Origin: Tateyamaria sp. Alg231-49
Lineage (GTDB): Bacteria; Pseudomonadota; Alphaproteobacteria; Rhodobacterales; Rhodobacteraceae
NCBI RefSeq assembly: GCF_900143535.1
Contig: NZ_FRFA01000001.1
Coordinates: forward strand, 349,552 to 413,551
Direction: 5' to 3'
Length of the DNA stretch: 64,000 nucleotides
Shown here: positions 1-64,000 of the stretch, piece after piece
How positions within the stretch are numbered: the first letter of the stretch is position 1
How the letters are laid out: each line of letters begins with the position of its first letter
Made by a program: the position numbers and the translations under genes
The notes under the pieces: model-generated
Seen by the model: only the letters and a program-made list of their open reading frames with translations
Told to the model about the DNA's origin: nothing
Database searches by the model: none

Positions 1-627
1 GCCCACGCAAGCCAAGGGAAAGAGGCGCAACTGGCCGTCCTGTTCCTTGATATGCGCGGGTTCACCGCCCGCACCGACGGGCAGTTGCCCTATGACGTTG
101 TGTTCCTGCTGAACCGCTTTTTCGACCAGATCGTGCCACCGATCAACAAGGCTGGCGGGACCGTGGACAAGTACATGGGCGATGGGCTGATGGCGGTGTT
201 TGAGACGGACACGCCCAGTGCCTCTGCACGTGCCGCGATCCAAGCTGTCGAAGGCATCGGACACGCGCTAGAGGCTTTCAACGAAACACTCAAAAGCGAA
301 GGCGGCGCGCCCGTAGCGATTGGCATCGGTGTGCATTTGGGCAATGTCGTGCTGGGCGAGATTGGGGCAGCGGGCCAAGCGCCCCGGACGTTGATCGGGG
401 ACACGGTGAACACCGCCTCACGCCTCGAAAGCGAAACCAAGGGGCTGGCTGTTCAGGCCCTGATTTCCGAAGAGACCCTTCAAGCCGCCGGACACGCCGT
501 GGCGACAAGCAACATGGTCCAGCTCTCCTTGCGCGGCCTTGAACATCCCCTGCCCGCGCTGGCGATAGATCAAGCCAACCAATTGCAAGACACGCTGGGG
601 AAAGTCGGCGAAAACGCCCTCGCATAG
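1..627 (+). CDS. Class III adenylate/guanylate cyclase, C-terminal catalytic part (truncated at window edge)
   Basis: The reading frame is open from base 1, so the start lies outside the window; 208 residues are visible. They form a class III nucleotide cyclase catalytic domain, which makes cAMP or cGMP from the nucleoside triphosphate. FLDMRGFT near residue 16 holds the first metal-binding Asp, GGTVDKYMGDGLMAVF holds the second, and GDTVNTASRLE is the conserved motif of the distal part of the domain. Roseobacter cyclases of this type often carry N-terminal sensory or membrane regions, but that part is not visible. The substrate (ATP or GTP) was not decided. The gene ends before a small inverted repeat that may separate it from the convergent gene downstream. 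Confidence 0.88.
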   Translation, partial: AHASQGKEAQLAVLFLDMRGFTARTDGQLPYDVVFLLNRFFDQIVPPINKAGGTVDKYMGDGLMAVFETDTPSASARAAIQAVEGIGHALEAFNETLKSEGGAPVAIGIGVHLGNVVLGEIGAAGQAPRTLIGDTVNTASRLESETKGLAVQALISEETLQAAGHAVATSNMVQLSLRGLEHPLPALAIDQANQLQDTLGKVGENALA

Positions 628-678
628 TGCTGCGACACCTGTGCTGGACAGGCCAGTGCCGTCACAAAACCGCTATAC

Positions 679-704
679 CTGACAGTTTCGGCGGTTTCTG
701 TCAG
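679..704. terminator. Inverted repeat between convergent genes, possible weak terminator
   Basis: CTGACAG at 679-685 pairs with CTGTCAG at 698-704 around a 12-nt loop, between the 3' ends of the cyclase gene and the convergent oxidase gene. No T-run follows on either strand, so a role as intrinsic terminator is only possible. Confidence 0.3.
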
Positions 705-1332
705 TACAGCCGCCCCGTCTCGTTATAGGCCATGCGCGCTTCGATGTCCTCTAGTGGGCTGTCCATCTTGCCCATGTCCTTCAGGGCCTCGGCATAGGTC
801 GGCAGGCCCTCGATCGACCCCCAATGCTCTGGCTGCCACATCCGGGACCGGATCATCGACTTGCCGCAGTGAAAGAATGCCTCTTGAACGCGCACGATCA
901 GCGCAAGGTTCGGGCGGTGACCATTGACGGTTGTCATGTCCAGAATGTCATCATCCCGCGCAATTTCGCCCACACCATTGATGCGCACGACTTCCTTGCG
1001 CATCGGAACCACCAGCATCAGGCCGATGGCCGGGTTTTGCAGATGTTGTGAAATGTATCCCCGCGCTTGTTGCCGATGCGGTCGGGGATGGCGAGAGTTG
1101 TGGGGTCCAGAACCTTGATGAACCCGGCCGGGTCCCCTTTGGGCGAAACATCCATCCGACCGCTTGCATCGCTGCTGGCAATGGCGACAAAGGTGGTTCT
1201 TTCGATCCACGCCCGGCAATTGTGATCAATGTGGTCAATGATCTTGTTGACCTGACTGGGATGCATCGTCGGGGTGTCGAGGATATCTTCAAGCTGCTCG
1301 GCAGTCGTGACCGGCTTTTGGATTTCGTACAT
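701..1332 (-). pseudogene. Pyridoxamine 5'-phosphate oxidase-family (FMN-binding split barrel) protein, frameshifted
   Basis: An ATG at 1332 opens MYEIQKPVTTAEQLEDI and runs to the family motif IPDRIGNKRGDTFHNI, where the frame hits a stop. The other frame resumes at once with LQNPAIGLMLVVPMRKEVVRING and continues to the natural end at 701. Joining the two needs one extra base near 1042 (coding strand ATCTGCAAAAC where ATCCTGCAAAAC is expected), which gives about 210 residues, a normal length for this family. These proteins bind FMN and are poorly defined flavin oxidoreductases. The break is either a real null mutation or a one-base sequence error; both halves keep family-like sequence, so it is recent or artefactual. 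Confidence 0.75.
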
Positions 1333-1484
1333 GCGGCTACCCCGTTTCGGCGATCGACAGAGCAGAACGCTAGCACTGATCACGTGCCATTCAAAATTGA
1401 TATGGCAGAACAGCCCGCCCAAAAGGCAGGCGCAAGCGTGCCCGATTAACCACAGATCCAAAAACCGGCGGCAAATTCAAAGTT

Positions 1485-1500
1485 TGTTCTTTTCTGAACA
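1485..1500. promoter_or_regulatory. Operator-like palindrome 1 upstream of the PAPS synthase fusion
   Basis: TGTTC (1485-1489), six bases, GAACA (1496-1500). The same half-sites with the same spacing recur at 1517-1532. The site lies about 50 bases before the GTG start of a gene whose product begins with a winged-helix domain, so autoregulation is a reasonable inference. Confidence 0.5.
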
Positions 1501-1516
1501 TATTTTTCATGGCATA

Positions 1517-1532
1517 TGTTCACGCGTGAACA
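1517..1532. promoter_or_regulatory. Operator-like palindrome 2 (perfect 16-bp) upstream of the PAPS synthase fusion
   Basis: TGTTCACGCGTGAACA is a perfect palindrome. Its start is 32 bp from the start of palindrome 1, about three helical turns, so both sites would face the same side of the DNA. The outer flanks are also mirrored: GTTT precedes the first site and AAAC follows the second, making the whole 1482-1535 stretch inversely symmetric at its ends. Confidence 0.55.
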
Positions 1533-1547
1533 AACACGAGTGACCCG

Positions 1548-3623
1548 GTGCCCAGTACTGCATCCAAATCCAGCGACGCACGCGACGACCAGATGTTCCG
1601 TCTGCTACGTCAGCTCGACGTAGCACCCGATGCGTCCCAACGGGCCATGGCGCAGACCATAGGCATATCGCTGGGCCGTCTCAACGCCCTGCTGCGCGAT
1701 GCCACCACCGCCGGTCTGGTCAAAATCGGCAACAAAGACAGCACCGACAAACGCCAACGTTTTTCTTATGCGCTCACAACCCGCGGAGCAGGCGAAAAGA
1801 ACCGCCTGACCGACCAATTCCTGACCCGAAAGTTCGCCGAATACGACGCGCTCTACGCCGAACTGACGGGCACCACCTCCGGCTTTAATCCCTTGAACTA
1901 CAGGACCAAATTGATGGAAAACAACCTCGCCCCGATCCCCGAGCTGTTCGTGTCCTACGACAGCGCCCAGAAACTGAAAGCCGACGCAGGCGATCTGGTC
2001 AGCTGGGACCTCACACCGCGCCAGATCTGCGATCTGGAATTGCTGATGAACGGCGGGTTCAACCCGCTCAAAGGGTTCCTGTCCGAGGCCGATTACAACT
2101 CTGTCGTGGACACGATGCGCACCACAGACGGCGCACTGTGGCCAATGCCCATCACACTGGACGTAAACGATAAATTCGCAGGCCAGCTGGAAATTGGTCA
2201 GGACATCGCCCTGCGCGACCAAGAGGGCGTGATCCTCGCCACCATGACCGTGACAGACCGCTGGACACCCAACAAAGCACACGAAGCCGAACAGGTGTTC
2301 GGCGCCGACGACAGCGCGCACCCGGCCGTCAACTACCTGCACAACACCGCAGGCGACATCTACCTCGGCGGGCCCGTCACAGGCATCCAGCAACCGGTGC
2401 ACTACGACTTCCGGGCCAAGCGCAACACACCCAATGAATTGCGCGCCTATTTCCGCAAAATGGGCTGGCGCAAGGTTGTCGCCTTCCAAACCCGCAACCC
2501 GCTGCACCGCGCGCACCAGGAACTGACCTTCCGCGCCGCACGCGAGGCCCAAGCCAACCTGCTGATCCACCCGGTCGTCGGGCTGACCAAACCCGGTGAC
2601 GTCGATCACTTCACCCGCGTGCGCTGCTACGAGGCGGTGCTGGACAAATACCCCCAAGCCACCACATCCATGTCCCTGCTCAATCTGGCGATGCGCATGG
2701 CTGGCCCGCGCGAGGCGGTATGGCACGGCCTGATCCGGAAAAACCACGGCTGCACCCACTTCATCGTCGGTCGTGACCACGCTGGCCCCGGCCAGAACTC
2801 GGCAGGCGAAGATTTCTATGGGCCTTACGACGCACAGGACCTGTTCCGCGAACATCAGGCCGAAATGGGCATCGAAATGGTCGACTTCAAACACATGGTC
2901 TGGGTGCAGGAACGCGCCCAATACGAGGCCATTGACGAGATCAAGGACAAGGATGACATCACCATCCTCAACATCTCGGGCACCGAATTGCGCCGCCGCC
3001 TGTCCGAAGGGCTGGAAATCCCCGAATGGTTCTCCTTCCCCGAAGTCGTGGCTGAACTGCGCAAAACCAAACCACCACGGGCACAGCAGGGCTTTACCGT
3101 CTTCTTCACCGGGTTTTCCGGGTCGGGTAAATCGACAATCGCCAACGCCCTGATGGTCAAACTGATGGAAATGGGCGGTCGCCCCGTGACGCTGCTTGAC
3201 GGAGATATCGTGCGCAAAAACTTGTCCTCCGAACTTGGGTTCTCCAAAGAGCACCGCGATCTCAACATCCGCCGCATCGGGTATGTGGCCAGCGAGATCA
3301 CCAAGAACGGCGGCATCGCGATCTGTGCACCCATCGCGCCTTATGCGACCACCCGGCGGGCTGTGCGCGAGGATGTCGAAGCATTTGGGGCCTTTGTCGA
3401 AATCCACGTCGCCACCTCAATCGAGGAATGCGAACGCCGTGACCGCAAGGGGCTTTATAAACTGGCGCGCGAAGGAAAGATCAAGGAATTCACAGGAATC
3501 TCAGACCCCTACGACGTTCCTGCCAACCCAGAACTGAGCGTCGAAACTGAGAATGTAGATGTGGACAACTGCGCCCATCAGGTCCTGCTGAAACTGGAAA
3601 GCATGGGGCTGATTGCGGGATAA
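1548..3623 (+). CDS. sat/cysC: Winged helix-sulfate adenylyltransferase-adenylylsulfate kinase fusion (PAPS synthesis)
   Basis: A 691-residue protein with three parts. Residues 16-115 read as a MarR-type winged helix resembling the EPS-associated MarR family (SQRAMAQTIGISLGRLNALL as recognition region, LTDQFLTRKFAEY helix). Residues 123-510 are ATP sulfurylase, with QTRNPLHRAH at 314 and VGRDHAGPG. Residues 515-691 are APS kinase, with P-loop GFSGSGKST at 522-530. The enzyme turns sulfate and ATP into APS and then PAPS. The family protein normally starts near MENNLAPIPELF; here that Met (codon 123, base 1914) has AGGA at 1902-1905, so an internal start giving a classical 569-residue enzyme is possible. 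The upstream GTG at 1548 is the longest-frame start. Two palindromes precede it and a strong terminator follows. Confidence 0.9.
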   Translation: MPSTASKSSDARDDQMFRLLRQLDVAPDASQRAMAQTIGISLGRLNALLRDATTAGLVKIGNKDSTDKRQRFSYALTTRGAGEKNRLTDQFLTRKFAEYDALYAELTGTTSGFNPLNYRTKLMENNLAPIPELFVSYDSAQKLKADAGDLVSWDLTPRQICDLELLMNGGFNPLKGFLSEADYNSVVDTMRTTDGALWPMPITLDVNDKFAGQLEIGQDIALRDQEGVILATMTVTDRWTPNKAHEAEQVFGADDSAHPAVNYLHNTAGDIYLGGPVTGIQQPVHYDFRAKRNTPNELRAYFRKMGWRKVVAFQTRNPLHRAHQELTFRAAREAQANLLIHPVVGLTKPGDVDHFTRVRCYEAVLDKYPQATTSMSLLNLAMRMAGPREAVWHGLIRKNHGCTHFIVGRDHAGPGQNSAGEDFYGPYDAQDLFREHQAEMGIEMVDFKHMVWVQERAQYEAIDEIKDKDDITILNISGTELRRRLSEGLEIPEWFSFPEVVAELRKTKPPRAQQGFTVFFTGFSGSGKSTIANALMVKLMEMGGRPVTLLDGDIVRKNLSSELGFSKEHRDLNIRRIGYVASEITKNGGIAICAPIAPYATTRRAVREDVEAFGAFVEIHVATSIEECERRDRKGLYKLAREGKIKEFTGISDPYDVPANPELSVETENVDVDNCAHQVLLKLESMGLIAG

Positions 3624-3655
3624 TCCCCCCTTTTTCACACACCATCAAACCAATC

Positions 3656-3686
3656 AAAACGCGCCCTGTTCCGGGGCGCGTTTTTT
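3656..3686 (+). terminator. Rho-independent terminator of the sat/cysC fusion
   Basis: Stem CGCGCCC (3660-3666) and GGGCGCG (3674-3680) with a 7-nt loop, followed by six T (3681-3686) and preceded by AAAA. It sits 33 bp after the stop codon. Confidence 0.9.
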
Positions 3687-3906
3687 GATGTACCCAACAC
3701 GGGCACGCCTCGTCCCCTTCTAAGGCGCGCAAGCGGTTGGCATAAATGCACCACCCAAGCGGGCCACCCATTGCGCCCGCGTTGGTTCATTGGGTCAAAA
3801 CTGCTATATCGACAGGCGAATAAAAGCGGCAATCACGCCTCTGACCAAATCGCAAAGATGCCATGTTTCACGGCTAAACCCGGCTCGAAAAGGAAGTCTC
3901 AGACCC

Positions 3907-4971
3907 ATGGCCGATCCGTTTCTGTCAGAGATCAAATATCTGGGCGGTGCCAACCTCGACTTCATCGAAGTTGCGGTTGATGTGGGCTATGACGTGTCAG
4001 ATTTGGTTCTGACCATCTACAATTCAAACGGCTCGATCAGAAGTTCAAGCAACCTTTCGGTGCTGACCCCAACCACCGTGAACGGCAAAGATGTTTACCT
4101 GATCGAAAACGGGGATGCCACGAACTTTAACGGCGTGGCCCTGTCGAACGCGGTGGCGTTGAGCGAAAACGGCACCGTTTATTCCTTTGTGTCCTTCAAT
4201 GATACCGTTGGCGGCGTGACCGCAACGGAAGGTCCCGCAAGCGGGACAACCTCTGATGAGATTGGCATCGCCGGAGCAGGCTCATCCCTGGAAACAGACG
4301 ATGGCGGGACGTCCTACTTCACCCAGACAAACCCAAACCCCGGCAGCGTGCCCTGCCTGACAACAGGGGCTAAAATTCAAACCAGTCATGGCTTAGTCAA
4401 GGTTGAAGACCTCAAGTCAGGGGCGCATGTCTACACGTTTGACGGGGTCCACAAACCGCTGAGAAAAATCTTTAAACGTGCCATCAGCAAGGATGAACTG
4501 AACCAGAATCCACGGCTCTATCCGGTGCGCATATGCGCGGGCGCCTTGGGGCCGGGCCTCCCGTCAGAGGACCTGTTGGTGTCGCGCCAGCACAGAATGG
4601 TGGTGTCATCTCCCATCGCCAAACGCATGTTCGGCAGTGCCGACGTGCTGGTTGCGGCCAACAAACTGACTTCGCAAAAGGGCATTTTTGTCGACACCTC
4701 TGTGTCCTCTATCGAATACTTCCATCTGTTGTTTGATGCGCACGAGATCATCTTTGCAGACGGCGCACCAACCGAAAGCCTGTTTCTTGGGGCCGAAGCG
4801 ATGAACACCCTGCCCACAAAAATTCTCAATGAAATCAGGCGGATATTTCCCGGCATCAAGTTGCCGCTCGAAGACGCGTCTTCGAAACTTTATATACCGA
4901 CCAACCGGCGACAAACAAAGCTGGTCGAAAGACACCTAAAGAACCAAACACGTCTGGTCACCGCCCTTTAA
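3907..4971 (+). CDS. Hint (hedgehog/intein)-domain protein
   Basis: A 354-residue protein. The ATG at 3907 was chosen because AGGAAG lies 10 bases upstream; the frame is open further back but without a ribosome site. Residues 1-145 form a beta-rich, Asp/Asn/Ser-rich, low-charge region of the kind seen in secreted roseobacter proteins. From C150 (VPCLTTGAKIQTSHG) to about residue 300 is a Hint_2-type domain, with VEDLKSGAHVYTFDG and the VSRQHRMVV block. Hint domains carry out self-cleavage or self-esterification starting from the N-terminal Cys. No classical signal peptide is seen, which fits type I export by a C-terminal signal, but that is inference. Substrate and partner are unknown. Confidence 0.8.
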   Translation: MADPFLSEIKYLGGANLDFIEVAVDVGYDVSDLVLTIYNSNGSIRSSSNLSVLTPTTVNGKDVYLIENGDATNFNGVALSNAVALSENGTVYSFVSFNDTVGGVTATEGPASGTTSDEIGIAGAGSSLETDDGGTSYFTQTNPNPGSVPCLTTGAKIQTSHGLVKVEDLKSGAHVYTFDGVHKPLRKIFKRAISKDELNQNPRLYPVRICAGALGPGLPSEDLLVSRQHRMVVSSPIAKRMFGSADVLVAANKLTSQKGIFVDTSVSSIEYFHLLFDAHEIIFADGAPTESLFLGAEAMNTLPTKILNEIRRIFPGIKLPLEDASSKLYIPTNRRQTKLVERHLKNQTRLVTAL

Positions 4972-5030
4972 GAGGCGCAGGCAAGGTGCGTTGATCCTTA
5001 CCGTTGCGCTTGTATCCTCGGGCGAGCGCC

Positions 5031-5456
5031 CTAATCCACCAAGCCCAACTGTCGGGCAATGGTGACGCTGTCGTAGTAATCGCGCCCTTCAACCACCATC
5101 CCATCCTTGACCCGCATCACCGAACAGTACCGCACCTCGGCCCGTTTGCCCGTAGCCGGGAAATCCCCAAGGCTAGAGCGCAGTGTGCCCTTGTGCGTTC
5201 CGGTGTTGCGAAACTCGACCGTCGCCCACTCTCCACACTGGCTCACGATGACGTTCTCAACCTTGCACAGCCCATCCGGAAACGCCTCGCGCCAACGATA
5301 GTAGTCTTCTTTGTATGCCTCTTTCCCGGTGAGTTTTTCGCCGCGCGCAATATCTTGGAAATCACAATCATCCGCGATGACCTCTGCACCCCGATCCGGG
5401 TCGCGCATGTCCCAGGATTCGTGAAACTGGCGGACTGTCTTTTCAGTGGGATGCAT
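5031..5456 (-). CDS. SnoaL-like / NTF2-fold ester cyclase family protein
   Basis: A 141-residue protein starting at ATG 5456, which has AGGA nine bases upstream; the in-frame TTG at 5483 has none. The sequence (MHPTEKTVRQFHESWDMRDPD, YYRWREAFPDG, VEFRNTGTHKGTL, YYDSVTIARQLGL) matches the SnoaL-like polyketide-cyclase/NTF2 fold, whose members are small cone-shaped barrels acting as hydrolases, isomerases or binding proteins. The substrate is unknown. It stands alone, convergent with the Hint gene, and its promoter must lie in the 5457-5660 stretch. Confidence 0.75.
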   Translation of the reverse strand: MHPTEKTVRQFHESWDMRDPDRGAEVIADDCDFQDIARGEKLTGKEAYKEDYYRWREAFPDGLCKVENVIVSQCGEWATVEFRNTGTHKGTLRSSLGDFPATGKRAEVRYCSVMRVKDGMVVEGRDYYDSVTIARQLGLVD

Positions 5457-5667
5457 CGGATGTCGTCCTTTGGAGTGGGTCAAAGATCTGGTCTTCGCCG
5501 ACCTTTAGCACAGACAGATGAGCGGAGTCTGCCAGCGCCGCACAGCCCTTGCCCTAATCTGTCCTGTGCTGGGGACTGCTCTTGATTCCCAACCTGCACT
5601 GTAACGCCCTGATGGAAGAAAACCCTGCATCCTGCGTCGCGTTTCTATGCGGGAAACATGAACAATA

Positions 5668-5730
5668 GGTTAATCCACCTCTGTAAGCCATTGATTTCAC
5701 GTGTCCCTCGTCGTGTCCCAGCGTGGGACA
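5668..5730 (+). repeat. 63-bp conserved intergenic element, copy 1
   Basis: Blocks GGTTAAT, CCTCTGTAA, CCATTGA and the palindromic end GTGTCCCAGCGTGGGACA occur with spacings of 3, 1 and 18 bases. Exactly the same blocks and spacings occur in inverted orientation at 54229-54291. The 18-base spacer differs between copies, so the blocks appear to be under constraint. In copy 1 the palindrome extends to 8-bp arms (5713-5731). It lies 90 bp before the amino-acid transporter start. The rest of 5457-5819 shows no gene. Confidence 0.65.
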
Positions 5731-5819
5731 CTCCAGAGGCCCAAGCCCAGCAAATACCCCTAGACTCCCCTGCTCTCATTTCCGATGATCCGATGGAATT
5801 CAAAACGGGGACTGTTGCC

Positions 5820-6635
5820 ATGAAGACCTTTCTCACCGCCACCCTTCTGACCCTCACCGCCTCCGGCGCCTTTGCCGCGGGCCATTGCTCGGCGGGAAAA
5901 ACCCTGACCGAAGGGACCCTGACAATCGCAACGGGCAACCCCGCCTACTATCCGTGGGTCATCGACGACGCCCCCGAAGCCAAACAAGGTTTCGAAGCCG
6001 CCGTCGCCTATGCCATTGCAGCCGAAATGGGTTTTGCCGACAACGCCGTCACATGGGTGCGCACCTCTTTTGACGAGGCGATCCAACCCGGCGCCAAGAA
6101 TTTCGATCTCAACATGCAGCAGTTTTCGATCACCGCAGACCGTGATCGCGTCGTTGATTTCTCAGCTCCCTACTACACCGCCCCTCAGGCCGTAATGACG
6201 ACAGTCGAGGCCGTCGATGCGGGGGCAAAGCCGACCATGGAAAGCCTTAAGGCCATGAAGTGGGGCGTCGTTGCATCCACGACCGCCCTGCCCGTGGTAA
6301 CGGAAACGATCCAACCCACCCAATCGCCGCTCGTTTATGACGACAACGCCAACATCACGGCCGCCATGCAGGCGGGCCAGATTGACGCTGCACTGTTTGA
6401 TCTGCCCACCGCCCTCTTCACCGCAGCTGTCCTGATGGACAATGGCGTGGTTCTGGGCCAGTTCGATGCGTCGGCGGCCGAAAGCCCCGATCAGTTCGGG
6501 GCGCTGATGCCAGAAGGGTCCGCTCTGAAAGAGTGCGTCGACGAAGCCCTCGCCGCACTGACGGCAAGCGGCGAACTGGCTGCCATCGAGGCCGAGTGGC
6601 TGCAAGCCGCTGTCGGAGTACCTCTGATCAAGTGA
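5820..6635 (+). CDS. Amino-acid ABC transporter, periplasmic binding protein
   Basis: A 271-residue protein starting at ATG 5820, with GGGGA about 8 bases upstream and directly followed by a signal peptide (MKTFLTATLLTLTASGAFA, cleavage before AGHC). The frame is open upstream but that part is not protein-like. The mature part is a family 3 solute-binding protein (TIATGNPAYYPWV near the start, SITADRDRVVDFSAPYY as the conserved central signature). It captures a polar amino acid or similar small molecule in the periplasm and delivers it to the permease encoded next. The ligand cannot be read from the sequence. First gene of a three-gene operon; its GTGA end overlaps the next start. Confidence 0.9.
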   Translation: MKTFLTATLLTLTASGAFAAGHCSAGKTLTEGTLTIATGNPAYYPWVIDDAPEAKQGFEAAVAYAIAAEMGFADNAVTWVRTSFDEAIQPGAKNFDLNMQQFSITADRDRVVDFSAPYYTAPQAVMTTVEAVDAGAKPTMESLKAMKWGVVASTTALPVVTETIQPTQSPLVYDDNANITAAMQAGQIDAALFDLPTALFTAAVLMDNGVVLGQFDASAAESPDQFGALMPEGSALKECVDEALAALTASGELAAIEAEWLQAAVGVPLIK

Positions 6636-7444
6636 CCACACGCCGCGCCGCCTATGAGGCCCGGCAGCGCCGCCGGGCCAACCTGCTTGCCGGGGGCAGC
6701 ACGGCTGTCGTGCTTATCCTGTTGATTGTCCTCGTGCCGCTGGCACCGGGGTGGGAGGGCGTACAGGCGTCCTTTTTCAACGCCGAGATCTTTGCCCGCA
6801 CATTCCCCGATCTGCTGAGTGCCTTCCTTATCAATATAGCCATCTTTGCATGGTCTGTGCCCCTGATCGCAGCCCTCGGTCTGGCAATCGCTTTGGCGCG
6901 CGGCGCGCGGGCGCCTGTGCTGTTTCCCCTGCGCATTTTCGGGGCCATCTATGTTGATTTGTTTCGCGGCATTCCGGTGGTCCTGCTGGTGTATCTGGTG
7001 GGCTTTGGAATTCCGGGGCTTGGACTGCCGCGCCCTTGGAATTCGCCCTATATCTGGGGCACGGTGGCGTTGGTCCTGACGTATTCGGCCTATGTCGCCG
7101 AAGTCCTGCGTTCAGGCATCGAAAGCATTCACGAAAGCCAGCGCAACGCCGCTGTCTGTCTGGGGCTCAGCGAACGGGACACCATGCGTTATGTAGTGTT
7201 GCCCCAAGCCATCCGACGGGTGGTCCCGGCCAACATGAACATGCTCGTGGCCCTGCAAAAGGACGTCGCCCTGCTGTCTTTTATTGGACCTGTCGAAATC
7301 CTGCGGCAAGCCGGTATCTTCAAAAGCCTACTGGCCAATTTCACGCCCTATGTCGCCGCGGCAGTGATCTTTCTGTGCGTTACCGTGCCCGCCACGCGCT
7401 ACGCCGACTATCTGATGAACAGGGACCGCAATGCCAGAACCTAG
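6632..7444 (+). CDS. Amino-acid ABC transporter permease
   Basis: A 270-residue inner membrane protein of the polar amino-acid uptake (HisMQ) type. The GTG at 6632 overlaps the binding-protein stop as GTGA, the usual translational coupling. One transmembrane helix follows the basic N-terminus ([20 protein letters not shown]) and others lie at [40 protein letters not shown], the stretch after SPYIWG and the C-terminus. The coupling loop is around [24 protein letters not shown] single permease gene suggests a homodimer. The last 14 bases overlap the ATPase gene. Confidence 0.9.
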
Positions 7445-8159
7445 GCTCGCGCTCAGAGGCGTGAAGAAGAGCTTTGGCGACGTCGAGGTGCTTCACGGGA
7501 TCGATCTGGCGGTAAACCCGGGCGAAATGGTGTGCCTGATTGGTGCGTCCGGGTCAGGCAAATCCACATTGTTGCGGTGCATGAACGGGTTGGAGCCAGT
7601 GGATGATGGAGAGGTGCGCCTTGACGGGGTCGACATCGCCGAACCCGGCTTTGATCTCGCCCCGATCCGCCAAAAGATCGGGATCGTCTTTCAGTCCTTC
7701 AACCTCTTTCCTCATATGACGGCCTACGACAACGTCGCACTCGCACCGCGCCGCGTTCTGGCCGAGGACGCAAGGACACGGATTGAGGCGCTGTTCGAAC
7801 GCTTTGGTCTGGCAGCGCATATGGGCAAGTATCCCGATCAACTGTCGGGCGGGCAACAGCAACGGGTGGCGGTGATCCGGGCGCTTGCCATGCGGCCGCA
7901 GACGATGCTTTTTGATGAAATCACGTCTGCACTCGACCCTGAGTTGGTGGATGAGGTACTGGATGTGCTGCGATCCCTGCGCGATGACGGGATGACAATG
8001 GTTCTGGCCACGCACGAAATGGGATTTGCCCGCGAACTGGCCGATCGTATCTGCTTTATGGACAAGGGTGTGATCGCGGAAGAAGGCGCTCCGGATCTGA
8101 TCTTTTCCACCCCTCAAAGGGAACGCACCAAACAGTTTCTCGCGTCAGTCCTGCGCTGA
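7431..8159 (+). CDS. Amino-acid ABC transporter ATP-binding protein
   Basis: A 242-residue ATPase with all family motifs: Walker [10 protein letters not shown] near residue 40, Q-loop [11 protein letters not shown], signature LSGGQQQR, Walker [14 protein letters not shown] (the usual P/A before SALD is a T) and switch His in ATHEMGFA. It powers uptake through the permease encoded immediately upstream, whose end it overlaps by 14 bases. Close to GlnQ/HisP in type. Last gene of the operon; no clear terminator was seen in the short gap to the convergent lectin gene. Confidence 0.92.
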
Positions 8160-8212
8160 TGTCGCCACTTTATCTGCGCCCCGTGGAGCCAGTCTGACTT
8201 GGGAAAAACCTG

Positions 8213-8563
8213 TCAGTAAAGATTCCAGTCATCCGTCTCGGCCAGCGAGCCGATGGACGTCCACGCCACGCGCACCCGGGCAACGCGAGTGTCCCCCCAA
8301 GTACGAAAAACCAGATCAAAACCTTCTGCCGAAACCGCGTCGGCGGACACATCCGCGCGCAGCGGTGTTTTGGTGTCCACATCCCACATAGAAATAGAGA
8401 CCTGGACAGATGGTGCCGTTTGGTACTTTTCAGAGAATTCAATGCGGCGACGCCGCTCACGTGGCCCACGCCCCGTCCACATCTCACCATCGTTTTCAAA
8501 ATCCGAAAACAGAATGACATCGCCTTGGTCGATGCCGATCAGATGGTTCTCTAGTCGCTTCAT
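8213..8563 (-). CDS. H-type lectin domain protein
   Basis: A 116-residue protein made almost entirely of an H-type lectin (discoidin/Helix pomatia agglutinin) fold: FSDFENDGEMWTGRGPRERR at the start, APSVQVSISMWDVDT in the middle, and EGFDLVFRTWGDTRVARVRVAW at the end. Members bind N-acetylgalactosamine and similar sugars and form trimers or hexamers. There is no signal peptide. It lies just past the atp operon terminator on the same strand, so it probably has its own promoter. A role in phage-tail-like or surface binding cannot be judged here. Confidence 0.78.
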   Translation of the reverse strand: MKRLENHLIGIDQGDVILFSDFENDGEMWTGRGPRERRRRIEFSEKYQTAPSVQVSISMWDVDTKTPLRADVSADAVSAEGFDLVFRTWGDTRVARVRVAWTSIGSLAETDDWNLY

Positions 8564-8651
8564 AAGGTCGTCGTCTCAAAATCGTCAGGTCATCAACTTG
8601 GCTACTTTGATGCACCTAACAAAACAAAACGGCAATATTGGGACTGCGCAT

Positions 8652-8687
8652 AAAAAAGGGCCCTGACAAAGGTCAGGGCCCCTTTTT
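8652..8687 (-). terminator. Rho-independent terminator of the atp operon (works in both directions)
   Basis: GGGCCCTGAC and GTCAGGGCCC arms flank a short AAAG-type loop, with AAAAAA at 8652-8657 (T-run on the minus strand) and TTTTT at 8683-8687. It lies 22 bp past the atpC stop. Confidence 0.9.
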
Positions 8688-8708
8688 CAACTGTCGCGAT
8701 AAAACGGC

Positions 8709-9134
8709 TTACAGGCTCGGCGATTTGGTGCTCAAACCGATTTCAGAACCCACGGCAACAATGTCCGCCATCAATTTGGCTGCATCATCAACCGGGCCGG
8801 AATTACCGTCCGCCGCTTGCTTGGCGCGGTTGTAGGCGTCCTGCACCTCGTCGAACATCGCGTCCATGTCGTCTTGGGTCATGTCAGTCTTTGCCACGGC
8901 CCGTTCAGCAAGAACCGAAACGCCTTGCGTCCCAATCTCGGCAAAGCCACCGGTGACAACATACTCATGCGTGTTGCCACCCACCTCAACCCGTAGAACA
9001 CCGGGGCGCAGGGTCGTGATGGTCGGGGCGTGATCCGCCATGACCGTCATATCACCGTCCGCGCCGGGGATTTGAACCGAAGCTGCATCCATGGACGCCA
9101 GTTCGCGTTCGGGCGACACAAGATCAAATTGCAT
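8709..9134 (-). CDS. atpC: F1 ATP synthase subunit epsilon
   Basis: A 141-residue protein with the epsilon N-terminal beta-sandwich: [42 protein letters not shown] and [17 protein letters not shown]. It forms part of the central stalk and couples rotation to the gamma subunit. It is the last gene of the operon, 90 bp after atpD and just before a strong terminator. Length is normal for alphaproteobacteria; the C-terminal helical part is short and acidic. Confidence 0.95.
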
Positions 9135-9224
9135 AGTCTTCTCCTCATTTGAACGCTTGGGTCAGACCCGTGCGCCCGGAGGTTGATCGGAGATGTAAGG
9201 CGGGGATATCCCCCGCCCCGCACA

Positions 9225-11541
<2,317 letters not shown>

Positions 11542-11556
11542 TGCCCGACCTCCAAA

Positions 11557-13098
11557 TTAAGCGAAGGTCGAAGCGAACTCGTCAAGAACCGCCTTCATCT
11601 TGTCGACGTTCTCGCCGCCTTTGAATTTTGGATCTTCGTCCGAAATCCACTTGAGGAAGTCCGCCTTCTGGCTGCGCAGGAAGGCAAGCAAACCGGTCTC
11701 GAACTTGCCCACGTCACCGACGGGCAGTTTGTCGAGATAGCCGTTGGTGCCTGCGAAGATGACGCAAACAATCTCGGCGTTGGTCAGCGGTGCATATTGC
11801 GCCTGCTTCATCAACTCGGTCAGACGCGCACCACGGTTCAGCAGCTGCTGAGTGGCGGCATCAAGGTCAGAACCAAACTGCGCGAAGGCAGCCATTTCGC
11901 GATACTGAGCCAGCGACAGTTTCACCGGACCCGCAACAGACGACATCGCGTCTGTCTGAGCAGACGAACCAACCCGCGAAACCGACAGACCGGTGTTCAC
12001 AGCTGGGCGGATGCCCTGATAGAAAAGTTCGGTTTCAAGGAAGATCTGACCGTCCGTGATCGAAATCACGTTTGTCGGAATAAAGGCCGACACGTCGCCG
12101 CCTTGGGTTTCGATGATCGGCAGAGCCGTCAGCGAGCCTGCGCCATTGTCTTCGTTCAGCTTGGCCGAACGCTCCAGCAAACGGGAGTGGAGATAGAAAA
12201 CGTCACCAGGATAAGCTTCACGGCCTGGTGGGCGACGCAGAAGCAGGGACATCTGACGATAAGACACGGCCTGCTTGGACAAGTCATCATAGATGATCAG
12301 CGCGTGGCGGCCATTGTCGCGGAAGTGCTCCGCCATAGAGGTCGCGGCATAGGGTGCAAGGAACTGCATCGGCGCCGGGTCGGACGCGGTCGCGGCCACA
12401 ACGATCGAATACTCAATCGCACCAGATTCTTCGAGCTTCTTCACCAGCTGCGCAACGGTCGAACGCTTTTGACCAACCGCGACATAGACGCAGTACAGCT
12501 TCTTGGACTCATCGTCGCCTGCGGCGTCGTTGTAGGATTTCTGGTTCAGGATCGCGTCCAGAGCCACGGCAGTTTTACCGGTCTGACGGTCACCAATGAT
12601 CAGCTCACGCTGGCCACGGCCAATCGGGATCATCGCGTCAACGGCCTTGAGGCCCGTCGCCATCGGCTCGTGCACCGATTTACGCGGGATGATGCCTGGG
12701 GCTTTCACGTCCGCAACCGAACGCGCCTTGGATTTGATCGGGCCCTTGCCGTCCAGCGGATTGCCCAGACCGTCAACAACGCGGCCCAGCAGTTCGTCAC
12801 CGACAGGCACGTCCACGATCGAGTTGGTGCGCTTAACAGTGTCACCTTCTTTGATGTCCCGGTCGGAACCGAAGATCACCACACCGACGTTGTCGGTCTC
12901 GAGGTTCAGAGCCATGCCCTGAATGCCACCGGGGAATTCAACCATCTCACCGGCTTGGACATTGTCGAGGCCGTAGACGCGGGCGATACCGTCGCCCACG
13001 GACAAAACGCGGCCCACTTCGGCCACTTCTGCTTCCTGACCAAAGTTCTTGATCTGGCCTTTAAGGATTGCAGAAATCTCTGCTGCTTGGATACCCAT
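11557..13098 (-). CDS. atpA: F1 ATP synthase subunit alpha
   Basis: A 513-residue subunit starting [19 protein letters not shown]. Walker [14 protein letters not shown] lies near residue 170; the [26 protein letters not shown] block and the arginine-finger region [10 protein letters not shown] are intact. It binds nucleotide without catalysis and completes the catalytic sites of beta. Its start abuts the atpH stop, consistent with translational coupling. The strong opposite-strand open frame over it is a shadow. Confidence 0.98.
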
Positions 13099-13659
13099 TT
13101 ATCCGACCTCTTTCATTGCATTCTGGAGGGAAGAGAGCTTGGAGCGGATCGACGTGTCGATCATCTTCGAGCCCACTTTTACGATCAAACCGCCGATGAG
13201 GCTTTCATCGACGGAAGCATTAATAGTGACGTCCTTGCCCATACGGGCCTTGAGCGTCTTGGCAAGGCTTGCGCTTTGCGCCTTGGTCAGCGCCTTGGCG
13301 GATGTGACGTCCGCCGTCACTTCACCCTTGTCTTCGGCAATGGCCAGACGCAGCGCTTGCACGAGGTGTGGCACTACGAACAGACGGCGTTTGTCCGCCA
13401 TCAGAGCCAGCGTGTTGCTCATCACCGATGTCAGTCCCGCCTTAGCGGCAATGGCTGTTACGGCGGCGCGCTGTTCATCGCGGCTGTAGAGAGGTGAATT
13501 GATCAGCGCATTGAAATCTGAACTCTCGGCCATGGCCGCGGTCAGGATTTCGATGTCGCCTTCAAGGCTCTTGACGTCACCTGCCTCTTTGGCAAGTTCA
13601 TAGACAGCTGTGGCATAGCGTGCAGCGATGCCTGTGGAGATCGAAGCTGGTTCGGACAC
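13099..13659 (-). CDS. atpH: F1 ATP synthase subunit delta
   Basis: A 186-residue peripheral stalk subunit (OSCP type). The GTG at 13659 was chosen: it opens VSEPASISTGIAARYATAVYELAKEAG, the usual start of this family, and has AAAGGG five bases upstream. The frame is open to 13827, but those 56 extra residues are not family-like. The C-terminal region (ASVDESLIGGLIVKVGSKMIDTSIRSKL) is typical. Delta anchors F1 to the b subunits. It is the first gene of atpHAGDC; as in other alphaproteobacteria the F0 genes are not adjacent. Confidence 0.94.
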   Translation of the reverse strand: MSEPASISTGIAARYATAVYELAKEAGDVKSLEGDIEILTAAMAESSDFNALINSPLYSRDEQRAAVTAIAAKAGLTSVMSNTLALMADKRRLFVVPHLVQALRLAIAEDKGEVTADVTSAKALTKAQSASLAKTLKARMGKDVTINASVDESLIGGLIVKVGSKMIDTSIRSKLSSLQNAMKEVG

Positions 13660-14076
13660 GTCCACCCTTTCGATGTCTTGGCCCCGAATTTGCGCCATGC
13701 TTGGCGGAAAACCGAGGGTGTTGGTTCGCCCGAAGAAACCCCCAAGCGATGAAATCAGGGGGGATGTAGCAGAGGGTGCGAGACCCCGCAACATATGTTC
13801 GTGAACACCCATTTCTTGGGTTATCAAGTGTTTTCAGCAGGTTAATCAAAGTGCGACCGTTTGGCCCGATGGGAATGTTAGAAATCTGTCGCAAAAGTCA
13901 CGCTTTTGCATGCGATTCCGTTGGGCGCGGCCGACAAAGTGCTGAAAATCGAGGCTCTCGGCAAGGCCGTGCATTCGGATAATGCAGGAAAGACTCCGAA
14001 AAGGTCCCCCCACCCATATCCGACGGCCTTTTCTTCCGTCAAAGGCGCCCAAGACGGTGTGTCTGCAACCGGTCGG
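13660..14076 (-). other. 417-bp gene-free leader upstream of the atp operon
   Basis: No convincing gene is present. On the minus strand, TTGATT (13849-13844) and TGATAA (13826-13821) are 17 bp apart and could be the -35 and -10 of the atp promoter, giving a leader of about 150 nt; this is a weak call. A 12-bp palindrome TGTTCGTGAACA lies at 13796-13807 and a hairpin-forming inverted repeat GCAAAAG/CTTTTGC at 13891-13909. Confidence 0.35.
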
Positions 14077-14820
14077 TCACACGCCTCCGGCGATTGGCGC
14101 AGGCACCCCTTGCGGTATTTTCTGCCGTTTGGCCTGCACAGGTTTCACCTTGCCCTTAGGCGGATAGACCAGCTTGGACGCCTCGACCATAAATGCGCCC
14201 CCTGCAATCATGCCTGGCATTGTGCGCCCCACCTTTTCAAACATCGCACCCGACTTCATCCATACTCGTTTAGTCGATGGGAACTGATAAAGCGCGCCCA
14301 TATGCCGTTCGGGCAGGAATTGATGCTTGCGCAACTGCGTCTCAAGCTGACTGGCAGAATAGGGACGGCCAAATCCAAACGGCGTGCGATCGCGACGCGA
14401 CCAGAGCCCGGCACGGTTGGGCACAATAAACAGCGCCTTGCCCCCCGGCCCCAACACCCGCCATGCCTCTTCCAAAAGATCAAAGGCGCGTTCGGATGTC
14501 TCTAGGCCATGCAGGATGATCAGCTTGTCCACATGCCCGGTCTCGATCGGCCACAGAGTTTCTTCGGTCAGGACAGAGACGTTCGTTCCATCCGGCGGCC
14601 ATGGCATCACACCCTGAGGCCCGGGCATCAGCGCAATCACCCGGCGCGCGTCGGCGAGGAACGGGCGCAGTAGCGGTACAGCAAAGCCAAAGCCCGCTAC
14701 GGTTTGCCCCTTGGCCTCTGGCCAGAATTCAAACACGCGGCGCCGCATAGACGACTGTGCCGCCCGCCCTAGGGCACTGCGGTAATAAAAGTTGCGCAGA
14801 TCTTGTACGTCCAGATGCAT
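14077..14820 (-). CDS. SAM-dependent methyltransferase (class I)
   Basis: A 247-residue protein starting at ATG 14820 ([22 protein letters not shown]). The Rossmann-like methyltransferase core is visible, with a degenerate SAM loop ([15 protein letters not shown]), the [34 protein letters not shown] block typical of the type 11 family, and a basic proline-rich tail ([15 protein letters not shown]). The substrate is unknown. It is divergent from the glyoxalase II gene, which suggests a shared 70-bp promoter region, and is conserved beside gloB in many roseobacters as far as recalled. Confidence 0.8.
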
Positions 14821-14890
14821 CGGTCTCTTGCCCTTGGGTGGCTCACGGGCCACCTTTGCACTATACCTACTCCAAGAAAGCGCAAATGCC

Positions 14891-15658
14891 ATGCCTCTCG
14901 AAATTCGCACGATCCCTTGCCTGTCGGATAATTACGCCTATCTCGCCCATGACCCGGACACCGGGGCCACGGCGGCAATAGATATTCCGGAGGCAGGACC
15001 GATCATCGCGGTGCTCGCCGAAACAGGTTGGACCCTGTCGGATATTCTGATTACGCATCACCATTATGATCATGTGGACGGGTTAGCCGACCTGCTTGCC
15101 GCCCATCCGGCACGGGTGATCGGGTCCGCAGCGGACGCGCACCGTTTGCCCACTCTCGATGTGGAGGTTAACGAAGGGGACACCGTCCGCATTGGCAACG
15201 AAATTGGCACGGTCATTGATGTGTCAGGCCACACGATCAACCATATCGCCTTTCACTTTCCCGATTCGGCAGCTCTGTTTACGGCCGACAGCCTGATGGC
15301 ATTGGGCTGCGGGCGGGTGTTCGAAGGGACCAAGCCGCAAATGCACGCATCATTGCAAAAGCTGGCCGCCCTTCCGGGTGACACGGTTGTTTATTCAGGC
15401 CACGAATACACTGCCGCCAACGCAAAATTTGCGCTGACCATTGATCCCGACAATCCAGCACTTATATCGCGGGTCCGTGATGTGACCGAAAAACGCGCAA
15501 ACGGCATAGCCACGGTGCCCTCACTTCTGTCCGAAGAGCTGGCAACAAACCCTTTCCTGCGCGCCAACGACCCTGCCGTCCAATCCCAAATGGGGATGAC
15601 AGGTGCCAACGCCGCCGACGTGTTTACAGAAATTCGCACCCGAAAAGACAATTTCTGA
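14891..15658 (+). CDS. gloB: Hydroxyacylglutathione hydrolase (glyoxalase II)
   Basis: A 255-residue metallo-beta-lactamase-fold enzyme that hydrolyses S-lactoylglutathione to lactate and glutathione, the second step of methylglyoxal removal. The ATG at 14891 gives the standard N-terminus [18 protein letters not shown]. The metal motif [10 protein letters not shown] is at residues 55-64; [29 protein letters not shown] and [14 protein letters not shown] supply the remaining ligands and glutathione contacts. Length is normal. Divergent from a methyltransferase gene. Confidence 0.95.
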
Positions 15659-15853
15659 GTGCGATTGCGCTAACAGCACGCCCACTTTGTTAACAAACAC
15701 GCGACGATCACGCGATTTGTGAGCGTCAAGGCAAAGAAAAGCCTTGAAGACGCGCGCTGTTCAACCAAACTTAAACACATGAGGCCATGGTTGGTATGGG
15801 GTCTCGATATCCCTTGTGACCCCGGGCCAACCCCGATCGATAGGAGCACCGCT

Positions 15854-18175
15854 GTGCCTTCATTCTCGACATCACTCGAAAAAGCCATCCATCAGGCGCT
15901 TGCGCTGGCCAACGAACGCCGGCACGAATTTGCAACGCTCGAACATCTTCTTCTGTCGCTCGTCGATGAACCGGACGCACGCCGCGTAATGCAGGCATGC
16001 TCTGTCGACATTGATGAGCTGCGCGGAACGCTGGTCGAATTTGTCGATGATGACCTGTCCAATCTGGTCACGGATATCGACGGATCCGAGGCGGTGCCAA
16101 CCGCAGCCTTCCAACGTGTTATTCAACGTGCCGCCATCCACGTCCAATCCTCCGGGCGCACCGAGGTGACGGGTGCGAACGTACTGGTCGCCATTTTTGC
16201 CGAACGCGAGTCAAATGCCGCCTACTTCCTGCAGGAACAGGACATGACGCGCTATGACGCGGTGAACTACATCGCGCACGGTGTGGCCAAAGACCCCGCC
16301 TTTGGAGAGGCGCGACCCGTGTCGGGCGCACCAGAGGCCGAGGAAGAACCGCAAGGTGTGACCGAGGGCGAGAAAAAAGAATCCGCGCTGGCCAAATACT
16401 GCGTGGACCTCAACGAAAAATCCCGCGAGGGCGATATCGATCCGCTGATCGGGCGCGATTCCGAGGTGGAGCGTTGCATTCAAGTGCTGTGCCGCCGTCG
16501 CAAGAACAACCCACTTTTGGTGGGCGATCCCGGCGTGGGCAAAACAGCCATCGCCGAGGGCCTTGCGCGCAAGATCGTTGCCGGTGAAACACCCGAAGTG
16601 CTCTCAGGCACCACAATCTACAGCCTTGATATGGGTGCGCTTCTCGCAGGTACCCGATATCGCGGCGATTTCGAAGAACGGCTAAAGGCTGTCGTGACCG
16701 AGCTTGAGGAACACGACGACGCGGTGCTGTTCATCGACGAAATCCACACCGTGATCGGCGCGGGTGCAACGTCTGGCGGTGCAATGGATGCCTCCAACCT
16801 GCTGAAACCTGCCCTGCAGGGCGGCAAACTGCGCACCATGGGCTCAACCACCTACAAAGAGTTCCGCCAGCACTTCGAAAAAGACCGCGCGCTGTCCCGT
16901 CGTTTCCAGAAGATCGACGTGAACGAGCCTTCGGTCGAAGATGCCACGAAGATCCTCAAAGGCCTCAAGCCCTATTTCGAGGATCACCACGGCGTCAAAT
17001 ACACCTCGGACGCGATCAAAACGTCCGTAGAATTGGCGAGCCGCTATATCAACGACCGCAAGCTGCCCGACTCGGCCATTGATGTGATCGATGAAGCCGG
17101 TGCAGCCCAGCATCTGGTTGTCGCCGCGAAACGGCGCAAGACGATCGGCACCAAAGAGATCGAGAATGTCGTGGCCAAAATCGCACGCATTCCGCCCAAG
17201 AACGTGTCCAAGGACGACGCCGAAACGCTGAAAGACCTTGAAGCGTCCCTTAAACGTGTCGTGTTCGGGCAGGACGACGCCATCGTGGCGCTGTCTTCGG
17301 CCATCAAACTGGCGCGGGCAGGTCTGCGCGAACCTGAAAAGCCCATCGGGAACTACCTGTTCGCAGGTCCTACCGGCGTGGGTAAAACCGAAGTGGCCAA
17401 GCAATTGGCGGATACGCTCGGCGTGGAAATGCTGCGGTTCGATATGTCGGAGTACATGGAGAAACACGCAGTCTCACGCCTGATTGGTGCCCCTCCCGGC
17501 TATGTCGGCTTTGACCAAGGCGGCATGCTGACGGACGGTGTGGATCAGCACCCGCACTGTGTGCTTCTGCTCGACGAGATGGAAAAGGCGCACCCGGATG
17601 TCTACAACATCCTGCTGCAGGTGATGGACCACGGCAAACTGACGGATCATAACGGCCGCACAGTCGACTTCCGCAACGTGATCCTGATTATGACGTCGAA
17701 CGCTGGCGCTTCGGAAATGTCCAAAGCCGCCATCGGGTTCAACCGTGACCGGCGCGAGGGCGAGGACACGGCGGCAATCGAGCGGACGTTCACACCTGAA
17801 TTCCGCAACCGTCTGGACGCGGTGATCAGTTTTGCGCCACTGCCGAAATCGGTGATCCTGCAAGTGGTCGAAAAGTTCGTGCTTCAGCTTGAAGCGCAGC
17901 TGATGGACCGCAACGTGACCATTGAGTTGACTAAGCCTGCCGCTGAATGGCTCGCCAACAAGGGTTACGACGACAAAATGGGGGCCCGCCCCTTGGGTCG
18001 CGTGATCCAAGAGTACATCAAGAAACCGCTCGCCGAAGAACTCTTGTTCGGCAAGCTGATGAAAGGTGGTGTGGTCAAGGTTGGCGTCAAAGGCGGCGAG
18101 CTGGACCTGAAACTGGAAGGCCCGGACAAACCGCGCCTGTCCGGAAACAAGCCACCACTGCTGACCGCAGACTGA
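15854..18175 (+). CDS. clpA: ATP-dependent Clp protease ATP-binding subunit ClpA
   Basis: A 773-residue AAA+ unfoldase. The GTG at 15854 ([22 protein letters not shown]) has AGGAG seven bases upstream and matches the usual ClpA start; the open frame back to 15719 is not family-like. Residues 1-145 are the Clp N-domain, Walker A of D1 is GDPGVGKT at 224, and Walker A of D2 is GPTGVGKT near 505. ClpA feeds substrates, including N-degron substrates handed over by ClpS, to ClpP. No clpS lies directly upstream here. The next gene starts within the stop codon. Confidence 0.96.
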
Positions 18176-19143
18176 TGCGCACGGGCGCGCTTGCGTCCCT
18201 TTACATGATCCTTGTCGCAAACCCGCTTGCGGCAAGGGACATCCTCCTCACTCCCCCCATCGCCTGCGATCTGCAAGCCGACTGCTACATCCAGCAATAT
18301 GTGGATCACGACTCATCGGACGCAGCGATGGATTTCCGCTGCGGGTCGCTGACCTACAACACCCACTCTGGCACCGACTTCGCGCTGCGCTCTATCGCGC
18401 AAATGGATCGCGGCATTGACGTAAAGCCTGCCGCCCCCGGCATAGTGCGCGGTACGCGGGACGGGATGTCGGACCAGATTTACACGCCTGAGCTCGCCGC
18501 AGAAATCGACGGACAGGACTGTGGCAACGGTGTTGCGATCGACCACGGCGGCGGATGGAGCACGCAATACTGCCACCTCAAGCAAGGCTCGATCACCGTG
18601 CGATCGGGTGACCGCGTGCGTCTGACAACGGTGCTGGGACAGGTCGGATTGTCAGGGCGCACCCAGTTCCCACATGTTCACATGACTTTACGCAAGGATG
18701 GCAAAGTCGTGGATCCGTTTGATCCGGATGGCCAAATCACCTGCGGCACCCCAAGCACGGAAACCCTGTGGCAAGAGCCGCCCCCTTACCGCCCTGGTGG
18801 CATCCTAACTGTCGGCTTTGCAGATGCAGTGCCAGATTTTGGTAACGTAATAGCAGGCACCGCCAGTGCGGACATCCTCGGCCCCGATGCACCTGCCCTC
18901 GTCGTCTTTGCTCACATTTTCGGAGGTCAGGAAGCGGATATCATCGCATTGCGCATCGACGGACCCAAAGGGATAGTCATGGACGAAACCGTGATCCTCG
19001 AAAAGGATCAGGCCCAGCTGTTTCGCGCTGTCGGCAAACGCCACCGCGTCGACTGGGACAGCGGATCCTATACCGGCACTGCCCGCCTGATCCGAAACGA
19101 ACAGGTGATCAGCACGAAACAGAGCGTTGTGCGCATTCGGTAG
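18175..19143 (+). CDS. M23 family metallopeptidase, exported
   Basis: A 322-residue protein whose ATG shares one base with the clpA stop (TGATG), so the two are translationally coupled. A signal peptide ([20 protein letters not shown]) precedes the LytM/M23 domain: HSGTDFALRS holds the first zinc ligands, AIDHGGGWSTQYCHLKQGS and FPHVHMTLRKDG the rest. Residues from about 215 form a beta-rich C-terminal domain without a clear family. M23 enzymes cut peptidoglycan cross-links, or act as inactive regulators of amidases; here the HxxxD and HxH residues are present, so activity is expected. Confidence 0.87.
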   Translation: MRTGALASLYMILVANPLAARDILLTPPIACDLQADCYIQQYVDHDSSDAAMDFRCGSLTYNTHSGTDFALRSIAQMDRGIDVKPAAPGIVRGTRDGMSDQIYTPELAAEIDGQDCGNGVAIDHGGGWSTQYCHLKQGSITVRSGDRVRLTTVLGQVGLSGRTQFPHVHMTLRKDGKVVDPFDPDGQITCGTPSTETLWQEPPPYRPGGILTVGFADAVPDFGNVIAGTASADILGPDAPALVVFAHIFGGQEADIIALRIDGPKGIVMDETVILEKDQAQLFRAVGKRHRVDWDSGSYTGTARLIRNEQVISTKQSVVRIR

Positions 19144-19163
19144 GCCACACCTGTGAGACGCCC

Positions 19164-21689
19164 CTATTTTTCGGTAAACTTCATCTCAATCCGACGGTTT
19201 TGCGCGCGCGCTTCGGGCGTGTCCGCAAGGTTGATTGGCTGGTACTGACCAAAGCCGTTGGCCGACAATCGGTCCGGCGGAAGCCCCAAAAATTCTACCA
19301 TATAGCGGACCACAGACAGGGCCCGCGCCTGGCTCAGCTCCCAGTTGTCGGCAAATTCACCGGTGCCCGACAACGGGATGTTGTCGGTATGCCCATCGAC
19401 TTGCAGCACCCAATCAATGCCGGCAGGAATTTCACCAGCAATATTGCTGAGGATGCTCGCAATTTTTGTGATCTCGGCCTCGCCCAATTCAGACAGATCA
19501 GCGCCGCCCGGGGGGAACAAAACTTCGGAAGAAAACACAAATCGGTCCCCGACAATCTGTACCCCATCCTGCGTACCCAGAATATCGCGGACCCTGCCAA
19601 AGAATTCCGAGCGATAGCGCTCCAAATCCTGCGCCTCTGCCTCAAGCGCCTGCGCTTCTGCCTCAAGGGCTGCACGCTCCGCCTCGAGACGCGCGCGTTC
19701 GGCCTCTTCCAATTCGCGCCGCCGACGCTCTTCAGCAGCCACGCGGGCCAGCGCCGTGTTCAACTCAGAGCCCAAAGACTGCAACTGAACATCGCGCGCC
19801 GCATCCCGGGCCACGGCGTCATCCAGAAGGGCCTGCAACTGGCCCAACTGGTTGCGCAATGCTGCAACCTGCTGGTTCAGCAGTTCCGTTTGCCGCTGCG
19901 CTTCCAGCGTCGCAGCTTCCTCAGCAGTCAATGCTTCGCGCGCAGCGGTCAAAAGGGCCGCGCGTTCGTCTGCCGCTTTGTTGCTGTCGGTCAGCGCCGC
20001 CTCAGCGGCCGCTTTTTCTGCTAGCGCTGCAACCAACGCGGCCCGTACCTCCGCCGTGTCAGCACCAAGGCTCTCCATTTCGGTTTCTGCCGCCAGCTTG
20101 GCCGCCAATGCTGCGGCCAGTTGCGCGCGCACCTCTGAATTGTTGCTCCCCGCTGCATCGACATCAGCGAGGGCCGCATCGCGCGCGGCGATGGCAGAGG
20201 CCAGTTGGGTACGCAAATCGTTCAAATCAGCATTTTGGCCGGCCAACGCCCCTTCGGCTGCCGTGCGTGCCGCCAATGCCGCGGCAAGACGATCCCTTAT
20301 GTCGCTCATCTCCAGATCAGAGGCGGCGATGCGGGCCTCAAGCGTCGTAAGGCGGGCCTCAAGTCGTGTCACATCTTCTACTGACGCAGCTCGGGCCGCC
20401 TGCGCGGTGTCCAGTTGCGCCCGCAATTCAGTCACATCTGCCTGGCTTTGCGCCAGCGCTGTTTGGGCCGCGCCCAAGTCAGTTAGCAACTCAGCGCTGG
20501 TCGTCGTGCCGTCATCCAAAGCCGCCTCAGCCGCTTGCAGGCGCAGTTCGAGTGACGCCGCAAAGGCAGTGCGCTCGTCCAACTGGCTTAAGGCCCGCGA
20601 CAACTGCGATTCGAGATCGGCCGCCGCTGCCGCACCGCCTTCCGCGTCCAGCAAAGCTGCTGCCAATTGCGCTTCAAGGCTAGCGCGTTCGGTTGTCGCA
20701 CTCAAAGACCGGGCCTCTGCCGCACTCAACGCAGCCAGCGCCGCGGCAAGATTCGTCTCCAATTGCTCCAACTCCGACTGCATTGCCGCAGCACTGCTCG
20801 ACGTCGTCTCAACTGCCAAAAGCGCTGCCGCCAGTTGCGCATCCAGATTGGCTTCGGCGGCGCGTGCAGCGGCGAGCAGAGTCAATGTATCTTCGGCCTC
20901 CTGCCGTTGCGCCTCCAGCGCAAGCGTCATCGCCGTCAACTCTGCATCCGCATCAGCCAGCCGCGCGCGCAGCGCCTCTGCCGCCGCAGCCTCGGCCAGT
21001 CGGGCGACCTCTTCCGCACTTAGTGCGTCTTGGGCGTTATCCAGATCGGCCTGCAAGGCCGCAGCCTCGGCAGCACTGTCCGCATTCCGGCTCCGCAAAT
21101 CCGCGATCAGCGCCTGCAAGGCATCTGTGCGCGCTGCAGCCAAGCGCGCAGCTTCAACCTGCGCATCAATTTCGGTCCGTGACTGCGCAAGGGCCAGATT
21201 TAGTGCCTCTTGCTCGGACAACAGGCGCGTCTGTTCACTCTCAAGCCCAGTGATCCGTTCCAACGCACCGTCGCGCTCGGAAATCAGAGCGGCAACCTGT
21301 GCCTCAAAACTCGTTATTCGGGTTTGCGCGGCGGTCAGCGCCTCGGCTTGGGCATCCCGCTCTGCACTCAACGATGCAATCAAAGCCGTTTGCTGTAGAA
21401 CCTCTGCCTGCGCATCACTCAGCGTTGCGTTCAGCGATGTGACCCGCGCATCCAGTTGGTCGGCACGCTGCTCTTCCAGTCCCAATGCTTGCGCAAGGGT
21501 CGCGACTTCACCAGCCAATTGGTCAAGTTCAGTTTCCTGCCCGGTGATCGTTTCGCGCAGGACGAACTGCACCACCATGAAGATGGTCAAAACGAACATC
21601 AACACCAGCAAAAGGCCCGTCATCGCATCGACAAAGCCCGGCCAGATCGAGGCCTGAAACCGTTGCCCGGTGCGTCGCGATAACGCCAT
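19164..21689 (-). CDS. MotB/OmpA-like peptidoglycan-anchored protein with very long coiled coil
   Basis: An 841-residue protein. Residues 1-20 are basic, followed by one transmembrane helix (FVDAMTGLLLVLMFVLTIFM) with Asp21 at the place of the proton-carrying Asp of MotB. Residues about 50-680 are an almost unbroken Ala/Glu/Leu heptad coiled coil, and about 690-841 an OmpA-like peptidoglycan-binding domain (VDGHTDNIPLSG, NWELSQARALSVVRYM, NRRIEMKF). The upstream neighbour, two bases away, is a MotA/ExbB-like protein, so the two very probably form an ion-driven stator-type complex. Conserved in alphaproteobacteria; function not established. It is not flagellar by context. Confidence 0.82.
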   Translation of the reverse strand: MALSRRTGQRFQASIWPGFVDAMTGLLLVLMFVLTIFMVVQFVLRETITGQETELDQLAGEVATLAQALGLEEQRADQLDARVTSLNATLSDAQAEVLQQTALIASLSAERDAQAEALTAAQTRITSFEAQVAALISERDGALERITGLESEQTRLLSEQEALNLALAQSRTEIDAQVEAARLAAARTDALQALIADLRSRNADSAAEAAALQADLDNAQDALSAEEVARLAEAAAAEALRARLADADAELTAMTLALEAQRQEAEDTLTLLAAARAAEANLDAQLAAALLAVETTSSSAAAMQSELEQLETNLAAALAALSAAEARSLSATTERASLEAQLAAALLDAEGGAAAAADLESQLSRALSQLDERTAFAASLELRLQAAEAALDDGTTTSAELLTDLGAAQTALAQSQADVTELRAQLDTAQAARAASVEDVTRLEARLTTLEARIAASDLEMSDIRDRLAAALAARTAAEGALAGQNADLNDLRTQLASAIAARDAALADVDAAGSNNSEVRAQLAAALAAKLAAETEMESLGADTAEVRAALVAALAEKAAAEAALTDSNKAADERAALLTAAREALTAEEAATLEAQRQTELLNQQVAALRNQLGQLQALLDDAVARDAARDVQLQSLGSELNTALARVAAEERRRRELEEAERARLEAERAALEAEAQALEAEAQDLERYRSEFFGRVRDILGTQDGVQIVGDRFVFSSEVLFPPGGADLSELGEAEITKIASILSNIAGEIPAGIDWVLQVDGHTDNIPLSGTGEFADNWELSQARALSVVRYMVEFLGLPPDRLSANGFGQYQPINLADTPEARAQNRRIEMKFTEK

Positions 21690-21691
21690 GG

Positions 21692-22963
21692 CTAACCTGT
21701 CCCGCCGTCAGTCTTTTTGCGTGTTTGCGAAGTCGTGGTACGGCGCGTCTGACCACCCGCGTTCAGTGCTGCGGCTAATGCAGACAGATCCGTGCGGATT
21801 TCGGACATGGTTTCCTGCCGCCCGGCACTGATTTCTTCGAGGATACGCAACATCTGCACATCAATCGAACGCAGGCGCATACGGCTTTCTGCATCAATCC
21901 CGTCGCCCGTGCTTTGCGCCTCGGCCACTTCGATCAGGCGTTCCTGCCCGGCCACGCTTTGCGCTTGTCCCTCCGCAAGAGCGCGCAGGCCTTCAACCAT
22001 CTGCCCCTGCCCTGCGATCACGCCATCGAGTGTCCCTGAGCCTGCGCCGCCTTGCATCTGATCTGTCATACGCTCAATCGCATCTGTCAGTTTGCCCAGC
22101 TTTTCGTCGACAATCGCCCGGCTCACGTCAGATTGCAGAAACACGTTTTGCAGGCTTTCCATCTGTTCCGCCAGATGATCCACCACGCCCGCCATCATGC
22201 TGGCCTCGGCGTTGCCCTCGCCTTCGGCATCGGCCGCAAAACTGACGCGGGTGATTGAGCTCAGCCACTCTTCCAATTCTCGGTAAAAGCGGTTTTGACC
22301 GTGCCCTGCGAACAGCTCCAAAAGGCCCACGATCAGCGATCCGGCAAGACCCAGAAGGGATGAGGCAAAGGCGACACCCATCCCGCCCAATTGATCTTCC
22401 AGCCCGCTCATCAGCCGGGCAAAGACCTCAAAACCTGCTTCGCCGTCCTGCGGTGCAAGACTGCGGATCGTGTCCACTAGGGCTGGGACCGTTGTTGCGA
22501 GGCCATAGAAAGTCCCCAAAAGTCCAAGGAAAATCAGCAGATTGACAATGTAGCGCGTAATTTCTCGCGCCTCATCGATACGTGTCGCCACCGAATCCAG
22601 AATTGAGCGGGTCGAGGTGGCGTTCAGCTGCATCCGCGAACCACGGCTGCGCAGCAACGACGCAAGCGAGGCCAGCAGGCGCGGCGCTTTGTCGTTCGCT
22701 GTGGGTCCATCCTTGGCGAACCCTTCGATCCAGCGCACCGACTGGATCAATTGCAGCACCATCCAGAAACAGGCAATCACGCCGATCAGGAAAACAAAGA
22801 CGATAAATCCGTTGAGGTACGGGTTCGCCTCAAACACGGGCAAGACACGCGGCAAGGCCAGCACAACGCCTGCGCCGGACAGGCCCAGAACGATGACCAT
22901 CAATGCAATTTGCCGCAGCGGCTGGCTAAAGTACGGCTGTGCCTCGGGTGTGGTCTGCGCCAT
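21692..22963 (-). CDS. MotA/TolQ/ExbB-like proton channel family protein
   Basis: A 423-residue inner membrane protein with helices near residues 19-41, 50-72, 136-158 and 194-219. The last two carry the family pattern (NLLIFLGLLGTFYGLATTV and GGMGVAFASSLLGLAGSLIVGLLE). The C-terminal 180 residues are a cytoplasmic, Gln/Glu-rich helical tail. It is directly followed by the MotB/OmpA-like gene, and both are probably one operon. The expected job is to use the ion gradient to move the long periplasmic partner; what load is moved is unknown. Confidence 0.85.
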   Translation of the reverse strand: MAQTTPEAQPYFSQPLRQIALMVIVLGLSGAGVVLALPRVLPVFEANPYLNGFIVFVFLIGVIACFWMVLQLIQSVRWIEGFAKDGPTANDKAPRLLASLASLLRSRGSRMQLNATSTRSILDSVATRIDEAREITRYIVNLLIFLGLLGTFYGLATTVPALVDTIRSLAPQDGEAGFEVFARLMSGLEDQLGGMGVAFASSLLGLAGSLIVGLLELFAGHGQNRFYRELEEWLSSITRVSFAADAEGEGNAEASMMAGVVDHLAEQMESLQNVFLQSDVSRAIVDEKLGKLTDAIERMTDQMQGGAGSGTLDGVIAGQGQMVEGLRALAEGQAQSVAGQERLIEVAEAQSTGDGIDAESRMRLRSIDVQMLRILEEISAGRQETMSEIRTDLSALAAALNAGGQTRRTTTSQTRKKTDGGTG

Positions 22964-23037
22964 AGGCTGGCTCCTGACCCCTTATTTGTTCTGCTCTTGG
23001 CGCAATCTATCGGCTTTTCGGCAAAAGTGCCAAGGAT

Positions 23038-23568
23038 TTATCCGGTGATCGCTGCGACGCGGCGTGATAGCCAATCAAGGTCCGGATCCGCCACCCCAAG
23101 CGCGGTCAAATGTTGGGCGGTGTTGAACAGATATTCGTAGTTTGGCCCGCGCCCGCCGACTGCACGCGCGATGATCTGCGCCTGTTCTTCGAGCGGTAGA
23201 CCACCGCAATACTGCACGTGGTCCGGATCAATGACGTAGGTGACTGCCTGCACGGTCGGCCCGCTCTCTAACGAGATGTCCAGCATCCGCTCCAAATAGG
23301 CGGACGAGATCAACTCGCGTTCGCGCAAGTAGGCCAGTGTCGCATCTTCCGTCCCCGGCGCGGCGCGCAGTGCCACTCCGTTGCACACCGTGTCTTGATG
23401 TTCGTCCAACGCCAGAACCAGCCCCGGATCCTCGTCAGTTCCGCGGTGGTGAATCGACCGCATGCAAAACGACCGCGCATAGCCCGACAGTGTCGCAGGC
23501 ACTTCTTCGGCGACATCAAAGCCTGGGTTCCACAACAGGCTGCCATATCCAAACACCCACATAGTCAT
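23038..23568 (-). CDS. ChaC-type gamma-glutamylcyclotransferase
   Basis: A 176-residue enzyme starting at ATG 23568, with AAGGA eight bases upstream; the longer frame to 23640 lacks a ribosome site. It opens with MTMWVFGYGSLLWNPGF, the substrate-binding loop of the family, and ends with the NYEYLFNTAQHLTALG block. ChaC proteins cleave glutathione to 5-oxoproline and Cys-Gly. Divergent from the DUF2125 gene, with the two starts only 64 bp apart. Confidence 0.9.
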   Translation of the reverse strand: MTMWVFGYGSLLWNPGFDVAEEVPATLSGYARSFCMRSIHHRGTDEDPGLVLALDEHQDTVCNGVALRAAPGTEDATLAYLRERELISSAYLERMLDISLESGPTVQAVTYVIDPDHVQYCGGLPLEEQAQIIARAVGGRGPNYEYLFNTAQHLTALGVADPDLDWLSRRVAAITG

Positions 23569-23632
23569 TTGACTGGTCCTTTCTATGTCGAATGGGATAG
23601 ACCCGATTTCGCAGTCAAGGGAAAGGGCCCGC

Positions 23633-24631
23633 ATGCGCAAATTGTATGTTGTGGTGGCACTGTTATGTGCCGCGTGGTGCGTGTGGTGGTGGGTGGCGTC
23701 ATCGACGCTGCATAACGGGGTGCAGGCCTGGTTCGATGCGCGTCGCGCCGAAGGGTGGCAAGCTGAGCTCGGTTCGCTTACAGGCGGTGGCTTTCCCTTT
23801 CATTTGCAGGCTGAGTTGTCCGATATTGCACTTGCGGACCCTGACGCTGGCCTCGCCATTCAGACAGACCGTCTCGACATCACAGCACCGGCGCACTGGC
23901 CCGGTAACGTCAGTGTTGCACTGGATGATGGCCCGATTCTGCTGGCCTCCCCCCTTGGTCGATCGGCCCTGACCATGCAGGACGGGCAAATGGCGCTCAA
24001 TCTACACCCGGGCACTGCCCTCGAACTTGCCGCATTGGGGTGGACCGCCAACAAGTGGACCATCAGCGACGCGACCGGTGTCCAGGTCGAGGCAGACACG
24101 TTAACGCTGACAATGACGCAGGACAGCGGACCGACCTACGATTTCGTGGCCCGCGCCGACAGCTTCGCGCCCGGCGATGCCACCCGCGCACCTTTGCGTC
24201 TGCCAGATACGTTCCCGCGCGCCTTTGACAGCCTGACGATGCAGGCCCGGGTCACCTTTGACCGCGCTTGGGATCGGCGCGCCCTTGATACCATCCGCCC
24301 ACAACCACGTCAGATCACCTTGCATCTGGCAGAAGCAAAATGGGGTGGTCTGAACCTGAACTTCGCAGCAGATCTTTCAGTCAACGCACAGGGCGTCCCC
24401 GACGGGTCCATGTCCATCCAAGCCGAAAACTGGCGCACGATGCTGGACCTTGCACAAGCCAGCGGAACACTCCCCCCTGCCTTTCGCGATCAAACTGAAA
24501 CAGTGCTAAAACTGCTCGCCGGTGCCTCCGGCAACCCCGATACGCTGGATGTGGACCTTACACTGCGCGATGGCGCGATCTATCTGGGTTTTCTGCCCAT
24601 CGCGCCCGCGCCAAGGCTGATCATCAGATAG
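23633..24631 (+). CDS. DUF2125 domain protein, membrane-anchored
   Basis: A 332-residue protein starting at ATG 23633 with AAAGG six bases upstream. An N-terminal hydrophobic segment (LYVVVALLCAAWCVWWWVAS) anchors or exports it. The rest is the DUF2125 family, recognisable from WFDARRAEGWQAELGSLTGGGFPF and the long beta-rich body with DVDLTLRDGAIYLGFLPI at the end. The fold resembles periplasmic AsmA-like barrels, but no function is established. Common in Rhodobacteraceae. Confidence 0.83.
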   Translation: MRKLYVVVALLCAAWCVWWWVASSTLHNGVQAWFDARRAEGWQAELGSLTGGGFPFHLQAELSDIALADPDAGLAIQTDRLDITAPAHWPGNVSVALDDGPILLASPLGRSALTMQDGQMALNLHPGTALELAALGWTANKWTISDATGVQVEADTLTLTMTQDSGPTYDFVARADSFAPGDATRAPLRLPDTFPRAFDSLTMQARVTFDRAWDRRALDTIRPQPRQITLHLAEAKWGGLNLNFAADLSVNAQGVPDGSMSIQAENWRTMLDLAQASGTLPPAFRDQTETVLKLLAGASGNPDTLDVDLTLRDGAIYLGFLPIAPAPRLIIR

Positions 24632-24706
24632 GGCCCCGTGTGTTCTTCTGGCCAAACCGAGCCGAGGGCGGGCGCGCAGCGCCGGGGCAAGTCACCCAGC
24701 CTCAGA

Positions 24707-25453
24707 TTATCGGCAATACGTCCCGCTGCGATGGTTGGCGGTGTCAAAATGGAAATGATCACGGTGGAACCGGTCCGAATTTGGCCCCAACACGGTTCCA
24801 AAAGGCCCACATGCTGCGCGGTGCATGGATTTAAGAGCCTTCCCATTCCGTGAACTCCAGTCGTTCAACACGGTAAGGGTTGTCCCGTCCTTCAAGACAA
24901 AACCAGAAATATCAATCGCCTTGCCGCGCCCGTGTTCTGAAATCCGCCCACCCGGTTGGTTGTTTCGCGTACGGCAGGCATAGTGCGCTGCAACACGGTA
25001 AGTCGCCAGCCCGCCTCCCTTTTTGCGCAGTGCCGGTTTGGCGCCGTTTTCCGTCCAGCGTTTCAGTGCCTTGGCTGTATTACAATCGATCACCGCGGCT
25101 TGGCTCAAGGTCACGCCCGACACAGAGCGCAGTCGAACCGCCTCGGAAACTCCGCATCCTTTGATGCGCCCGGGGACCATACCAACCTCGTCCCCCTGCA
25201 AATCGGGATCACCACAAACCTGCCCCTTACGCCGTTGGGCCCGCCGCGCCATCGCCTGCTGCACAATCTCAGGCGGGCGCATGAAAGGGCGCAACGAAGT
25301 TGCCTCACGAGAAAATGCCGCCAGTTGCACAGGTGCGTCGGGCGCGACATTGCGGTTATCGGTTCCGATGCGTGCCACCGGGCGTTTGGACGTATCGGGT
25401 GCCGCCAGCGCGGCACTGGTCAAAAGAACGAGTGCAAGCGCAAGCGCCTTCAC
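24707..25453 (-). CDS. Extensin-like (D-Ala-D-Ala carboxypeptidase-type) exported protein
   Basis: A 248-residue protein with signal peptide MKALALALVLLTSAALA. The C-terminal two thirds are the extensin-like_C domain: GCGVSEAVRLRSVSGVTLSQ, CNTAKALKRWTENGA, HGRGKAIDISGFVLKDGTTLTV and HRDHFHFD. The conserved His and Asp residues resemble those of zinc D,D-carboxypeptidases. It is the third gene of a minus-strand operon and overlaps the prephenate dehydrogenase stop by four bases. The link to amino-acid synthesis is positional only. Confidence 0.85.
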   Translation of the reverse strand: MKALALALVLLTSAALAAPDTSKRPVARIGTDNRNVAPDAPVQLAAFSREATSLRPFMRPPEIVQQAMARRAQRRKGQVCGDPDLQGDEVGMVPGRIKGCGVSEAVRLRSVSGVTLSQAAVIDCNTAKALKRWTENGAKPALRKKGGGLATYRVAAHYACRTRNNQPGGRISEHGRGKAIDISGFVLKDGTTLTVLNDWSSRNGKALKSMHRAACGPFGTVLGPNSDRFHRDHFHFDTANHRSGTYCR

Positions 25454-26361
25454 CGCTGTCCTCCGCGCCCGAAATCCGGTGCGTCTGTATCTTGACCCGC
25501 TTCAATGATTCCACGGCGGATCGCACGGGTGCGTGTAAAATAAGCATGCAGGTGATCGCCGTCACCTTGCCGGATGGCTCGTTGCAGTGCGAACAGCTCT
25601 TCGGTGAAGCGGCCCAGGATTTCCAGCGTCGCATCCTTGTTGTTCAAAAACACATCGCGCCACATCGTCGGGTCACTCGCCGCAATGCGGGTGAAATCTC
25701 TAAACCCGGCGGCGGAATACTTGATCACTTCGCTGTCGGTCACCCGGCGCAGATCATCCGCGACCCCAACCATCGTATAGGCAATGAGGTGCGGCGCATG
25801 ACTGGTGACAGCCAGAACAAGGTCATGGTGGTCCGGCTCCATCTCTTCGACGAAAGCACCCAGCCGTTCCCACAGCTTGCGCAAGCGCGCGACGGCGTCC
25901 GGGTCGCTGCCCTCGACTGGCACCAAAAGGGTCCAGCGATTGTCAAACAGCTCGGCAAAGCCACTTTCGGGTCCGGAATGTTCAGTGCCAGCCAGCGGGT
26001 GGCCAGGCACAAAATGCACACCTTCGGGCAAGTGTGGGGCGACCGCGTCGATCACCTCCCGCTTGACCGATCCCACATCCGTCACCGTCACCCCGGGTGC
26101 CAAATGCGGTCCGATTTCTGCGGCCACAGCACCCATCACACCCACGGGGACGCAGAGAATGACAAGGTCTGCTCCGTCCACAGCCTCAGCCGCGCTGTCG
26201 CAAACCACATCACACAATCCGATCCGGCGAGCCGTGTCGCGGGTTTCCGCAGACCGGGCATAACCGCGCACTTCGCCGACCAATCCACCCCGTTTCATCC
26301 CCCAGAACATCGAGGACGCAATCAGGCCAAGGCCAATCAGTGCTACACGGTTGTAAATCAC
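25450..26361 (-). CDS. tyrC: Prephenate/arogenate dehydrogenase
   Basis: A 303-residue NAD(P)-dependent enzyme of tyrosine synthesis, which oxidatively decarboxylates prephenate or arogenate. The Rossmann motif VALIGLGLIASSMFWGMKRGG opens the protein; DVGSVKREVIDAV and HFVPGHPLAGTEHSGPESGF are the substrate-binding blocks, with the catalytic His in the latter. Overlaps hisC upstream by ATGA and the extensin gene downstream by four bases, so translation is coupled. Which of the two substrates it prefers cannot be told from sequence. Confidence 0.92.
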   Translation of the reverse strand: MIYNRVALIGLGLIASSMFWGMKRGGLVGEVRGYARSAETRDTARRIGLCDVVCDSAAEAVDGADLVILCVPVGVMGAVAAEIGPHLAPGVTVTDVGSVKREVIDAVAPHLPEGVHFVPGHPLAGTEHSGPESGFAELFDNRWTLLVPVEGSDPDAVARLRKLWERLGAFVEEMEPDHHDLVLAVTSHAPHLIAYTMVGVADDLRRVTDSEVIKYSAAGFRDFTRIAASDPTMWRDVFLNNKDATLEILGRFTEELFALQRAIRQGDGDHLHAYFTRTRAIRRGIIEAGQDTDAPDFGRGGQR

Positions 26362-27446
26362 GCTGCCGCTCCTTCACGCCACTGTGTCAGGGCCTCAATT
26401 ACGCGGCCAGTCTGCTCTGCGTTCCCGACGGTGATGCGCAAGCCCTCAGGAAAGCCATAGCCCGCAACCCGCCGCACCAGAATACCAGCTGCGTTCAATG
26501 CGGCCTCTGCCGCATCGGCTTCCGTGCTGTCTGCGGCTCGGGCAAGGACAAAGTTGGCGTGGCTTTCGTCACAGGCCAGACCCAATTGGCGTAAGGCTCC
26601 GGTCAGACGCGCGCGTTGTTCGGAGTTGAGGGCAATGCAGGTGTCCAGCCAATCGCGATCCCGCACGGCGGCTTCAGCCGCCGCCAGTTGAACGACCGAC
26701 AGGTTGAAAGGCTGGCGAATGCGGTTCATCACATCCATCATCTCACGTGGCCCATAGCCCCAGCCAACCCGCAGCCCTCCGAGGCCATAGAGTTTCGAAA
26801 AGGTGCGCGTGACCAACACGTTGGAGCGATCCCGCGCCAGCGAAATGCCCCCGTCATACCCGTCAGAAAATTCCGCATAGGCCCCGTCGATCACGAGGAT
26901 CACATAGTCAGGCAACCCGTCGGCGAGACGTTCCAACTCTTCCACTGGCAGCATGGTGCCGGTCGGGTTGGCAGGGTTGGCCAGCAACACAACGCGCGTG
27001 TTTTCCGTGACCGCAGTCAGGATCGCATCTACGTCCACGACCCGCTCGTGTTCATCCACACAAACCCGCGTTGCTCCGGCCATGCTGGTCAGGATCGGGT
27101 ACATTGAGAACCCGTGCTCGGTATAGATGATCTCATCGCCCGGCCCGGCAAAGGCTTGCGTTACGAACTGCAAAACCTCGTCCGAACCCACACCACAGAT
27201 CACACGGTCCAGATCCACGTTCCAGACCTCGCCAATAGCCGCGCGCAAGGACGCGTGATCGGTCGATGGGTAGAGGTGCATTCCGCCTGCCGCGTCGCTC
27301 AGGGCCTGCATCGCACTTGGCGGCGGTCCCAGCGGATTTTCATTGGAACTGAGCTTGAGCACGTCTGACACACCCGCAAGATACGACTGCCCGCCCTGAT
27401 AAAGAGCGATGTCCATAATGCCGGGTTGCGCGGTAATGCGGGTCAT
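26358..27446 (-). CDS. hisC: Histidinol-phosphate aminotransferase
   Basis: A 362-residue PLP enzyme of histidine synthesis (imidazole-acetol phosphate to histidinol phosphate); in this gene order it often also transaminates prephenate or phenylpyruvate. LSSNENPLGPPPSA is the N-terminal signature, GVGSDEVLQ binds phosphate, NPANPTGTMLP follows, and TRTFSKLYGLGGLRVGWG holds the PLP Lys. The start has GAGG six bases upstream. First gene of hisC-tyrC-extensin. The 264-bp stretch after it up to 27710 shows no gene, only GC-rich short repeats. Confidence 0.94.
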   Translation of the reverse strand: MTRITAQPGIMDIALYQGGQSYLAGVSDVLKLSSNENPLGPPPSAMQALSDAAGGMHLYPSTDHASLRAAIGEVWNVDLDRVICGVGSDEVLQFVTQAFAGPGDEIIYTEHGFSMYPILTSMAGATRVCVDEHERVVDVDAILTAVTENTRVVLLANPANPTGTMLPVEELERLADGLPDYVILVIDGAYAEFSDGYDGGISLARDRSNVLVTRTFSKLYGLGGLRVGWGYGPREMMDVMNRIRQPFNLSVVQLAAAEAAVRDRDWLDTCIALNSEQRARLTGALRQLGLACDESHANFVLARAADSTEADAAEAALNAAGILVRRVAGYGFPEGLRITVGNAEQTGRVIEALTQWREGAAA

Positions 27447-27710
27447 GTCGGGCCTCTTAATGCGTAAGCGTCGTTTTAGGACGCACGGCAGTCAGTGGCC
27501 AGTGGCAAAAGCGCGCGCGAAGAACCGCGCGGGCCCCGGCACGGAATCAAGGCCGCAGGCCGCCGTGCCAGCGGCTGCCCGCCCCCTGGGCGGCCGCTAC
27601 GTCACCGAAAGCGCGTCATCTGGACGTTGTAGGCAAATGAGAACCATAAACCGCGCAGCACAAACGGCAGGGCGGCAACCCGAGGGCAGCCGCAGGCACG
27701 GCTCGCACAC

Positions 27711-28745
27711 CTACACAGCCGCCCCGTCCGCAGGCTTCCACTTGAACCCCACGCGGATCACCCCGTGATCGTTGGTCCCGCTTTCCTTGTGGTCGTGGTA
27801 GTTGAGGTGGTCGTTCTCCACCACCATCTCGTCAAAGGCCCAGATCCGGCGTTTGGAGTTGTCGTAGAATTCCTGTGAAAACATGATGTGATCAAGGCTC
27901 TCGCGGTTCCCCTTAAAAACATGGGTGTAATAGACGTCGCGAACCGACCGGTATTCCTGCATCGTCTGCGCGGTATAGAGGGAATTGTCCCCTCCCCCAG
28001 TCGACAGTGGCGACAGATAAGTGGGCTGTTCGCTCAGGATGTTGAGGGTGTTGCTGTCTTTGCCGTCGTTCATGTCGCCGATGACGACAACGGGTGTGTC
28101 CGTCTTCTTGGCAAGGTTGGTGACCAGCACGCGCAAGGCCGCCGCCTCTGCCGTCCGACGCACCGTCGAGATCGCATAGCCGAGCGCGCTGAGGTGGGGG
28201 CCATGCACGTCCTTTTCATACCAGCTTTCGCGCCAGAACTGCGTCGGGCGGCGGGATTTGAAATGGCAGACAAAGACATGGATGACCGGCGTGCGCGGAT
28301 CGGGCTGTACCTTGAAGTGCAGAACAGGGCGCGAAAACGTGCTCAGGTTCACCTCGATAAAGTCCTGTTGCGGATCATCCCCACCCGATTTCAGAACGTA
28401 TTCATCCGGGAAATCCCTGATCCACTCTGGCTCGTCCACCAACATGCCGTTGCGCACAAGGGCGGCACAGACAATGCTCTTGCCATTGTGGCCCGGTGGG
28501 ATGAGCGCGGTGTAGTCGGCCTCTAACCCGCCGGCCACCAGCGCCTGATCCAGCGCGTCAGCGGCCCAGAGCTCCTGAAGGCCGATCACATCCGCGTCCT
28601 GACGCAGCAACACGTCGCGGGTAAAGTTGATCTTGCGGGCAAAGATGTCGAAATCCCAACCGTCCGTATCGCCGTAAATCGCAGCACCGGGCAGTTGCAG
28701 GTTGAGAAGGTTGAAACTCGCAAAAGAAATATCACGGGCACCCAT
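27711..28745 (-). CDS. Endonuclease/exonuclease/phosphatase family protein
   Basis: A 344-residue EEP-fold hydrolase. ISFASFNLLNLQLPG and DVIGLQELW carry the first metal ligands, VFVCHFKSRRP and VVIGDMNDGKDS the catalytic His and Asp/Asn, and YYTHVFKGNRESLDHIMFSQEF plus the C-terminal SGTNDHGVIRV the final Asp-His. Members cleave DNA, RNA or phosphoesters; the substrate here is not known. GGAG lies six bases before the ATG. No signal peptide, so it is probably cytosolic. Confidence 0.85.
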   Translation of the reverse strand: MGARDISFASFNLLNLQLPGAAIYGDTDGWDFDIFARKINFTRDVLLRQDADVIGLQELWAADALDQALVAGGLEADYTALIPPGHNGKSIVCAALVRNGMLVDEPEWIRDFPDEYVLKSGGDDPQQDFIEVNLSTFSRPVLHFKVQPDPRTPVIHVFVCHFKSRRPTQFWRESWYEKDVHGPHLSALGYAISTVRRTAEAAALRVLVTNLAKKTDTPVVVIGDMNDGKDSNTLNILSEQPTYLSPLSTGGGDNSLYTAQTMQEYRSVRDVYYTHVFKGNRESLDHIMFSQEFYDNSKRRIWAFDEMVVENDHLNYHDHKESGTNDHGVIRVGFKWKPADGAAV

Positions 28746-28815
28746 GGCAGTCTCCGAATCTGATCAAAGAATGCAGATAATCTACCACAGGTTGCAGTGC
28801 GCGGGCATGAAACTT

Positions 28816-29247
28816 TTATGACACCGCCGGATCACGAGCCGGACGCCACATCGGCCCAACGCCAAGTACGAGAATCCCTATGTTAAACAGCACGTTCGAG
28901 GGATGCCCCGACAGGGCAGACCCTGCGCTGTCCAACACAAACCAGCACACCAACGCAGTGACGACGGTTCGGCGCACGCCTTCGGGTGCTGCGTCGTAAA
29001 CCCAAGCCTGCAACAGCCAGATGGTCACTCCCCAGCCCAGCAAAAGGCCGCTGAGAATGGCCGAGAGAAAGCGGCTTGCCGGATCGCCGTACACAGGCAA
29101 GCCGTCCAGCGGCAGGCCCAAAAGATCCAGCGTGAATTGCATGGGCCATGCCGTCGCCTCCATGCTGCCCAGAAACATGACGGGGGCAAACGATGCAATT
29201 ATTACGGCGGTGATCTTCAGCCAGAATTTGTGAAAGTCGTGGGTCAT
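28816..29247 (-). CDS. Small integral membrane protein of unknown function
   Basis: A 143-residue protein with AGGAGG five bases before the ATG. About four hydrophobic helices are visible: near residues 9-30, 62-82, 90-112 and 118-133. A short acidic segment after the first helix (LDLLGLPLDGLPVYGDP) lies between helices. No family with known function was recognised. It is divergent from the XRE regulator at 29357, with 109 bp between starts, which makes it a candidate target of that regulator. Confidence 0.72.
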   Translation of the reverse strand: MTHDFHKFWLKITAVIIASFAPVMFLGSMEATAWPMQFTLDLLGLPLDGLPVYGDPASRFLSAILSGLLLGWGVTIWLLQAWVYDAAPEGVRRTVVTALVCWFVLDSAGSALSGHPSNVLFNIGILVLGVGPMWRPARDPAVS

Positions 29248-29356
29248 CTGCCCCTCCTAATGGTCTGTTCAAAGAAGACCTAAGGGCTGGGGCATCATCG
29301 TTTCAATTACCTCAGAAGTAATGGGCGCGCGCCGAAATCCACGTTACGGTTCCTTT

Positions 29357-30115
29357 ATGACCACGTTTCCCGGCACATTGCGCACATGGCGCAAAGCACG
29401 TCGCCTCAGCCAGTTGGACCTTGCAGGCGAGGCAGGCGTCTCCGCGCGCCACATCTCCTTTCTGGAAAGCGGGCGGTCGCGGCCCAGCCCCGAGATGATC
29501 GGACGGTTGGGTGATGCACTGGCCCTGCCGCTGGACGCCCACAACCAAATGCTGACCCATGCAGGCTTTGCCGCGCGCTATCCGGGCCGGGCGTGGGACG
29601 ATGCCGAGATGGAGCCGATCCGCAAAGCGGTCAGCTACATTCTTGAGGCCCATGCCCCCTACCCCGCACTGGCCGTCGACAAGCTGTGGACCGTGATGGC
29701 GCTGAACGCCCCGGCGGCGACGTTGTACGGAATGCTGGGGGTGGGCGAAGGCGACAGCCTGCTTGATCTGATGATGTCCGATACCTTGCCGCCAATGATC
29801 GAAAACTGGGCACAGGTCGCCCACCATGCCTGCCAGCGGCTGCGCACAGATGGTGCGGCACAAGGCGGCGTTCCGGCGCTTGATCGCGCCGCAGACCATA
29901 TGGGCCGCGTCCCCCGCCCTCGCGGTCAGGCCACGGGTCCGGTGATACCGACGATCCTCAACACCGGGACAATGCGCTTGTCGATCTTTGCCACCATAGC
30001 TCAGTTGGGCACACCAGAGGATGTCGCACTCCAAGATCTGAAGATTGAGCTGTATTTTCCCACCGACGACGCCTCGGCATCATTGCTGCGCCAACTGGCT
30101 GACCTGTCCGGTTAG
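29357..30115 (+). CDS. XRE-family transcriptional regulator (MmyB-like ligand domain)
   Basis: A 252-residue regulator starting at ATG 29357 (MTTFPGTLRTWRKARRLSQ); the frame extends 12 codons upstream without a better start. Residues 8-60 are the helix-turn-helix (LSQLDLAGEAGVSARHISFLESGRSRPS). The rest is an MmyB-like ligand-binding region (AVDKLWTVMALNAPAATLYG, FATIAQLGTPEDVALQDLKIELYFPTDD) of a kind that binds small hydrophobic molecules. Its end overlaps the convergent DUF2867 gene by four bases. Likely controls itself and the divergent membrane protein. Confidence 0.85.
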   Translation: MTTFPGTLRTWRKARRLSQLDLAGEAGVSARHISFLESGRSRPSPEMIGRLGDALALPLDAHNQMLTHAGFAARYPGRAWDDAEMEPIRKAVSYILEAHAPYPALAVDKLWTVMALNAPAATLYGMLGVGEGDSLLDLMMSDTLPPMIENWAQVAHHACQRLRTDGAAQGGVPALDRAADHMGRVPRPRGQATGPVIPTILNTGTMRLSIFATIAQLGTPEDVALQDLKIELYFPTDDASASLLRQLADLSG

Positions 30116-30581
30116 GCCGGTGTCGTCAGGGGTTCTGCCTTTGCAACCCGCGCCAACGCGTTGCGTGCAACAAGGATGTGGAACGGCAGGATCGCGGCCA
30201 GATAGATACGTCCGCCGATGTTGTGGGGATGTACCCACGTCGCCAGTGAGACCCGACCCGAATCCGCATAGACTGACACCCGAAAATTAAGGTGCTTGTC
30301 GTCAAACCCGGCAATCACCTCTTTGCCGGTGTCCAACTCAACAGGGAACGGTCCGAGCTTGTCATCGGCCTCCGGCCCATCCTGAGACAAACCGAATGGG
30401 GCAGTCACGATGCGACGCACCATCAACAAACCCCGCGCCCATCCAGGGAAAGCAGTGATCACCTGTGCGGCATCGCGGGCAGACATGTCACTGGTAACCG
30501 AATAACAATCCAGAAAATCACCCTGCCCGACATACCCGTGCAAAGCGCTCTGGTCTGGAGGGGTGTGGCGTTCACGTGCAT
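30112..30581 (-). pseudogene. DUF2867 family protein, frameshifted near its start
   Basis: The main frame from YVGQGDFLDCYSV to the end at 30112 is a DUF2867 protein (FPGWARGLLMVRRIVTAPFGL, DDKHLNFRVSVYAD, ILPFHILVARNALARV). The natural start appears to be the ATG at 30581, which has AGGAG eight bases upstream and opens MHVNATPL; that frame leaves the family sequence after eight codons. One extra C near 30557 would give MHVNATPLPDQSALHGYVGQ, about 156 residues, as expected. So a single-base deletion breaks the gene, or the sequence has an error. A shorter product from an in-frame TTG or other start is possible. Function of the family is unknown. Confidence 0.7.
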
Positions 30582-30677
30582 GACAAATGCTCCTGCGAAA
30601 TCTCAATCTAAAGTAGTCACAAGAGCAGGCGCTTACAGCGCGACATGAGGCCACGGGTTGTCCGTTGGGCCCAAACC

Positions 30678-30710
30678 AAAAAAGGGCCGCCCCCGATGGG
30701 ACGGCCCTCT
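30678..30710 (-). terminator. Rho-independent terminator of rpsD
   Basis: On the minus strand AGGGCCG (arm at 30702-30708) pairs with CGGCCCT (30683-30689) around a 12-nt loop, followed by a T-run (AAAAAA at 30678-30683 on the plus strand). It lies 32 bp beyond the rpsD stop. Confidence 0.85.
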
Positions 30711-30742
30711 TATTCATTAGCAGCGGGACAAGCCCGCAAACT

Positions 30743-31363
30743 TTAGTTCTTGGCGTAGAATTCGACGACGAGGTTCGGTTCCATCATCACCGGATATGGC
30801 ACATCGCCCAGTGCCGGCGTGCGCACGAATGTCGCGGTCAGTTTGGAGTGATCAACGTCCATGTAGTCGGGCACGTCACGCTCGGGCAGTTGTGTCGCCT
30901 CGAGGATCGCTGCCATTTGCTTGGAACGATCACGCACCTCGATCACGTCGCCTTCTTTGACGCGGTAGGAGGGGATGTTGACCTTTTTGCCGTTCACACG
31001 GACGTGGCCGTGGTTCACGAACTGACGGGCAGCAAAGACTGTTGGCACGAATTTGGCGCGGTAAACAACGGCGTCCAAACGACGCTCCAGCAGGCCAATC
31101 AGGTTTTCACCGGTATCGCCTTTGACACGCTCAGCTTCGGCGTAGATGCGGCGGAACTGTTTTTCGGTCAGGTCGCCGTAGTAGCCTTTCAGCTTCTGCT
31201 TGGCGCGCAGCTGAATACCGAAATCAGACAGTTTGCCCTTGCGGCGCTGACCGTGCTGGCCGGGGCCATATTCACGACGATTGACGGGGGATTTGGGGCG
31301 ACCCCAAATGTTTTCGCCCATACGGCGATCAAGTTTGTACTTGGCAGCTGTGCGTTTTGTCAC
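30743..31363 (-). CDS. rpsD: 30S ribosomal protein S4
   Basis: A 206-residue protein. The GTG at 31363 ([21 protein letters not shown]) has GGAG seven bases upstream and matches the family start; the open frame to 31459 is discarded. The S4 RNA-binding domain is clear ([40 protein letters not shown]). S4 nucleates 30S assembly on 16S rRNA. Monocistronic here with its own terminator. Confidence 0.97.
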
Positions 31364-31493
31364 GGCTGATCTCCTTCGTTTAGGTTTCGAAGGGCGTTGT
31401 CCTCTGACCCGATTTTGCGGGACCGACAGGAAACCCCTTGCGGGGGCCACCAACACCAATGAAAGCGCGCTTATAGGGATGCGCCAGACAGAG

Positions 31494-32081
31494 TCAACGC
31501 CCCTTTGGCGATTGTGCCATCGCGGCGCACTCGGCGTGGCGGTGGCATGTCAGGATGTGATCATTCACCAACCCCGTCGCTTCCATGAACGCATACACAA
31601 TCGTAGGGCCACAGAATTTGAAGCCACGCGCCTTGAGGTCCTTTGACGCCTGCGCCGACATGGGGGTCGAGGGCGGCACGTCTGCTTGGGCGGCAAAGCG
31701 GTTCTGCAGGGGCTCACCATCCACGTATTTCCATAAAAAATTATCAAAACCCTCGGTGGCGTTAACCTCGAGATAGGCGCGGGCATTGGTGATCGTTGCT
31801 TCGATCTTGCCACGATGACGGATGATACCAGGATTGCCCAATAACCGCTGCACATCTGCGTCACCCCATTCCGCGATCACTTCGGGGTCAAACCCCTCAA
31901 AGGCCGCACGAAAGTTGTCCCGCTTCTTCAAGATTGTGATCCAGCTCAGACCCGCCTGAAAGCCGTCAAGTATCAGCTTTTCCCAAAGCGTGCGGGCATC
32001 ATATTCGGGCACGCCCCACTCGGTATCATGATAATCCACATAGATTTTCTCTAACCCAGCCCAGCCACATCGCCCGTCCAT
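31494..32081 (-). CDS. tag: DNA-3-methyladenine glycosylase I
   Basis: A 195-residue base-excision repair enzyme that removes 3-methyladenine. [28 protein letters not shown] holds the N-terminal Cys and His zinc ligands, and [17 protein letters not shown] the C-terminal ones. [22 protein letters not shown] is the family block. The position of the E. coli catalytic-site Glu38 (LEGQQAGLSW) is Asp39 here ([10 protein letters not shown]), a conservative change. Stands alone between rpsD and the divergent EAL gene. Confidence 0.92.
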
Positions 32082-32198
32082 TTGAGTGTCCTTTGGTTAA
32101 CGCAGAAAATTAGAACGAAATGCAAACCTTAAGACAGTTTTTACACCCATCAGAGCATGGTGGCCAGACAATGTCTGCGAAGGGACGGCTGCCACACC

Positions 32199-33044
32199 AT
32201 GCCAAAATTCGAACCAATCGACATGCCGGTCGGCGCTGCAAGCCCGCTTGATGCGGCCGTCTCGAACCGGGATCGAAACACCCTCGCGATGGTGGCCGAG
32301 GCGCTAAAGCACAAACAAACTTTGCTGGCCTTTCAACCAATCATGGTTGTAGGTGACACCCCGCGTGTCGGTTTCTACGAAGGGTTGATCCGGGTGATCG
32401 ACGACACAGGGCGGGTGATCCCGGCCAAGAATTTTATGCCAGCGATCGAACGGGCAGAACTTGGGCGCGAGATCGACGTCAACGCTTTGAACATGGGTCT
32501 GCGCACACTGCACCAAAACCCATGCATACGCCTGTCGATCAACATGTCTGCACGCTCCATTGGCTACCAGCGCTGGATGCAAACCCTCAACCGCTGGCTC
32601 AAGAAAGACGAATCCGTAGCAGACCGGCTGATCCTCGAAATCACCAAAAGTTCGGCTATGGACCAGCCGGAATTGGTAGTCGATTTCATGAACCGGCTCA
32701 GCGCGCGGGGTGTGTGTTTTGCACTAGATGATTTTGGCGCTGGCTTTACCGCGCTGAGATACCTCAAGGATTTCTATTTCGACGTTCTCAAGATCGACAT
32801 GCAGTTCTGTAACGGCATCGCCAATGATTTCGACAACCAAGTGCTGACGCGCGCGATGGTCCAGATCGGCCAACACTTTGACATGCTTGTCGTCGCCGAA
32901 GGGGTCGAACGGGGCGAGGACGTGGAATGTCTGTTGGAAATGGGCGTCGACTGCCTGCAAGGATACTATTTTGCCGCCCCCCAACTCCGCCCCGATTGGC
33001 TGGGCGGGCTTGGAACAGGTAAAAAGACGAGCCAGCGCGCCTGA
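32199..33044 (+). CDS. EAL-domain protein (putative c-di-GMP phosphodiesterase)
   Basis: A 281-residue protein, nearly all EAL domain. The signature reads EGL (FYEGLIRV), and the other catalytic residues are present: Asn in LSINMSARS, Glu in LILEITKS, DD in ALDDFGAG, Lys in VLKIDMQF, Glu in VVAEGVER and Gln in LQGYYF. It probably hydrolyses c-di-GMP to pGpG. There is no sensor or membrane domain. The ATG at 32199 gives MPKFEPIDMPVGAASPLDAAV; an upstream in-frame ATG at 32157 would add 14 residues. Neither has a strong ribosome site. Confidence 0.85.
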   Translation: MPKFEPIDMPVGAASPLDAAVSNRDRNTLAMVAEALKHKQTLLAFQPIMVVGDTPRVGFYEGLIRVIDDTGRVIPAKNFMPAIERAELGREIDVNALNMGLRTLHQNPCIRLSINMSARSIGYQRWMQTLNRWLKKDESVADRLILEITKSSAMDQPELVVDFMNRLSARGVCFALDDFGAGFTALRYLKDFYFDVLKIDMQFCNGIANDFDNQVLTRAMVQIGQHFDMLVVAEGVERGEDVECLLEMGVDCLQGYYFAAPQLRPDWLGGLGTGKKTSQRA

Positions 33045-33207
33045 TCAAAGCGGGTATGCGCGCGCCAGCACGCAGTTCGTTTGCGCACAGTGGCCGAATC
33101 TTATATCGCACGCTCATTGCGGGGCAGTCTGAGGTCCGCACAACGTGCCAGTCTCGGGGTGCCGCTCGGACAGTCCTCACGGTAACTTAAACTGAGGATT
33201 TGACCAC

Positions 33208-34383
33208 ATGACCAATATCGTGATCGCTTCTGCTGCCCGGACTGCCGTCGGCAGTTTTGGTGGCTCTTTCGCCAACACCCCTGCACATGACCTCGGCGCG
33301 ACGATGCTCGAAGCTATTGTCGAACGCGCAGGCGTCGACAAATCCGAAGTATCTGAAACGATTCTAGGTCAGGTTCTGACAGCCGCCCAAGGCCAAAACC
33401 CCGCACGCCAGGCGCATATCAATGCCGGTCTGGCTCAGGGTTCTGCCGCTTGGTCGATCAACCAAGTCTGCGGCTCTGGTCTGCGCGCCGTGGCCCTTGG
33501 CGCCCAGCACATCGCACTGGGCGATGCTGACATCGTCGCCGCTGGCGGTCAGGAAAACATGACACTCAGCCCCCATGCCGCGTCCTTGCGCGCAGGTCAC
33601 AAAATGGGCGACATGAAATACATCGACACCATGATCCGTGATGGTTTGTGGGATGCCTTCAACGGCTATCACATGGGGCAGACGGCCGAAAACGTCGCCG
33701 ACCAGTGGCAGATCACGCGCGATGCTCAGGACGAATTTGCCGTCGCCAGCCAGAACAAGGCAGAAGCCGCGCAAAAAGCCGGAAAGTTTGCTGACGAAAT
33801 CACGCCATTCACCGTGAAGACGCGCAAAGGCGATATCGTCGTGGACAGCGACGAATACATCCGCCACGGCGCCAACCTCGAAGCAATGGCGAAAATGCGC
33901 CCCGCCTTTACCAAGGACGGGTCCGTGACCGCCGCCAACGCCTCCGGCCTCAATGATGGTGCCGCGGGTGCTCTGCTTATGTCCGCCGACAACGCTGAAA
34001 AGCGTGGGATCGAGCCGTTGGCCCGCATCGCCAGCTACGCCACCGTTGGCCTTGACCCATCGATCATGGGCGTCGGCCCGATCTATGCCTCGCGCAAAGC
34101 ATTGGAAAAAGCGGGTTGGAAGCCCGAAGACCTCGATCTGGTTGAAGCGAACGAAGCCTTTGCCGCTCAAGCCTGTGCCGTGAACAAGGACATGGGCTGG
34201 GATCCAGCGATCGTGAACGTGAACGGCGGCGCAATCGCCATTGGCCACCCAATCGGGGCCTCTGGTGCGCGCATCCTCAACACGCTGCTGTTTGAAATGA
34301 AGCGGCGCGATGCGAAAAAGGGTCTTGCCACTCTCTGCATCGGTGGCGGCATGGGTGTCGCCATGTGCCTCGAGCGTGACTAA
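33208..34383 (+). CDS. phaA: Acetyl-CoA C-acetyltransferase (beta-ketothiolase)
   Basis: A 391-residue thiolase. Cys88 in [14 protein letters not shown] is the acyl-accepting residue; [18 protein letters not shown] has the catalytic His and [13 protein letters not shown] the second Cys. It condenses two acetyl-CoA to acetoacetyl-CoA, the first step of polyhydroxybutyrate synthesis. AGGA lies upstream of the ATG. phaB follows 171 bp later; a GC-rich hairpin lies between. No PHA synthase gene is in the window. Confidence 0.95.
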
Positions 34384-34415
34384 GCGCCAATTCAAAGAGC
34401 AACTGATCCAGATCA

Positions 34416-34439
34416 AGGCGGCGCCCCCGAGCGCCGCCT
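34416..34439 (+). terminator. GC-rich hairpin between phaA and phaB
   Basis: AGGCGGCGC (34416-34424) and GCGCCGCCT (34431-34439) form a perfect 9-bp stem with a 6-nt loop, 33 bp after the phaA stop. No T-run follows, so it may be a weak terminator or an mRNA stability element that sets the phaA:phaB ratio. Confidence 0.5.
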
Positions 34440-34554
34440 AAATCCCAAATTCATATGACGATACGTCTTAGACAGCATAGAGCGCGTAATAATGTTGCGC
34501 GCCGTACGATTTTCGTGAAACAAAGACACTGACCTTACCGGAGGAGAACTATCT

Positions 34555-35277
34555 ATGTCCCGCACCGCACTTGTGACCGGAGGCAGCCGAGGAATCGGAG
34601 CCGCCATTTCTACCGCTCTGAAGGACGCAGGCTATTCCGTCGCAGCGACCTATGCAGGCAATGACGAGGCTGCGGCCAAGTTCACGGATGAAACCGGCAT
34701 CAAGACCTACAAATGGAACGTCGCAGACTACGATGAATCCGCAGCTGGCATTGCGCAGGTCGAGGCCGACATCGGGCCGATCGATGTTGTCGTTGCAAAT
34801 GCGGGCATCACCCGTGACGCGCCCTTCCATCGCATGACGCCCGAGCAATGGCATCAGGTGATCGACACCAACCTCACCGGCGTGTTCAACACGGTCCACC
34901 CTGTGTGGCCCGGTATGCGCGAGCGCAAGTTTGGCCGCGTCATCGTGATCTCTTCGATTAACGGTCAAAAAGGCCAGTTCGCTCAGGTGAATTATGCCGC
35001 GACCAAGGCCGGTGATCTGGGCATCGTCAAATCACTGGCGCAGGAAGGCGCGCGCGCAGGCATCACTGCCAACGCGATCTGCCCCGGCTACATCGGCACC
35101 GACATGGTGATGGCAGTTCCGGAAAAAGTGCGCGAATCAATCATTGCGCAAATCCCCGCGGGTCGTCTGGGCGAACCCGAAGAAATCGCGCGTTGCGTGG
35201 TGTTCCTTGCTTCGGACGATTCAGGTTTCATTAACGGGTCGACCATTTCGGCAAACGGCGCGCAGTTTTTCGTCTGA
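34555..35277 (+). CDS. phaB: Acetoacetyl-CoA reductase
   Basis: A 240-residue short-chain dehydrogenase, NADPH-dependent, making (R)-3-hydroxybutyryl-CoA for polyhydroxybutyrate. TGGSRGIGAAIS is the cofactor loop, NAGITRDAPFHRM the NAG motif, SSINGQKGQFAQVNYAATKAG the Ser and YxxxK site. GGAGGAG lies upstream of the ATG. Followed by two hairpins, the second a good terminator. Confidence 0.95.
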   Translation: MSRTALVTGGSRGIGAAISTALKDAGYSVAATYAGNDEAAAKFTDETGIKTYKWNVADYDESAAGIAQVEADIGPIDVVVANAGITRDAPFHRMTPEQWHQVIDTNLTGVFNTVHPVWPGMRERKFGRVIVISSINGQKGQFAQVNYAATKAGDLGIVKSLAQEGARAGITANAICPGYIGTDMVMAVPEKVRESIIAQIPAGRLGEPEEIARCVVFLASDDSGFINGSTISANGAQFFV

Positions 35278-35287
35278 CACACCGTTT

Positions 35288-35358
35288 CGGTGCACACTCG
35301 GTGCACCGCCAGAACCAAGAAAAAAGGGCCGGTGCATCGCTGCACCGGCCCTTCCTTT
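35288..35358 (+). terminator. Tandem hairpins and terminator after phaB
   Basis: First hairpin: CGGTGCAC (35288-35295) with GTGCACCG (35301-35308). Second: AAGGGCCGGTGCA (35324-35336) with TGCACCGGCCCTT (35341-35353), a TCGC tetraloop and a following T-rich CCTTTTC. Both hairpins share the GGTGCA core, so they could also pair with each other. The second is a good intrinsic terminator. Confidence 0.8.
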
Positions 35359-35384
35359 TCATCCCGTAAGATGGCGCGCGCGCA

Positions 35385-35504
35385 TCAGCGGGAAGATTTG
35401 CCCCCAAACAACCAGTGCCAGGCCTGTTTCATGGCTTCCGCGCGTTCTGCGCGTGCCCGATCAAGTCCGTTACGGATGGCGGGGTGTGCGGATGTCTCAA
35501 ACAT
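35385..35504 (-). CDS. 39-residue conserved-looking small protein
   Basis: ATG at 35504 with AAGGA seven bases upstream, reading MFETSAHPAIRNGLDRARAE and ending WHWLFGGKSSR. A longer frame starts at 35579 but lacks a ribosome site. The pattern (short amphipathic RARAERAEAMKQAW helix then an aromatic tail) resembles small roseobacter proteins that are poorly annotated. No function can be given. Divergent from the LysR gene at 35624, 119 bp apart, so it may be controlled by it. Confidence 0.6.
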   Translation of the reverse strand: MFETSAHPAIRNGLDRARAERAEAMKQAWHWLFGGKSSR

Positions 35505-35623
35505 GATGTTGTCCTTTTCGCGGTGTGGCGGTGTGTCTGTTCTTGATCTCAATATGTCTTTTTGACCGCCGCCCGACAAACGAGACTTTCCCTTACTTCA
35601 GTTAAGCTGTACTTGTGTGAAGC

Positions 35624-36571
35624 ATGTCAGACAGATTGCCACCTCTCACCGCTTTGCGCGCCTTTGACGCCGCCGCACGACACATGTCCTTTGCCAAGGC
35701 AGCAGAGGAATTATTCGTCACGCCCGCCGCACTCAGCTTCCAGATCAAATCGCTCGAGGAGCACTTGGGCACTCAGGTCTTTCGCCGCTTAAACCGCGCG
35801 GTGGAACTGACCGACGCAGGCAAAGCCCTTGCCCCCGGGACTTCAGTTGGATTTCAATCCTTGGCTGCGGCATGGCGGGCCGCGGAAAGAACGATGGATA
35901 ACCATACACTTACCGTCACAGCCGGACCGGCGTTTACTGCAAAATGGCTGGCCCCACGTCTTTACGACTTCGCCCAAGCGCATCCGGAAGTCGAATTGCG
36001 TTTTTCTGCCTCTCTAAAGATGATGGACTTTGGGCGCGATGCAATCGATGTGGCGATCCGCTTCGGCTATGGGCAGGACAACGGCCTTTACTCGATCCCT
36101 CTGGCCGAAGAATGGATCTGTCCGGTGATGACCCCCGCTCTGGCTGAACAGTATCCAACGGCAAAAAGCCTAACCAAAGCCCCTTTAATATTTGATGACA
36201 GCATCAGTTTTCTCAAACCGCGTGCAGATTGGGAAACGTGGTTTCGTTCGCAGGGAATCGACTTTGCACCAACACAGGGTCCCCGGTTTTCTCAGGCTGA
36301 TCACGCCATTGATGCAGCTCTTGCCGGCGTTGGCGTCGTGCTTGGTCGCCGCGCACTAGTCGTCAAGGATTTGGACGATGGCCGGCTGGTTGCACCCGTC
36401 CCAATCGCTCTTGATACAGGTGTGCGGTTTCGATTTCTGTGCGCTGATGGCGCACAAGCACGGCCCCAGATCGCCGCATTCCGCGACTGGATCATCGCCG
36501 AAATCGCCAAGACGGCCCACATCACTGACGCTATGACGCGTCTGCCCTCCGCAGACTTTCAGCGCCCATGA
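35624..36571 (+). CDS. LysR-family regulator, GcvA type
   Basis: A 315-residue regulator. Residues 6-65 are the winged helix-turn-helix (PPLTALRAFDAAARHMSFAKAAEELFVTPAALSFQIKSLEEHLG), with the GcvA-like wording. The effector domain follows (LTVTAGPAFTAKWLAPRLYDFAQAHPE, GRDAIDVAIRFGYG, ALAGVGVVLGRRALV). GcvA controls glycine cleavage in E. coli, but this subgroup is broad. The stop overlaps the downstream EamA transporter by four bases, so that transporter is probably in its regulon. Confidence 0.88.
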   Translation: MSDRLPPLTALRAFDAAARHMSFAKAAEELFVTPAALSFQIKSLEEHLGTQVFRRLNRAVELTDAGKALAPGTSVGFQSLAAAWRAAERTMDNHTLTVTAGPAFTAKWLAPRLYDFAQAHPEVELRFSASLKMMDFGRDAIDVAIRFGYGQDNGLYSIPLAEEWICPVMTPALAEQYPTAKSLTKAPLIFDDSISFLKPRADWETWFRSQGIDFAPTQGPRFSQADHAIDAALAGVGVVLGRRALVVKDLDDGRLVAPVPIALDTGVRFRFLCADGAQARPQIAAFRDWIIAEIAKTAHITDAMTRLPSADFQRP

Positions 36572-37434
36572 CAAAGGGGATCGCAACGCTCGTCGGGTTT
36601 ATCGCGGTCCTGTTGTGGGGCGTGCTTGCTCTTTTGACCGTTGGTTCTGCACCGACACCCCCGTTCCTTTTGAATGCAACATGTTTCGCAATCGGCGGGA
36701 CGCTTGGACTGATCTGGACTGCGGCATCGGGGGGACTGGAACAACTGCGCGCCGTGCCCTTACATGTCTACCTTCTCGGGACATTGGGGCTTTTTGGCTA
36801 CCACGCATTGTACTTCACGGCTTTGCGCCTTGCACCCGCAGCCGAGGCCAGCCTGATAGCATACCTCTGGCCGCTCTTAATCGTGTTATTTTCAAGCCTG
36901 CTACCCGGCGAACGCTTGCGCGCAGGTCACGTCATAGGCGCGTTGGTTGGGTTTGCCGGCGCCGGCCTTATCGTCACTGGTGGCGGTGCCGGGTTCCAAG
37001 CCGAGGCGATCACGGGATACCTGATTGCCCTATCCTGTGCGCTGACCTGGTCCACGTATTCTGTGATGTCCCGCAGGTTTGGCACAGTGCCCACTGCATC
37101 GGTTGCCATTTTTTGCATCGCAAGTGCCGCGCTGTCCCTGCCCCTGCATCTGGCCTTTGAAACAACGGCTTGGCCTATAGGCACGAAAGGATGGACCAGC
37201 GCAATTTTGTTGGGTCTCGGGCCCGTTGGGCTTGCCTTTTACGTCTGGGACATTGGGGTCAAGCGTGGAGATATACAACTGTTGGGCACGGCATCCTATG
37301 CCGCGCCGCTGCTGTCTACGCTTGTCTTGATACTGGCAGGCGTTGCCAACCCAACATGGTCATTGGCCGTAGCTGCCGCCCTTATCACTGCGGGCGCTCT
37401 CTTGGCAGCCCGCGCCAGTCTGAAAGCGGGCTAA
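36568..37434 (+). CDS. DMT-superfamily (EamA) transporter
   Basis: A 288-residue protein with about ten transmembrane helices in two EamA repeats (LGTLGLFGYHALYFTALRLAPAAEASLIAYLWPLLIVLFSS in the first, GPVGLAFYVWDIGVKRGDIQLLGTASYAAPLLSTL in the second). These proteins export amino acids or metabolites; substrate unknown. Translationally coupled to the LysR gene by ATGA. Converges with the DUF465 gene, overlapping its end by four bases. Confidence 0.88.
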   Translation: MTKGIATLVGFIAVLLWGVLALLTVGSAPTPPFLLNATCFAIGGTLGLIWTAASGGLEQLRAVPLHVYLLGTLGLFGYHALYFTALRLAPAAEASLIAYLWPLLIVLFSSLLPGERLRAGHVIGALVGFAGAGLIVTGGGAGFQAEAITGYLIALSCALTWSTYSVMSRRFGTVPTASVAIFCIASAALSLPLHLAFETTAWPIGTKGWTSAILLGLGPVGLAFYVWDIGVKRGDIQLLGTASYAAPLLSTLVLILAGVANPTWSLAVAAALITAGALLAARASLKAG

Positions 37435-37595
37435 CCCGACAATCGGGCGATTTCTTCTTTCAGTTTCAGCTTTTGCTTTTTCAGTGTCGCAACCTCGACC
37501 TGGTCGGCACCCGGCGCGCGTTGCGCCATTTCGACCTGTTCGCTCAAGGTCCGATGCTTCCTTTTCAACTCTTCGAGATGGGCAGTGATGCTCAT
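37431..37595 (-). CDS. DUF465 (YdcH) family small protein
   Basis: A 54-residue protein starting at ATG 37595 (MSITAHLEELKRKHRTLSEQ); the 25 residues upstream in frame are not family-like. It is a single helical hairpin rich in Lys and Glu, ending VATLKKQKLKLKEEIARL, the hallmark of DUF465. GGAGAA precedes the start. Function unknown. Confidence 0.85.
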   Translation of the reverse strand: MSITAHLEELKRKHRTLSEQVEMAQRAPGADQVEVATLKKQKLKLKEEIARLSG

Positions 37596-37706
37596 GTAGT
37601 TCTCCTTGCTGATAAAGTGCATCTTCAGCAAACCACAACATAGGCCCCATGTCACGCTGCAGACGCACAATGTGGATAAGTCAATGCGGTTTGGGTTAAG
37701 GATCGG

Positions 37707-38450
37707 TTAAATCCCGAGCGCAGCGCCCTCGCGCAATACCGCCCTTATGACAGGCGCATAACTGTCTGCATCGCGCAGATGCTGCGCCCCTTCGTGCAGA
37801 ATAATCGGGGCGTGAAGGCGAAAATTGGCGCGGCCATCTTTGCGGGCACGGAAAATGACCAATTCGGCAGCGCGGCCAACACGCGGGGAAATCGGCCAAA
37901 TTTCGGGGCTACCAAGCCGCCCTTGCGCCGCCGCGAGCAAATCGGGCACGCGTTCGGCCCGATGGATCACGTGCAGATATCCCTTGTGGCGCAATCGTTT
38001 GGCTCCGGCCTTGATCCAATCGGACAAGGGCGTGTTCAACCCGCGCGCCACCTCACGCCCGGCATCGCTTGCTTCTCGACCAGACTTTCGATCGAAAAAT
38101 GGGGGGTTGGCCAGAACATGATCAAAGCTGCGGCAGCGGACTTCGTCTGGCAGGTCCGTCACGGTTCCAACAGCGACCGGCAATCCGTTGCGCGCGGCCA
38201 AAGCGGCATATTCCGCTTGCTGCTCGACCCCCATCAGATCAAGCCCCGGCACCCGCGCCCCCAAACAAAGGGCCGCCGCTCCGACACCACACCCTAGATC
38301 CAGCACCGACTCGCCCGATTGAGCAGGCACAGACGCGGCCAGCAAGACTGGATCGACTCCAGCCCGATAGCCCGAACGCGGCTGCCACAGGTGCAACCGC
38401 CCGCCCAGAAACGCGTCACGCGTAAGATCAGTGTCCAAGGTCGATGTCAT
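37707..38450 (-). CDS. tRNA1(Val) (adenine(37)-N6)-methyltransferase-like protein
   Basis: A 247-residue methyltransferase. LDLGCGVGAAALCLGARVPG is the SAM loop and DHVLANPPFFDRKSG has the NPPF motif of N6-adenine methylation. It begins with the TrmN6-type TRDAFLGGRLHLWQPRSGYRAGVDPVLLAA. Probably modifies tRNA adenine 37, though the exact base is inferred from the family. Its start overlaps the end of the DUF2007 gene by 23 bases, so the two are in one operon. Confidence 0.85.
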   Translation of the reverse strand: MTSTLDTDLTRDAFLGGRLHLWQPRSGYRAGVDPVLLAASVPAQSGESVLDLGCGVGAAALCLGARVPGLDLMGVEQQAEYAALAARNGLPVAVGTVTDLPDEVRCRSFDHVLANPPFFDRKSGREASDAGREVARGLNTPLSDWIKAGAKRLRHKGYLHVIHRAERVPDLLAAAQGRLGSPEIWPISPRVGRAAELVIFRARKDGRANFRLHAPIILHEGAQHLRDADSYAPVIRAVLREGAALGI

Positions 38451-38643
38451 TATCCTTCATCGCACGCAATGCAGCATCGTAATCCGCCTCTCGCACCATC
38501 AGCCGGCGCGGGAAAATTCCTATGCCACCTTCGAGGATGCTCATGTTTACGTCCATCTGAAAGCAGTCTATATCCTCGCCTTCAAGTAGGGCCGAAGCAA
38601 ACGCGATAATGGTTGGGTCGGTGCTGCGCAAAAGTTCCTTCAT
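38428..38643 (-). CDS. DUF2007 family small protein
   Basis: A 71-residue protein starting at ATG 38643 (MKELLRSTDPTIIAFASALLEGEDIDCF), followed by MSILEGGIGIFPRRLMV, the family signature. The long open frame upstream to 38817 runs into the divergent polyprenyl synthase gene and is discarded. DUF2007 proteins have a small ferredoxin-like fold without established function. First gene of the pair with the tRNA methyltransferase, and divergent from the prenyl synthase, 55 bp between starts. Confidence 0.82.
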   Translation of the reverse strand: MKELLRSTDPTIIAFASALLEGEDIDCFQMDVNMSILEGGIGIFPRRLMVREADYDAALRAMKDNDIDLGH

Positions 38644-38698
38644 ATCATCGATGTAGGAGCATCCCGCGCAAAATGTCGAGGGGGAATGGGGTAAGGGC

Positions 38699-39697
38699 AT
38701 GGACGCTTCCACAATTGCAAAACCGCATGATCGATTGGCGGATTGGCTGGCCGACGACATGGGCGCCGTTAACACGCTGATCCAGACCCGGATGGCGTCG
38801 GAACACGCCCCGCGCATTCCCGAAGTAACCCGTCATTTGGTAGATGCGGGAGGCAAGCGGTTGCGCCCCATGCTGACCTTGGCAGCTGCGCACATGTGTG
38901 GCTACGAAGGCCCCTATCACGTGCATCTGGCCGCCACGGTGGAATTCATTCACACCGCCACCCTACTGCATGATGATGTTGTCGATGAAAGCGCGCAACG
39001 CCGCGGGCGCCCCACGGCAAACCTCTTGTGGGACAACAAATCGTCTGTGTTGGTTGGCGACTACCTTTTCTCGCGCAGCTTTCAGTTGATGACTGAGACG
39101 GGCAACATGGACGTGCTGCGTATCCTTTCTGACGCGTCAGCGACCATCGCCGAGGGCGAAGTGTTGCAGATGACCGCAGCGCAGGATCTGGCGACGGATG
39201 AGTCAGTTTATCTGCAAGTGGTGCGCGGCAAGACGGCGGCTTTGTTTTCTGCCGCGACCGAAGTTGGCGGGGTCATCGCTGGCGCGGATAAGACGACCGT
39301 GCAGGCGCTGTTTGACTATGGCGACGCACTTGGGGTCGCCTTTCAGATCGTGGACGACTTGCTGGATTATCAGGGCCAGTCGAGCGCCACAGGCAAGAAC
39401 GTCGGCGACGATTTCCGCGAGCGCAAACTAACCCTCCCTGTGATCAAGGCCGTGGCCAAGGCCGACGCAGAAGAGCGCGCTTTCTGGTCCCGCACGATTG
39501 AAAAAGGCCACCAAGAGGAAAGCGATTTAGACCACGCGCTGAACCTGCTGCACCGCCACGGTGCTTTGGAGGCGACACAACACAACGCAATCGCGTGGGC
39601 GGACAAAGCCAAGGCCGCCATGTCAGACGTGCCTGCGCATCCTTTGCGCGACATGTTGATCGATCTGGCCGACTACGTTGTGGAACGGATTAACTGA
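38699..39697 (+). CDS. ispB: Polyprenyl diphosphate synthase (ubiquinone side chain)
   Basis: A 332-residue trans-prenyltransferase. The two aspartate-rich motifs are LLHDDVVDESAQRRG and FQIVDDLLDYQG; GGKRLRPMLTLAAA is the substrate Arg-Arg block region. It builds the octaprenyl or decaprenyl chain of ubiquinone; in Rhodobacteraceae decaprenyl is usual, but chain length cannot be read here. Its last 25 bases overlap the end of convergent ispE, another isoprenoid gene. Confidence 0.93.
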   Translation: MDASTIAKPHDRLADWLADDMGAVNTLIQTRMASEHAPRIPEVTRHLVDAGGKRLRPMLTLAAAHMCGYEGPYHVHLAATVEFIHTATLLHDDVVDESAQRRGRPTANLLWDNKSSVLVGDYLFSRSFQLMTETGNMDVLRILSDASATIAEGEVLQMTAAQDLATDESVYLQVVRGKTAALFSAATEVGGVIAGADKTTVQALFDYGDALGVAFQIVDDLLDYQGQSSATGKNVGDDFRERKLTLPVIKAVAKADAEERAFWSRTIEKGHQEESDLDHALNLLHRHGALEATQHNAIAWADKAKAAMSDVPAHPLRDMLIDLADYVVERIN

Positions 39698-40599
39698 GGG
39701 GCGGCACGCCGCCCGCCGTTCAAACGTCCGCTTTGCACCCACCAGTTTGGATGTGCCGCCCGAATTTCTTCGGCTGCGGCTTCGGCCTTGTGCACGCGGT
39801 CAAACAGACCAAAACACGTCGCCCCCGATCCGGACATGCGCGCAAGGCGGCACGTTTCGTGCGCAGACAGCGCGCCCAGCACATCCCCAATGGACGGACA
39901 ATCCCCGACCGCCGCATCCTGCAAATCGTTACGTTGTGCGCTCAGCCAATCCAGCACCGCGTCACGATCCTCAAAACTCTCGGGCCACGGTTCTATGGTC
40001 GCATTCTGCTTTGTCGCCAATTGTGAAAAGACGGACGGGGTGGACACCTGAACCCGCGGGTTCACCAGGACAATCGGATAGGGATGAAAATCCGTGATGG
40101 GCTCTATCTGCTCACCAATCCCGCGCACGCGGGCTGGTTCGCTCAGAACACACATCGGCACATCCGCGCCAATTTCCAACAGATCGTGGGCATCCTGACG
40201 GGTTGGATCACGCGGGATGTCCTGCCCCTCCAAAGCTGCGCGCAGCCGTAGCAGACCGCGATAGGTGGCGGCCGCGTCTGCCGATCCCCCCCCAATGCCC
40301 GACGCCATCGGCAGGTGCTTTTCCAAAGCGAGAGAGACATAAGTGTCCGGGTGCCAAAACTTCTGCGCCGCATGCCACATGATGTTGTTGTCGCTAGACA
40401 GTTCCGGCGTCGCTTCGGGCCCTGTCACGGCAAGAGCACCCGGCCCAGTGCTTGAAACTGTGATGACATCCCCGATGTCCGCAAAAGCGACCAGCGTGTC
40501 TAGAAGATGGTAACCGTTCTCAAGTTGGCCGGTCACATGCAGGCACAAATTGATCTTGGCCGGAGCAAAGACCTCGACCGAGACCTTATCCTTCGTCAT
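39673..40599 (-). CDS. ispE: 4-diphosphocytidyl-2-C-methyl-D-erythritol kinase
   Basis: A 308-residue GHMP kinase of the MEP isoprenoid pathway. APAKINLCLHVTGQLENGYHLLDTL is the N-terminal substrate motif, MASGIGGGSADAAATYRGL the ATP-binding loop, and MSGSGATCFGLFD the C-terminal glycine motif. Its start overlaps the TPR gene by 14 bases, so the two are translated together; its end overlaps convergent ispB by 25 bases. Confidence 0.94.
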   Translation of the reverse strand: MTKDKVSVEVFAPAKINLCLHVTGQLENGYHLLDTLVAFADIGDVITVSSTGPGALAVTGPEATPELSSDNNIMWHAAQKFWHPDTYVSLALEKHLPMASGIGGGSADAAATYRGLLRLRAALEGQDIPRDPTRQDAHDLLEIGADVPMCVLSEPARVRGIGEQIEPITDFHPYPIVLVNPRVQVSTPSVFSQLATKQNATIEPWPESFEDRDAVLDWLSAQRNDLQDAAVGDCPSIGDVLGALSAHETCRLARMSGSGATCFGLFDRVHKAEAAAEEIRAAHPNWWVQSGRLNGGRRAAPQLIRSTT

Positions 40600-42301
40600 C
40601 CGCCACTTTCAAAGGCGGCGCACCTTCTTCTTCCAACACGACATCCAAACCGACTTCCAACTTGCGCCGCATGCGGTCCGGGTCTGCCTCGCCATCTACT
40701 TCTTCGGGGTCAACAAAGCTAAGCGCGCGCATCCACTGGAATTGCGCCTCGCGTTCGCGCCCGACAGCCCAATAGACGTCACCAAGGTGGTCATTCACCA
40801 CCGGATCGACAGGCATCAGTTCAACTGCGCGTTCCATGTGGCCAACGGCTTCGTCAAAACGGCCAAGGCGGTAAAGAACCCAGCCAAGGCTGTCCACGAT
40901 ATAGCCACTTTCGCCATTGGTCGCGTCGACCGCCTGCTCGATCATGCTCAGCGCTTCGTCCAGCTTGATCTGCTTTTCCACCAGCGAATAGCCTAGATAA
41001 TTCAGCACCTGCGGCTGCCCCGGGTTCAGTTCGAGGGCACGGCGAAAATCAGCCTCGGAGCGGGTCCATTCGTCTTGGCGTTCCAGCGTTATGGCGCGGG
41101 CATAATACAGGAACCACGTCCCGTTCGCCCCCTCTGGCGTCAGATCAATAGCACGGTCATAGGCTCCGGTGGCTTCTGCAAACCGGTCCTGCTGTCGCAA
41201 CACGTCGCCCAAAGTGGAATGGACCACTGACAAGTCGCCAAACCGCTTTGCCAGTTGCTCAAGTACTTCAATGGCCGCGTCCACCTTGCCGGACTCGCGC
41301 AAGGTGCCAACGCGACCCAGTTCGGCGGCGTGGAAGGCGGGGTGGTCCGCAGGTACTTCTTTGTAAACAGCCCCTGAAAGTTCGTACTGCTCCAGCTCTT
41401 CGAGCAGATCCGCGACCAGCAACAGCGCATCAATCTGCTCGGGGCGTAAGTGACGCGCAAGGCGCGCGTAGATCAACGTGTAATCGGCACCTGCATCCGC
41501 GCGCAGCGCACCTGCAACAGAGTAAAACACCTCTGCCGCGCCATCGCGGGCTGAAGTCACATGGGTGAACGGCATCACGTCACCCGCGGCAAGTCCGTCC
41601 CGCATCGTCGCCAGTTCTGGGTCTGAAGAAGTACCAAACGCCGCCTCAAGAGAAGCGATCGCGTCATCATTTCGACCCAGTTGCGACAACACTTCCGCCC
41701 GCGCCATGGCGCCGCGCCGGGTGCGCTGCAAAGGGCCCGCTTCGGACGCAAAAATGGCCTCTGATGCCTCGAAATCCCCCTCCAAAGCCAGCGCCATAGC
41801 CTTGTGATAAAGCGCAAAGCCGCGCAAACCGCGTTCTTCGCTGATCCGGTCAAATTCTGCTAGACCATCCTCAACACGACCCGCCCCGATCATAGCCCAT
41901 GCGCCCAAAAGGCCATCGACCAGCGGCCCAATACCGGCGGCTTCTACATTGCGGTTCAGGTAATCGTCATAGGCTTCGCGCGCAAACATGTCGGCGATGA
42001 CCGTCATATGCGCGGCCTGACTGCGAATGCCCTTCCCCTCAAGCAACTTGGCGATCGGCAAGGCGCGGTCGATACGACCCATGGCCAGTTGCGTGGCAAT
42101 GGTGTCCTCCATCAGCCCCACATTGGATGGGTCGCGGGCCAAAGCAGCGGTATAATAGCGCGATGACGCCTCGAAGTCGTCTCGGATCGCCGCTTGGCGC
42201 CCCGCCAAATATGCACCGGACAGCGAATCCGCAGCAACGATCTGAGGCGAGGCAAAAAGGCTGGTGGTCAATGCAGTACAAATGAGAAGCGTGCGGATCA
42301 C
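40586..42301 (-). CDS. Exported tetratricopeptide-repeat protein
   Basis: A 571-residue protein with signal peptide MIRTLLICTALTTSLFA. The rest is a superhelix of TPR units, clearest at LSVVHSTLGDVLRQQDRFAE, FRRALELNPGQPQVLNYLGYSLVE, YIVDSLGWVLYRLGRFDEAV and VNDHLGDVYWAVGREREAQFQW. Such proteins scaffold envelope complexes. A comparable gene precedes ispE in many Rhodobacteraceae as recalled. A specific partner cannot be named. Its 3' end overlaps ispE by 14 bases. Confidence 0.86.
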   Translation of the reverse strand: MIRTLLICTALTTSLFASPQIVAADSLSGAYLAGRQAAIRDDFEASSRYYTAALARDPSNVGLMEDTIATQLAMGRIDRALPIAKLLEGKGIRSQAAHMTVIADMFAREAYDDYLNRNVEAAGIGPLVDGLLGAWAMIGAGRVEDGLAEFDRISEERGLRGFALYHKAMALALEGDFEASEAIFASEAGPLQRTRRGAMARAEVLSQLGRNDDAIASLEAAFGTSSDPELATMRDGLAAGDVMPFTHVTSARDGAAEVFYSVAGALRADAGADYTLIYARLARHLRPEQIDALLLVADLLEELEQYELSGAVYKEVPADHPAFHAAELGRVGTLRESGKVDAAIEVLEQLAKRFGDLSVVHSTLGDVLRQQDRFAEATGAYDRAIDLTPEGANGTWFLYYARAITLERQDEWTRSEADFRRALELNPGQPQVLNYLGYSLVEKQIKLDEALSMIEQAVDATNGESGYIVDSLGWVLYRLGRFDEAVGHMERAVELMPVDPVVNDHLGDVYWAVGREREAQFQWMRALSFVDPEEVDGEADPDRMRRKLEVGLDVVLEEEGAPPLKVADDEG

Positions 42302-42388
42302 GGGGGGGCACCTGTTATGTGAGAGCTCGAGTTGACGCTACGCTAACACGTCTGACACCGGGTGCAACGTGACCTCGCGAAATGGTTA

Positions 42389-42411
42389 GCGTGTCGCAGG
42401 GTGCGACACGC
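42389..42411 (-). terminator. Strong hairpin downstream of the ETF-QO gene
   Basis: GCGTGTCGCA (42389-42398) and TGCGACACGC (42402-42411) form a perfect 10-bp stem with a 3-nt loop, 8 bp after the ETF-QO stop. It has no T-run on the minus strand, so it may stop transcription only partly or protect the mRNA 3' end. Confidence 0.55.
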
Positions 42412-42418
42412 ACATAGC

Positions 42419-44068
42419 TTACATATTGGGATAATTCGGCCCGTCACCGCCCTGTGGCGTGGTCCACGTGATGTTCTGCGCCGGGTCCTTGATGTCACAG
42501 GTCTTGCAGTGCACGCAATTCTGGAAATTGATCACAAAGCGGGTGTCTTTGCCCTCTTCCTCGACAAACTCGTAAACACCTGCCGGGCAATAGCGCGCCG
42601 AGGGACCTGCGTATTTGGCAAGGTTCGATTTCACGGGCACGTCCGCGTCTGTCAGATGCAAATGCGCAGGCTGGCTTTCTTCATGGTTGGTAAAGCTGAA
42701 GGCCACGTTGGTCAGGCGGTCAAAGGACAGCTTTCCATCCGGTTTGGGGTAATCAATGGCAGTATGCTTGGACGCCTCTTCGGTCGCGTCCGCGTCGTTC
42801 TTGCCATGCGCCTGCGTTCCGAACAAAGAAAAGCCAAGCGTGTTCGTCCACATGTCAAACCCGCCAAGCGTAAGCGATGCCATCAGGCCATATTTTGACC
42901 ACAACGGCTTGACGTTGCGCACTTTTTTCAGGTCTGCACCAATGTCGCCATCGCGGACTTCGCTCTCATAATCGGTTAGTTCATCGCCGGAACGCTCCGC
43001 CTTGATCGCATCGAACGCCGCCTCCGCAGCCGCTTTGCCCGAAAGCATCGCGTTGTGGTTGCCCTTGATGCGGGGGACGTTGACCATGCCCACGGAACAG
43101 CCAAGCAACGCCACGCCGGGCGCGACCATCTTGGGCATGGACTGGTATCCACCTTCAGAAATCGCGCGCGCGCCGTAGGCCACCCGTTTGCCGCCCTTGA
43201 GCAGTTCGGCCACCATCGGGTGATGTTTGAAGCGCTGGAACTCCATGTAAGGGAACAGGTGCGGGTTCTTGTAGTTCAGGTGCACCACAAACCCGACGTA
43301 AACCTGATTGTTCTCAAGGTGATAGATGAAAGATCCACCGCCCGCGTTCTTGCCCAGCGGCCAGCCCATGGTGTGGGTAACGGACCCTTCCTTGTGCTTG
43401 TCGGGGTCAATTTCCCAGATTTCCTTCATGCCAAGGCCGTACTTCTGAGGCTCCGAGTCCTTGGCCAGATCGTATTTCGCGATCACTTCTTTGGAGAGCG
43501 ACCCGCGTACACCTTCGGACAGGAACACGTATTTGCCATGCAGCTCCATGCCGGGTTCTGTGCCTTCACCAATGGACCCGTCCGCTTCCAGACCAAAGAC
43601 ACCAGCGACCACGCCTTTGACTTCTCCGGCCTCACCATAAACCAGTTCAGAACAGGCCATGCCCGGGAAAATTTCGACGCCCAGTTCCTCCGCCTGCTCG
43701 GCCATCCAGCGACACACATTCCCCATCGATACGATGTAGTTGCCGTGGTTGTTCATCAGGGGCGGCATGGGAAAGTTGGGGATACGGATCTGCCCCGCCT
43801 CGCCCAGCATATAAAACTTATCTTCCTTGACGGGCACGTTCAGCGGCGCGCCTTTTTCTTTCCAATCAGGGATAAGTGCGTCAAGACCACAAGGGTCCAG
43901 CACCGCACCCGACAGGATGTGCGCGCCCACTTCTGACCCTTTCTCCAAAACAACGACGTTCAGATCAGCATCAAGCTGTTTGAGACGAATGGCTGCCGAC
44001 AGGCCCGCGGGGCCAGCACCCACGATTACCACGTCATATTCCATTGCTTCGCGTTCTATCTCGGCCAT
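42419..44068 (-). CDS. Electron transfer flavoprotein-ubiquinone oxidoreductase
   Basis: A 549-residue iron-sulfur flavoprotein that passes electrons from reduced ETF (fatty-acid and amino-acid oxidation) to ubiquinone at the inner membrane. YDVVIVGAGPAGLSAAIRLK is the FAD motif; YCPAGVYEF and CVHCKTCDIKDP hold the four Cys of the 4Fe-4S cluster; PRIKGNHNAMLSGKAAAEAAF is a family block. GGA lies six bases before the ATG. Complete and of normal length. Functionally linked to the acyl-CoA dehydrogenase near 61 kb. Confidence 0.95.
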   Translation of the reverse strand: MAEIEREAMEYDVVIVGAGPAGLSAAIRLKQLDADLNVVVLEKGSEVGAHILSGAVLDPCGLDALIPDWKEKGAPLNVPVKEDKFYMLGEAGQIRIPNFPMPPLMNNHGNYIVSMGNVCRWMAEQAEELGVEIFPGMACSELVYGEAGEVKGVVAGVFGLEADGSIGEGTEPGMELHGKYVFLSEGVRGSLSKEVIAKYDLAKDSEPQKYGLGMKEIWEIDPDKHKEGSVTHTMGWPLGKNAGGGSFIYHLENNQVYVGFVVHLNYKNPHLFPYMEFQRFKHHPMVAELLKGGKRVAYGARAISEGGYQSMPKMVAPGVALLGCSVGMVNVPRIKGNHNAMLSGKAAAEAAFDAIKAERSGDELTDYESEVRDGDIGADLKKVRNVKPLWSKYGLMASLTLGGFDMWTNTLGFSLFGTQAHGKNDADATEEASKHTAIDYPKPDGKLSFDRLTNVAFSFTNHEESQPAHLHLTDADVPVKSNLAKYAGPSARYCPAGVYEFVEEEGKDTRFVINFQNCVHCKTCDIKDPAQNITWTTPQGGDGPNYPNM

Positions 44069-44210
44069 GTTCGTCCACTCTCTGATATCGCAGGCGCAAG
44101 GCAGCCTTGCGCGAAAAACATTTGGAATTGGCTAGCGCAGGTGCGCAGACGATGCAATCGCGACACCGCGTAAAATGATCCGGTGCTGCGATGGGTCACA
44201 GCACTGCGGC

Positions 44211-45923
44211 TCAGGCGTGGGCCCACATGGCACTGTCGGCGAATTTGTCGGACTTCCACCAGTCTGTCCGCCCGGCGTCATAATTGAAGTTGCGCGATCC
44301 CGCCTGACTTTGCAGGGGTGCCGATACCTGCCCGCCCGGCAGTCGGCGGGCGCGATGGTTTTTGGATTCCGGAACCACCATCGACACATGCCCCGACGCC
44401 CCATCATTCTTGCGCCGTGCAATGATCATGCACACCGCCCCCAGATTTGCATGATTTTGTAATTCCGTTGTGGACGCGATGCGTTGCCAGCCAAAACCAG
44501 AGCCATAGTCCGCCAGCCAGCGGAACAAATCATTGGCGCGCATTTCCTTGATCGTGTTGCCATAAAGTGGCTTGACCTCGGCGCCTCTCGCAATCGCACC
44601 CAATGCCCCCTCCATCCACCAAACCCGAGGGAAATAGACCCCGCAAAGCGCACAAAAGTCGTGGGCGTAAATATTGCAAAAGGTGAGCCGCCCGCGCGGG
44701 GCATAGCGCGCATGTCGCGCCGTGTTCTCCGGATTCAGGAACGCGATCACATCGTGAATACTGGCGCGCAGCATCTCGGGCGTCGTCCCTCCGCGCCCCG
44801 GCATTCCCTGTTCATTCAAAGAATGGGCCCCTGCCTGTTCTGTGCGTTTGGTGATCAATGCAGATTTGCGGGGCATCCAAACCGGCTCTACCGCGTGCTT
44901 GGCAGGAGGTTCCAAAGGCTCCAGCGGTGCAATTGGTTCCATCGGGGCGGCGGGGGTCGCATCCGCCAGAAAATCGGCAAACGCAAAGCCACGAAAAACT
45001 GTCCCCGACAGATCCGCCTCAACTTCCCGAAACCCATTCTGCGATTTTGTTCCAAAGGCCCGCACTGGCCAGCCGTCGGGCAAATCGGCAATCACGTTCT
45101 TAGTCGCGGGGCTGCTGACCTCCGGCTCACTGCGCAACCGCAGGGTCGTGGTCGATGTGTCAACAACCAGCCATGGCCCAGTTGCTTGCGGGGGGCGCAG
45201 CGGAGGAAGAACAGTCTGGCCGTCGTCAGGCACCACAACCGCCGGACCATCGGGCACTGCAATCTGGCGCAGGCGCGCCACATAGTCGTTGATATGCTCG
45301 CCGTAATGCTTGGCTCCGTCGAAATGCCCCTGCTTCAGCCCCTTGTTGGGGCGAAACCGCCCGGTGTTATAAGTGATGGCGATGGTCACAAATTCAAAAT
45401 CCGTGATCGAAGTCCGATCCTGCAACCCGCGCTTTTTCTGGCAGGATTTTAGCTCGCGCATGGCGCGCCCGAGTGTTTCGGAAAACTGTTCGTACCGCCG
45501 TTCAAGGAAGTACTCAGGCTCGACCTTGAAGAACTGCAGATCCAGCTGAAACACCCCATAGCCATGGCAAAACTTGTTTTTACGTTTCTTCGCAAACCCA
45601 TAGCCGGGCACGTGTTCGGACATATCTAGCAGTGCTTTGCGCGCAATATTGAACATCTCTTTGCCGCGCGGTTCCGCCTCAAGATGGCCGCGAGTCTTGG
45701 GAAAAGCGCTGCGGTTTGGTGCATCCAGCGTATCACCGCAACACAGACGCACGATTTCGTCCTTTGACAGCCCCTTGTCGCGCATAGGCGCCCACAGACT
45801 GCCAGTTTCCTGACAGGCGATGGCGCTGACCATGTCAGGGTCAAAAACGGTGCCGTCGATTGCGGCCTTTAATTCAGCCCAGAAAGTCTCCTTGAACCAC
45901 CGCATGTCCGAGGTCTTGACCAT
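44211..45923 (-). CDS. Two-domain putative peptidoglycan hydrolase without signal peptide
   Basis: A 570-residue protein with GGAG eight bases before the ATG. Residues 1-220 look like a lysozyme/transglycosylase-type domain: Glu39 in AIACQETGSLW as candidate acid and HGYGVFQLDLQ at 120-130. Residues about 250-320 resemble an SH3-type wall-binding domain (WLVVDTSTTTLRLRSEPE). After a Pro-rich linker, residues 400-525 look like a CHAP/NlpC-type cysteine amidase, with Cys416 (RLTFCNIYAHDFC) and His512 (GHVSMVV) as candidate catalytic pair. There is no signal peptide or membrane segment. It may be an endolysin-like or secreted effector-like enzyme; both are inference. Confidence 0.6.
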   Translation of the reverse strand: MVKTSDMRWFKETFWAELKAAIDGTVFDPDMVSAIACQETGSLWAPMRDKGLSKDEIVRLCCGDTLDAPNRSAFPKTRGHLEAEPRGKEMFNIARKALLDMSEHVPGYGFAKKRKNKFCHGYGVFQLDLQFFKVEPEYFLERRYEQFSETLGRAMRELKSCQKKRGLQDRTSITDFEFVTIAITYNTGRFRPNKGLKQGHFDGAKHYGEHINDYVARLRQIAVPDGPAVVVPDDGQTVLPPLRPPQATGPWLVVDTSTTTLRLRSEPEVSSPATKNVIADLPDGWPVRAFGTKSQNGFREVEADLSGTVFRGFAFADFLADATPAAPMEPIAPLEPLEPPAKHAVEPVWMPRKSALITKRTEQAGAHSLNEQGMPGRGGTTPEMLRASIHDVIAFLNPENTARHARYAPRGRLTFCNIYAHDFCALCGVYFPRVWWMEGALGAIARGAEVKPLYGNTIKEMRANDLFRWLADYGSGFGWQRIASTTELQNHANLGAVCMIIARRKNDGASGHVSMVVPESKNHRARRLPGGQVSAPLQSQAGSRNFNYDAGRTDWWKSDKFADSAMWAHA

Positions 45924-46012
45924 ACAAAAATCTCCAAAATGAAAAACGCAATAAATATCTCTAAACGCTAGACCGGGCAGACGCCGCGATCAAGAAATTC
46001 CACCTATGCGCG

Positions 46013-46468
46013 TTATTTGTCCGGGCTATCGCCCAACAGGTACCGCGGCCCCGTCCCACGCTCGGCTGCGCGATCTTTGGGGTTGTAAAGGGCACATGCC
46101 TCAAGGCTCAGGCAGCCACAGCCGATACAGCCATCAAGCGTATCGCGCAGCTTTTCCAACCGGGCAATTCGAGTATCGAGACCACTGCGAAACGTTTTGC
46201 TTATGCGCGTCCAATCCGCTTTCGTGGGGGCGCGGTGGCGGGGCAGACGATCCAGCTCTACCCGGATCTGCGGCAGAGTGAATCCAAACTGCTGCGCGAT
46301 CATGACAAAGCTCAAGCGCCGGATGTCGGCGCGCTGAAACCGCCGGCGTCCTGCTGAGTTGCGCCACGGGGCGATCAGCCCTTCTTCTTCGTAGTATCGG
46401 ATTGCTGACACAGCGAGACCGGTGCGTGCTGCAATCTCACCGATGCTCAAACCCTCGGCTGCACTCAT
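46013..46468 (-). CDS. soxR: Redox-sensitive transcriptional activator SoxR
   Basis: A 151-residue MerR-family regulator. Residues 8-75 are the DNA-binding part (LSIGEIAARTGLAVSAIRYYEEEGL). The 2Fe-2S cluster ligands are Cys114, 117, 119 and 125 (CIGCGCLSLEAC). Oxidation by redox-cycling compounds switches it on. A perfect SoxR box lies in the 74-bp region shared with the divergent VOC-family gene, which is the most likely target. Confidence 0.94.
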   Translation of the reverse strand: MSAAEGLSIGEIAARTGLAVSAIRYYEEEGLIAPWRNSAGRRRFQRADIRRLSFVMIAQQFGFTLPQIRVELDRLPRHRAPTKADWTRISKTFRSGLDTRIARLEKLRDTLDGCIGCGCLSLEACALYNPKDRAAERGTGPRYLLGDSPDK

Positions 46469-46481
46469 GCGAAAAAACCTC

Positions 46482-46512
46482 TTGACCTCAAGTTAACTTG
46501 AGGTGGGACACT
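46482..46512 (+). promoter_or_regulatory. SoxR box in a MerR-type promoter
   Basis: CCTCAAGTTAACTTGAGG at 46486-46503 is a perfect 18-bp palindrome, identical to the known E. coli soxS SoxR site. TTGACC (46482-46487) and GACACT (46507-46512) could be -35 and -10 elements 19 bp apart, the long spacer typical of MerR/SoxR promoters, reading towards the VOC gene. Confidence 0.88.
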
Positions 46513-46542
46513 GCCCTCATCAACTTCGAAAGGAAAGTCAAA

Positions 46543-46932
46543 ATGGCCAACGCCGCTCAGCTTGAACACACCAACTTTACCGTGACCGACCCCGATGCGA
46601 CCGCCAAATGGATGTGCGACCTGTTTGGTTGGCACGTCCGCTGGACTGGAGGATCGCGCGAAGTGGGCTATTCGGTCCATGTGGGCACCGAAAACCACTA
46701 CCTTGCACTCTATGTGCCCAAGGAAGGCGGGTTGAACGCGCGCGAAGACAACTACACCACAACCGGCGGCCTTAACCACATTGCAGTCGTCGTGGATGAC
46801 ATTGACACCATGCGTGCCCGGGTGGCCGAAACCGGCTTTGAGCCCGGCGAACACTATGACTACGAACCGGGGCAGCGGTTCTACTTTCACGATCATGACG
46901 GCATCGAATACGAGGTGGTGCAATACGACTGA
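46543..46932 (+). CDS. VOC (glyoxalase/bleomycin-resistance) family protein, SoxR target
   Basis: A 129-residue protein starting at ATG 46543 with AAAGGAAAG upstream; the longer frame from 46498 would begin inside the SoxR box. The two beta-alpha-beta-beta-beta units are seen in LEHTNFTVTDPDATAKWMCDLFGW and NHIAVVVDDIDTMRARV, with metal-site candidates H10-type and Glu in DGIEYEVVQYD. Probably detoxifies or binds a redox-active compound. The SoxR promoter placement is the main clue. Confidence 0.87.
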   Translation: MANAAQLEHTNFTVTDPDATAKWMCDLFGWHVRWTGGSREVGYSVHVGTENHYLALYVPKEGGLNAREDNYTTTGGLNHIAVVVDDIDTMRARVAETGFEPGEHYDYEPGQRFYFHDHDGIEYEVVQYD

Positions 46933-47098
46933 CCGGCTGCGCCCATGTTTTAGGGCGTTCAAGATGAGTACTTGGCACACGGGCACGGCAGCGATCAAAT
47001 CCGCTTGCATTCCCCTGCTTCATTGGGTCAGGTATTGGGTATGAACTTATATCGGCGGCTCCACACCGGGGCCGCCGCACCTTATCTGGACGACGCCC

Positions 47099-47569
47099 AT
47101 GGAAAAGATCCCAATGACCCGCGCAGGGGCACAGGCTCTGGAAACCGAGCTGAAACACCTCAAGTCCGTCGAACGGCCCGCCATCATCAAGGCGATCGCC
47201 GAGGCGCGCGAACATGGGGATCTGTCCGAAAACGCCGAATATCATTCCGCAAAGGAAAAGCAGTCCTTTATCGAGGGGCGGGTCAAGGAACTCGAAGGGG
47301 TAATCTCTCTGGCCGACGTCATCGATCCTGCCAAAATGTCCGGTGCGATCAAGTTTGGCGCGACAGTGACACTCGTGGATGAGGACACGGATGAGGAAAA
47401 AACCTATCAGATCGTTGGCGAATATGAGGCCAACATCGAAAAGGGCCTTTTGAACATCAAATCGCCGATTGCCCGTGCCCTTATCGGCAAAGAAGAGGGC
47501 GACAGTGTCGAAGTACGCACACCGGGCGGTGAAAAGTCCTATGAAGTACTGAAAATCAGCTATAGCTGA
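47099..47569 (+). CDS. greA: Transcription elongation factor GreA
   Basis: A 156-residue protein of standard length. The N-terminal coiled coil carries the tip acidic residues in [19 protein letters not shown], which stimulate RNA cleavage by stalled RNA polymerase. The C-terminal globular domain ends [13 protein letters not shown]. It is followed four bases later by a membrane protein gene, so it may head an operon. The 166-bp region before it has only a GC-rich inverted repeat in the leader. Confidence 0.96.
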
Positions 47570-47573
47570 GGCC

Positions 47574-48590
47574 ATGGCCGACGAAACAACACCCCCCGCA
47601 TCCCGACCGACTCCGCTCGGGATCTATGACAAGCCGCAACAGGCCACCGTGACTTCGATTGAAGTCGTGGCATTGGTCATGTCCGCACTTTGGTTGCTCG
47701 GCGCGGCGGCGTTCTTTCTGCTGACCGATACGGGCGCTGATACGACTGGGTTCGAGGGTTTCCGCTTTCTGATCACGATGCTGGCCGTTTTCATGCCCAT
47801 CGCAATGATTTGGGTTGCAGCCACAGCGGCAAGATCAAGCCGGGTGATGCGCGAGGAAAGCCAGCGGCTGCAGGCCGCCATCGATGCCATCCGCCAAACC
47901 TACATCGCACAAGCGCAGGGTGCCGGGGTCAAGTCCGAGGCGTCTGTGGCGCGCAAACTGGACGAGATCGCTGCGGCAACCCGCAAGACCGAAACGGCGC
48001 TGGCTACGTTCCAGTCGCGGAGGGAGGCGGATCCCACGCCACGCTCTGCCGCACCCCCTGTCGATAGCGGCGATCAACCGGCCCTCGCCCTAGGCACCAG
48101 TGCCGAAGACATGGCACTGCCTCTGGAGATTGATGATTTCATCCGCGCCCTCAACTTCCCCGAAACAACCGAGGACGAGGAAGGCTTTGCCGCTCTGCGC
48201 AAGGCCATGCTGGATCGCACCACGGCCCAACTTGTGCAGGCTGCGCAGGATATTCTGACGCTCCTCAGCCAGGATGGCATCTACATGGACGATCTGCGCC
48301 CCGACCGGGCGCGCCCAGAAGTATGGCGTCAGTTTGCCGGTGGCGAACGCGGGAGACCGGTGGCAGCTTTGGGTGGTGTGCGGGACCGTTCTTCGCTGGC
48401 TCTGACAGCCGGACGGATGAAGCAGGACCCGATCTTTCGCGATGCAGCCCACCACTTTTTGCGCCGTTTCGATCAAACGATCTCTGCTTTTGTAGAGAAT
48501 GCAAGCGATGAAGACATCGCCGCCCTCAGCGACACGCGCACCGCGCGGGCCTTTATGCTCTTGGGGCGTGTTGCGGGTACATTCGATTGA
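47574..48590 (+). CDS. Membrane protein of unknown function with coiled coil
   Basis: A 338-residue protein. Two transmembrane helices lie near residues 28-50 and 65-85, followed by a coiled-coil stretch (MREESQRLQAAIDAIRQTYIA to RKTETALATF), a Pro/Ala linker and a helical C-terminal domain (EIDDFIRALNFPETTEDEEGF, HHFLRRFDQTISAFVENASDEDI). No known family was recognised. It follows greA by four bases and its stop overlaps the RidA start (TTGA), pointing to one transcript. Confidence 0.75.
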   Translation: MADETTPPASRPTPLGIYDKPQQATVTSIEVVALVMSALWLLGAAAFFLLTDTGADTTGFEGFRFLITMLAVFMPIAMIWVAATAARSSRVMREESQRLQAAIDAIRQTYIAQAQGAGVKSEASVARKLDEIAAATRKTETALATFQSRREADPTPRSAAPPVDSGDQPALALGTSAEDMALPLEIDDFIRALNFPETTEDEEGFAALRKAMLDRTTAQLVQAAQDILTLLSQDGIYMDDLRPDRARPEVWRQFAGGERGRPVAALGGVRDRSSLALTAGRMKQDPIFRDAAHHFLRRFDQTISAFVENASDEDIAALSDTRTARAFMLLGRVAGTFD

Positions 48591-48946
48591 CGCCACCGCC
48601 CATCACGCGCATCCCAGCGCCGGGGACCGGACGCAGTGATGCCGTGGCCTCGGATGGGTATGTCTATGCAGTTGCCACCGACCCGGAATGTGCGGACGGA
48701 ATCGCGGCCCAGACCCGCAATACCCTGCACGACCTTGACCGTTTACTCGAAGAACTGGGCAGCAACCGAACCCGCCTGTTGCAGGCCACCGTTTACCTTA
48801 GCGACATAGCGCTGAAACCGCAGATGGACGCGGTTTGGCGGGATTGGATCGGGGCAGAGGCAAACTGGCCGCAACGCGCCTGTGTCGGTGTCGGGCTGGA
48901 AACCGGATACCTGATCGAAGTTGTAGTGATCGCGCAAGGTCTGTGA
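48587..48946 (+). CDS. RidA-family protein
   Basis: A 119-residue protein of the RidA/YjgF/UK114 trimeric family, which hydrolyses reactive enamine/imine intermediates. TRNTLHDLDRLLEELGS, ATVYLSDIALKPQMDAVW and PQRACVGVGL are the family blocks; the Arg in the last one is the deaminase Arg. The TTG start overlaps the stop of the previous gene as TTGA. The N-terminal part is shorter than in classic RidA. Confidence 0.83.
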   Translation: MTPPPITRIPAPGTGRSDAVASDGYVYAVATDPECADGIAAQTRNTLHDLDRLLEELGSNRTRLLQATVYLSDIALKPQMDAVWRDWIGAEANWPQRACVGVGLETGYLIEVVVIAQGL

Positions 48947-48949
48947 CGG

Positions 48950-51055
48950 CTACGCCCCAAACCCACTCCACGGAATGAACCGCACCGGATCACCGGGCCG
49001 CACATGAAGTGCGTCGTCGGGCAACTCCACAAGGCCCTCGGCCCAGGACAACCCGCTGATCCGCCCAGATCCTTCCGACTGGAACACTTCGACCCGTCCG
49101 TCGCGCGTCCGGGCGCGCAGAAACTCCCGTCGCCCCGCCTTTTTGCGTTTTTCGAAGCCGGCCGGAACGTCGAACCCCTGCGGCGCTGACCACCCGGCAC
49201 CTGCCATCTGCGCCAGCGCAGGAGCGGCAAAGACCAGCGTGCATACCATCGCCGCCACAGGATTGCCCGGCAGACCAAAGACCGGCACGCCCTGCCACAT
49301 CCCCAAGGCCAACGGGCGTCCGGGTTTGATAGCGATGCGCCACAGCGCCATGTGACCTGATGCATTAAGAAGGGCCGAGACGTGATCTTCGTCCCCCGCC
49401 GACGCCCCACCACTGGTCACAATCACATCAACACGGGCCGCTGCATCGTCAAATCGGCCCGAAAGTGCTGTGCGGTCATCGTTGACGTGGCCAAGATCAA
49501 TGCCCACATGCCCAAGCCGGTCTATCAGGCCCAACAGCATTGGCCGGTTCGCATCATAGATTTGGCCCGGGCCAGCGTCTGAACCGGGGGCAACCAACTC
49601 ATCCCCCGTGGACAAAACCCCAACGCGCAAAGGCGCGCGCACCGATACCGTTCCCACACCCACAGCGCTCAGCAGCGCCAGATCTGCCGGAGTCAACCGT
49701 CGCCCAGCGCTCACCACGCAGGCCCCGGTCTCCACATCCTCACCTGCTGCACGGGTGTTCGCACCCGCCTTGATCGGCCCGTGGAATGAAATGCGACCCC
49801 CGGTGCGCTGCACATCCTCTTGCAAGATCACCGTGTCGACGCCCCCCGGAAGCGCCGCACCAGTCAGGATGCGTACCGCAGATCCTGACGGCACTTCAAA
49901 ATCTGGCGTGCGCCCGGCAGTCATTTGCGCGGCAATCACGGGCATGTCATGCACGCTCTCCGCCTTGCCCCCTGCAAAACCATACCCATCCACGGCCGTA
50001 TTCGGCAACGGAGGATGGGCGCGCGGGGCTATGACGTGAGCCGCCAAAACCCGGTTCAATGCCGCATTCACCGGCGCGGTCTCGGACCCTACGACCGGCC
50101 CCAGACGCTGCCTCAGATCGGCCAACGCCTTATCAACGGGGGTCCAATGCACGCCCGGCGGCAAGGCAAAACAGTCGTTCTTTAGGGGTGGCACGGGGGC
50201 ACGCTCAAGGCTTGCGCGCAAGGCATCCTCGTGGCCCACCCCGAGGATCCATCCCTCTTCCGTATCCCCTTCGCGCAGCATCACATCCATCTGTTCGCCC
50301 GGGACACCGGCCAACGCCTGCGCCGTCACCCGCACCTGCGCGCGATCCTTGATCTCGTCCACGCCCTGACGCGCAGCAATCTCCGCAGCCAAAAGCGAAG
50401 GATACACCTCGGCCAGTACAATCGGCGTATCTGGCGCCTCAAACGGGGCAACCGAAAGAGCCGCGCCGTAGCGTTCGCGCAAGCCCTGCAAACGGGCGAT
50501 CCCGAGCAGTGCCTGAGAGCCAACAGAACCCGTGGTGTAAAGCTTCCAACAGGGCTGCGCAGATGCGATCAGCGTCTCGATCTTTCGACGCTCGGTCATG
50601 CCGTGCCCATGCCGGGCGCTCCCTTTGGCAGGCAGAACATCATCTGCAATAGCCGCAGGGCAGCCCCAAAACGGCCCCACACCCGGAAACAACCGGTTCA
50701 AGTCGCCCGCCACCTCAAAGCGATTGTTCGCGTTGTCATCCGCATCCTTGATCCACTTTGCCAGATTCCCCCAAAGGGCCAAGGGGTCGCTGGTCCCTGT
50801 CACCGCGCGGGCAAAGCCCGCCGGATAGCCAAAGGGAAAATCAAAACCCGCCAACACCCGCTGCCCGGCAAGGATAGCTGCATCGAACTCAGCACAAAGC
50901 GTGGCCATCGCATCCGCCCGCGTGCGGTGATAGGTGCACGTGGTCTGGCCCCCTGCCTGAACCGCGATCCAAATCGCATCGGCCGAAGGCACTTTGGGCG
51001 AAGGCGCCTTGGAGGCGGACCAATCGACAACAATGACCCGGTCAAAGCCGCTCAC
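48950..51055 (-). CDS. moeA: DUF429-like domain fused to molybdopterin molybdenumtransferase
   Basis: A 701-residue fusion. Residues 1-285 have an RNase-H-like DUF429-type pattern (VIVVDWSASKAPSP, LAGFDFPFGYPAGF, VLAEVYPSLLA). Residues 295-701 are MoeA, which inserts molybdate into adenylated molybdopterin: NTAVDGYGF, GVLSTGDELVAPG, VTSGGASAGDEDHV and FGLPGNPVAAMV are all present. Stand-alone MoeA is about 400 residues, so the N-terminal part is an addition, not a misassembled start: the ATG at 51055 overlaps mobB by four bases and the frame is continuous. Last gene of fdhD-mobA-mobB-moeA. The role of the first domain is unknown. Confidence 0.9.
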   Translation of the reverse strand: MSGFDRVIVVDWSASKAPSPKVPSADAIWIAVQAGGQTTCTYHRTRADAMATLCAEFDAAILAGQRVLAGFDFPFGYPAGFARAVTGTSDPLALWGNLAKWIKDADDNANNRFEVAGDLNRLFPGVGPFWGCPAAIADDVLPAKGSARHGHGMTERRKIETLIASAQPCWKLYTTGSVGSQALLGIARLQGLRERYGAALSVAPFEAPDTPIVLAEVYPSLLAAEIAARQGVDEIKDRAQVRVTAQALAGVPGEQMDVMLREGDTEEGWILGVGHEDALRASLERAPVPPLKNDCFALPPGVHWTPVDKALADLRQRLGPVVGSETAPVNAALNRVLAAHVIAPRAHPPLPNTAVDGYGFAGGKAESVHDMPVIAAQMTAGRTPDFEVPSGSAVRILTGAALPGGVDTVILQEDVQRTGGRISFHGPIKAGANTRAAGEDVETGACVVSAGRRLTPADLALLSAVGVGTVSVRAPLRVGVLSTGDELVAPGSDAGPGQIYDANRPMLLGLIDRLGHVGIDLGHVNDDRTALSGRFDDAAARVDVIVTSGGASAGDEDHVSALLNASGHMALWRIAIKPGRPLALGMWQGVPVFGLPGNPVAAMVCTLVFAAPALAQMAGAGWSAPQGFDVPAGFEKRKKAGRREFLRARTRDGRVEVFQSEGSGRISGLSWAEGLVELPDDALHVRPGDPVRFIPWSGFGA

Positions 51056-51543
51056 AGCCCGACCTCGGTCAGTATGAAATCAGCGACAGAACGCGTGTCA
51101 TTAAGGTCGAACACCGGACGGTCCAGCTCCAGATGCGTATCGCTTGCAACAGCGCGGATGGTGGGATCGCCCGGCGCGATCAGCGGGTTGCCGGTCTCTG
51201 CGCGGTGCGCCTCCACTTTGGGGTGGGCGTCGCGTTTATATCCCTCCACAAGCACCAGATCGACCGGACTGAGACGGGCCAGCAACGCCTCGAGGGGCGG
51301 TTCATCTGCTCCGCGCAGTTCCTGCATCAGCGCAATGCGGTTGCGTGAGGCCAGCAGCACTTCACTGGCACCTGCAACGCGGTGGCGATGACTGTCTTTG
51401 CCTGGATGATCGACGTCAAAGGTATGATGGGCATGCTTGACCGTGGAAACGGTGATGCCACGACCCGTTATTTCAGTGACCAATCGTTCCATCAGACCAG
51501 TCTTGCCTGCGTTCTTCCAACCAACAACGCCATAAATTCTCAT
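51052..51543 (-). CDS. mobB: Molybdopterin-guanine dinucleotide biosynthesis adaptor protein MobB
   Basis: A 163-residue P-loop protein (YGVVGWKNAGKTGLMERLV). VSTVKHAHHTFDVDHPGKDSHRHRVAGA is the family block. It assists MobA in attaching GMP to molybdopterin. Overlaps mobA upstream and moeA downstream by four bases each, so all three are translationally coupled. Confidence 0.92.
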   Translation of the reverse strand: MRIYGVVGWKNAGKTGLMERLVTEITGRGITVSTVKHAHHTFDVDHPGKDSHRHRVAGASEVLLASRNRIALMQELRGADEPPLEALLARLSPVDLVLVEGYKRDAHPKVEAHRAETGNPLIAPGDPTIRAVASDTHLELDRPVFDLNDTRSVADFILTEVGL

Positions 51544-52142
51544 AACATTGCCTCGGCGCGCACCAGATCCTCTGGCGTATTAACGTTGAAAAAAGCGGCC
51601 TCATCCGGAAACACGGCAAGGCGACCATCGTGCCGGTCGGTCCATTGGACAACTTTGCGCACGCCTGCGTTTAGGGCCGCGCGCAAATCATCGCGCAAGG
51701 CCACGGGCCAAAGCCCAAAGGTCGGGTGGCGTGCCTGTCCGCGCTTTGGATCAGGGGTCGCGGCAAGAACCATCGGATGTGCCATGCCCTCTGCCGCCAA
51801 CTGGAGGCTGGGGACAAGATCGCAGGGAAAGAACGGCGTGTCTGCCGCGGCTGTTACTATGGTTTCGGCACCCTGTGCGGCAGCCCAATCCAACCCCGCA
51901 AGCACGCCGGCAAGCGGACCTGCAAATCCGTCTACGCTGTCTGCAATCACCGGGATGTTTAGACCTGCAAACCGGTCCGCATCCCCATTCGCATTCAGCG
52001 CAAGCCCATCAACTTGCGGAGACAACCGTTCAATAACATGCGACAGCAGGGTCGCCTTTCCAAGCCGCAAAAGGCCCTTGTCTCCGCCCCCCATACGCGT
52101 CGCCTGCCCTCCGGCCAAAATCACCCCCAGCGGCGCATTCAT
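51540..52142 (-). CDS. mobA: Molybdenum cofactor guanylyltransferase
   Basis: A 200-residue nucleotidyltransferase starting at ATG 52142 (MNAPLGVILAGGQATRMGGGDKGLL), the standard MobA start; the 57 codons upstream in frame are not family-like. ILAGGxxxRMGGxDK binds GTP, and TAAADTPFFPCDLV carries the metal-binding Asp. It converts Mo-molybdopterin to the guanine dinucleotide form used by DMSO-reductase-family enzymes, which fits the presence of fdhD. Confidence 0.93.
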   Translation of the reverse strand: MNAPLGVILAGGQATRMGGGDKGLLRLGKATLLSHVIERLSPQVDGLALNANGDADRFAGLNIPVIADSVDGFAGPLAGVLAGLDWAAAQGAETIVTAAADTPFFPCDLVPSLQLAAEGMAHPMVLAATPDPKRGQARHPTFGLWPVALRDDLRAALNAGVRKVVQWTDRHDGRLAVFPDEAAFFNVNTPEDLVRAEAML

Positions 52143-52224
52143 CGCGAAAACCCTGCAAATTGGGCAGGCAAATCGGTGTATTTTGGGCCGTTTTCTTCCA
52201 AACAAACCCCGCCTCGCCGCACAG

Positions 52225-53115
52225 TCACGCTCTAGCTCCCTTGCGCCGTTGCTTTGAAGCCTCTTGTGGCACAGCATCCGGGTCCGCGTCCCGCACAAGC
52301 CGTTCTTCTCCACTCAGGCAGACAAAGCGTTGTCCGCGCATCCGCCCAATCAGAGTCAGACCCACCTCGCGCGCGATCTCAACTCCCCAAGCGGTAAAGC
52401 CTGAGCGGGACGCCAAAGCAGGGATCCCCATCATTGCCGTCTTAATCACCATCTCGGACGTGAGGCGACCGGTGGTATACAGCACCTTGTCATCCGGTGC
52501 CGTTCCAGTTGCCATCATCCAGCCCGCAATTTTGTCGACCGCATTGTGACGACCCACATCCTCCATGTAGACCAGTGGCTGATCCCCCTGACACAGCACC
52601 GTGCCGTGAATCGCGCCCGCTTCCAGATACAAGGACGGCGTCCGGTTGATCCGCGTGGCCAGCGCATAAAGGTCCGAGGTGCGCAAAGGTGTGGCAGGCA
52701 AGGTCAAACCTTCCAGCCCCTCCATCATATCCCCAAAGACCGTTCCGACCGCGCAGCCGCTGGTGCGGGTCTTTTTCTTCAGCTTTTCTTCGTGGTTGGT
52801 CGGCGTTGCCGTGCGAACCACAACCGTTTCCAACTCGTCATCGTAATCGACGCCGGTGACTTCTTCGCCCGCACCCAACATTCCCTGATTTCGCAGGAAC
52901 CCAAGGGCCAGATAGTCGGGGTAGTCGCCAATGGTCATCGCAGTGACAATCTCCTGACCATTCAGGAAAATCGTGAGTGGGCGCTCTTCGATCACCGCAA
53001 TTTCGGTGGCAGCCCCGGTGTGATCGTGGCCGACCACGCGACGGGTCAATCGCGCTGCCTGCGGATCAGGCGCAATCAGATAGTCGGTGGTGTCATATTC
53101 GCGCGCCAATTGCAT
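52225..53115 (-). CDS. fdhD: Formate dehydrogenase accessory sulfurtransferase FdhD
   Basis: A 296-residue protein. TRTSGCAVGTVFGD holds the active Cys that passes sulfur to the molybdenum cofactor of formate dehydrogenase. EERPLTIFLNGQEIVTAMTIGDYPDYLALGFLRNQG and YMEDVGRHNAVDKIAGWM are family blocks. The ATG at 53115 (MQLAREYDTTDYL) follows a G-run that may act as a close ribosome site. First gene of the molybdenum operon, divergent from azlC by 51 bp. No formate dehydrogenase genes are in the window. Confidence 0.93.
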   Translation of the reverse strand: MQLAREYDTTDYLIAPDPQAARLTRRVVGHDHTGAATEIAVIEERPLTIFLNGQEIVTAMTIGDYPDYLALGFLRNQGMLGAGEEVTGVDYDDELETVVVRTATPTNHEEKLKKKTRTSGCAVGTVFGDMMEGLEGLTLPATPLRTSDLYALATRINRTPSLYLEAGAIHGTVLCQGDQPLVYMEDVGRHNAVDKIAGWMMATGTAPDDKVLYTTGRLTSEMVIKTAMMGIPALASRSGFTAWGVEIAREVGLTLIGRMRGQRFVCLSGEERLVRDADPDAVPQEASKQRRKGARA

Positions 53116-53166
53116 CCCCCCTGCCGGACAGCTAAGCCTTGTTTCAGACCAACCTAAGGCCCCTTC

Positions 53167-53901
53167 ATGCCCTTCACCACCACCAAATCCGCCTTTTGGG
53201 CGGGCGTGCGCGACGGCGCTCCGTTCATCTTTGTGGCTGGACCCTTTGCGCTGCTGTTCGGGGTGATCGCAACCGAGGCGGGGTTGAGCATATTCGAGGT
53301 AATCAGTTTCTCGGTCGTGGTGATCGCTGGGGCGGCCCAGTTCACTGCGTTGCAACTGATGCAGGACGAGGCGCCGACAGTGATCGTGCTACTCTCGGCG
53401 CTTGCGGTAAACCTGCGGGTGGCGATGTATTCGGCGGCTCTGACCCCCTATCTGGGACGCGCCCCGCTCTGGCAAAGGGCGTTCGCTGCGTACCTGCTGG
53501 TGGATCAAAGTTATGCGCTCAGCCATGCCAAGTTCGAGGCAGACGCATCGATGAGTATACCTCAACGGATGGCTTATTATTTCGGGACTTGCCTCTTGGT
53601 GCTGATCGTGTGGTTCGGGTGCAGCTATGCGGGTGCAGCCATTGGCACAGCGCTGCCCGTCGGCCTGCCAATCGATTTTGCCCTGCCGATTGCATTCCTG
53701 TCGATGGTGGCTCCGATGATGCGCACCCTGCCCCATCTGATCGCGGCAGGGGTGGCGGTGGTGGTGGCGCTGCTAGCCGTGTCCATACCTTACTCGCTTG
53801 GTCTGATCGTGGCGGGCATGGCGGGTATGATCGCGGGCGCGCAGGCTGAGGTTTGGCTGCGCGCCGATCCGATGCTGCCCGTAGATGAGGATCCCCAATG
53901 A
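53167..53901 (+). CDS. azlC: Branched-chain amino acid exporter, large subunit AzlC
   Basis: A 244-residue membrane protein of the AzlC/YgaZ family. GVRDGAPFIFVAGPFALLFG opens the first helix; FSVVVIAGAAQFTALQLM and LRVAMYSAALTPYLG are the conserved blocks. With AzlD it exports branched-chain or related hydrophobic amino acids. ATGA overlap with azlD. Divergent from fdhD, with no obvious regulatory gene nearby. Confidence 0.9.
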   Translation: MPFTTTKSAFWAGVRDGAPFIFVAGPFALLFGVIATEAGLSIFEVISFSVVVIAGAAQFTALQLMQDEAPTVIVLLSALAVNLRVAMYSAALTPYLGRAPLWQRAFAAYLLVDQSYALSHAKFEADASMSIPQRMAYYFGTCLLVLIVWFGCSYAGAAIGTALPVGLPIDFALPIAFLSMVAPMMRTLPHLIAAGVAVVVALLAVSIPYSLGLIVAGMAGMIAGAQAEVWLRADPMLPVDEDPQ

Positions 53902-54221
53902 TGGACAAGGATACCCTCTGGATTGTGATCTTTGGCCTTGGCATCGGCAGCTTTCTGCTCCGCTTTGCCTTCCTTGGGTTTGTCGGGGACAGGCCGCTGC
54001 CGGCGTGGCTGGTGCGGCACCTGCGTTATACGGCTGTGGCGATCCTTCCGGCCCTTGTGGCCCCGCTGGTGGTCTATTCTGGCGAGGGTGGCACCACTGA
54101 TCCGACCCGTTTGGGCGCGGCGGTGGTCACGCTGGGTGTGGGCATCTGGACCCGCAATGTTTTTGCCGCCATTGGGGCGGGTGCAGCGACATTGTTTTTG
54201 CTGGTCTACATCCTGGGATGA
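53898..54221 (+). CDS. azlD: Branched-chain amino acid exporter, small subunit AzlD
   Basis: A 107-residue protein with about four helices (IVIFGLGIGSFLLRFAFLGF, YTAVAILPALVAPLVVY, the GAAVVTLGVGIW and AAIGAGAATLFLLVYIL regions). This size and pattern with the neighbouring AzlC identify the AzlD/YgaH partner. Its start overlaps azlC by four bases. The 63-bp repeat element begins eight bases after its stop. Confidence 0.88.
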   Translation: MMDKDTLWIVIFGLGIGSFLLRFAFLGFVGDRPLPAWLVRHLRYTAVAILPALVAPLVVYSGEGGTTDPTRLGAAVVTLGVGIWTRNVFAAIGAGAATLFLLVYILG

Positions 54222-54228
54222 CCCGGAC

Positions 54229-54291
54229 TGTCCCACGCTGGGACACCTTTCCACCATAACAAATTCAATGGGTTACAGAGGCCAATTAACC
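54229..54291 (-). repeat. 63-bp conserved intergenic element, copy 2 (inverted)
   Basis: Read on the minus strand it carries GGTTAAT, CCTCTGTAA, CCATTGA and GTGTCCCAGCGTGGGACA with spacings of 3, 1 and 18 bases, exactly as at 5668-5730 on the plus strand. Here the palindrome has 7-bp arms (54229-54235 and 54239-54245). It lies directly after azlD and could also fold in the transcript. Confidence 0.65.
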
Positions 54292-54580
54292 TGTTCTTCA
54301 GGTTTACACCAATTATCGCGTGGCATGGAAGCGCTTGGAAGATGTCTGTTTTGACTGTCTCGGCATCATCACAACCGCCGATTTGACACCAACGCGCGAT
54401 GGGTGAAACGCCTCGTTCCGGGGGCTTTAGAGATCAAGGATATCCGCGCGCAGGCCCGTCGCGCAGAGGCCCGCCAAATCGCCAATCCCGGATGAGGAGC
54501 GCACTGGAGATTGATCGTGCCTTTGGCTTGATCCCGATCTGCTCTCTTTGCGGCGGCAGCTGGGCCTTTGCCAGACCGCT
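54292..54580 (+). other. 289-bp stretch with a possible gene remnant
   Basis: No complete gene is convincing. One plus-strand frame reads RWVKRLVPGALEIKDIRAQ and continues to a TGA near 54495, with protein-like charge pattern but no upstream start or ribosome site. It may be the tail of a decayed small gene. A short open frame at 54399-54584 in another phase looks non-coding. Confidence 0.35.
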
Positions 54581-55900
54581 TTAGCTTACAAAGCGCGCGA
54601 GCTGATCCCTGACCGGAACAGATGCACCAAGGCGATCTGCCAACAAGAACATGCCGCCAAACTTGCGCTGTAGATACAGACTGTCCATTGGCAAGGGCGG
54701 CGGAACATAGCCCGCTTGGGCGAGGGCTGCGCCTTCGCGTGTCAGCTGCTTGGACAGGGATCGGTCAGAAAAATCAAATGGCCCGTCGCTGCGAAGAGCT
54801 GCGAACACGGCTTCGATCATGGACAGGATACGCGCATCAAACGGGCCGTCGCCGTCAATGAATTGCATCCGGATGGCCGCCGTGCGCAGCCCTGCGGTGT
54901 CCGCCGCGAGACCCGCGCGCATCAGGTCGCGGTAGCTCTGGGTCAGGGCCGGATCCAGATACCGGGTGGCCCCAAAATCGAGAAGGATGATTTTGCCTGT
55001 GTCCGGGTTGTAACGGTAGTTGGCAAAGTTGGGATCGCTTTGTGTGACGCCGAATTCAAAGAGTTCACGCAGGGTCAGGTCGATCAGCACGCTGGCAATG
55101 CGGTTGCGCTCAATTTGGGGCTTTTGGATGGCTGCCTCAATCGGACTGCCCTGCACATATGACATGGTCAGGATGTCACCTGTGCTCCAATCCGGTTGGA
55201 GGGCTGGCACTTGGAAATCATCATCGCCTGCCAGAAGTCTGGCAAAGTGCGTTAAGTGTGCACCCTCGCGGACATAATCCGTCTCTTCATGCAATTGGGT
55301 GCGTGCCTCTTCGATATAGGGCGCGAAGTCGAACCCTTTTGGCAGTAAGCCAGACATTCGGATCAGGCCTGCGACGTTGGCCACGTCACTGTCGATGCTG
55401 CGCGCAATTCCGGGGTACTGCACCTTGATCGCCAGATCCCGCCCATCGCGCAAAAGGGCCCGGTGCACCTGTCCGATGCTGGCCGCCGCAATCGGGTGAA
55501 CATCAAAACGCTTGAACGCGCGCAGCCAGTCGCCCCCCCAGTTCTTGCTCAGCACCTGTTTGAGTTGGCGCGGCGGCATAAAGTGCGCCTGATCGCGCAG
55601 GCGCGCCATGATATCGGCGAGTTCAGGCGGCAGCACGTCGCCCGCGTCCATCGAAATAAGCTGGCCCACTTTCATCGCCGCCCCGCGCATTCGGGCCAGT
55701 TGATCGGCCATCCGGCGCATATTGGCCGGGGTCATCAACAGGCTGCGCATATCAGGACGGGTTCCGCGACCGACTTCGCTCAGAGCTTGGATCGCCATAT
55801 TTCCAGCGATCCCTGCTGTCATGGTCCCCAGCCGTGTAAAGCGGTTCAGGCGTCCGGATGGCACCGGCAGGGGGCGAGAGGTTTGCGCGCGCTCGTTCAT
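54581..55900 (-). CDS. ABC1/AarF (UbiB/ADCK)-family atypical kinase
   Basis: A 439-residue protein of the ABC1 family, linked to ubiquinone and lipid homeostasis. The KxGQ motif is in RGAAMKVGQLISMDAGD, the Ala-rich loop is AAASIGQVHRA, and DPNFANY and LLDFGATR give the HxD-type and metal-binding sites. The ATG at 55900 (MNERAQTSRPLPVP) was chosen over an in-frame TTG at 55927. It is the ADCK3-like short type without C-terminal membrane helices. Monocistronic by appearance. Confidence 0.9.
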   Translation of the reverse strand: MNERAQTSRPLPVPSGRLNRFTRLGTMTAGIAGNMAIQALSEVGRGTRPDMRSLLMTPANMRRMADQLARMRGAAMKVGQLISMDAGDVLPPELADIMARLRDQAHFMPPRQLKQVLSKNWGGDWLRAFKRFDVHPIAAASIGQVHRALLRDGRDLAIKVQYPGIARSIDSDVANVAGLIRMSGLLPKGFDFAPYIEEARTQLHEETDYVREGAHLTHFARLLAGDDDFQVPALQPDWSTGDILTMSYVQGSPIEAAIQKPQIERNRIASVLIDLTLRELFEFGVTQSDPNFANYRYNPDTGKIILLDFGATRYLDPALTQSYRDLMRAGLAADTAGLRTAAIRMQFIDGDGPFDARILSMIEAVFAALRSDGPFDFSDRSLSKQLTREGAALAQAGYVPPPLPMDSLYLQRKFGGMFLLADRLGASVPVRDQLARFVS

Positions 55901-56109
55901 CACCGCCAACCTGTGCCGAGAGCGCAAAAAGGCAAGCGGTCGCGGCCCACCTGAGCAAAGGCAGGCGTCGCCGGGATATGTCGCGGACGCCCCAATGGGC
56001 GCGTGGGCAGGACGGGTGGCACTGTGCGTCGGTCATCCCCCCCCTCGCGACGGATTGACGCGATGCAAATCCAGCGAGGCCCGCCTGTCGTACCTTTTGC
56101 AAAGGAGTA

Positions 56110-56667
56110 ATGATGATGTCCGCAACAGACGAAAAAACAATGCTGATCGTTGAAGATGACGATGCCCTGCGTGCCCGCATGGCAGTGGCTATGGAAAAGC
56201 GCGGTTTCGAGGTGCACACAGCGTCGAGCGTCGCAGGTGGGCTTCGCGCTATATCCGAGAACGCCCTCGGTTTCGCGATCGTCGATCTGCGTTTGCAGGA
56301 TGGCAATGGCCTTGATGTTGTTAAAGCGTTGGAGAGCGCCGACCCGACAGCGCGCGCCATGATACTGACGGGATATGGCGATATCCCAACAGCCGTGGCC
56401 GCCGCCCGCATTGGGGCCGTTGATTACCTGTCAAAACCAGCAACGGCGGATGAAATCGTCGATGTCCTGCTGACCCCGCCCGATCAAACGCCCCCGGCAC
56501 CCGAAAACCCTGTGACACCTGAAAATGCCCGGCTGCAACACATCGAAGCGGTGTTTCAGGAGGCCGGTCACAACGTGTCTTTGGCCGCGCGCCTGCTCAA
56601 CATGCATCGCCGCACCTTGCAACGCATTCTCAAACGTAACGGGGTGATGGCAGATGCGGCGCGCTAA
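56110..56667 (+). CDS. RegA/ActR/PrrA-type response regulator
   Basis: Up to 185 residues. Three consecutive ATGs (56110, 56113, 56116) follow AAAGGAG; the second or third has the better spacing. Residues 8-125 are the receiver (LIVEDDDALR acidic pocket, VDLRLQDGNGLDVV with the phospho-accepting Asp, LTGYGD, YLSKPA Lys). Residues 140-180 are the Fis-type helix-turn-helix (NVSLAARLLNMHRRTLQRILKRNG), nearly as in RegA. This family controls redox-dependent genes. No partner histidine kinase is adjacent and the receiver differs noticeably from classical RegA, so it may be a paralogue. Confidence 0.88.
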   Translation: MMMSATDEKTMLIVEDDDALRARMAVAMEKRGFEVHTASSVAGGLRAISENALGFAIVDLRLQDGNGLDVVKALESADPTARAMILTGYGDIPTAVAAARIGAVDYLSKPATADEIVDVLLTPPDQTPPAPENPVTPENARLQHIEAVFQEAGHNVSLAARLLNMHRRTLQRILKRNGVMADAAR

Positions 56668-56937
56668 AACAGATATGATTGTCTTGCAGGCCATGCGCCC
56701 CGGTGGGCGGCGCGACACGCTGTTGCGCGCATTGTTTTTAAGGATTGGAAGGGTGTCTGCCGTGTTTGGACGCGCCAGCTGAATGCCAGTGGCTAACTAC
56801 AGCCATATTGCCAAGTGGCCCCCAGACTAAAGGAACGCAGGTTCGCCACACGCGACGTCGACCGGTTCCATGCCTAACAACGCAAGGTGCCTTCCGTTCT
56901 TCCATCGCTGGGCTCTGACGCGCGCAAAGAGGTGGCC
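56668..56937. other. 270-bp gap without a supported gene
   Basis: It lies between the ends of the response regulator and the convergent oxidoreductase. Small open frames exist on both strands but none has a ribosome site or family-like sequence. No clear terminator hairpin was seen. Confidence 0.4.
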
Positions 56938-58221
56938 CTAGGAGTGGCGCGCAAACTTTCGGCGCACGCCCATCAGGGTTGTCCGGTTGAGGTACCATAG
57001 AAAGGTCCCGATCGCGTTATTCCGCGCGTCTGTTTGGGGCATATCACCTCGAGACATTCGGGTCATCTGCCATGCGAAATACTCGACTCTCGAGACCGCG
57101 TTGATGAGTTTTATGAACCAGTTCGTCGCATTCACCCCGAACCGTCCCTGCCCGACGACCAGCCCGTCTTCTTTGATCCCAATCGTGTCTAGCGATCCGT
57201 CAATCAACCCTGCCACCGCATCGGGTTGAACACACAAAGGGCGCGCCAGACCGATCATGTCGATTCCATCCTCAGCGATTGCATGGGCCATCGCAGCACT
57301 GCTGCGAAAGCCCCCGGTGACCATCAGCGGGACGCGCACTGCGCGGCGCACTTCGCGGGCATATTCCAGAAAATATGCCTCTCGTTTGATGGTGCTGTCG
57401 CGCTGTTGTTCTTCGGTTCCGTTGACGAAACTCATCTGTTCATAGGTGCCGCCAGACAGTTCAATCAGATCGATCCCGTCCTCTTCGAGCCACCGGGCAA
57501 CTTGGCAACTGTCCTCGAGCGTAAATCCACCCTTTTGGAAGTCGGCTGAATTGAGCTTGACCGCGACGGGAAAGTCCGCGCCCACAGCGGCCCGCGTTGC
57601 CGCGTAGACCGCCCGCAGGAACCGTGCGCGGTTTTCAAGTGCCCCGCCCCATTCATCGCTGCGTTGATTGATAATTGGCGACAGGAACTGACTGATGAGA
57701 TAGCCGTGTGCGCTGTGGATTTGCACGCCATCAAAGCCTGCCTTTTTGGCCAAGCCGGCCGTGGTGGCATAGCGCTGAATGGCATCTTTGATATCTTCTG
57801 TCGTCATCGCCTTGGGTTTTCCGAACAGGCCAAGAATGCGCAGCTTTTCGGCAGATGGAGACAACGGCCGCATATTCACAACGATCGGGCATTGCCGCCC
57901 CGGATGGCTGATTTGCATCCAGATTTGACTGCCGCCCGTCTTGGCGGCCTGCGCCCAGTCTGTCAGCGCAGGCAGGACGCTTTCGTCCTGGACCACCACA
58001 TTGCCGGGCCGTTCGAGGTAACGTCGGTCCACCATCACGTTGCCCGTCACGTTCACGGCCATGCCGCCATGTGACCAGCGTTCATAGAGCGTTTGATGTG
58101 CTGTGTTGGGTGCGTCATCCGCGTTCGCGAGCGCTTCGGTCATCGCGCTTTTGCAGAACCGATTTTTCAGGCGCACGCCGCAGGGCAGATCGAGCGGGTC
58201 GGCGTAGCTTGGTTTTGTCAT
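56938..58221 (-). CDS. NADH:flavin oxidoreductase (old yellow enzyme family)
   Basis: A 427-residue FMN-dependent TIM-barrel enzyme. LKNRFCKSAMTEALA is the N-terminal FMN region, MQISHPGRQCP, GVQIHSAHGYLISQFLSPIINQRSDEWGG (His-x-x-His type substrate site) and VMTGGF/IDMIGLARPL follow. It reduces enones or acts in demethylation; the 2,4-dienoyl-CoA-reductase iron-sulfur part is absent. The ATG at 58221 was preferred to the GTG at 58236. Substrate unknown. Confidence 0.9.
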   Translation of the reverse strand: MTKPSYADPLDLPCGVRLKNRFCKSAMTEALANADDAPNTAHQTLYERWSHGGMAVNVTGNVMVDRRYLERPGNVVVQDESVLPALTDWAQAAKTGGSQIWMQISHPGRQCPIVVNMRPLSPSAEKLRILGLFGKPKAMTTEDIKDAIQRYATTAGLAKKAGFDGVQIHSAHGYLISQFLSPIINQRSDEWGGALENRARFLRAVYAATRAAVGADFPVAVKLNSADFQKGGFTLEDSCQVARWLEEDGIDLIELSGGTYEQMSFVNGTEEQQRDSTIKREAYFLEYAREVRRAVRVPLMVTGGFRSSAAMAHAIAEDGIDMIGLARPLCVQPDAVAGLIDGSLDTIGIKEDGLVVGQGRFGVNATNWFIKLINAVSRVEYFAWQMTRMSRGDMPQTDARNNAIGTFLWYLNRTTLMGVRRKFARHS

Positions 58222-58419
58222 TGCGTTAAACACCACTCAGACCGGGGAAAGGAATTGACGAAAATAGGGTCTGGGGGAGCGTGCCTTATGAGGGCGCTGG
58301 TCGCAAACACAATTGCGAGGCGAGACATGTCGCCAAAGTGACTTTTGCGGCACGCCGATCAGATGGCCCGCCGCCTTGATACTGTGTTTGAGCGTGAGCG
58401 CGCGTGGGGTCCACCCCCC

Positions 58420-59025
58420 TTAGTCTGGCAGAACGATGCCTTCGATACCGTCGACGATACCGCCCTCGTCGTCTTCGAAGTACTTTTCTTCGACCACATC
58501 GGGACGCGCGGCGATTTGTTCCATCAGCCGGGCTGGGAACATGACCTGCTCGATATCACCAAATCCGGGGACCTGCCGCAACAGACCCGTGGTCGCGCTG
58601 GTACAGAATGCGCGTGGCACTGCTCCGTTGGACATCGCCAGTCGCAGTGCAACTGCTGACTGTTCGGGTGTCACTTCCAATGTCTGGCTCACCACGTGGA
58701 AAGTGCTGCGGGCGTGGGCGCTTTTGTAGCCCTGAAGCACTGCGGGCGTGACGCCATAGAGCACGTCGTCCTGCTCGGGCACCCGGTCGTTCACAAAGGA
58801 CCCTGCGGGGTCGAATATCACCCGCTGCGCCCCGTTGATCAACAATGCCGTATGCGCGCCCTTGCCGGTGCGATTGCTGACAACCGTTATGACGGTAATC
58901 GTATCAGGTCCGGACGCGCGGTAGGCTGACCTCTTCACCCGGTCGTCGGATGCGTATGGAATTTCGGGCGGTTGCGCACAGGCCGCGCACAACAGAAGCA
59001 TCGCAAAGGCGGCAAACATACGCAT
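58420..59025 (-). CDS. Putative lipoprotein with permuted papain-like (NlpC/P60-type) pattern
   Basis: A 201-residue protein starting at ATG 59025 with GGAG eight bases upstream. The N-terminus MRMFAAFAMLLLCAACAQPP is a signal peptide with a near-standard lipobox. In the body, His in TGKGAHTALLING and Cys in RAFCTSATTGLLRQVPGF are in the order expected for a circularly permuted NlpC/P60-type enzyme; this is inference and no tested family was recognised. It follows the aa3 oxidase subunit IV gene by 29 bp on the same strand. Confidence 0.7.
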   Translation of the reverse strand: MRMFAAFAMLLLCAACAQPPEIPYASDDRVKRSAYRASGPDTITVITVVSNRTGKGAHTALLINGAQRVIFDPAGSFVNDRVPEQDDVLYGVTPAVLQGYKSAHARSTFHVVSQTLEVTPEQSAVALRLAMSNGAVPRAFCTSATTGLLRQVPGFGDIEQVMFPARLMEQIAARPDVVEEKYFEDDEGGIVDGIEGIVLPD

Positions 59026-59054
59026 CACAATCACTCCCACCCTGTCTGGATCAC

Positions 59055-59189
59055 TCAGGTGATGAATATGGCCATGCCTACGATGATCACAAGGATCACG
59101 ATCACGCTCCACGTGACCCACTGCATGAACCCATCAAAGGTCTTTTCGTTTTCTTTGATGTCCATCTCGCCGTGCTTGTGCTCTGCCAT
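59055..59189 (-). CDS. aa3-type cytochrome c oxidase subunit IV
   Basis: A 44-residue protein (ATG at 59189, stop at 59055-59057) with AGGG seven bases before the start. It reads MAEHKHGEMDIKENEKTFDG, then a single transmembrane helix through WVTWSVIVILVIIVGMAIFI. Length and pattern match the small bacterial aa3 oxidase subunit IV, a one-helix accessory subunit. The main oxidase genes are not in the window, which is usual for this gene. Confidence 0.88.
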   Translation of the reverse strand: MAEHKHGEMDIKENEKTFDGFMQWVTWSVIVILVIIVGMAIFIT

Positions 59190-59264
59190 GTTTGATCCCT
59201 TTCACTTGCCTAGTTTCGCGCTTTAGCGCATCGCGCGGGCGCTGTCACTTGCGAGTTTGCCGCA

Positions 59265-59723
59265 TCACGTCTCTTCGAGGTCCTGCGCGAGGCGAAAGCC
59301 GATTCGATTGGGCTCGGCCTGTTCTACCGCCTTGGGCAGTGCACGCAGCATCACATTCGTTTGTGTGACATGCTGAATCAGCTGGGTTTTGGCCCCCGTG
59401 GGGTCACTGCCATAGAATGTCACGATATCAGGGTCAAAATATCCCATCCCCTCGATCCGCAGCACGCCTGCGTCCCCACCGGTAAACCCCATGGCCACCT
59501 CGTGTTCGTTGTCGAGCGATTCTTCGAAGTTCTTGAGGTACATCACGATGCGTTCGTAAGCCCATTGAGCCGGACTTTTCTTGTCGGTTGGTGTCTTTGA
59601 CACCGCGTCCGGAACGGGTTTGGTGGCGATATTGGGTGCCTTGGGGTCGCTGTGCACCTCGTGGCAGCGCGGCAAGGCCGCTGATTCTGCCGCCTCGGCG
59701 CTGGTTTTGATCTTGTCGTCCAT
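59265..59723 (-). CDS. DUF6173 family protein
   Basis: A 152-residue protein starting at ATG 59723. The conserved part is SPAQWAYERIVMYLKNFEESLDNEHEVAMGF through GMGYFDPDIVTFYG and TQLIQHVTQTNVMLRALPK, the DUF6173 pattern. The N-terminal 55 residues are low-complexity and polar. No function is known. Third in the transcript acyl-CoA dehydrogenase, MBL hydrolase, DUF6173; the gap to the MBL gene is four bases. Confidence 0.82.
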   Translation of the reverse strand: MDDKIKTSAEAAESAALPRCHEVHSDPKAPNIATKPVPDAVSKTPTDKKSPAQWAYERIVMYLKNFEESLDNEHEVAMGFTGGDAGVLRIEGMGYFDPDIVTFYGSDPTGAKTQLIQHVTQTNVMLRALPKAVEQAEPNRIGFRLAQDLEET

Positions 59724-59727
59724 GGCC

Positions 59728-60774
59728 TTACCCCTTGCGCTGATAGACCCACGCCCCGTCGTCGCGCCGCGTCCGCATGGCTTTTCCATCTTGGTAAAGG
59801 TGGCTCAGATGCGCAACGGCTTCAACCAGTGCCAGACCATATTCAGCCTCGCCGATGCTGCGTTTGAACAGCGGGGCAAAGCATTCGGTCGCAGATTTGG
59901 GGGTATCAATAAAGTCCAGGAGCCGCGCCAGCGCCCCGTGGTGGTTGTCGATCAACTGCCGCATGCGCGTGGGCAGGCCGGTAAAGGGCAGCTTGTGCCC
60001 GCCGAGCACCAGTTGGTCGTCGCGCGCCAGTTCCTTTAAACGCTCGCAGGCCTCCAGCCACTCGCCAATCGGGTCTGCCATGGGTTCCGTCGCGTAGACC
60101 CCGATGTTGGGGCTGATCGAGGGCAGGATCTGATCCCCGGAGATCACGAGATTGTCGTCCCTGCTCCAAAACGTCGCATGTTCGGGTGAATGCCCGTTGC
60201 CGATGTGGATGTCCCATTTGCGCCCACCCATTTCAATCGTGTCGCCTTGTTGGATGCGGGTGAACCCCAGCGGCATCGCTTCGACCACATCGCCAAAGTT
60301 GAAAGGCCGTTCAGCAGTGCGTTTTTCAAAGGTGTCGGCGTCCATCCCCGCGCTGCGCCAGAAGGCGAGCGTTTCGGGGGTCGGAGTGGCTTGCACGTCC
60401 AGACTTAGCATCCTGGAAAACAGCCATGCGGTGCGGGTGGTGATCAGCTCTGCGTCAAATTCGGCCTGAAACCAGCCCGCAAGGCCCACGTGGTCGGGAT
60501 GGTGATGGGTGACAATCACGCGGGCGACCGGCTTGCCCGCCATTGGCCCGTTCATCAGCATGGACCAGATTCGTTTGGTCGTGTTGGACGAAAACCCGGT
60601 GTCGATCACCGTCCAGCTGTCACCATCATCCAACGCATAGACGTTCACATGATCCAGTTTCATCGGCAAAGGCAGACGCATCCAAAGTACGCCGGGCGCG
60701 ACCTCGATCGCGTCGTCCCCCTTGGGCGGTGTCGTCCATGGGTATCTCAGGCCTGTGGCCACTCCGTCTGCCAC
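59728..60774 (-). CDS. MBL-fold metallohydrolase
   Basis: A 348-residue metallo-beta-lactamase-fold enzyme. VTHHHPDHVGLAG is the dinuclear metal motif, NGHSPEHATFW and LVISGDQILPSISPNI give further ligands, and VLGGHKLPFTGL the last His. The C-terminal 80 residues form a helical domain of the kind that completes the substrate pocket. Substrate is probably a thioester or ester, given that it lies four bases after an acyl-CoA dehydrogenase gene. GTG start; no strong ribosome site was seen. Confidence 0.88.
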   Translation of the reverse strand: MADGVATGLRYPWTTPPKGDDAIEVAPGVLWMRLPLPMKLDHVNVYALDDGDSWTVIDTGFSSNTTKRIWSMLMNGPMAGKPVARVIVTHHHPDHVGLAGWFQAEFDAELITTRTAWLFSRMLSLDVQATPTPETLAFWRSAGMDADTFEKRTAERPFNFGDVVEAMPLGFTRIQQGDTIEMGGRKWDIHIGNGHSPEHATFWSRDDNLVISGDQILPSISPNIGVYATEPMADPIGEWLEACERLKELARDDQLVLGGHKLPFTGLPTRMRQLIDNHHGALARLLDFIDTPKSATECFAPLFKRSIGEAEYGLALVEAVAHLSHLYQDGKAMRTRRDDGAWVYQRKG

Positions 60775-60778
60775 TGCG

Positions 60779-62485
60779 TCAGGCCGCGAACTCTTCGGGT
60801 GTCATGCCGAAAAGGTCCTGATCGCCTGCCTGCGTCTGCGCCAGCAGCGAACCATGTTCGGGCAACAGACGTTGGATGTAGAAGGCGGCCACTTTGCCGC
60901 GTGCCCCGTCTGCGTCTGCCACTGCGGACATCAGATGCACATGCCCCCCCAGCACACGGGCAAAAGCCCGCAGATACGGCACGGCCCCGGCAAAGCGGGT
61001 CCGGTGATCCTGTTTGACCAACCACTCAGTTGTTTCACGCAAGGATTCGCTGGCTTGCCAGACAGGCTCGGCAAGGTCGGGCAAGGTATCGCGCGCCGCC
61101 TCGGCGGCGGCTTCGATCTCGTCCAGGATAAGGTTGGCCGCGTCGCCCCCGTCCATCATCTTGCGCGCCACAAGGTCCATGGCCTGAATGCCGTTGGTGC
61201 CCTCGTAGATCGTGGTTACACGCACGTCGCGGGCGTATTGGGCCGCCCCGGTTTCTTCGACAAAGCCCATGCCGCCATGGACCTGAATGCCCATATTGGC
61301 GACCTCGTTGCCGATGTCCGTGCCAAATGCCTTGGCAATGGGTGTCAGCAGGGCTGCGCGGGATTTCCAGCGCGGATCACCCGTGGCTGTTGTCATATCG
61401 ATTGCCACAGCACACATCAGGCCAATGCCGCGCGCCGCATAAGTCTCGGCGCGCATGGTCATCAGCATCCGGCGCACATCAGCGTGGTCAATGATTGTGC
61501 CAGTGTCGCCATCGGTCTTGCCTTGCTTGCGGTCGAGCGCATAGGCCAGCGCGTGCTGATACGCGCCTTCGGCCACGCCCACACCTTGTCCGCCAACCCC
61601 AAGCCGCGCGTTGTTCATCATGGTGAACATGGCGGCCATGCCGCCCCCTTCGGCGCCGACCATCCACCCGGTGGCCCCGTCATATTGCATCACGCAGGTC
61701 GGCGAGCCGTGCAGGCCCATCTTGTGTTCAAGGCTGACAACCTTGAGCGCATTGGCCACGCCCGCATTTCCGTTCTCATCGGGGATGTTGCGTGGCACGA
61801 GGAACAGGCTGATCCCTTTGGTCCCGGCGGGTGCGCCGGGCAGGCGGGCCAGCACCAGATGGCAAACATTGTCCGTAAAGTCGTTGTCACCCCAAGAGAT
61901 GTAGATCTTTTGACCTGTGACGCTAAACGTGCCGTCGCCGTTGTCTTCGGCTTTGCTGGTCAGCGCGCCCACATCCGATCCCGCTTGGGGTTCGGTCAGG
62001 TTCATGGTGCCGGACCACTCGCCCGAGATCAGTTTGGGCAGGTACAATTCCTTGATCGCATCGCTGGCGTGATGCTCCAACGCCTCGATCTGTCCCTGTG
62101 ACATGAGAGGTGCAAGTTGCAGCGACAGGCACGCCGCACTCATCATCTCGTTCACCGCAGAGGTCACTGTCATCGGCAGCCCCATGCCGCCATATTCGGG
62201 GTCTGCCGCCATCCCGACCCAGCCCCCTTCTGCAATGGCTTTGTATCCGTCGGCATAGCCCGGAGACGTCCGCACAACCCCGTTTTCCAGATGGGCCGGG
62301 TGCAAATCGCCGGGGCGTTGCAGGGGCGCCATCACCTCTTCGCACAGCTTTCCTGCTTCGGTCAGGATTGCGGATGTGACGTCAGGCGTGGCCTCGGCGA
62401 ACCGATCCGTCGCAATGACCTGATCCAGCCCGACGATGTGGTCGAACAGAAAGGAATAGTCATCAACAGGGGCGCGATAGGGCAT
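60779..62485 (-). CDS. Acyl-CoA dehydrogenase (large, DmdC-like type)
   Basis: A 568-residue FAD enzyme starting at ATG 62485 (MPYRAPVDDYSFLFDHIVGLDQV) with GGAG nine bases upstream. NLTEPQAGSDVGAL is the FAD-binding block and TTIYEGTNGIQAMDL carries the catalytic Glu. The length of about 570-600 and the N-terminus match the family that includes DmdC (3-methylmercaptopropionyl-CoA dehydrogenase of DMSP breakdown), but other members use different acyl-CoAs, so no symbol is given. Electrons would go to ETF and then to the ETF-QO at 42-44 kb. First gene of a three-gene operon. Confidence 0.9.
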   Translation of the reverse strand: MPYRAPVDDYSFLFDHIVGLDQVIATDRFAEATPDVTSAILTEAGKLCEEVMAPLQRPGDLHPAHLENGVVRTSPGYADGYKAIAEGGWVGMAADPEYGGMGLPMTVTSAVNEMMSAACLSLQLAPLMSQGQIEALEHHASDAIKELYLPKLISGEWSGTMNLTEPQAGSDVGALTSKAEDNGDGTFSVTGQKIYISWGDNDFTDNVCHLVLARLPGAPAGTKGISLFLVPRNIPDENGNAGVANALKVVSLEHKMGLHGSPTCVMQYDGATGWMVGAEGGGMAAMFTMMNNARLGVGGQGVGVAEGAYQHALAYALDRKQGKTDGDTGTIIDHADVRRMLMTMRAETYAARGIGLMCAVAIDMTTATGDPRWKSRAALLTPIAKAFGTDIGNEVANMGIQVHGGMGFVEETGAAQYARDVRVTTIYEGTNGIQAMDLVARKMMDGGDAANLILDEIEAAAEAARDTLPDLAEPVWQASESLRETTEWLVKQDHRTRFAGAVPYLRAFARVLGGHVHLMSAVADADGARGKVAAFYIQRLLPEHGSLLAQTQAGDQDLFGMTPEEFAA

Positions 62486-62610
62486 TTGGGTGGGCTCCAA
62501 TGGTCGTAATGGCTTGGCAAGCGCGGGGCGCGTGCGTACATGGGCGTCTTTGGCTTTATAGTTGCGGCAGGCGCGCGTGGGCGCAACTTGAACGCGGCGT
62601 CACGGATGAC

Positions 62611-63534
62611 ATGGAAACACAACGGCTTGCATCAGACCCGCCCGGCATTGCCCGGGCTGCCGAAATATTAAGCGCTGGCGGGCTGGTCGCCTTTGCCACG
62701 GAGACCGTCTATGGCCTTGGCGCGGATGCGCGCGATGGCGGGGCGGTCGCGCGGGTTTATGCCGCCAAGGGGCGGCCAAGCTTTAACCCGCTGATCGTCC
62801 ATGTGGCAGACCTTGAGATGGCGCAGCGCTACGGCGTATTTAATCAACAATCGCTGGCCCTGGCGCGGCAATTCTGGCCCGGTCCGCTGAGCATTGTCGT
62901 CCCACTTGCGCCACATCACGGGTTGTCATCGCTGGTCACAGCCGGGTTGGACACCGTCGCACTGCGCGTTCCTGCCCACTCCGGCGCACGCGCCCTTTTG
63001 GCGCAATTTGACGGCCCCATAGCCGCGCCATCAGCCAATCCGTCCGGCCGGATCAGCCCCACAACGCCCGAGCATGTGATGGCAGGCCTGCAGGGCAAGA
63101 TTGATGCCGTCCTTGACGGCGGCACCTGCACCGTTGGCCTTGAGTCGACGATTATTGGAGGCGCGCCGCTGGCTCTGCTGCGTCAAGGAGGCGTTCCCGA
63201 AGAAGAGATCGTTGAGATCACCGGCCCGTTGGCCCAAGCGGGAACAGACATCACCGCCCCGGGGCAACTCGCTTCGCACTACGCCCCGCGCGCCACCCTC
63301 AGGCTCAACGCCAAAGGCGCGCAGAAAGGCGAAATCATGCTTGGCTTTGGGCCCGGCCCCTGCGATCTCAACCTCTCCCCCGCGGGCGACCTCACACAGG
63401 CTGCTGCGAACCTCTTCGCCCATCTCCACGCGTTGGACGCAATCAACAAACCCATTGCAGTCGCCCCAATTCCCGACACAGGACTGGGCGCGGCCATAAA
63501 CGACCGCCTTGAACGGGCCGCAGCGCCGCGCTGA
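62611..63534 (+). CDS. L-threonylcarbamoyladenylate synthase (Sua5/YwlC type)
   Basis: A 307-residue enzyme that makes threonylcarbamoyl-AMP for the t6A37 modification of tRNA. The ATG at 62611 (METQRLASDPPGIARAAEIL) has GGA four bases upstream. TETVYGLGADA, KGRPSFNPLIVHV, LRVPAH and APSANPSGRISPTTPEHV form the YrdC domain; the ASHYAPRATL motif opens the C-terminal Sua5 domain, so this is the long form. Divergent from the acyl-CoA dehydrogenase gene. Confidence 0.93.
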   Translation: METQRLASDPPGIARAAEILSAGGLVAFATETVYGLGADARDGGAVARVYAAKGRPSFNPLIVHVADLEMAQRYGVFNQQSLALARQFWPGPLSIVVPLAPHHGLSSLVTAGLDTVALRVPAHSGARALLAQFDGPIAAPSANPSGRISPTTPEHVMAGLQGKIDAVLDGGTCTVGLESTIIGGAPLALLRQGGVPEEEIVEITGPLAQAGTDITAPGQLASHYAPRATLRLNAKGAQKGEIMLGFGPGPCDLNLSPAGDLTQAAANLFAHLHALDAINKPIAVAPIPDTGLGAAINDRLERAAAPR

Positions 63535-63642
63535 TCCACGTCGGTTCAATCTGACCAAAAAGCCATTGGAGGTGGCCGCGCGGCCCGGGGAAAACCCCTT
63601 CATAAAATGGCGTGGCGCAGCCTCTGTCGGATCACTTGATCC

Positions 63643-64000
63643 TCAGGCGCGCCCGGCAATTCCCGACAAGCCCAAAGGATCAATGCCGAGCGTGCCCAAG
63701 GCTGCCGCCCATTTGGCATCGTCATCGGGGTCAAAGACCAGAGATGCATCGCCCTCGACCGTCAGCCAACCGTTGCGGGCAATCTCGCCCTCAAGCTGAC
63801 CAGCCCCCCACCCGGCATATCCGAGCATGACCAACGCCGCCTGGGGGCCCTTGCCCGCAGCCATGTCTTCAAGCACATCCAGCGTCGCGGTCATGCCAAA
63901 GTCGTCCCCAAATTCGAGCGTTTGCAGGCGCGATCGGTAATCGGTGCTGTGCAGCACAAAACCGCGCGTGGTCTCAACCGGCCCCCCGATATGAACCGAC
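63643..64000 (-). CDS. YqgE/AlgH family protein (truncated at window edge)
   Basis: The frame runs off the window end; about 118 C-terminal residues are visible. [17 protein letters not shown] and [23 protein letters not shown] are the family signature. Function is not established beyond older links to alginate regulation. The N-terminal part and start lie outside. Confidence 0.92.

Follow-up and report, generated by a model that had tools for sequence, protein, structure and literature searches.

A repeated three-module site, placed mostly behind gene ends, in Tateyamaria and other Rhodobacteraceae

The window analysed here, a stretch of 64,000 nucleotides from Tateyamaria sp. Alg231-49, carries four short blocks, GGTTAAT, CCTCTGTAA, CCATTGA and GTGTCCCAGCGTGGGACA, separated by spacings of 3, 1 and 18 nucleotides, at 5668-5730 (+) and, inverted and with identical blocks and spacings, at 54291-54229 (-), and the locus raises the question of what such a rigid arrangement is for. 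The two copies, their spacings and an 18-nt spacer that differs between them were found exactly as described in the initial annotation, the limits of which proved too short: the true limits are 5650-5733 (+) and 54226-54309 (-), and the extension beyond the four blocks consists of cAAAccTTAACA at the left and CCC at the right. A covariance model trained on 34 copies recovers copy 1 with 77.6 bits (E 8e-25) and copy 2 with 75.8 bits (E 3e-24) in a 249-kb search. The last block, already noticed as palindromic, contains a true 17-bp palindrome, the pattern of which gives six matches in the window (three places on two strands each), where shuffles lead one to expect 0.09. Across 142 copies from about 20 genomes the element is ~83 bp long and consists of a TTAA box (TTAAC-n6-TTAA), a core with the consensus CCTCTGTAACCCATTGAwTT, a variable spacer of fixed length and the 17-bp palindrome TGTCCCAGCGTGGGACA, and its full consensus is gnncAAAccTTAACAaanggTtAATnCGCCTCTGTAACCCATTGAwTTt-n16-YGTCCCAgCgTGGGACRccc. 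The parts of the two window copies are:

5650..5733, + strand: copy 1, whole element including CCC past the palindrome (covariance model match, 142-copy consensus)
5659..5674, + strand: copy 1, TTAA box TGAACAATAGGTTAAT (alignment of copies)
5678..5697, + strand: copy 1, core CCTCTGTAAGCCATTGATTT, containing the reversed IHF consensus YAANNNNTTGATW as TAAGCCATTGATT (putative IHF binding, from sequence)
5698..5713, + strand: copy 1, variable spacer of fixed length (copy alignment)
5714..5730, + strand: copy 1, 17-bp palindrome TGTCCCAGCGTGGGACA (palindrome pattern search)
54226..54309, - strand: copy 2, whole element (covariance model match)
54285..54300, - strand: copy 2, TTAA box TGAAGAACAGGTTAAT (copy alignment)
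54262..54281, - strand: copy 2, core CCTCTGTAACCCATTGAATT, with IHF-like TAACCCATTGAAT (pattern search)
54246..54261, - strand: copy 2, variable spacer of fixed length (copy alignment)
54229..54245, - strand: copy 2, 17-bp palindrome TGTCCCAGCGTGGGACA (palindrome pattern search)

Copy 1 lies in the gap between divergently oriented SnoaL-like and SBP_bac_3 genes, ~90 bp upstream of the start of the latter, and the palindrome end of copy 2 adjoins the stop codon of azlD (53898-54221 +; Pfam AzlD). No sigma-70 promoter was found at copy 1, and a promoter reading of the element itself (TTAACA-N17-TGTAAC) was rejected because key -10 bases are missing. To the left of the element neither further conservation nor an AT-rich stretch was detected.

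A genome-wide search for the blocks, as the initial annotation had proposed, shows that the two copies belong to a larger set in this genome and its relatives. In the Tateyamaria genome the core alone and the palindrome alone each match 25 places and the covariance model finds 29 copies, which are spread over all large contigs (twelve contigs) without clustering. The palindrome starts exactly 19 bp past CCTCTGTAANCCATTGA in 24 of the 25 core matches, and the spacing is equally rigid across species. The 25th match is a divergent copy (L025, G000:C28:548995-549080; 25.6 bits) with the core CCTCTGGAACGCATTGATTTT and a different palindrome, TATGCC...GGCATA, at roughly the usual offset. Within the genus the pattern search finds copies in 10 of 20 species; by the model these ten carry 5 to 30 copies each and the other ten 0 to 3. 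In the family a pattern match occurs in 11 of 397 genomes (as a rule one genome per genus), the richest being Citreimonas salinaria with 69 copies and Allosediminivita pacifica with 37, and many Rhodobacteraceae have none. Outside the Rhodobacteraceae only doubtful matches were obtained; one of them, to the genome G045 from another family, coincides with the beginning of a tRNA and probably arose by chance. Relaxed matches to the core without the palindrome in G024, G025, G022, G012, G011, G026 and G023, and likewise in G014 and G015, were dismissed as chance, as they have neither TTAA box nor palindrome. The model identifies one or two true remnants each in G012, G014, G015, G018 and G006, and in four of these seemingly empty genomes (G006, G014, G015 and G018) the one or two elements have a 16-bp palindrome of the type TGTCCCCGCGGGGACA. 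The plasmid pLA6_002 (CP031587) carries two copies with an 18-bp form of the palindrome, one behind hutU and one before the stop side of sucD at ~66.9 kb; it was considered as a pointer to a trans-acting factor, and no linked DNA-binding gene is apparent. Copies in opposite orientation lie side by side (G007:C1 165959 + and 175011 -), so that there is no replichore polarity of the FtsK or Ter type, and no tRNA or tmRNA neighbours were found at the elements. In searches of open-licence papers no description of this element in Rhodobacteraceae was found.

The copies have a preferred place. With adjoining genes called by a codon-usage script and in a 142-copy sample that includes orthologues, the gene on the palindrome side converges on the element in 105 copies, with its stop codon at a median distance of 8 bp, compared with a median of 73 bp for converging stops on the opposite side (asymmetry p 5e-7); gene starts are asymmetric likewise (64 versus 197 bp). 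Copy 2, at the azlD stop, is typical in this respect. The palindrome side lacks a converging gene in 37 of the 142 copies, copy 1 included, and a minority, to which copy 1 also belongs, lies ~40-110 bp before a gene start. The neighbouring genes are diverse and comprise clpB, hutU, an aminotransferase, a transglycosylase, M16 and M24 peptidases, a LysR gene and a citrate-type transporter.

The element does not have the form of an intrinsic terminator: it has a hairpin, whereas a T-run is absent from the consensus and from both window copies. Few gene ends in the window have an intrinsic terminator (3 of 37). Among 96 copies, 13 have one between the stop codon and the element, which then mostly begins 7-20 bp past the T-run; in these cases transcription from that gene probably does not reach the element, which is conserved nonetheless. 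At the clpB 3' end the element is present in both Tateyamaria and Citreimonas, and here a hairpin and T-run immediately follow the stop codon in four species that lack the element, whereas neither is present there in the seven species that have it.

The three conserved modules differ in what they resemble. Read backwards, the IHF consensus is YAANNNNTTGATW; the core contains a full match to it, and the cores of all aligned copies match the consensus. In addition, the four free positions of the consensus are less conserved in the core than its fixed positions (142 copies), and genes for both IHF subunits are present. We suggest on these grounds that the core is probably an IHF site. The palindrome is lineage-specific at its centre, which is mostly GCG in Tateyamaria, CCG in Citreimonas, TCG or TCA in one further genome (G192) and TGTCCCGGCCCGGGACA in Allosediminivita. 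In most copies of Allosediminivita (G302; L184, L178-L182) an additional half-site, CGGGACA, lies immediately left of the TTAA box. The TTAA box itself can be compared with the CtrA box, the consensus of which is quoted in PMC9040568 as TTAA-N7-TTAA with two half-sites: the half-sites are 11 bp apart, as in that consensus, and of the two the first is conserved and the second loose (T[TAG]AA).

Several other genera show an excess of palindromes of the form TGTCCC-N4-6-GGGACA, the centre being particular to each genus. One of these genomes, G107, has 43 copies with the palindrome TGTCCCCATGGGGACA. Ten copies collected by the palindrome only share a TTAGCGCTAA-like dyad at offset 28-29, nine of them recognised by script and one by eye; six of the ten also show an IHF-like site at offset 6-7 (null expectation 1.9% per window), and in five a stop codon lies 1-12 bp away. 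By sequence, G107 thus shows an independent lineage in which the same three modules are rearranged, with the IHF site reversed and closer, and in which the position at gene ends is the same. A locus in the window at 42334-42411 has an arrangement like that of G107 but with another palindrome: a perfect hairpin, GTGTCGCAGGGTGCGACAC, follows an ETF-QO gene (42419..44068 -) at a distance of 9 bp from its stop codon, beside a GCTAAC...GGTTAGC inverted repeat, and matches the model weakly (14.8 bits). The 16-bp type TGTCCCCGCGGGGACA also occurs apart from the element. Nine such palindromes form a parS-like cluster within 4.3 kb in another member of the Rhodobacteraceae (G125:C2:20292-24569); G106 (L329-L340) has 84 copies, many apparently within coding sequence and without the context of the element; and plasmid replication/partition operons at L348 (G020) and L362, where ParA-like and ParB-like proteins were recognised from ORF sequences, contain several, which are probably centromere-like sites.

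The initial annotation had also read the pattern as fitting a multipartite site under selection rather than a recent duplication, in which case the blocks should be conserved in orthologous intergenic regions. Comparisons of orthologous sites bear this out. In 34 comparisons (33 pairs, one counted twice), with orthology taken from homologous neighbours, ungapped identity is 86% in the core and 89% in the palindrome, values that are partly built in because the patterns used for collection fix parts of both, and, in the parts not selected for, 69% in the TTAA box, 46% in the spacer, 35% in the left flank and 45% in the right flank. The difference between core and palindrome on the one hand and spacer and flanks on the other points to selection on each copy rather than recent duplication. 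Less biased evidence comes from the single-block searches in the Tateyamaria genome, from the gene-end comparison for clpB and azlD and from the palindrome-only set of G107. Among the copies of the Tateyamaria genome, mean identity is 33% for spacers (69% at most) and 27% for flanks, which excludes recent copying. The element is vertically inherited and under purifying selection on its blocks, and not on its spacer and flanks.

These data also weigh on what kind of element this is. A mobile repeat, either a MITE or a REP element moved by a RAYT transposase, would be multi-copy, intergenic and patchy among species, and could have lineage-specific palindromes, as observed here; such an origin is nevertheless highly improbable given that selection acts on the blocks at orthologous sites in different genera, that no two copies in the Tateyamaria genome share spacer or flanks, that the ends of the element are not inverted repeats of one another and that 9 of 12 element-bearing genomes, including that of Tateyamaria, have no match to a Y1 (PF01797) transposase. 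The att-like or MITE-like nature once considered for the two window copies thus finds no support. Only slightly less improbable is the operator of an ordinary transcription factor regulon. The palindrome is of the operator type, and the minority of copies upstream of gene starts would suit it. The proposal of a site serving both an amino-acid importer and an amino-acid exporter is correct as far as copy 1 lies upstream of SBP_bac_3, but copy 2 lies downstream of azlCD, and shared regulation of amino-acid transport is not supported, since the genes beside the remaining copies are unrelated, and it is mostly their 3' ends that face the element. With no function common to the neighbours, three quarters of the copies facing a gene end and a fixed layout of three modules that is unusual for a simple operator, we regard this explanation as very unlikely.

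Two further explanations have more in their favor. In one, the element would act at the RNA level, in that a hairpin behind the stop codon would hold off 3' exonucleases or aid factor-dependent termination and the downstream blocks would serve as an RNA signal. Its placement directly behind stops, the stable 7-bp hairpin into which single copies fold, paired changes at two of the seven pairs and a centre that varies in length between lineages (palindromes of 16-18 bp), as a loop could, are all consistent with this, and changes that keep a wobble pair in gene-sense RNA are slightly in excess (19 versus 9), which is suggestive only. However, there is no U-tract, the copies behind an intrinsic terminator are still conserved, the folds of two of three Tateyamaria copies are no better than those of shuffles, and no Rfam match at gathering level was obtained in the window, nor any match at the elements of seven loci. 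Moreover, an RNA element leaves the conserved core unexplained, and the best-conserved stretch beyond the hairpin fits the consensus of a DNA-bending protein; we therefore consider it rather unlikely. In the other explanation, a ParB/RepB-like protein would bind the palindrome, and the element would serve, at dispersed places, as a centromere-like site or as an anchor for the nucleoid, with a layout like that of parS of phage/plasmid P1, in which ParB boxes flank an IHF site on both sides. The TGTCCCCGCGGGGACA relatives in plasmid operons with ParA-like and ParB-like genes, together with the tight cluster in G125, make this link attractive, the same 16-bp palindrome occurs in element context in G006, G015 and G018, and the half-site GGGACA in Allosediminivita is on the far side of the IHF core. 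Against it, the copies in Tateyamaria have a 17-bp palindrome and are dispersed, unclustered and tied to gene ends, half of the genus is without copies, and no ParB was linked to the element in this analysis, so that we rate this explanation as improbable, and more so than an RNA element.

Combining the probable IHF site with the gene-end placement and the evidence for selection, we suggest that the element is probably a mark or an insulator at transcription-unit ends. The specific proposal that this repeated three-module site is a nucleoprotein boundary at the transcription-unit edge is one to which we give an even chance. In this model, (i) IHF would occupy the core and bend the DNA, (ii) a palindrome-bound protein, probably a dimer, would meet a protein on the TTAA box across the IHF bend, (iii) a compact complex would form at the edge of the transcription unit, and (iv) this complex would limit read-through of RNA polymerase past the gene and/or pin transcription-generated supercoils. 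That the palindrome itself acts as a hard roadblock is unlikely: judging from its footprint, RNA polymerase would stop ~15 bp upstream of the palindrome, in many copies before the stop codon. The IHF/TTAA half would be the better barrier, leaving the palindrome transcribed. The most elaborate version, a dedicated roadblock or topological insulator in which the palindrome protein, IHF and the TTAA-box protein form one complex, each lineage has its own co-evolved pair of palindrome and partner, and this partner is perhaps of the ParB type and derived from plasmid partition, is speculative and on balance rather unlikely. As most gene ends lack the element and half of the species in the genus have few or no copies, any role must be dispensable. 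Selection on the blocks could also reflect another DNA function, gene ends being merely a convenient place.

A boundary-type role, acting on read-through or supercoils, has been proposed for the RIB/BIME elements of Escherichia coli and is still debated. BIME-1/RIB elements, the latter described by Boccard and Prentki in 1993 as cited in PMC2817692, are palindromic repeats at the 3' ends of transcription units in which the sequence between two inverted REPs binds IHF (PMC2817692). The Rhodobacteraceae element is likewise a dispersed intergenic repeat that combines a palindrome with a candidate IHF site, is placed at transcription-unit 3' ends and occurs in tens of copies with a patchy distribution between species. 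In contrast to RIB, it has no REP sequence or GTAG tag, has one GC-rich palindrome and a TTAA box instead of two REPs around the IHF site, keeps a rigid spacing and turns its palindrome consistently towards the gene end, and the Tateyamaria genome is without a RAYT transposase. The likeness is thus one of layout and place, while sequence, type of palindrome and geometry differ, and we do not file the element as a RIB. It resembles the GTAG and CGTC super-families of REPs in being short, palindromic and lineage-specific, and its arm can start with CGTC or TGTC; in CGTC REPs, however, the tag stays unpaired and the stems begin with AT (PMC3733652), whereas here CGTC/TGTC is within the paired arm, and the palindrome belongs, as one of several modules, to a longer conserved site. 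It shares with parS of Rhodobacteraceae plasmids the 16-bp relatives TGTCCCCGCGGGGACA in partition operons, but differs from it as dispersed single copies at gene ends, with a 17-bp palindrome and no adjoining parAB. Correia/NEMIS elements of Neisseria are also intergenic repeats with an IHF site (a candidate one here); they measure 105-155 bp, end in inverted repeats and show signs of mobility (PMC2229807), and the Rhodobacteraceae element has neither such repeats nor such signs.

The element represents a family that shares layout and position with RIB/BIME but is unrelated to it in sequence; it occurs in a different class of bacteria and is under demonstrable selection at each copy. The clpB 3' end, with and without the element in different species, provides a natural experiment for distinguishing between termination, supercoil insulation and DNA anchoring, and the palindrome-binding protein could be approached through the lineage-specific palindromes and through the 16-bp relatives that these have in partition operons of plasmids.
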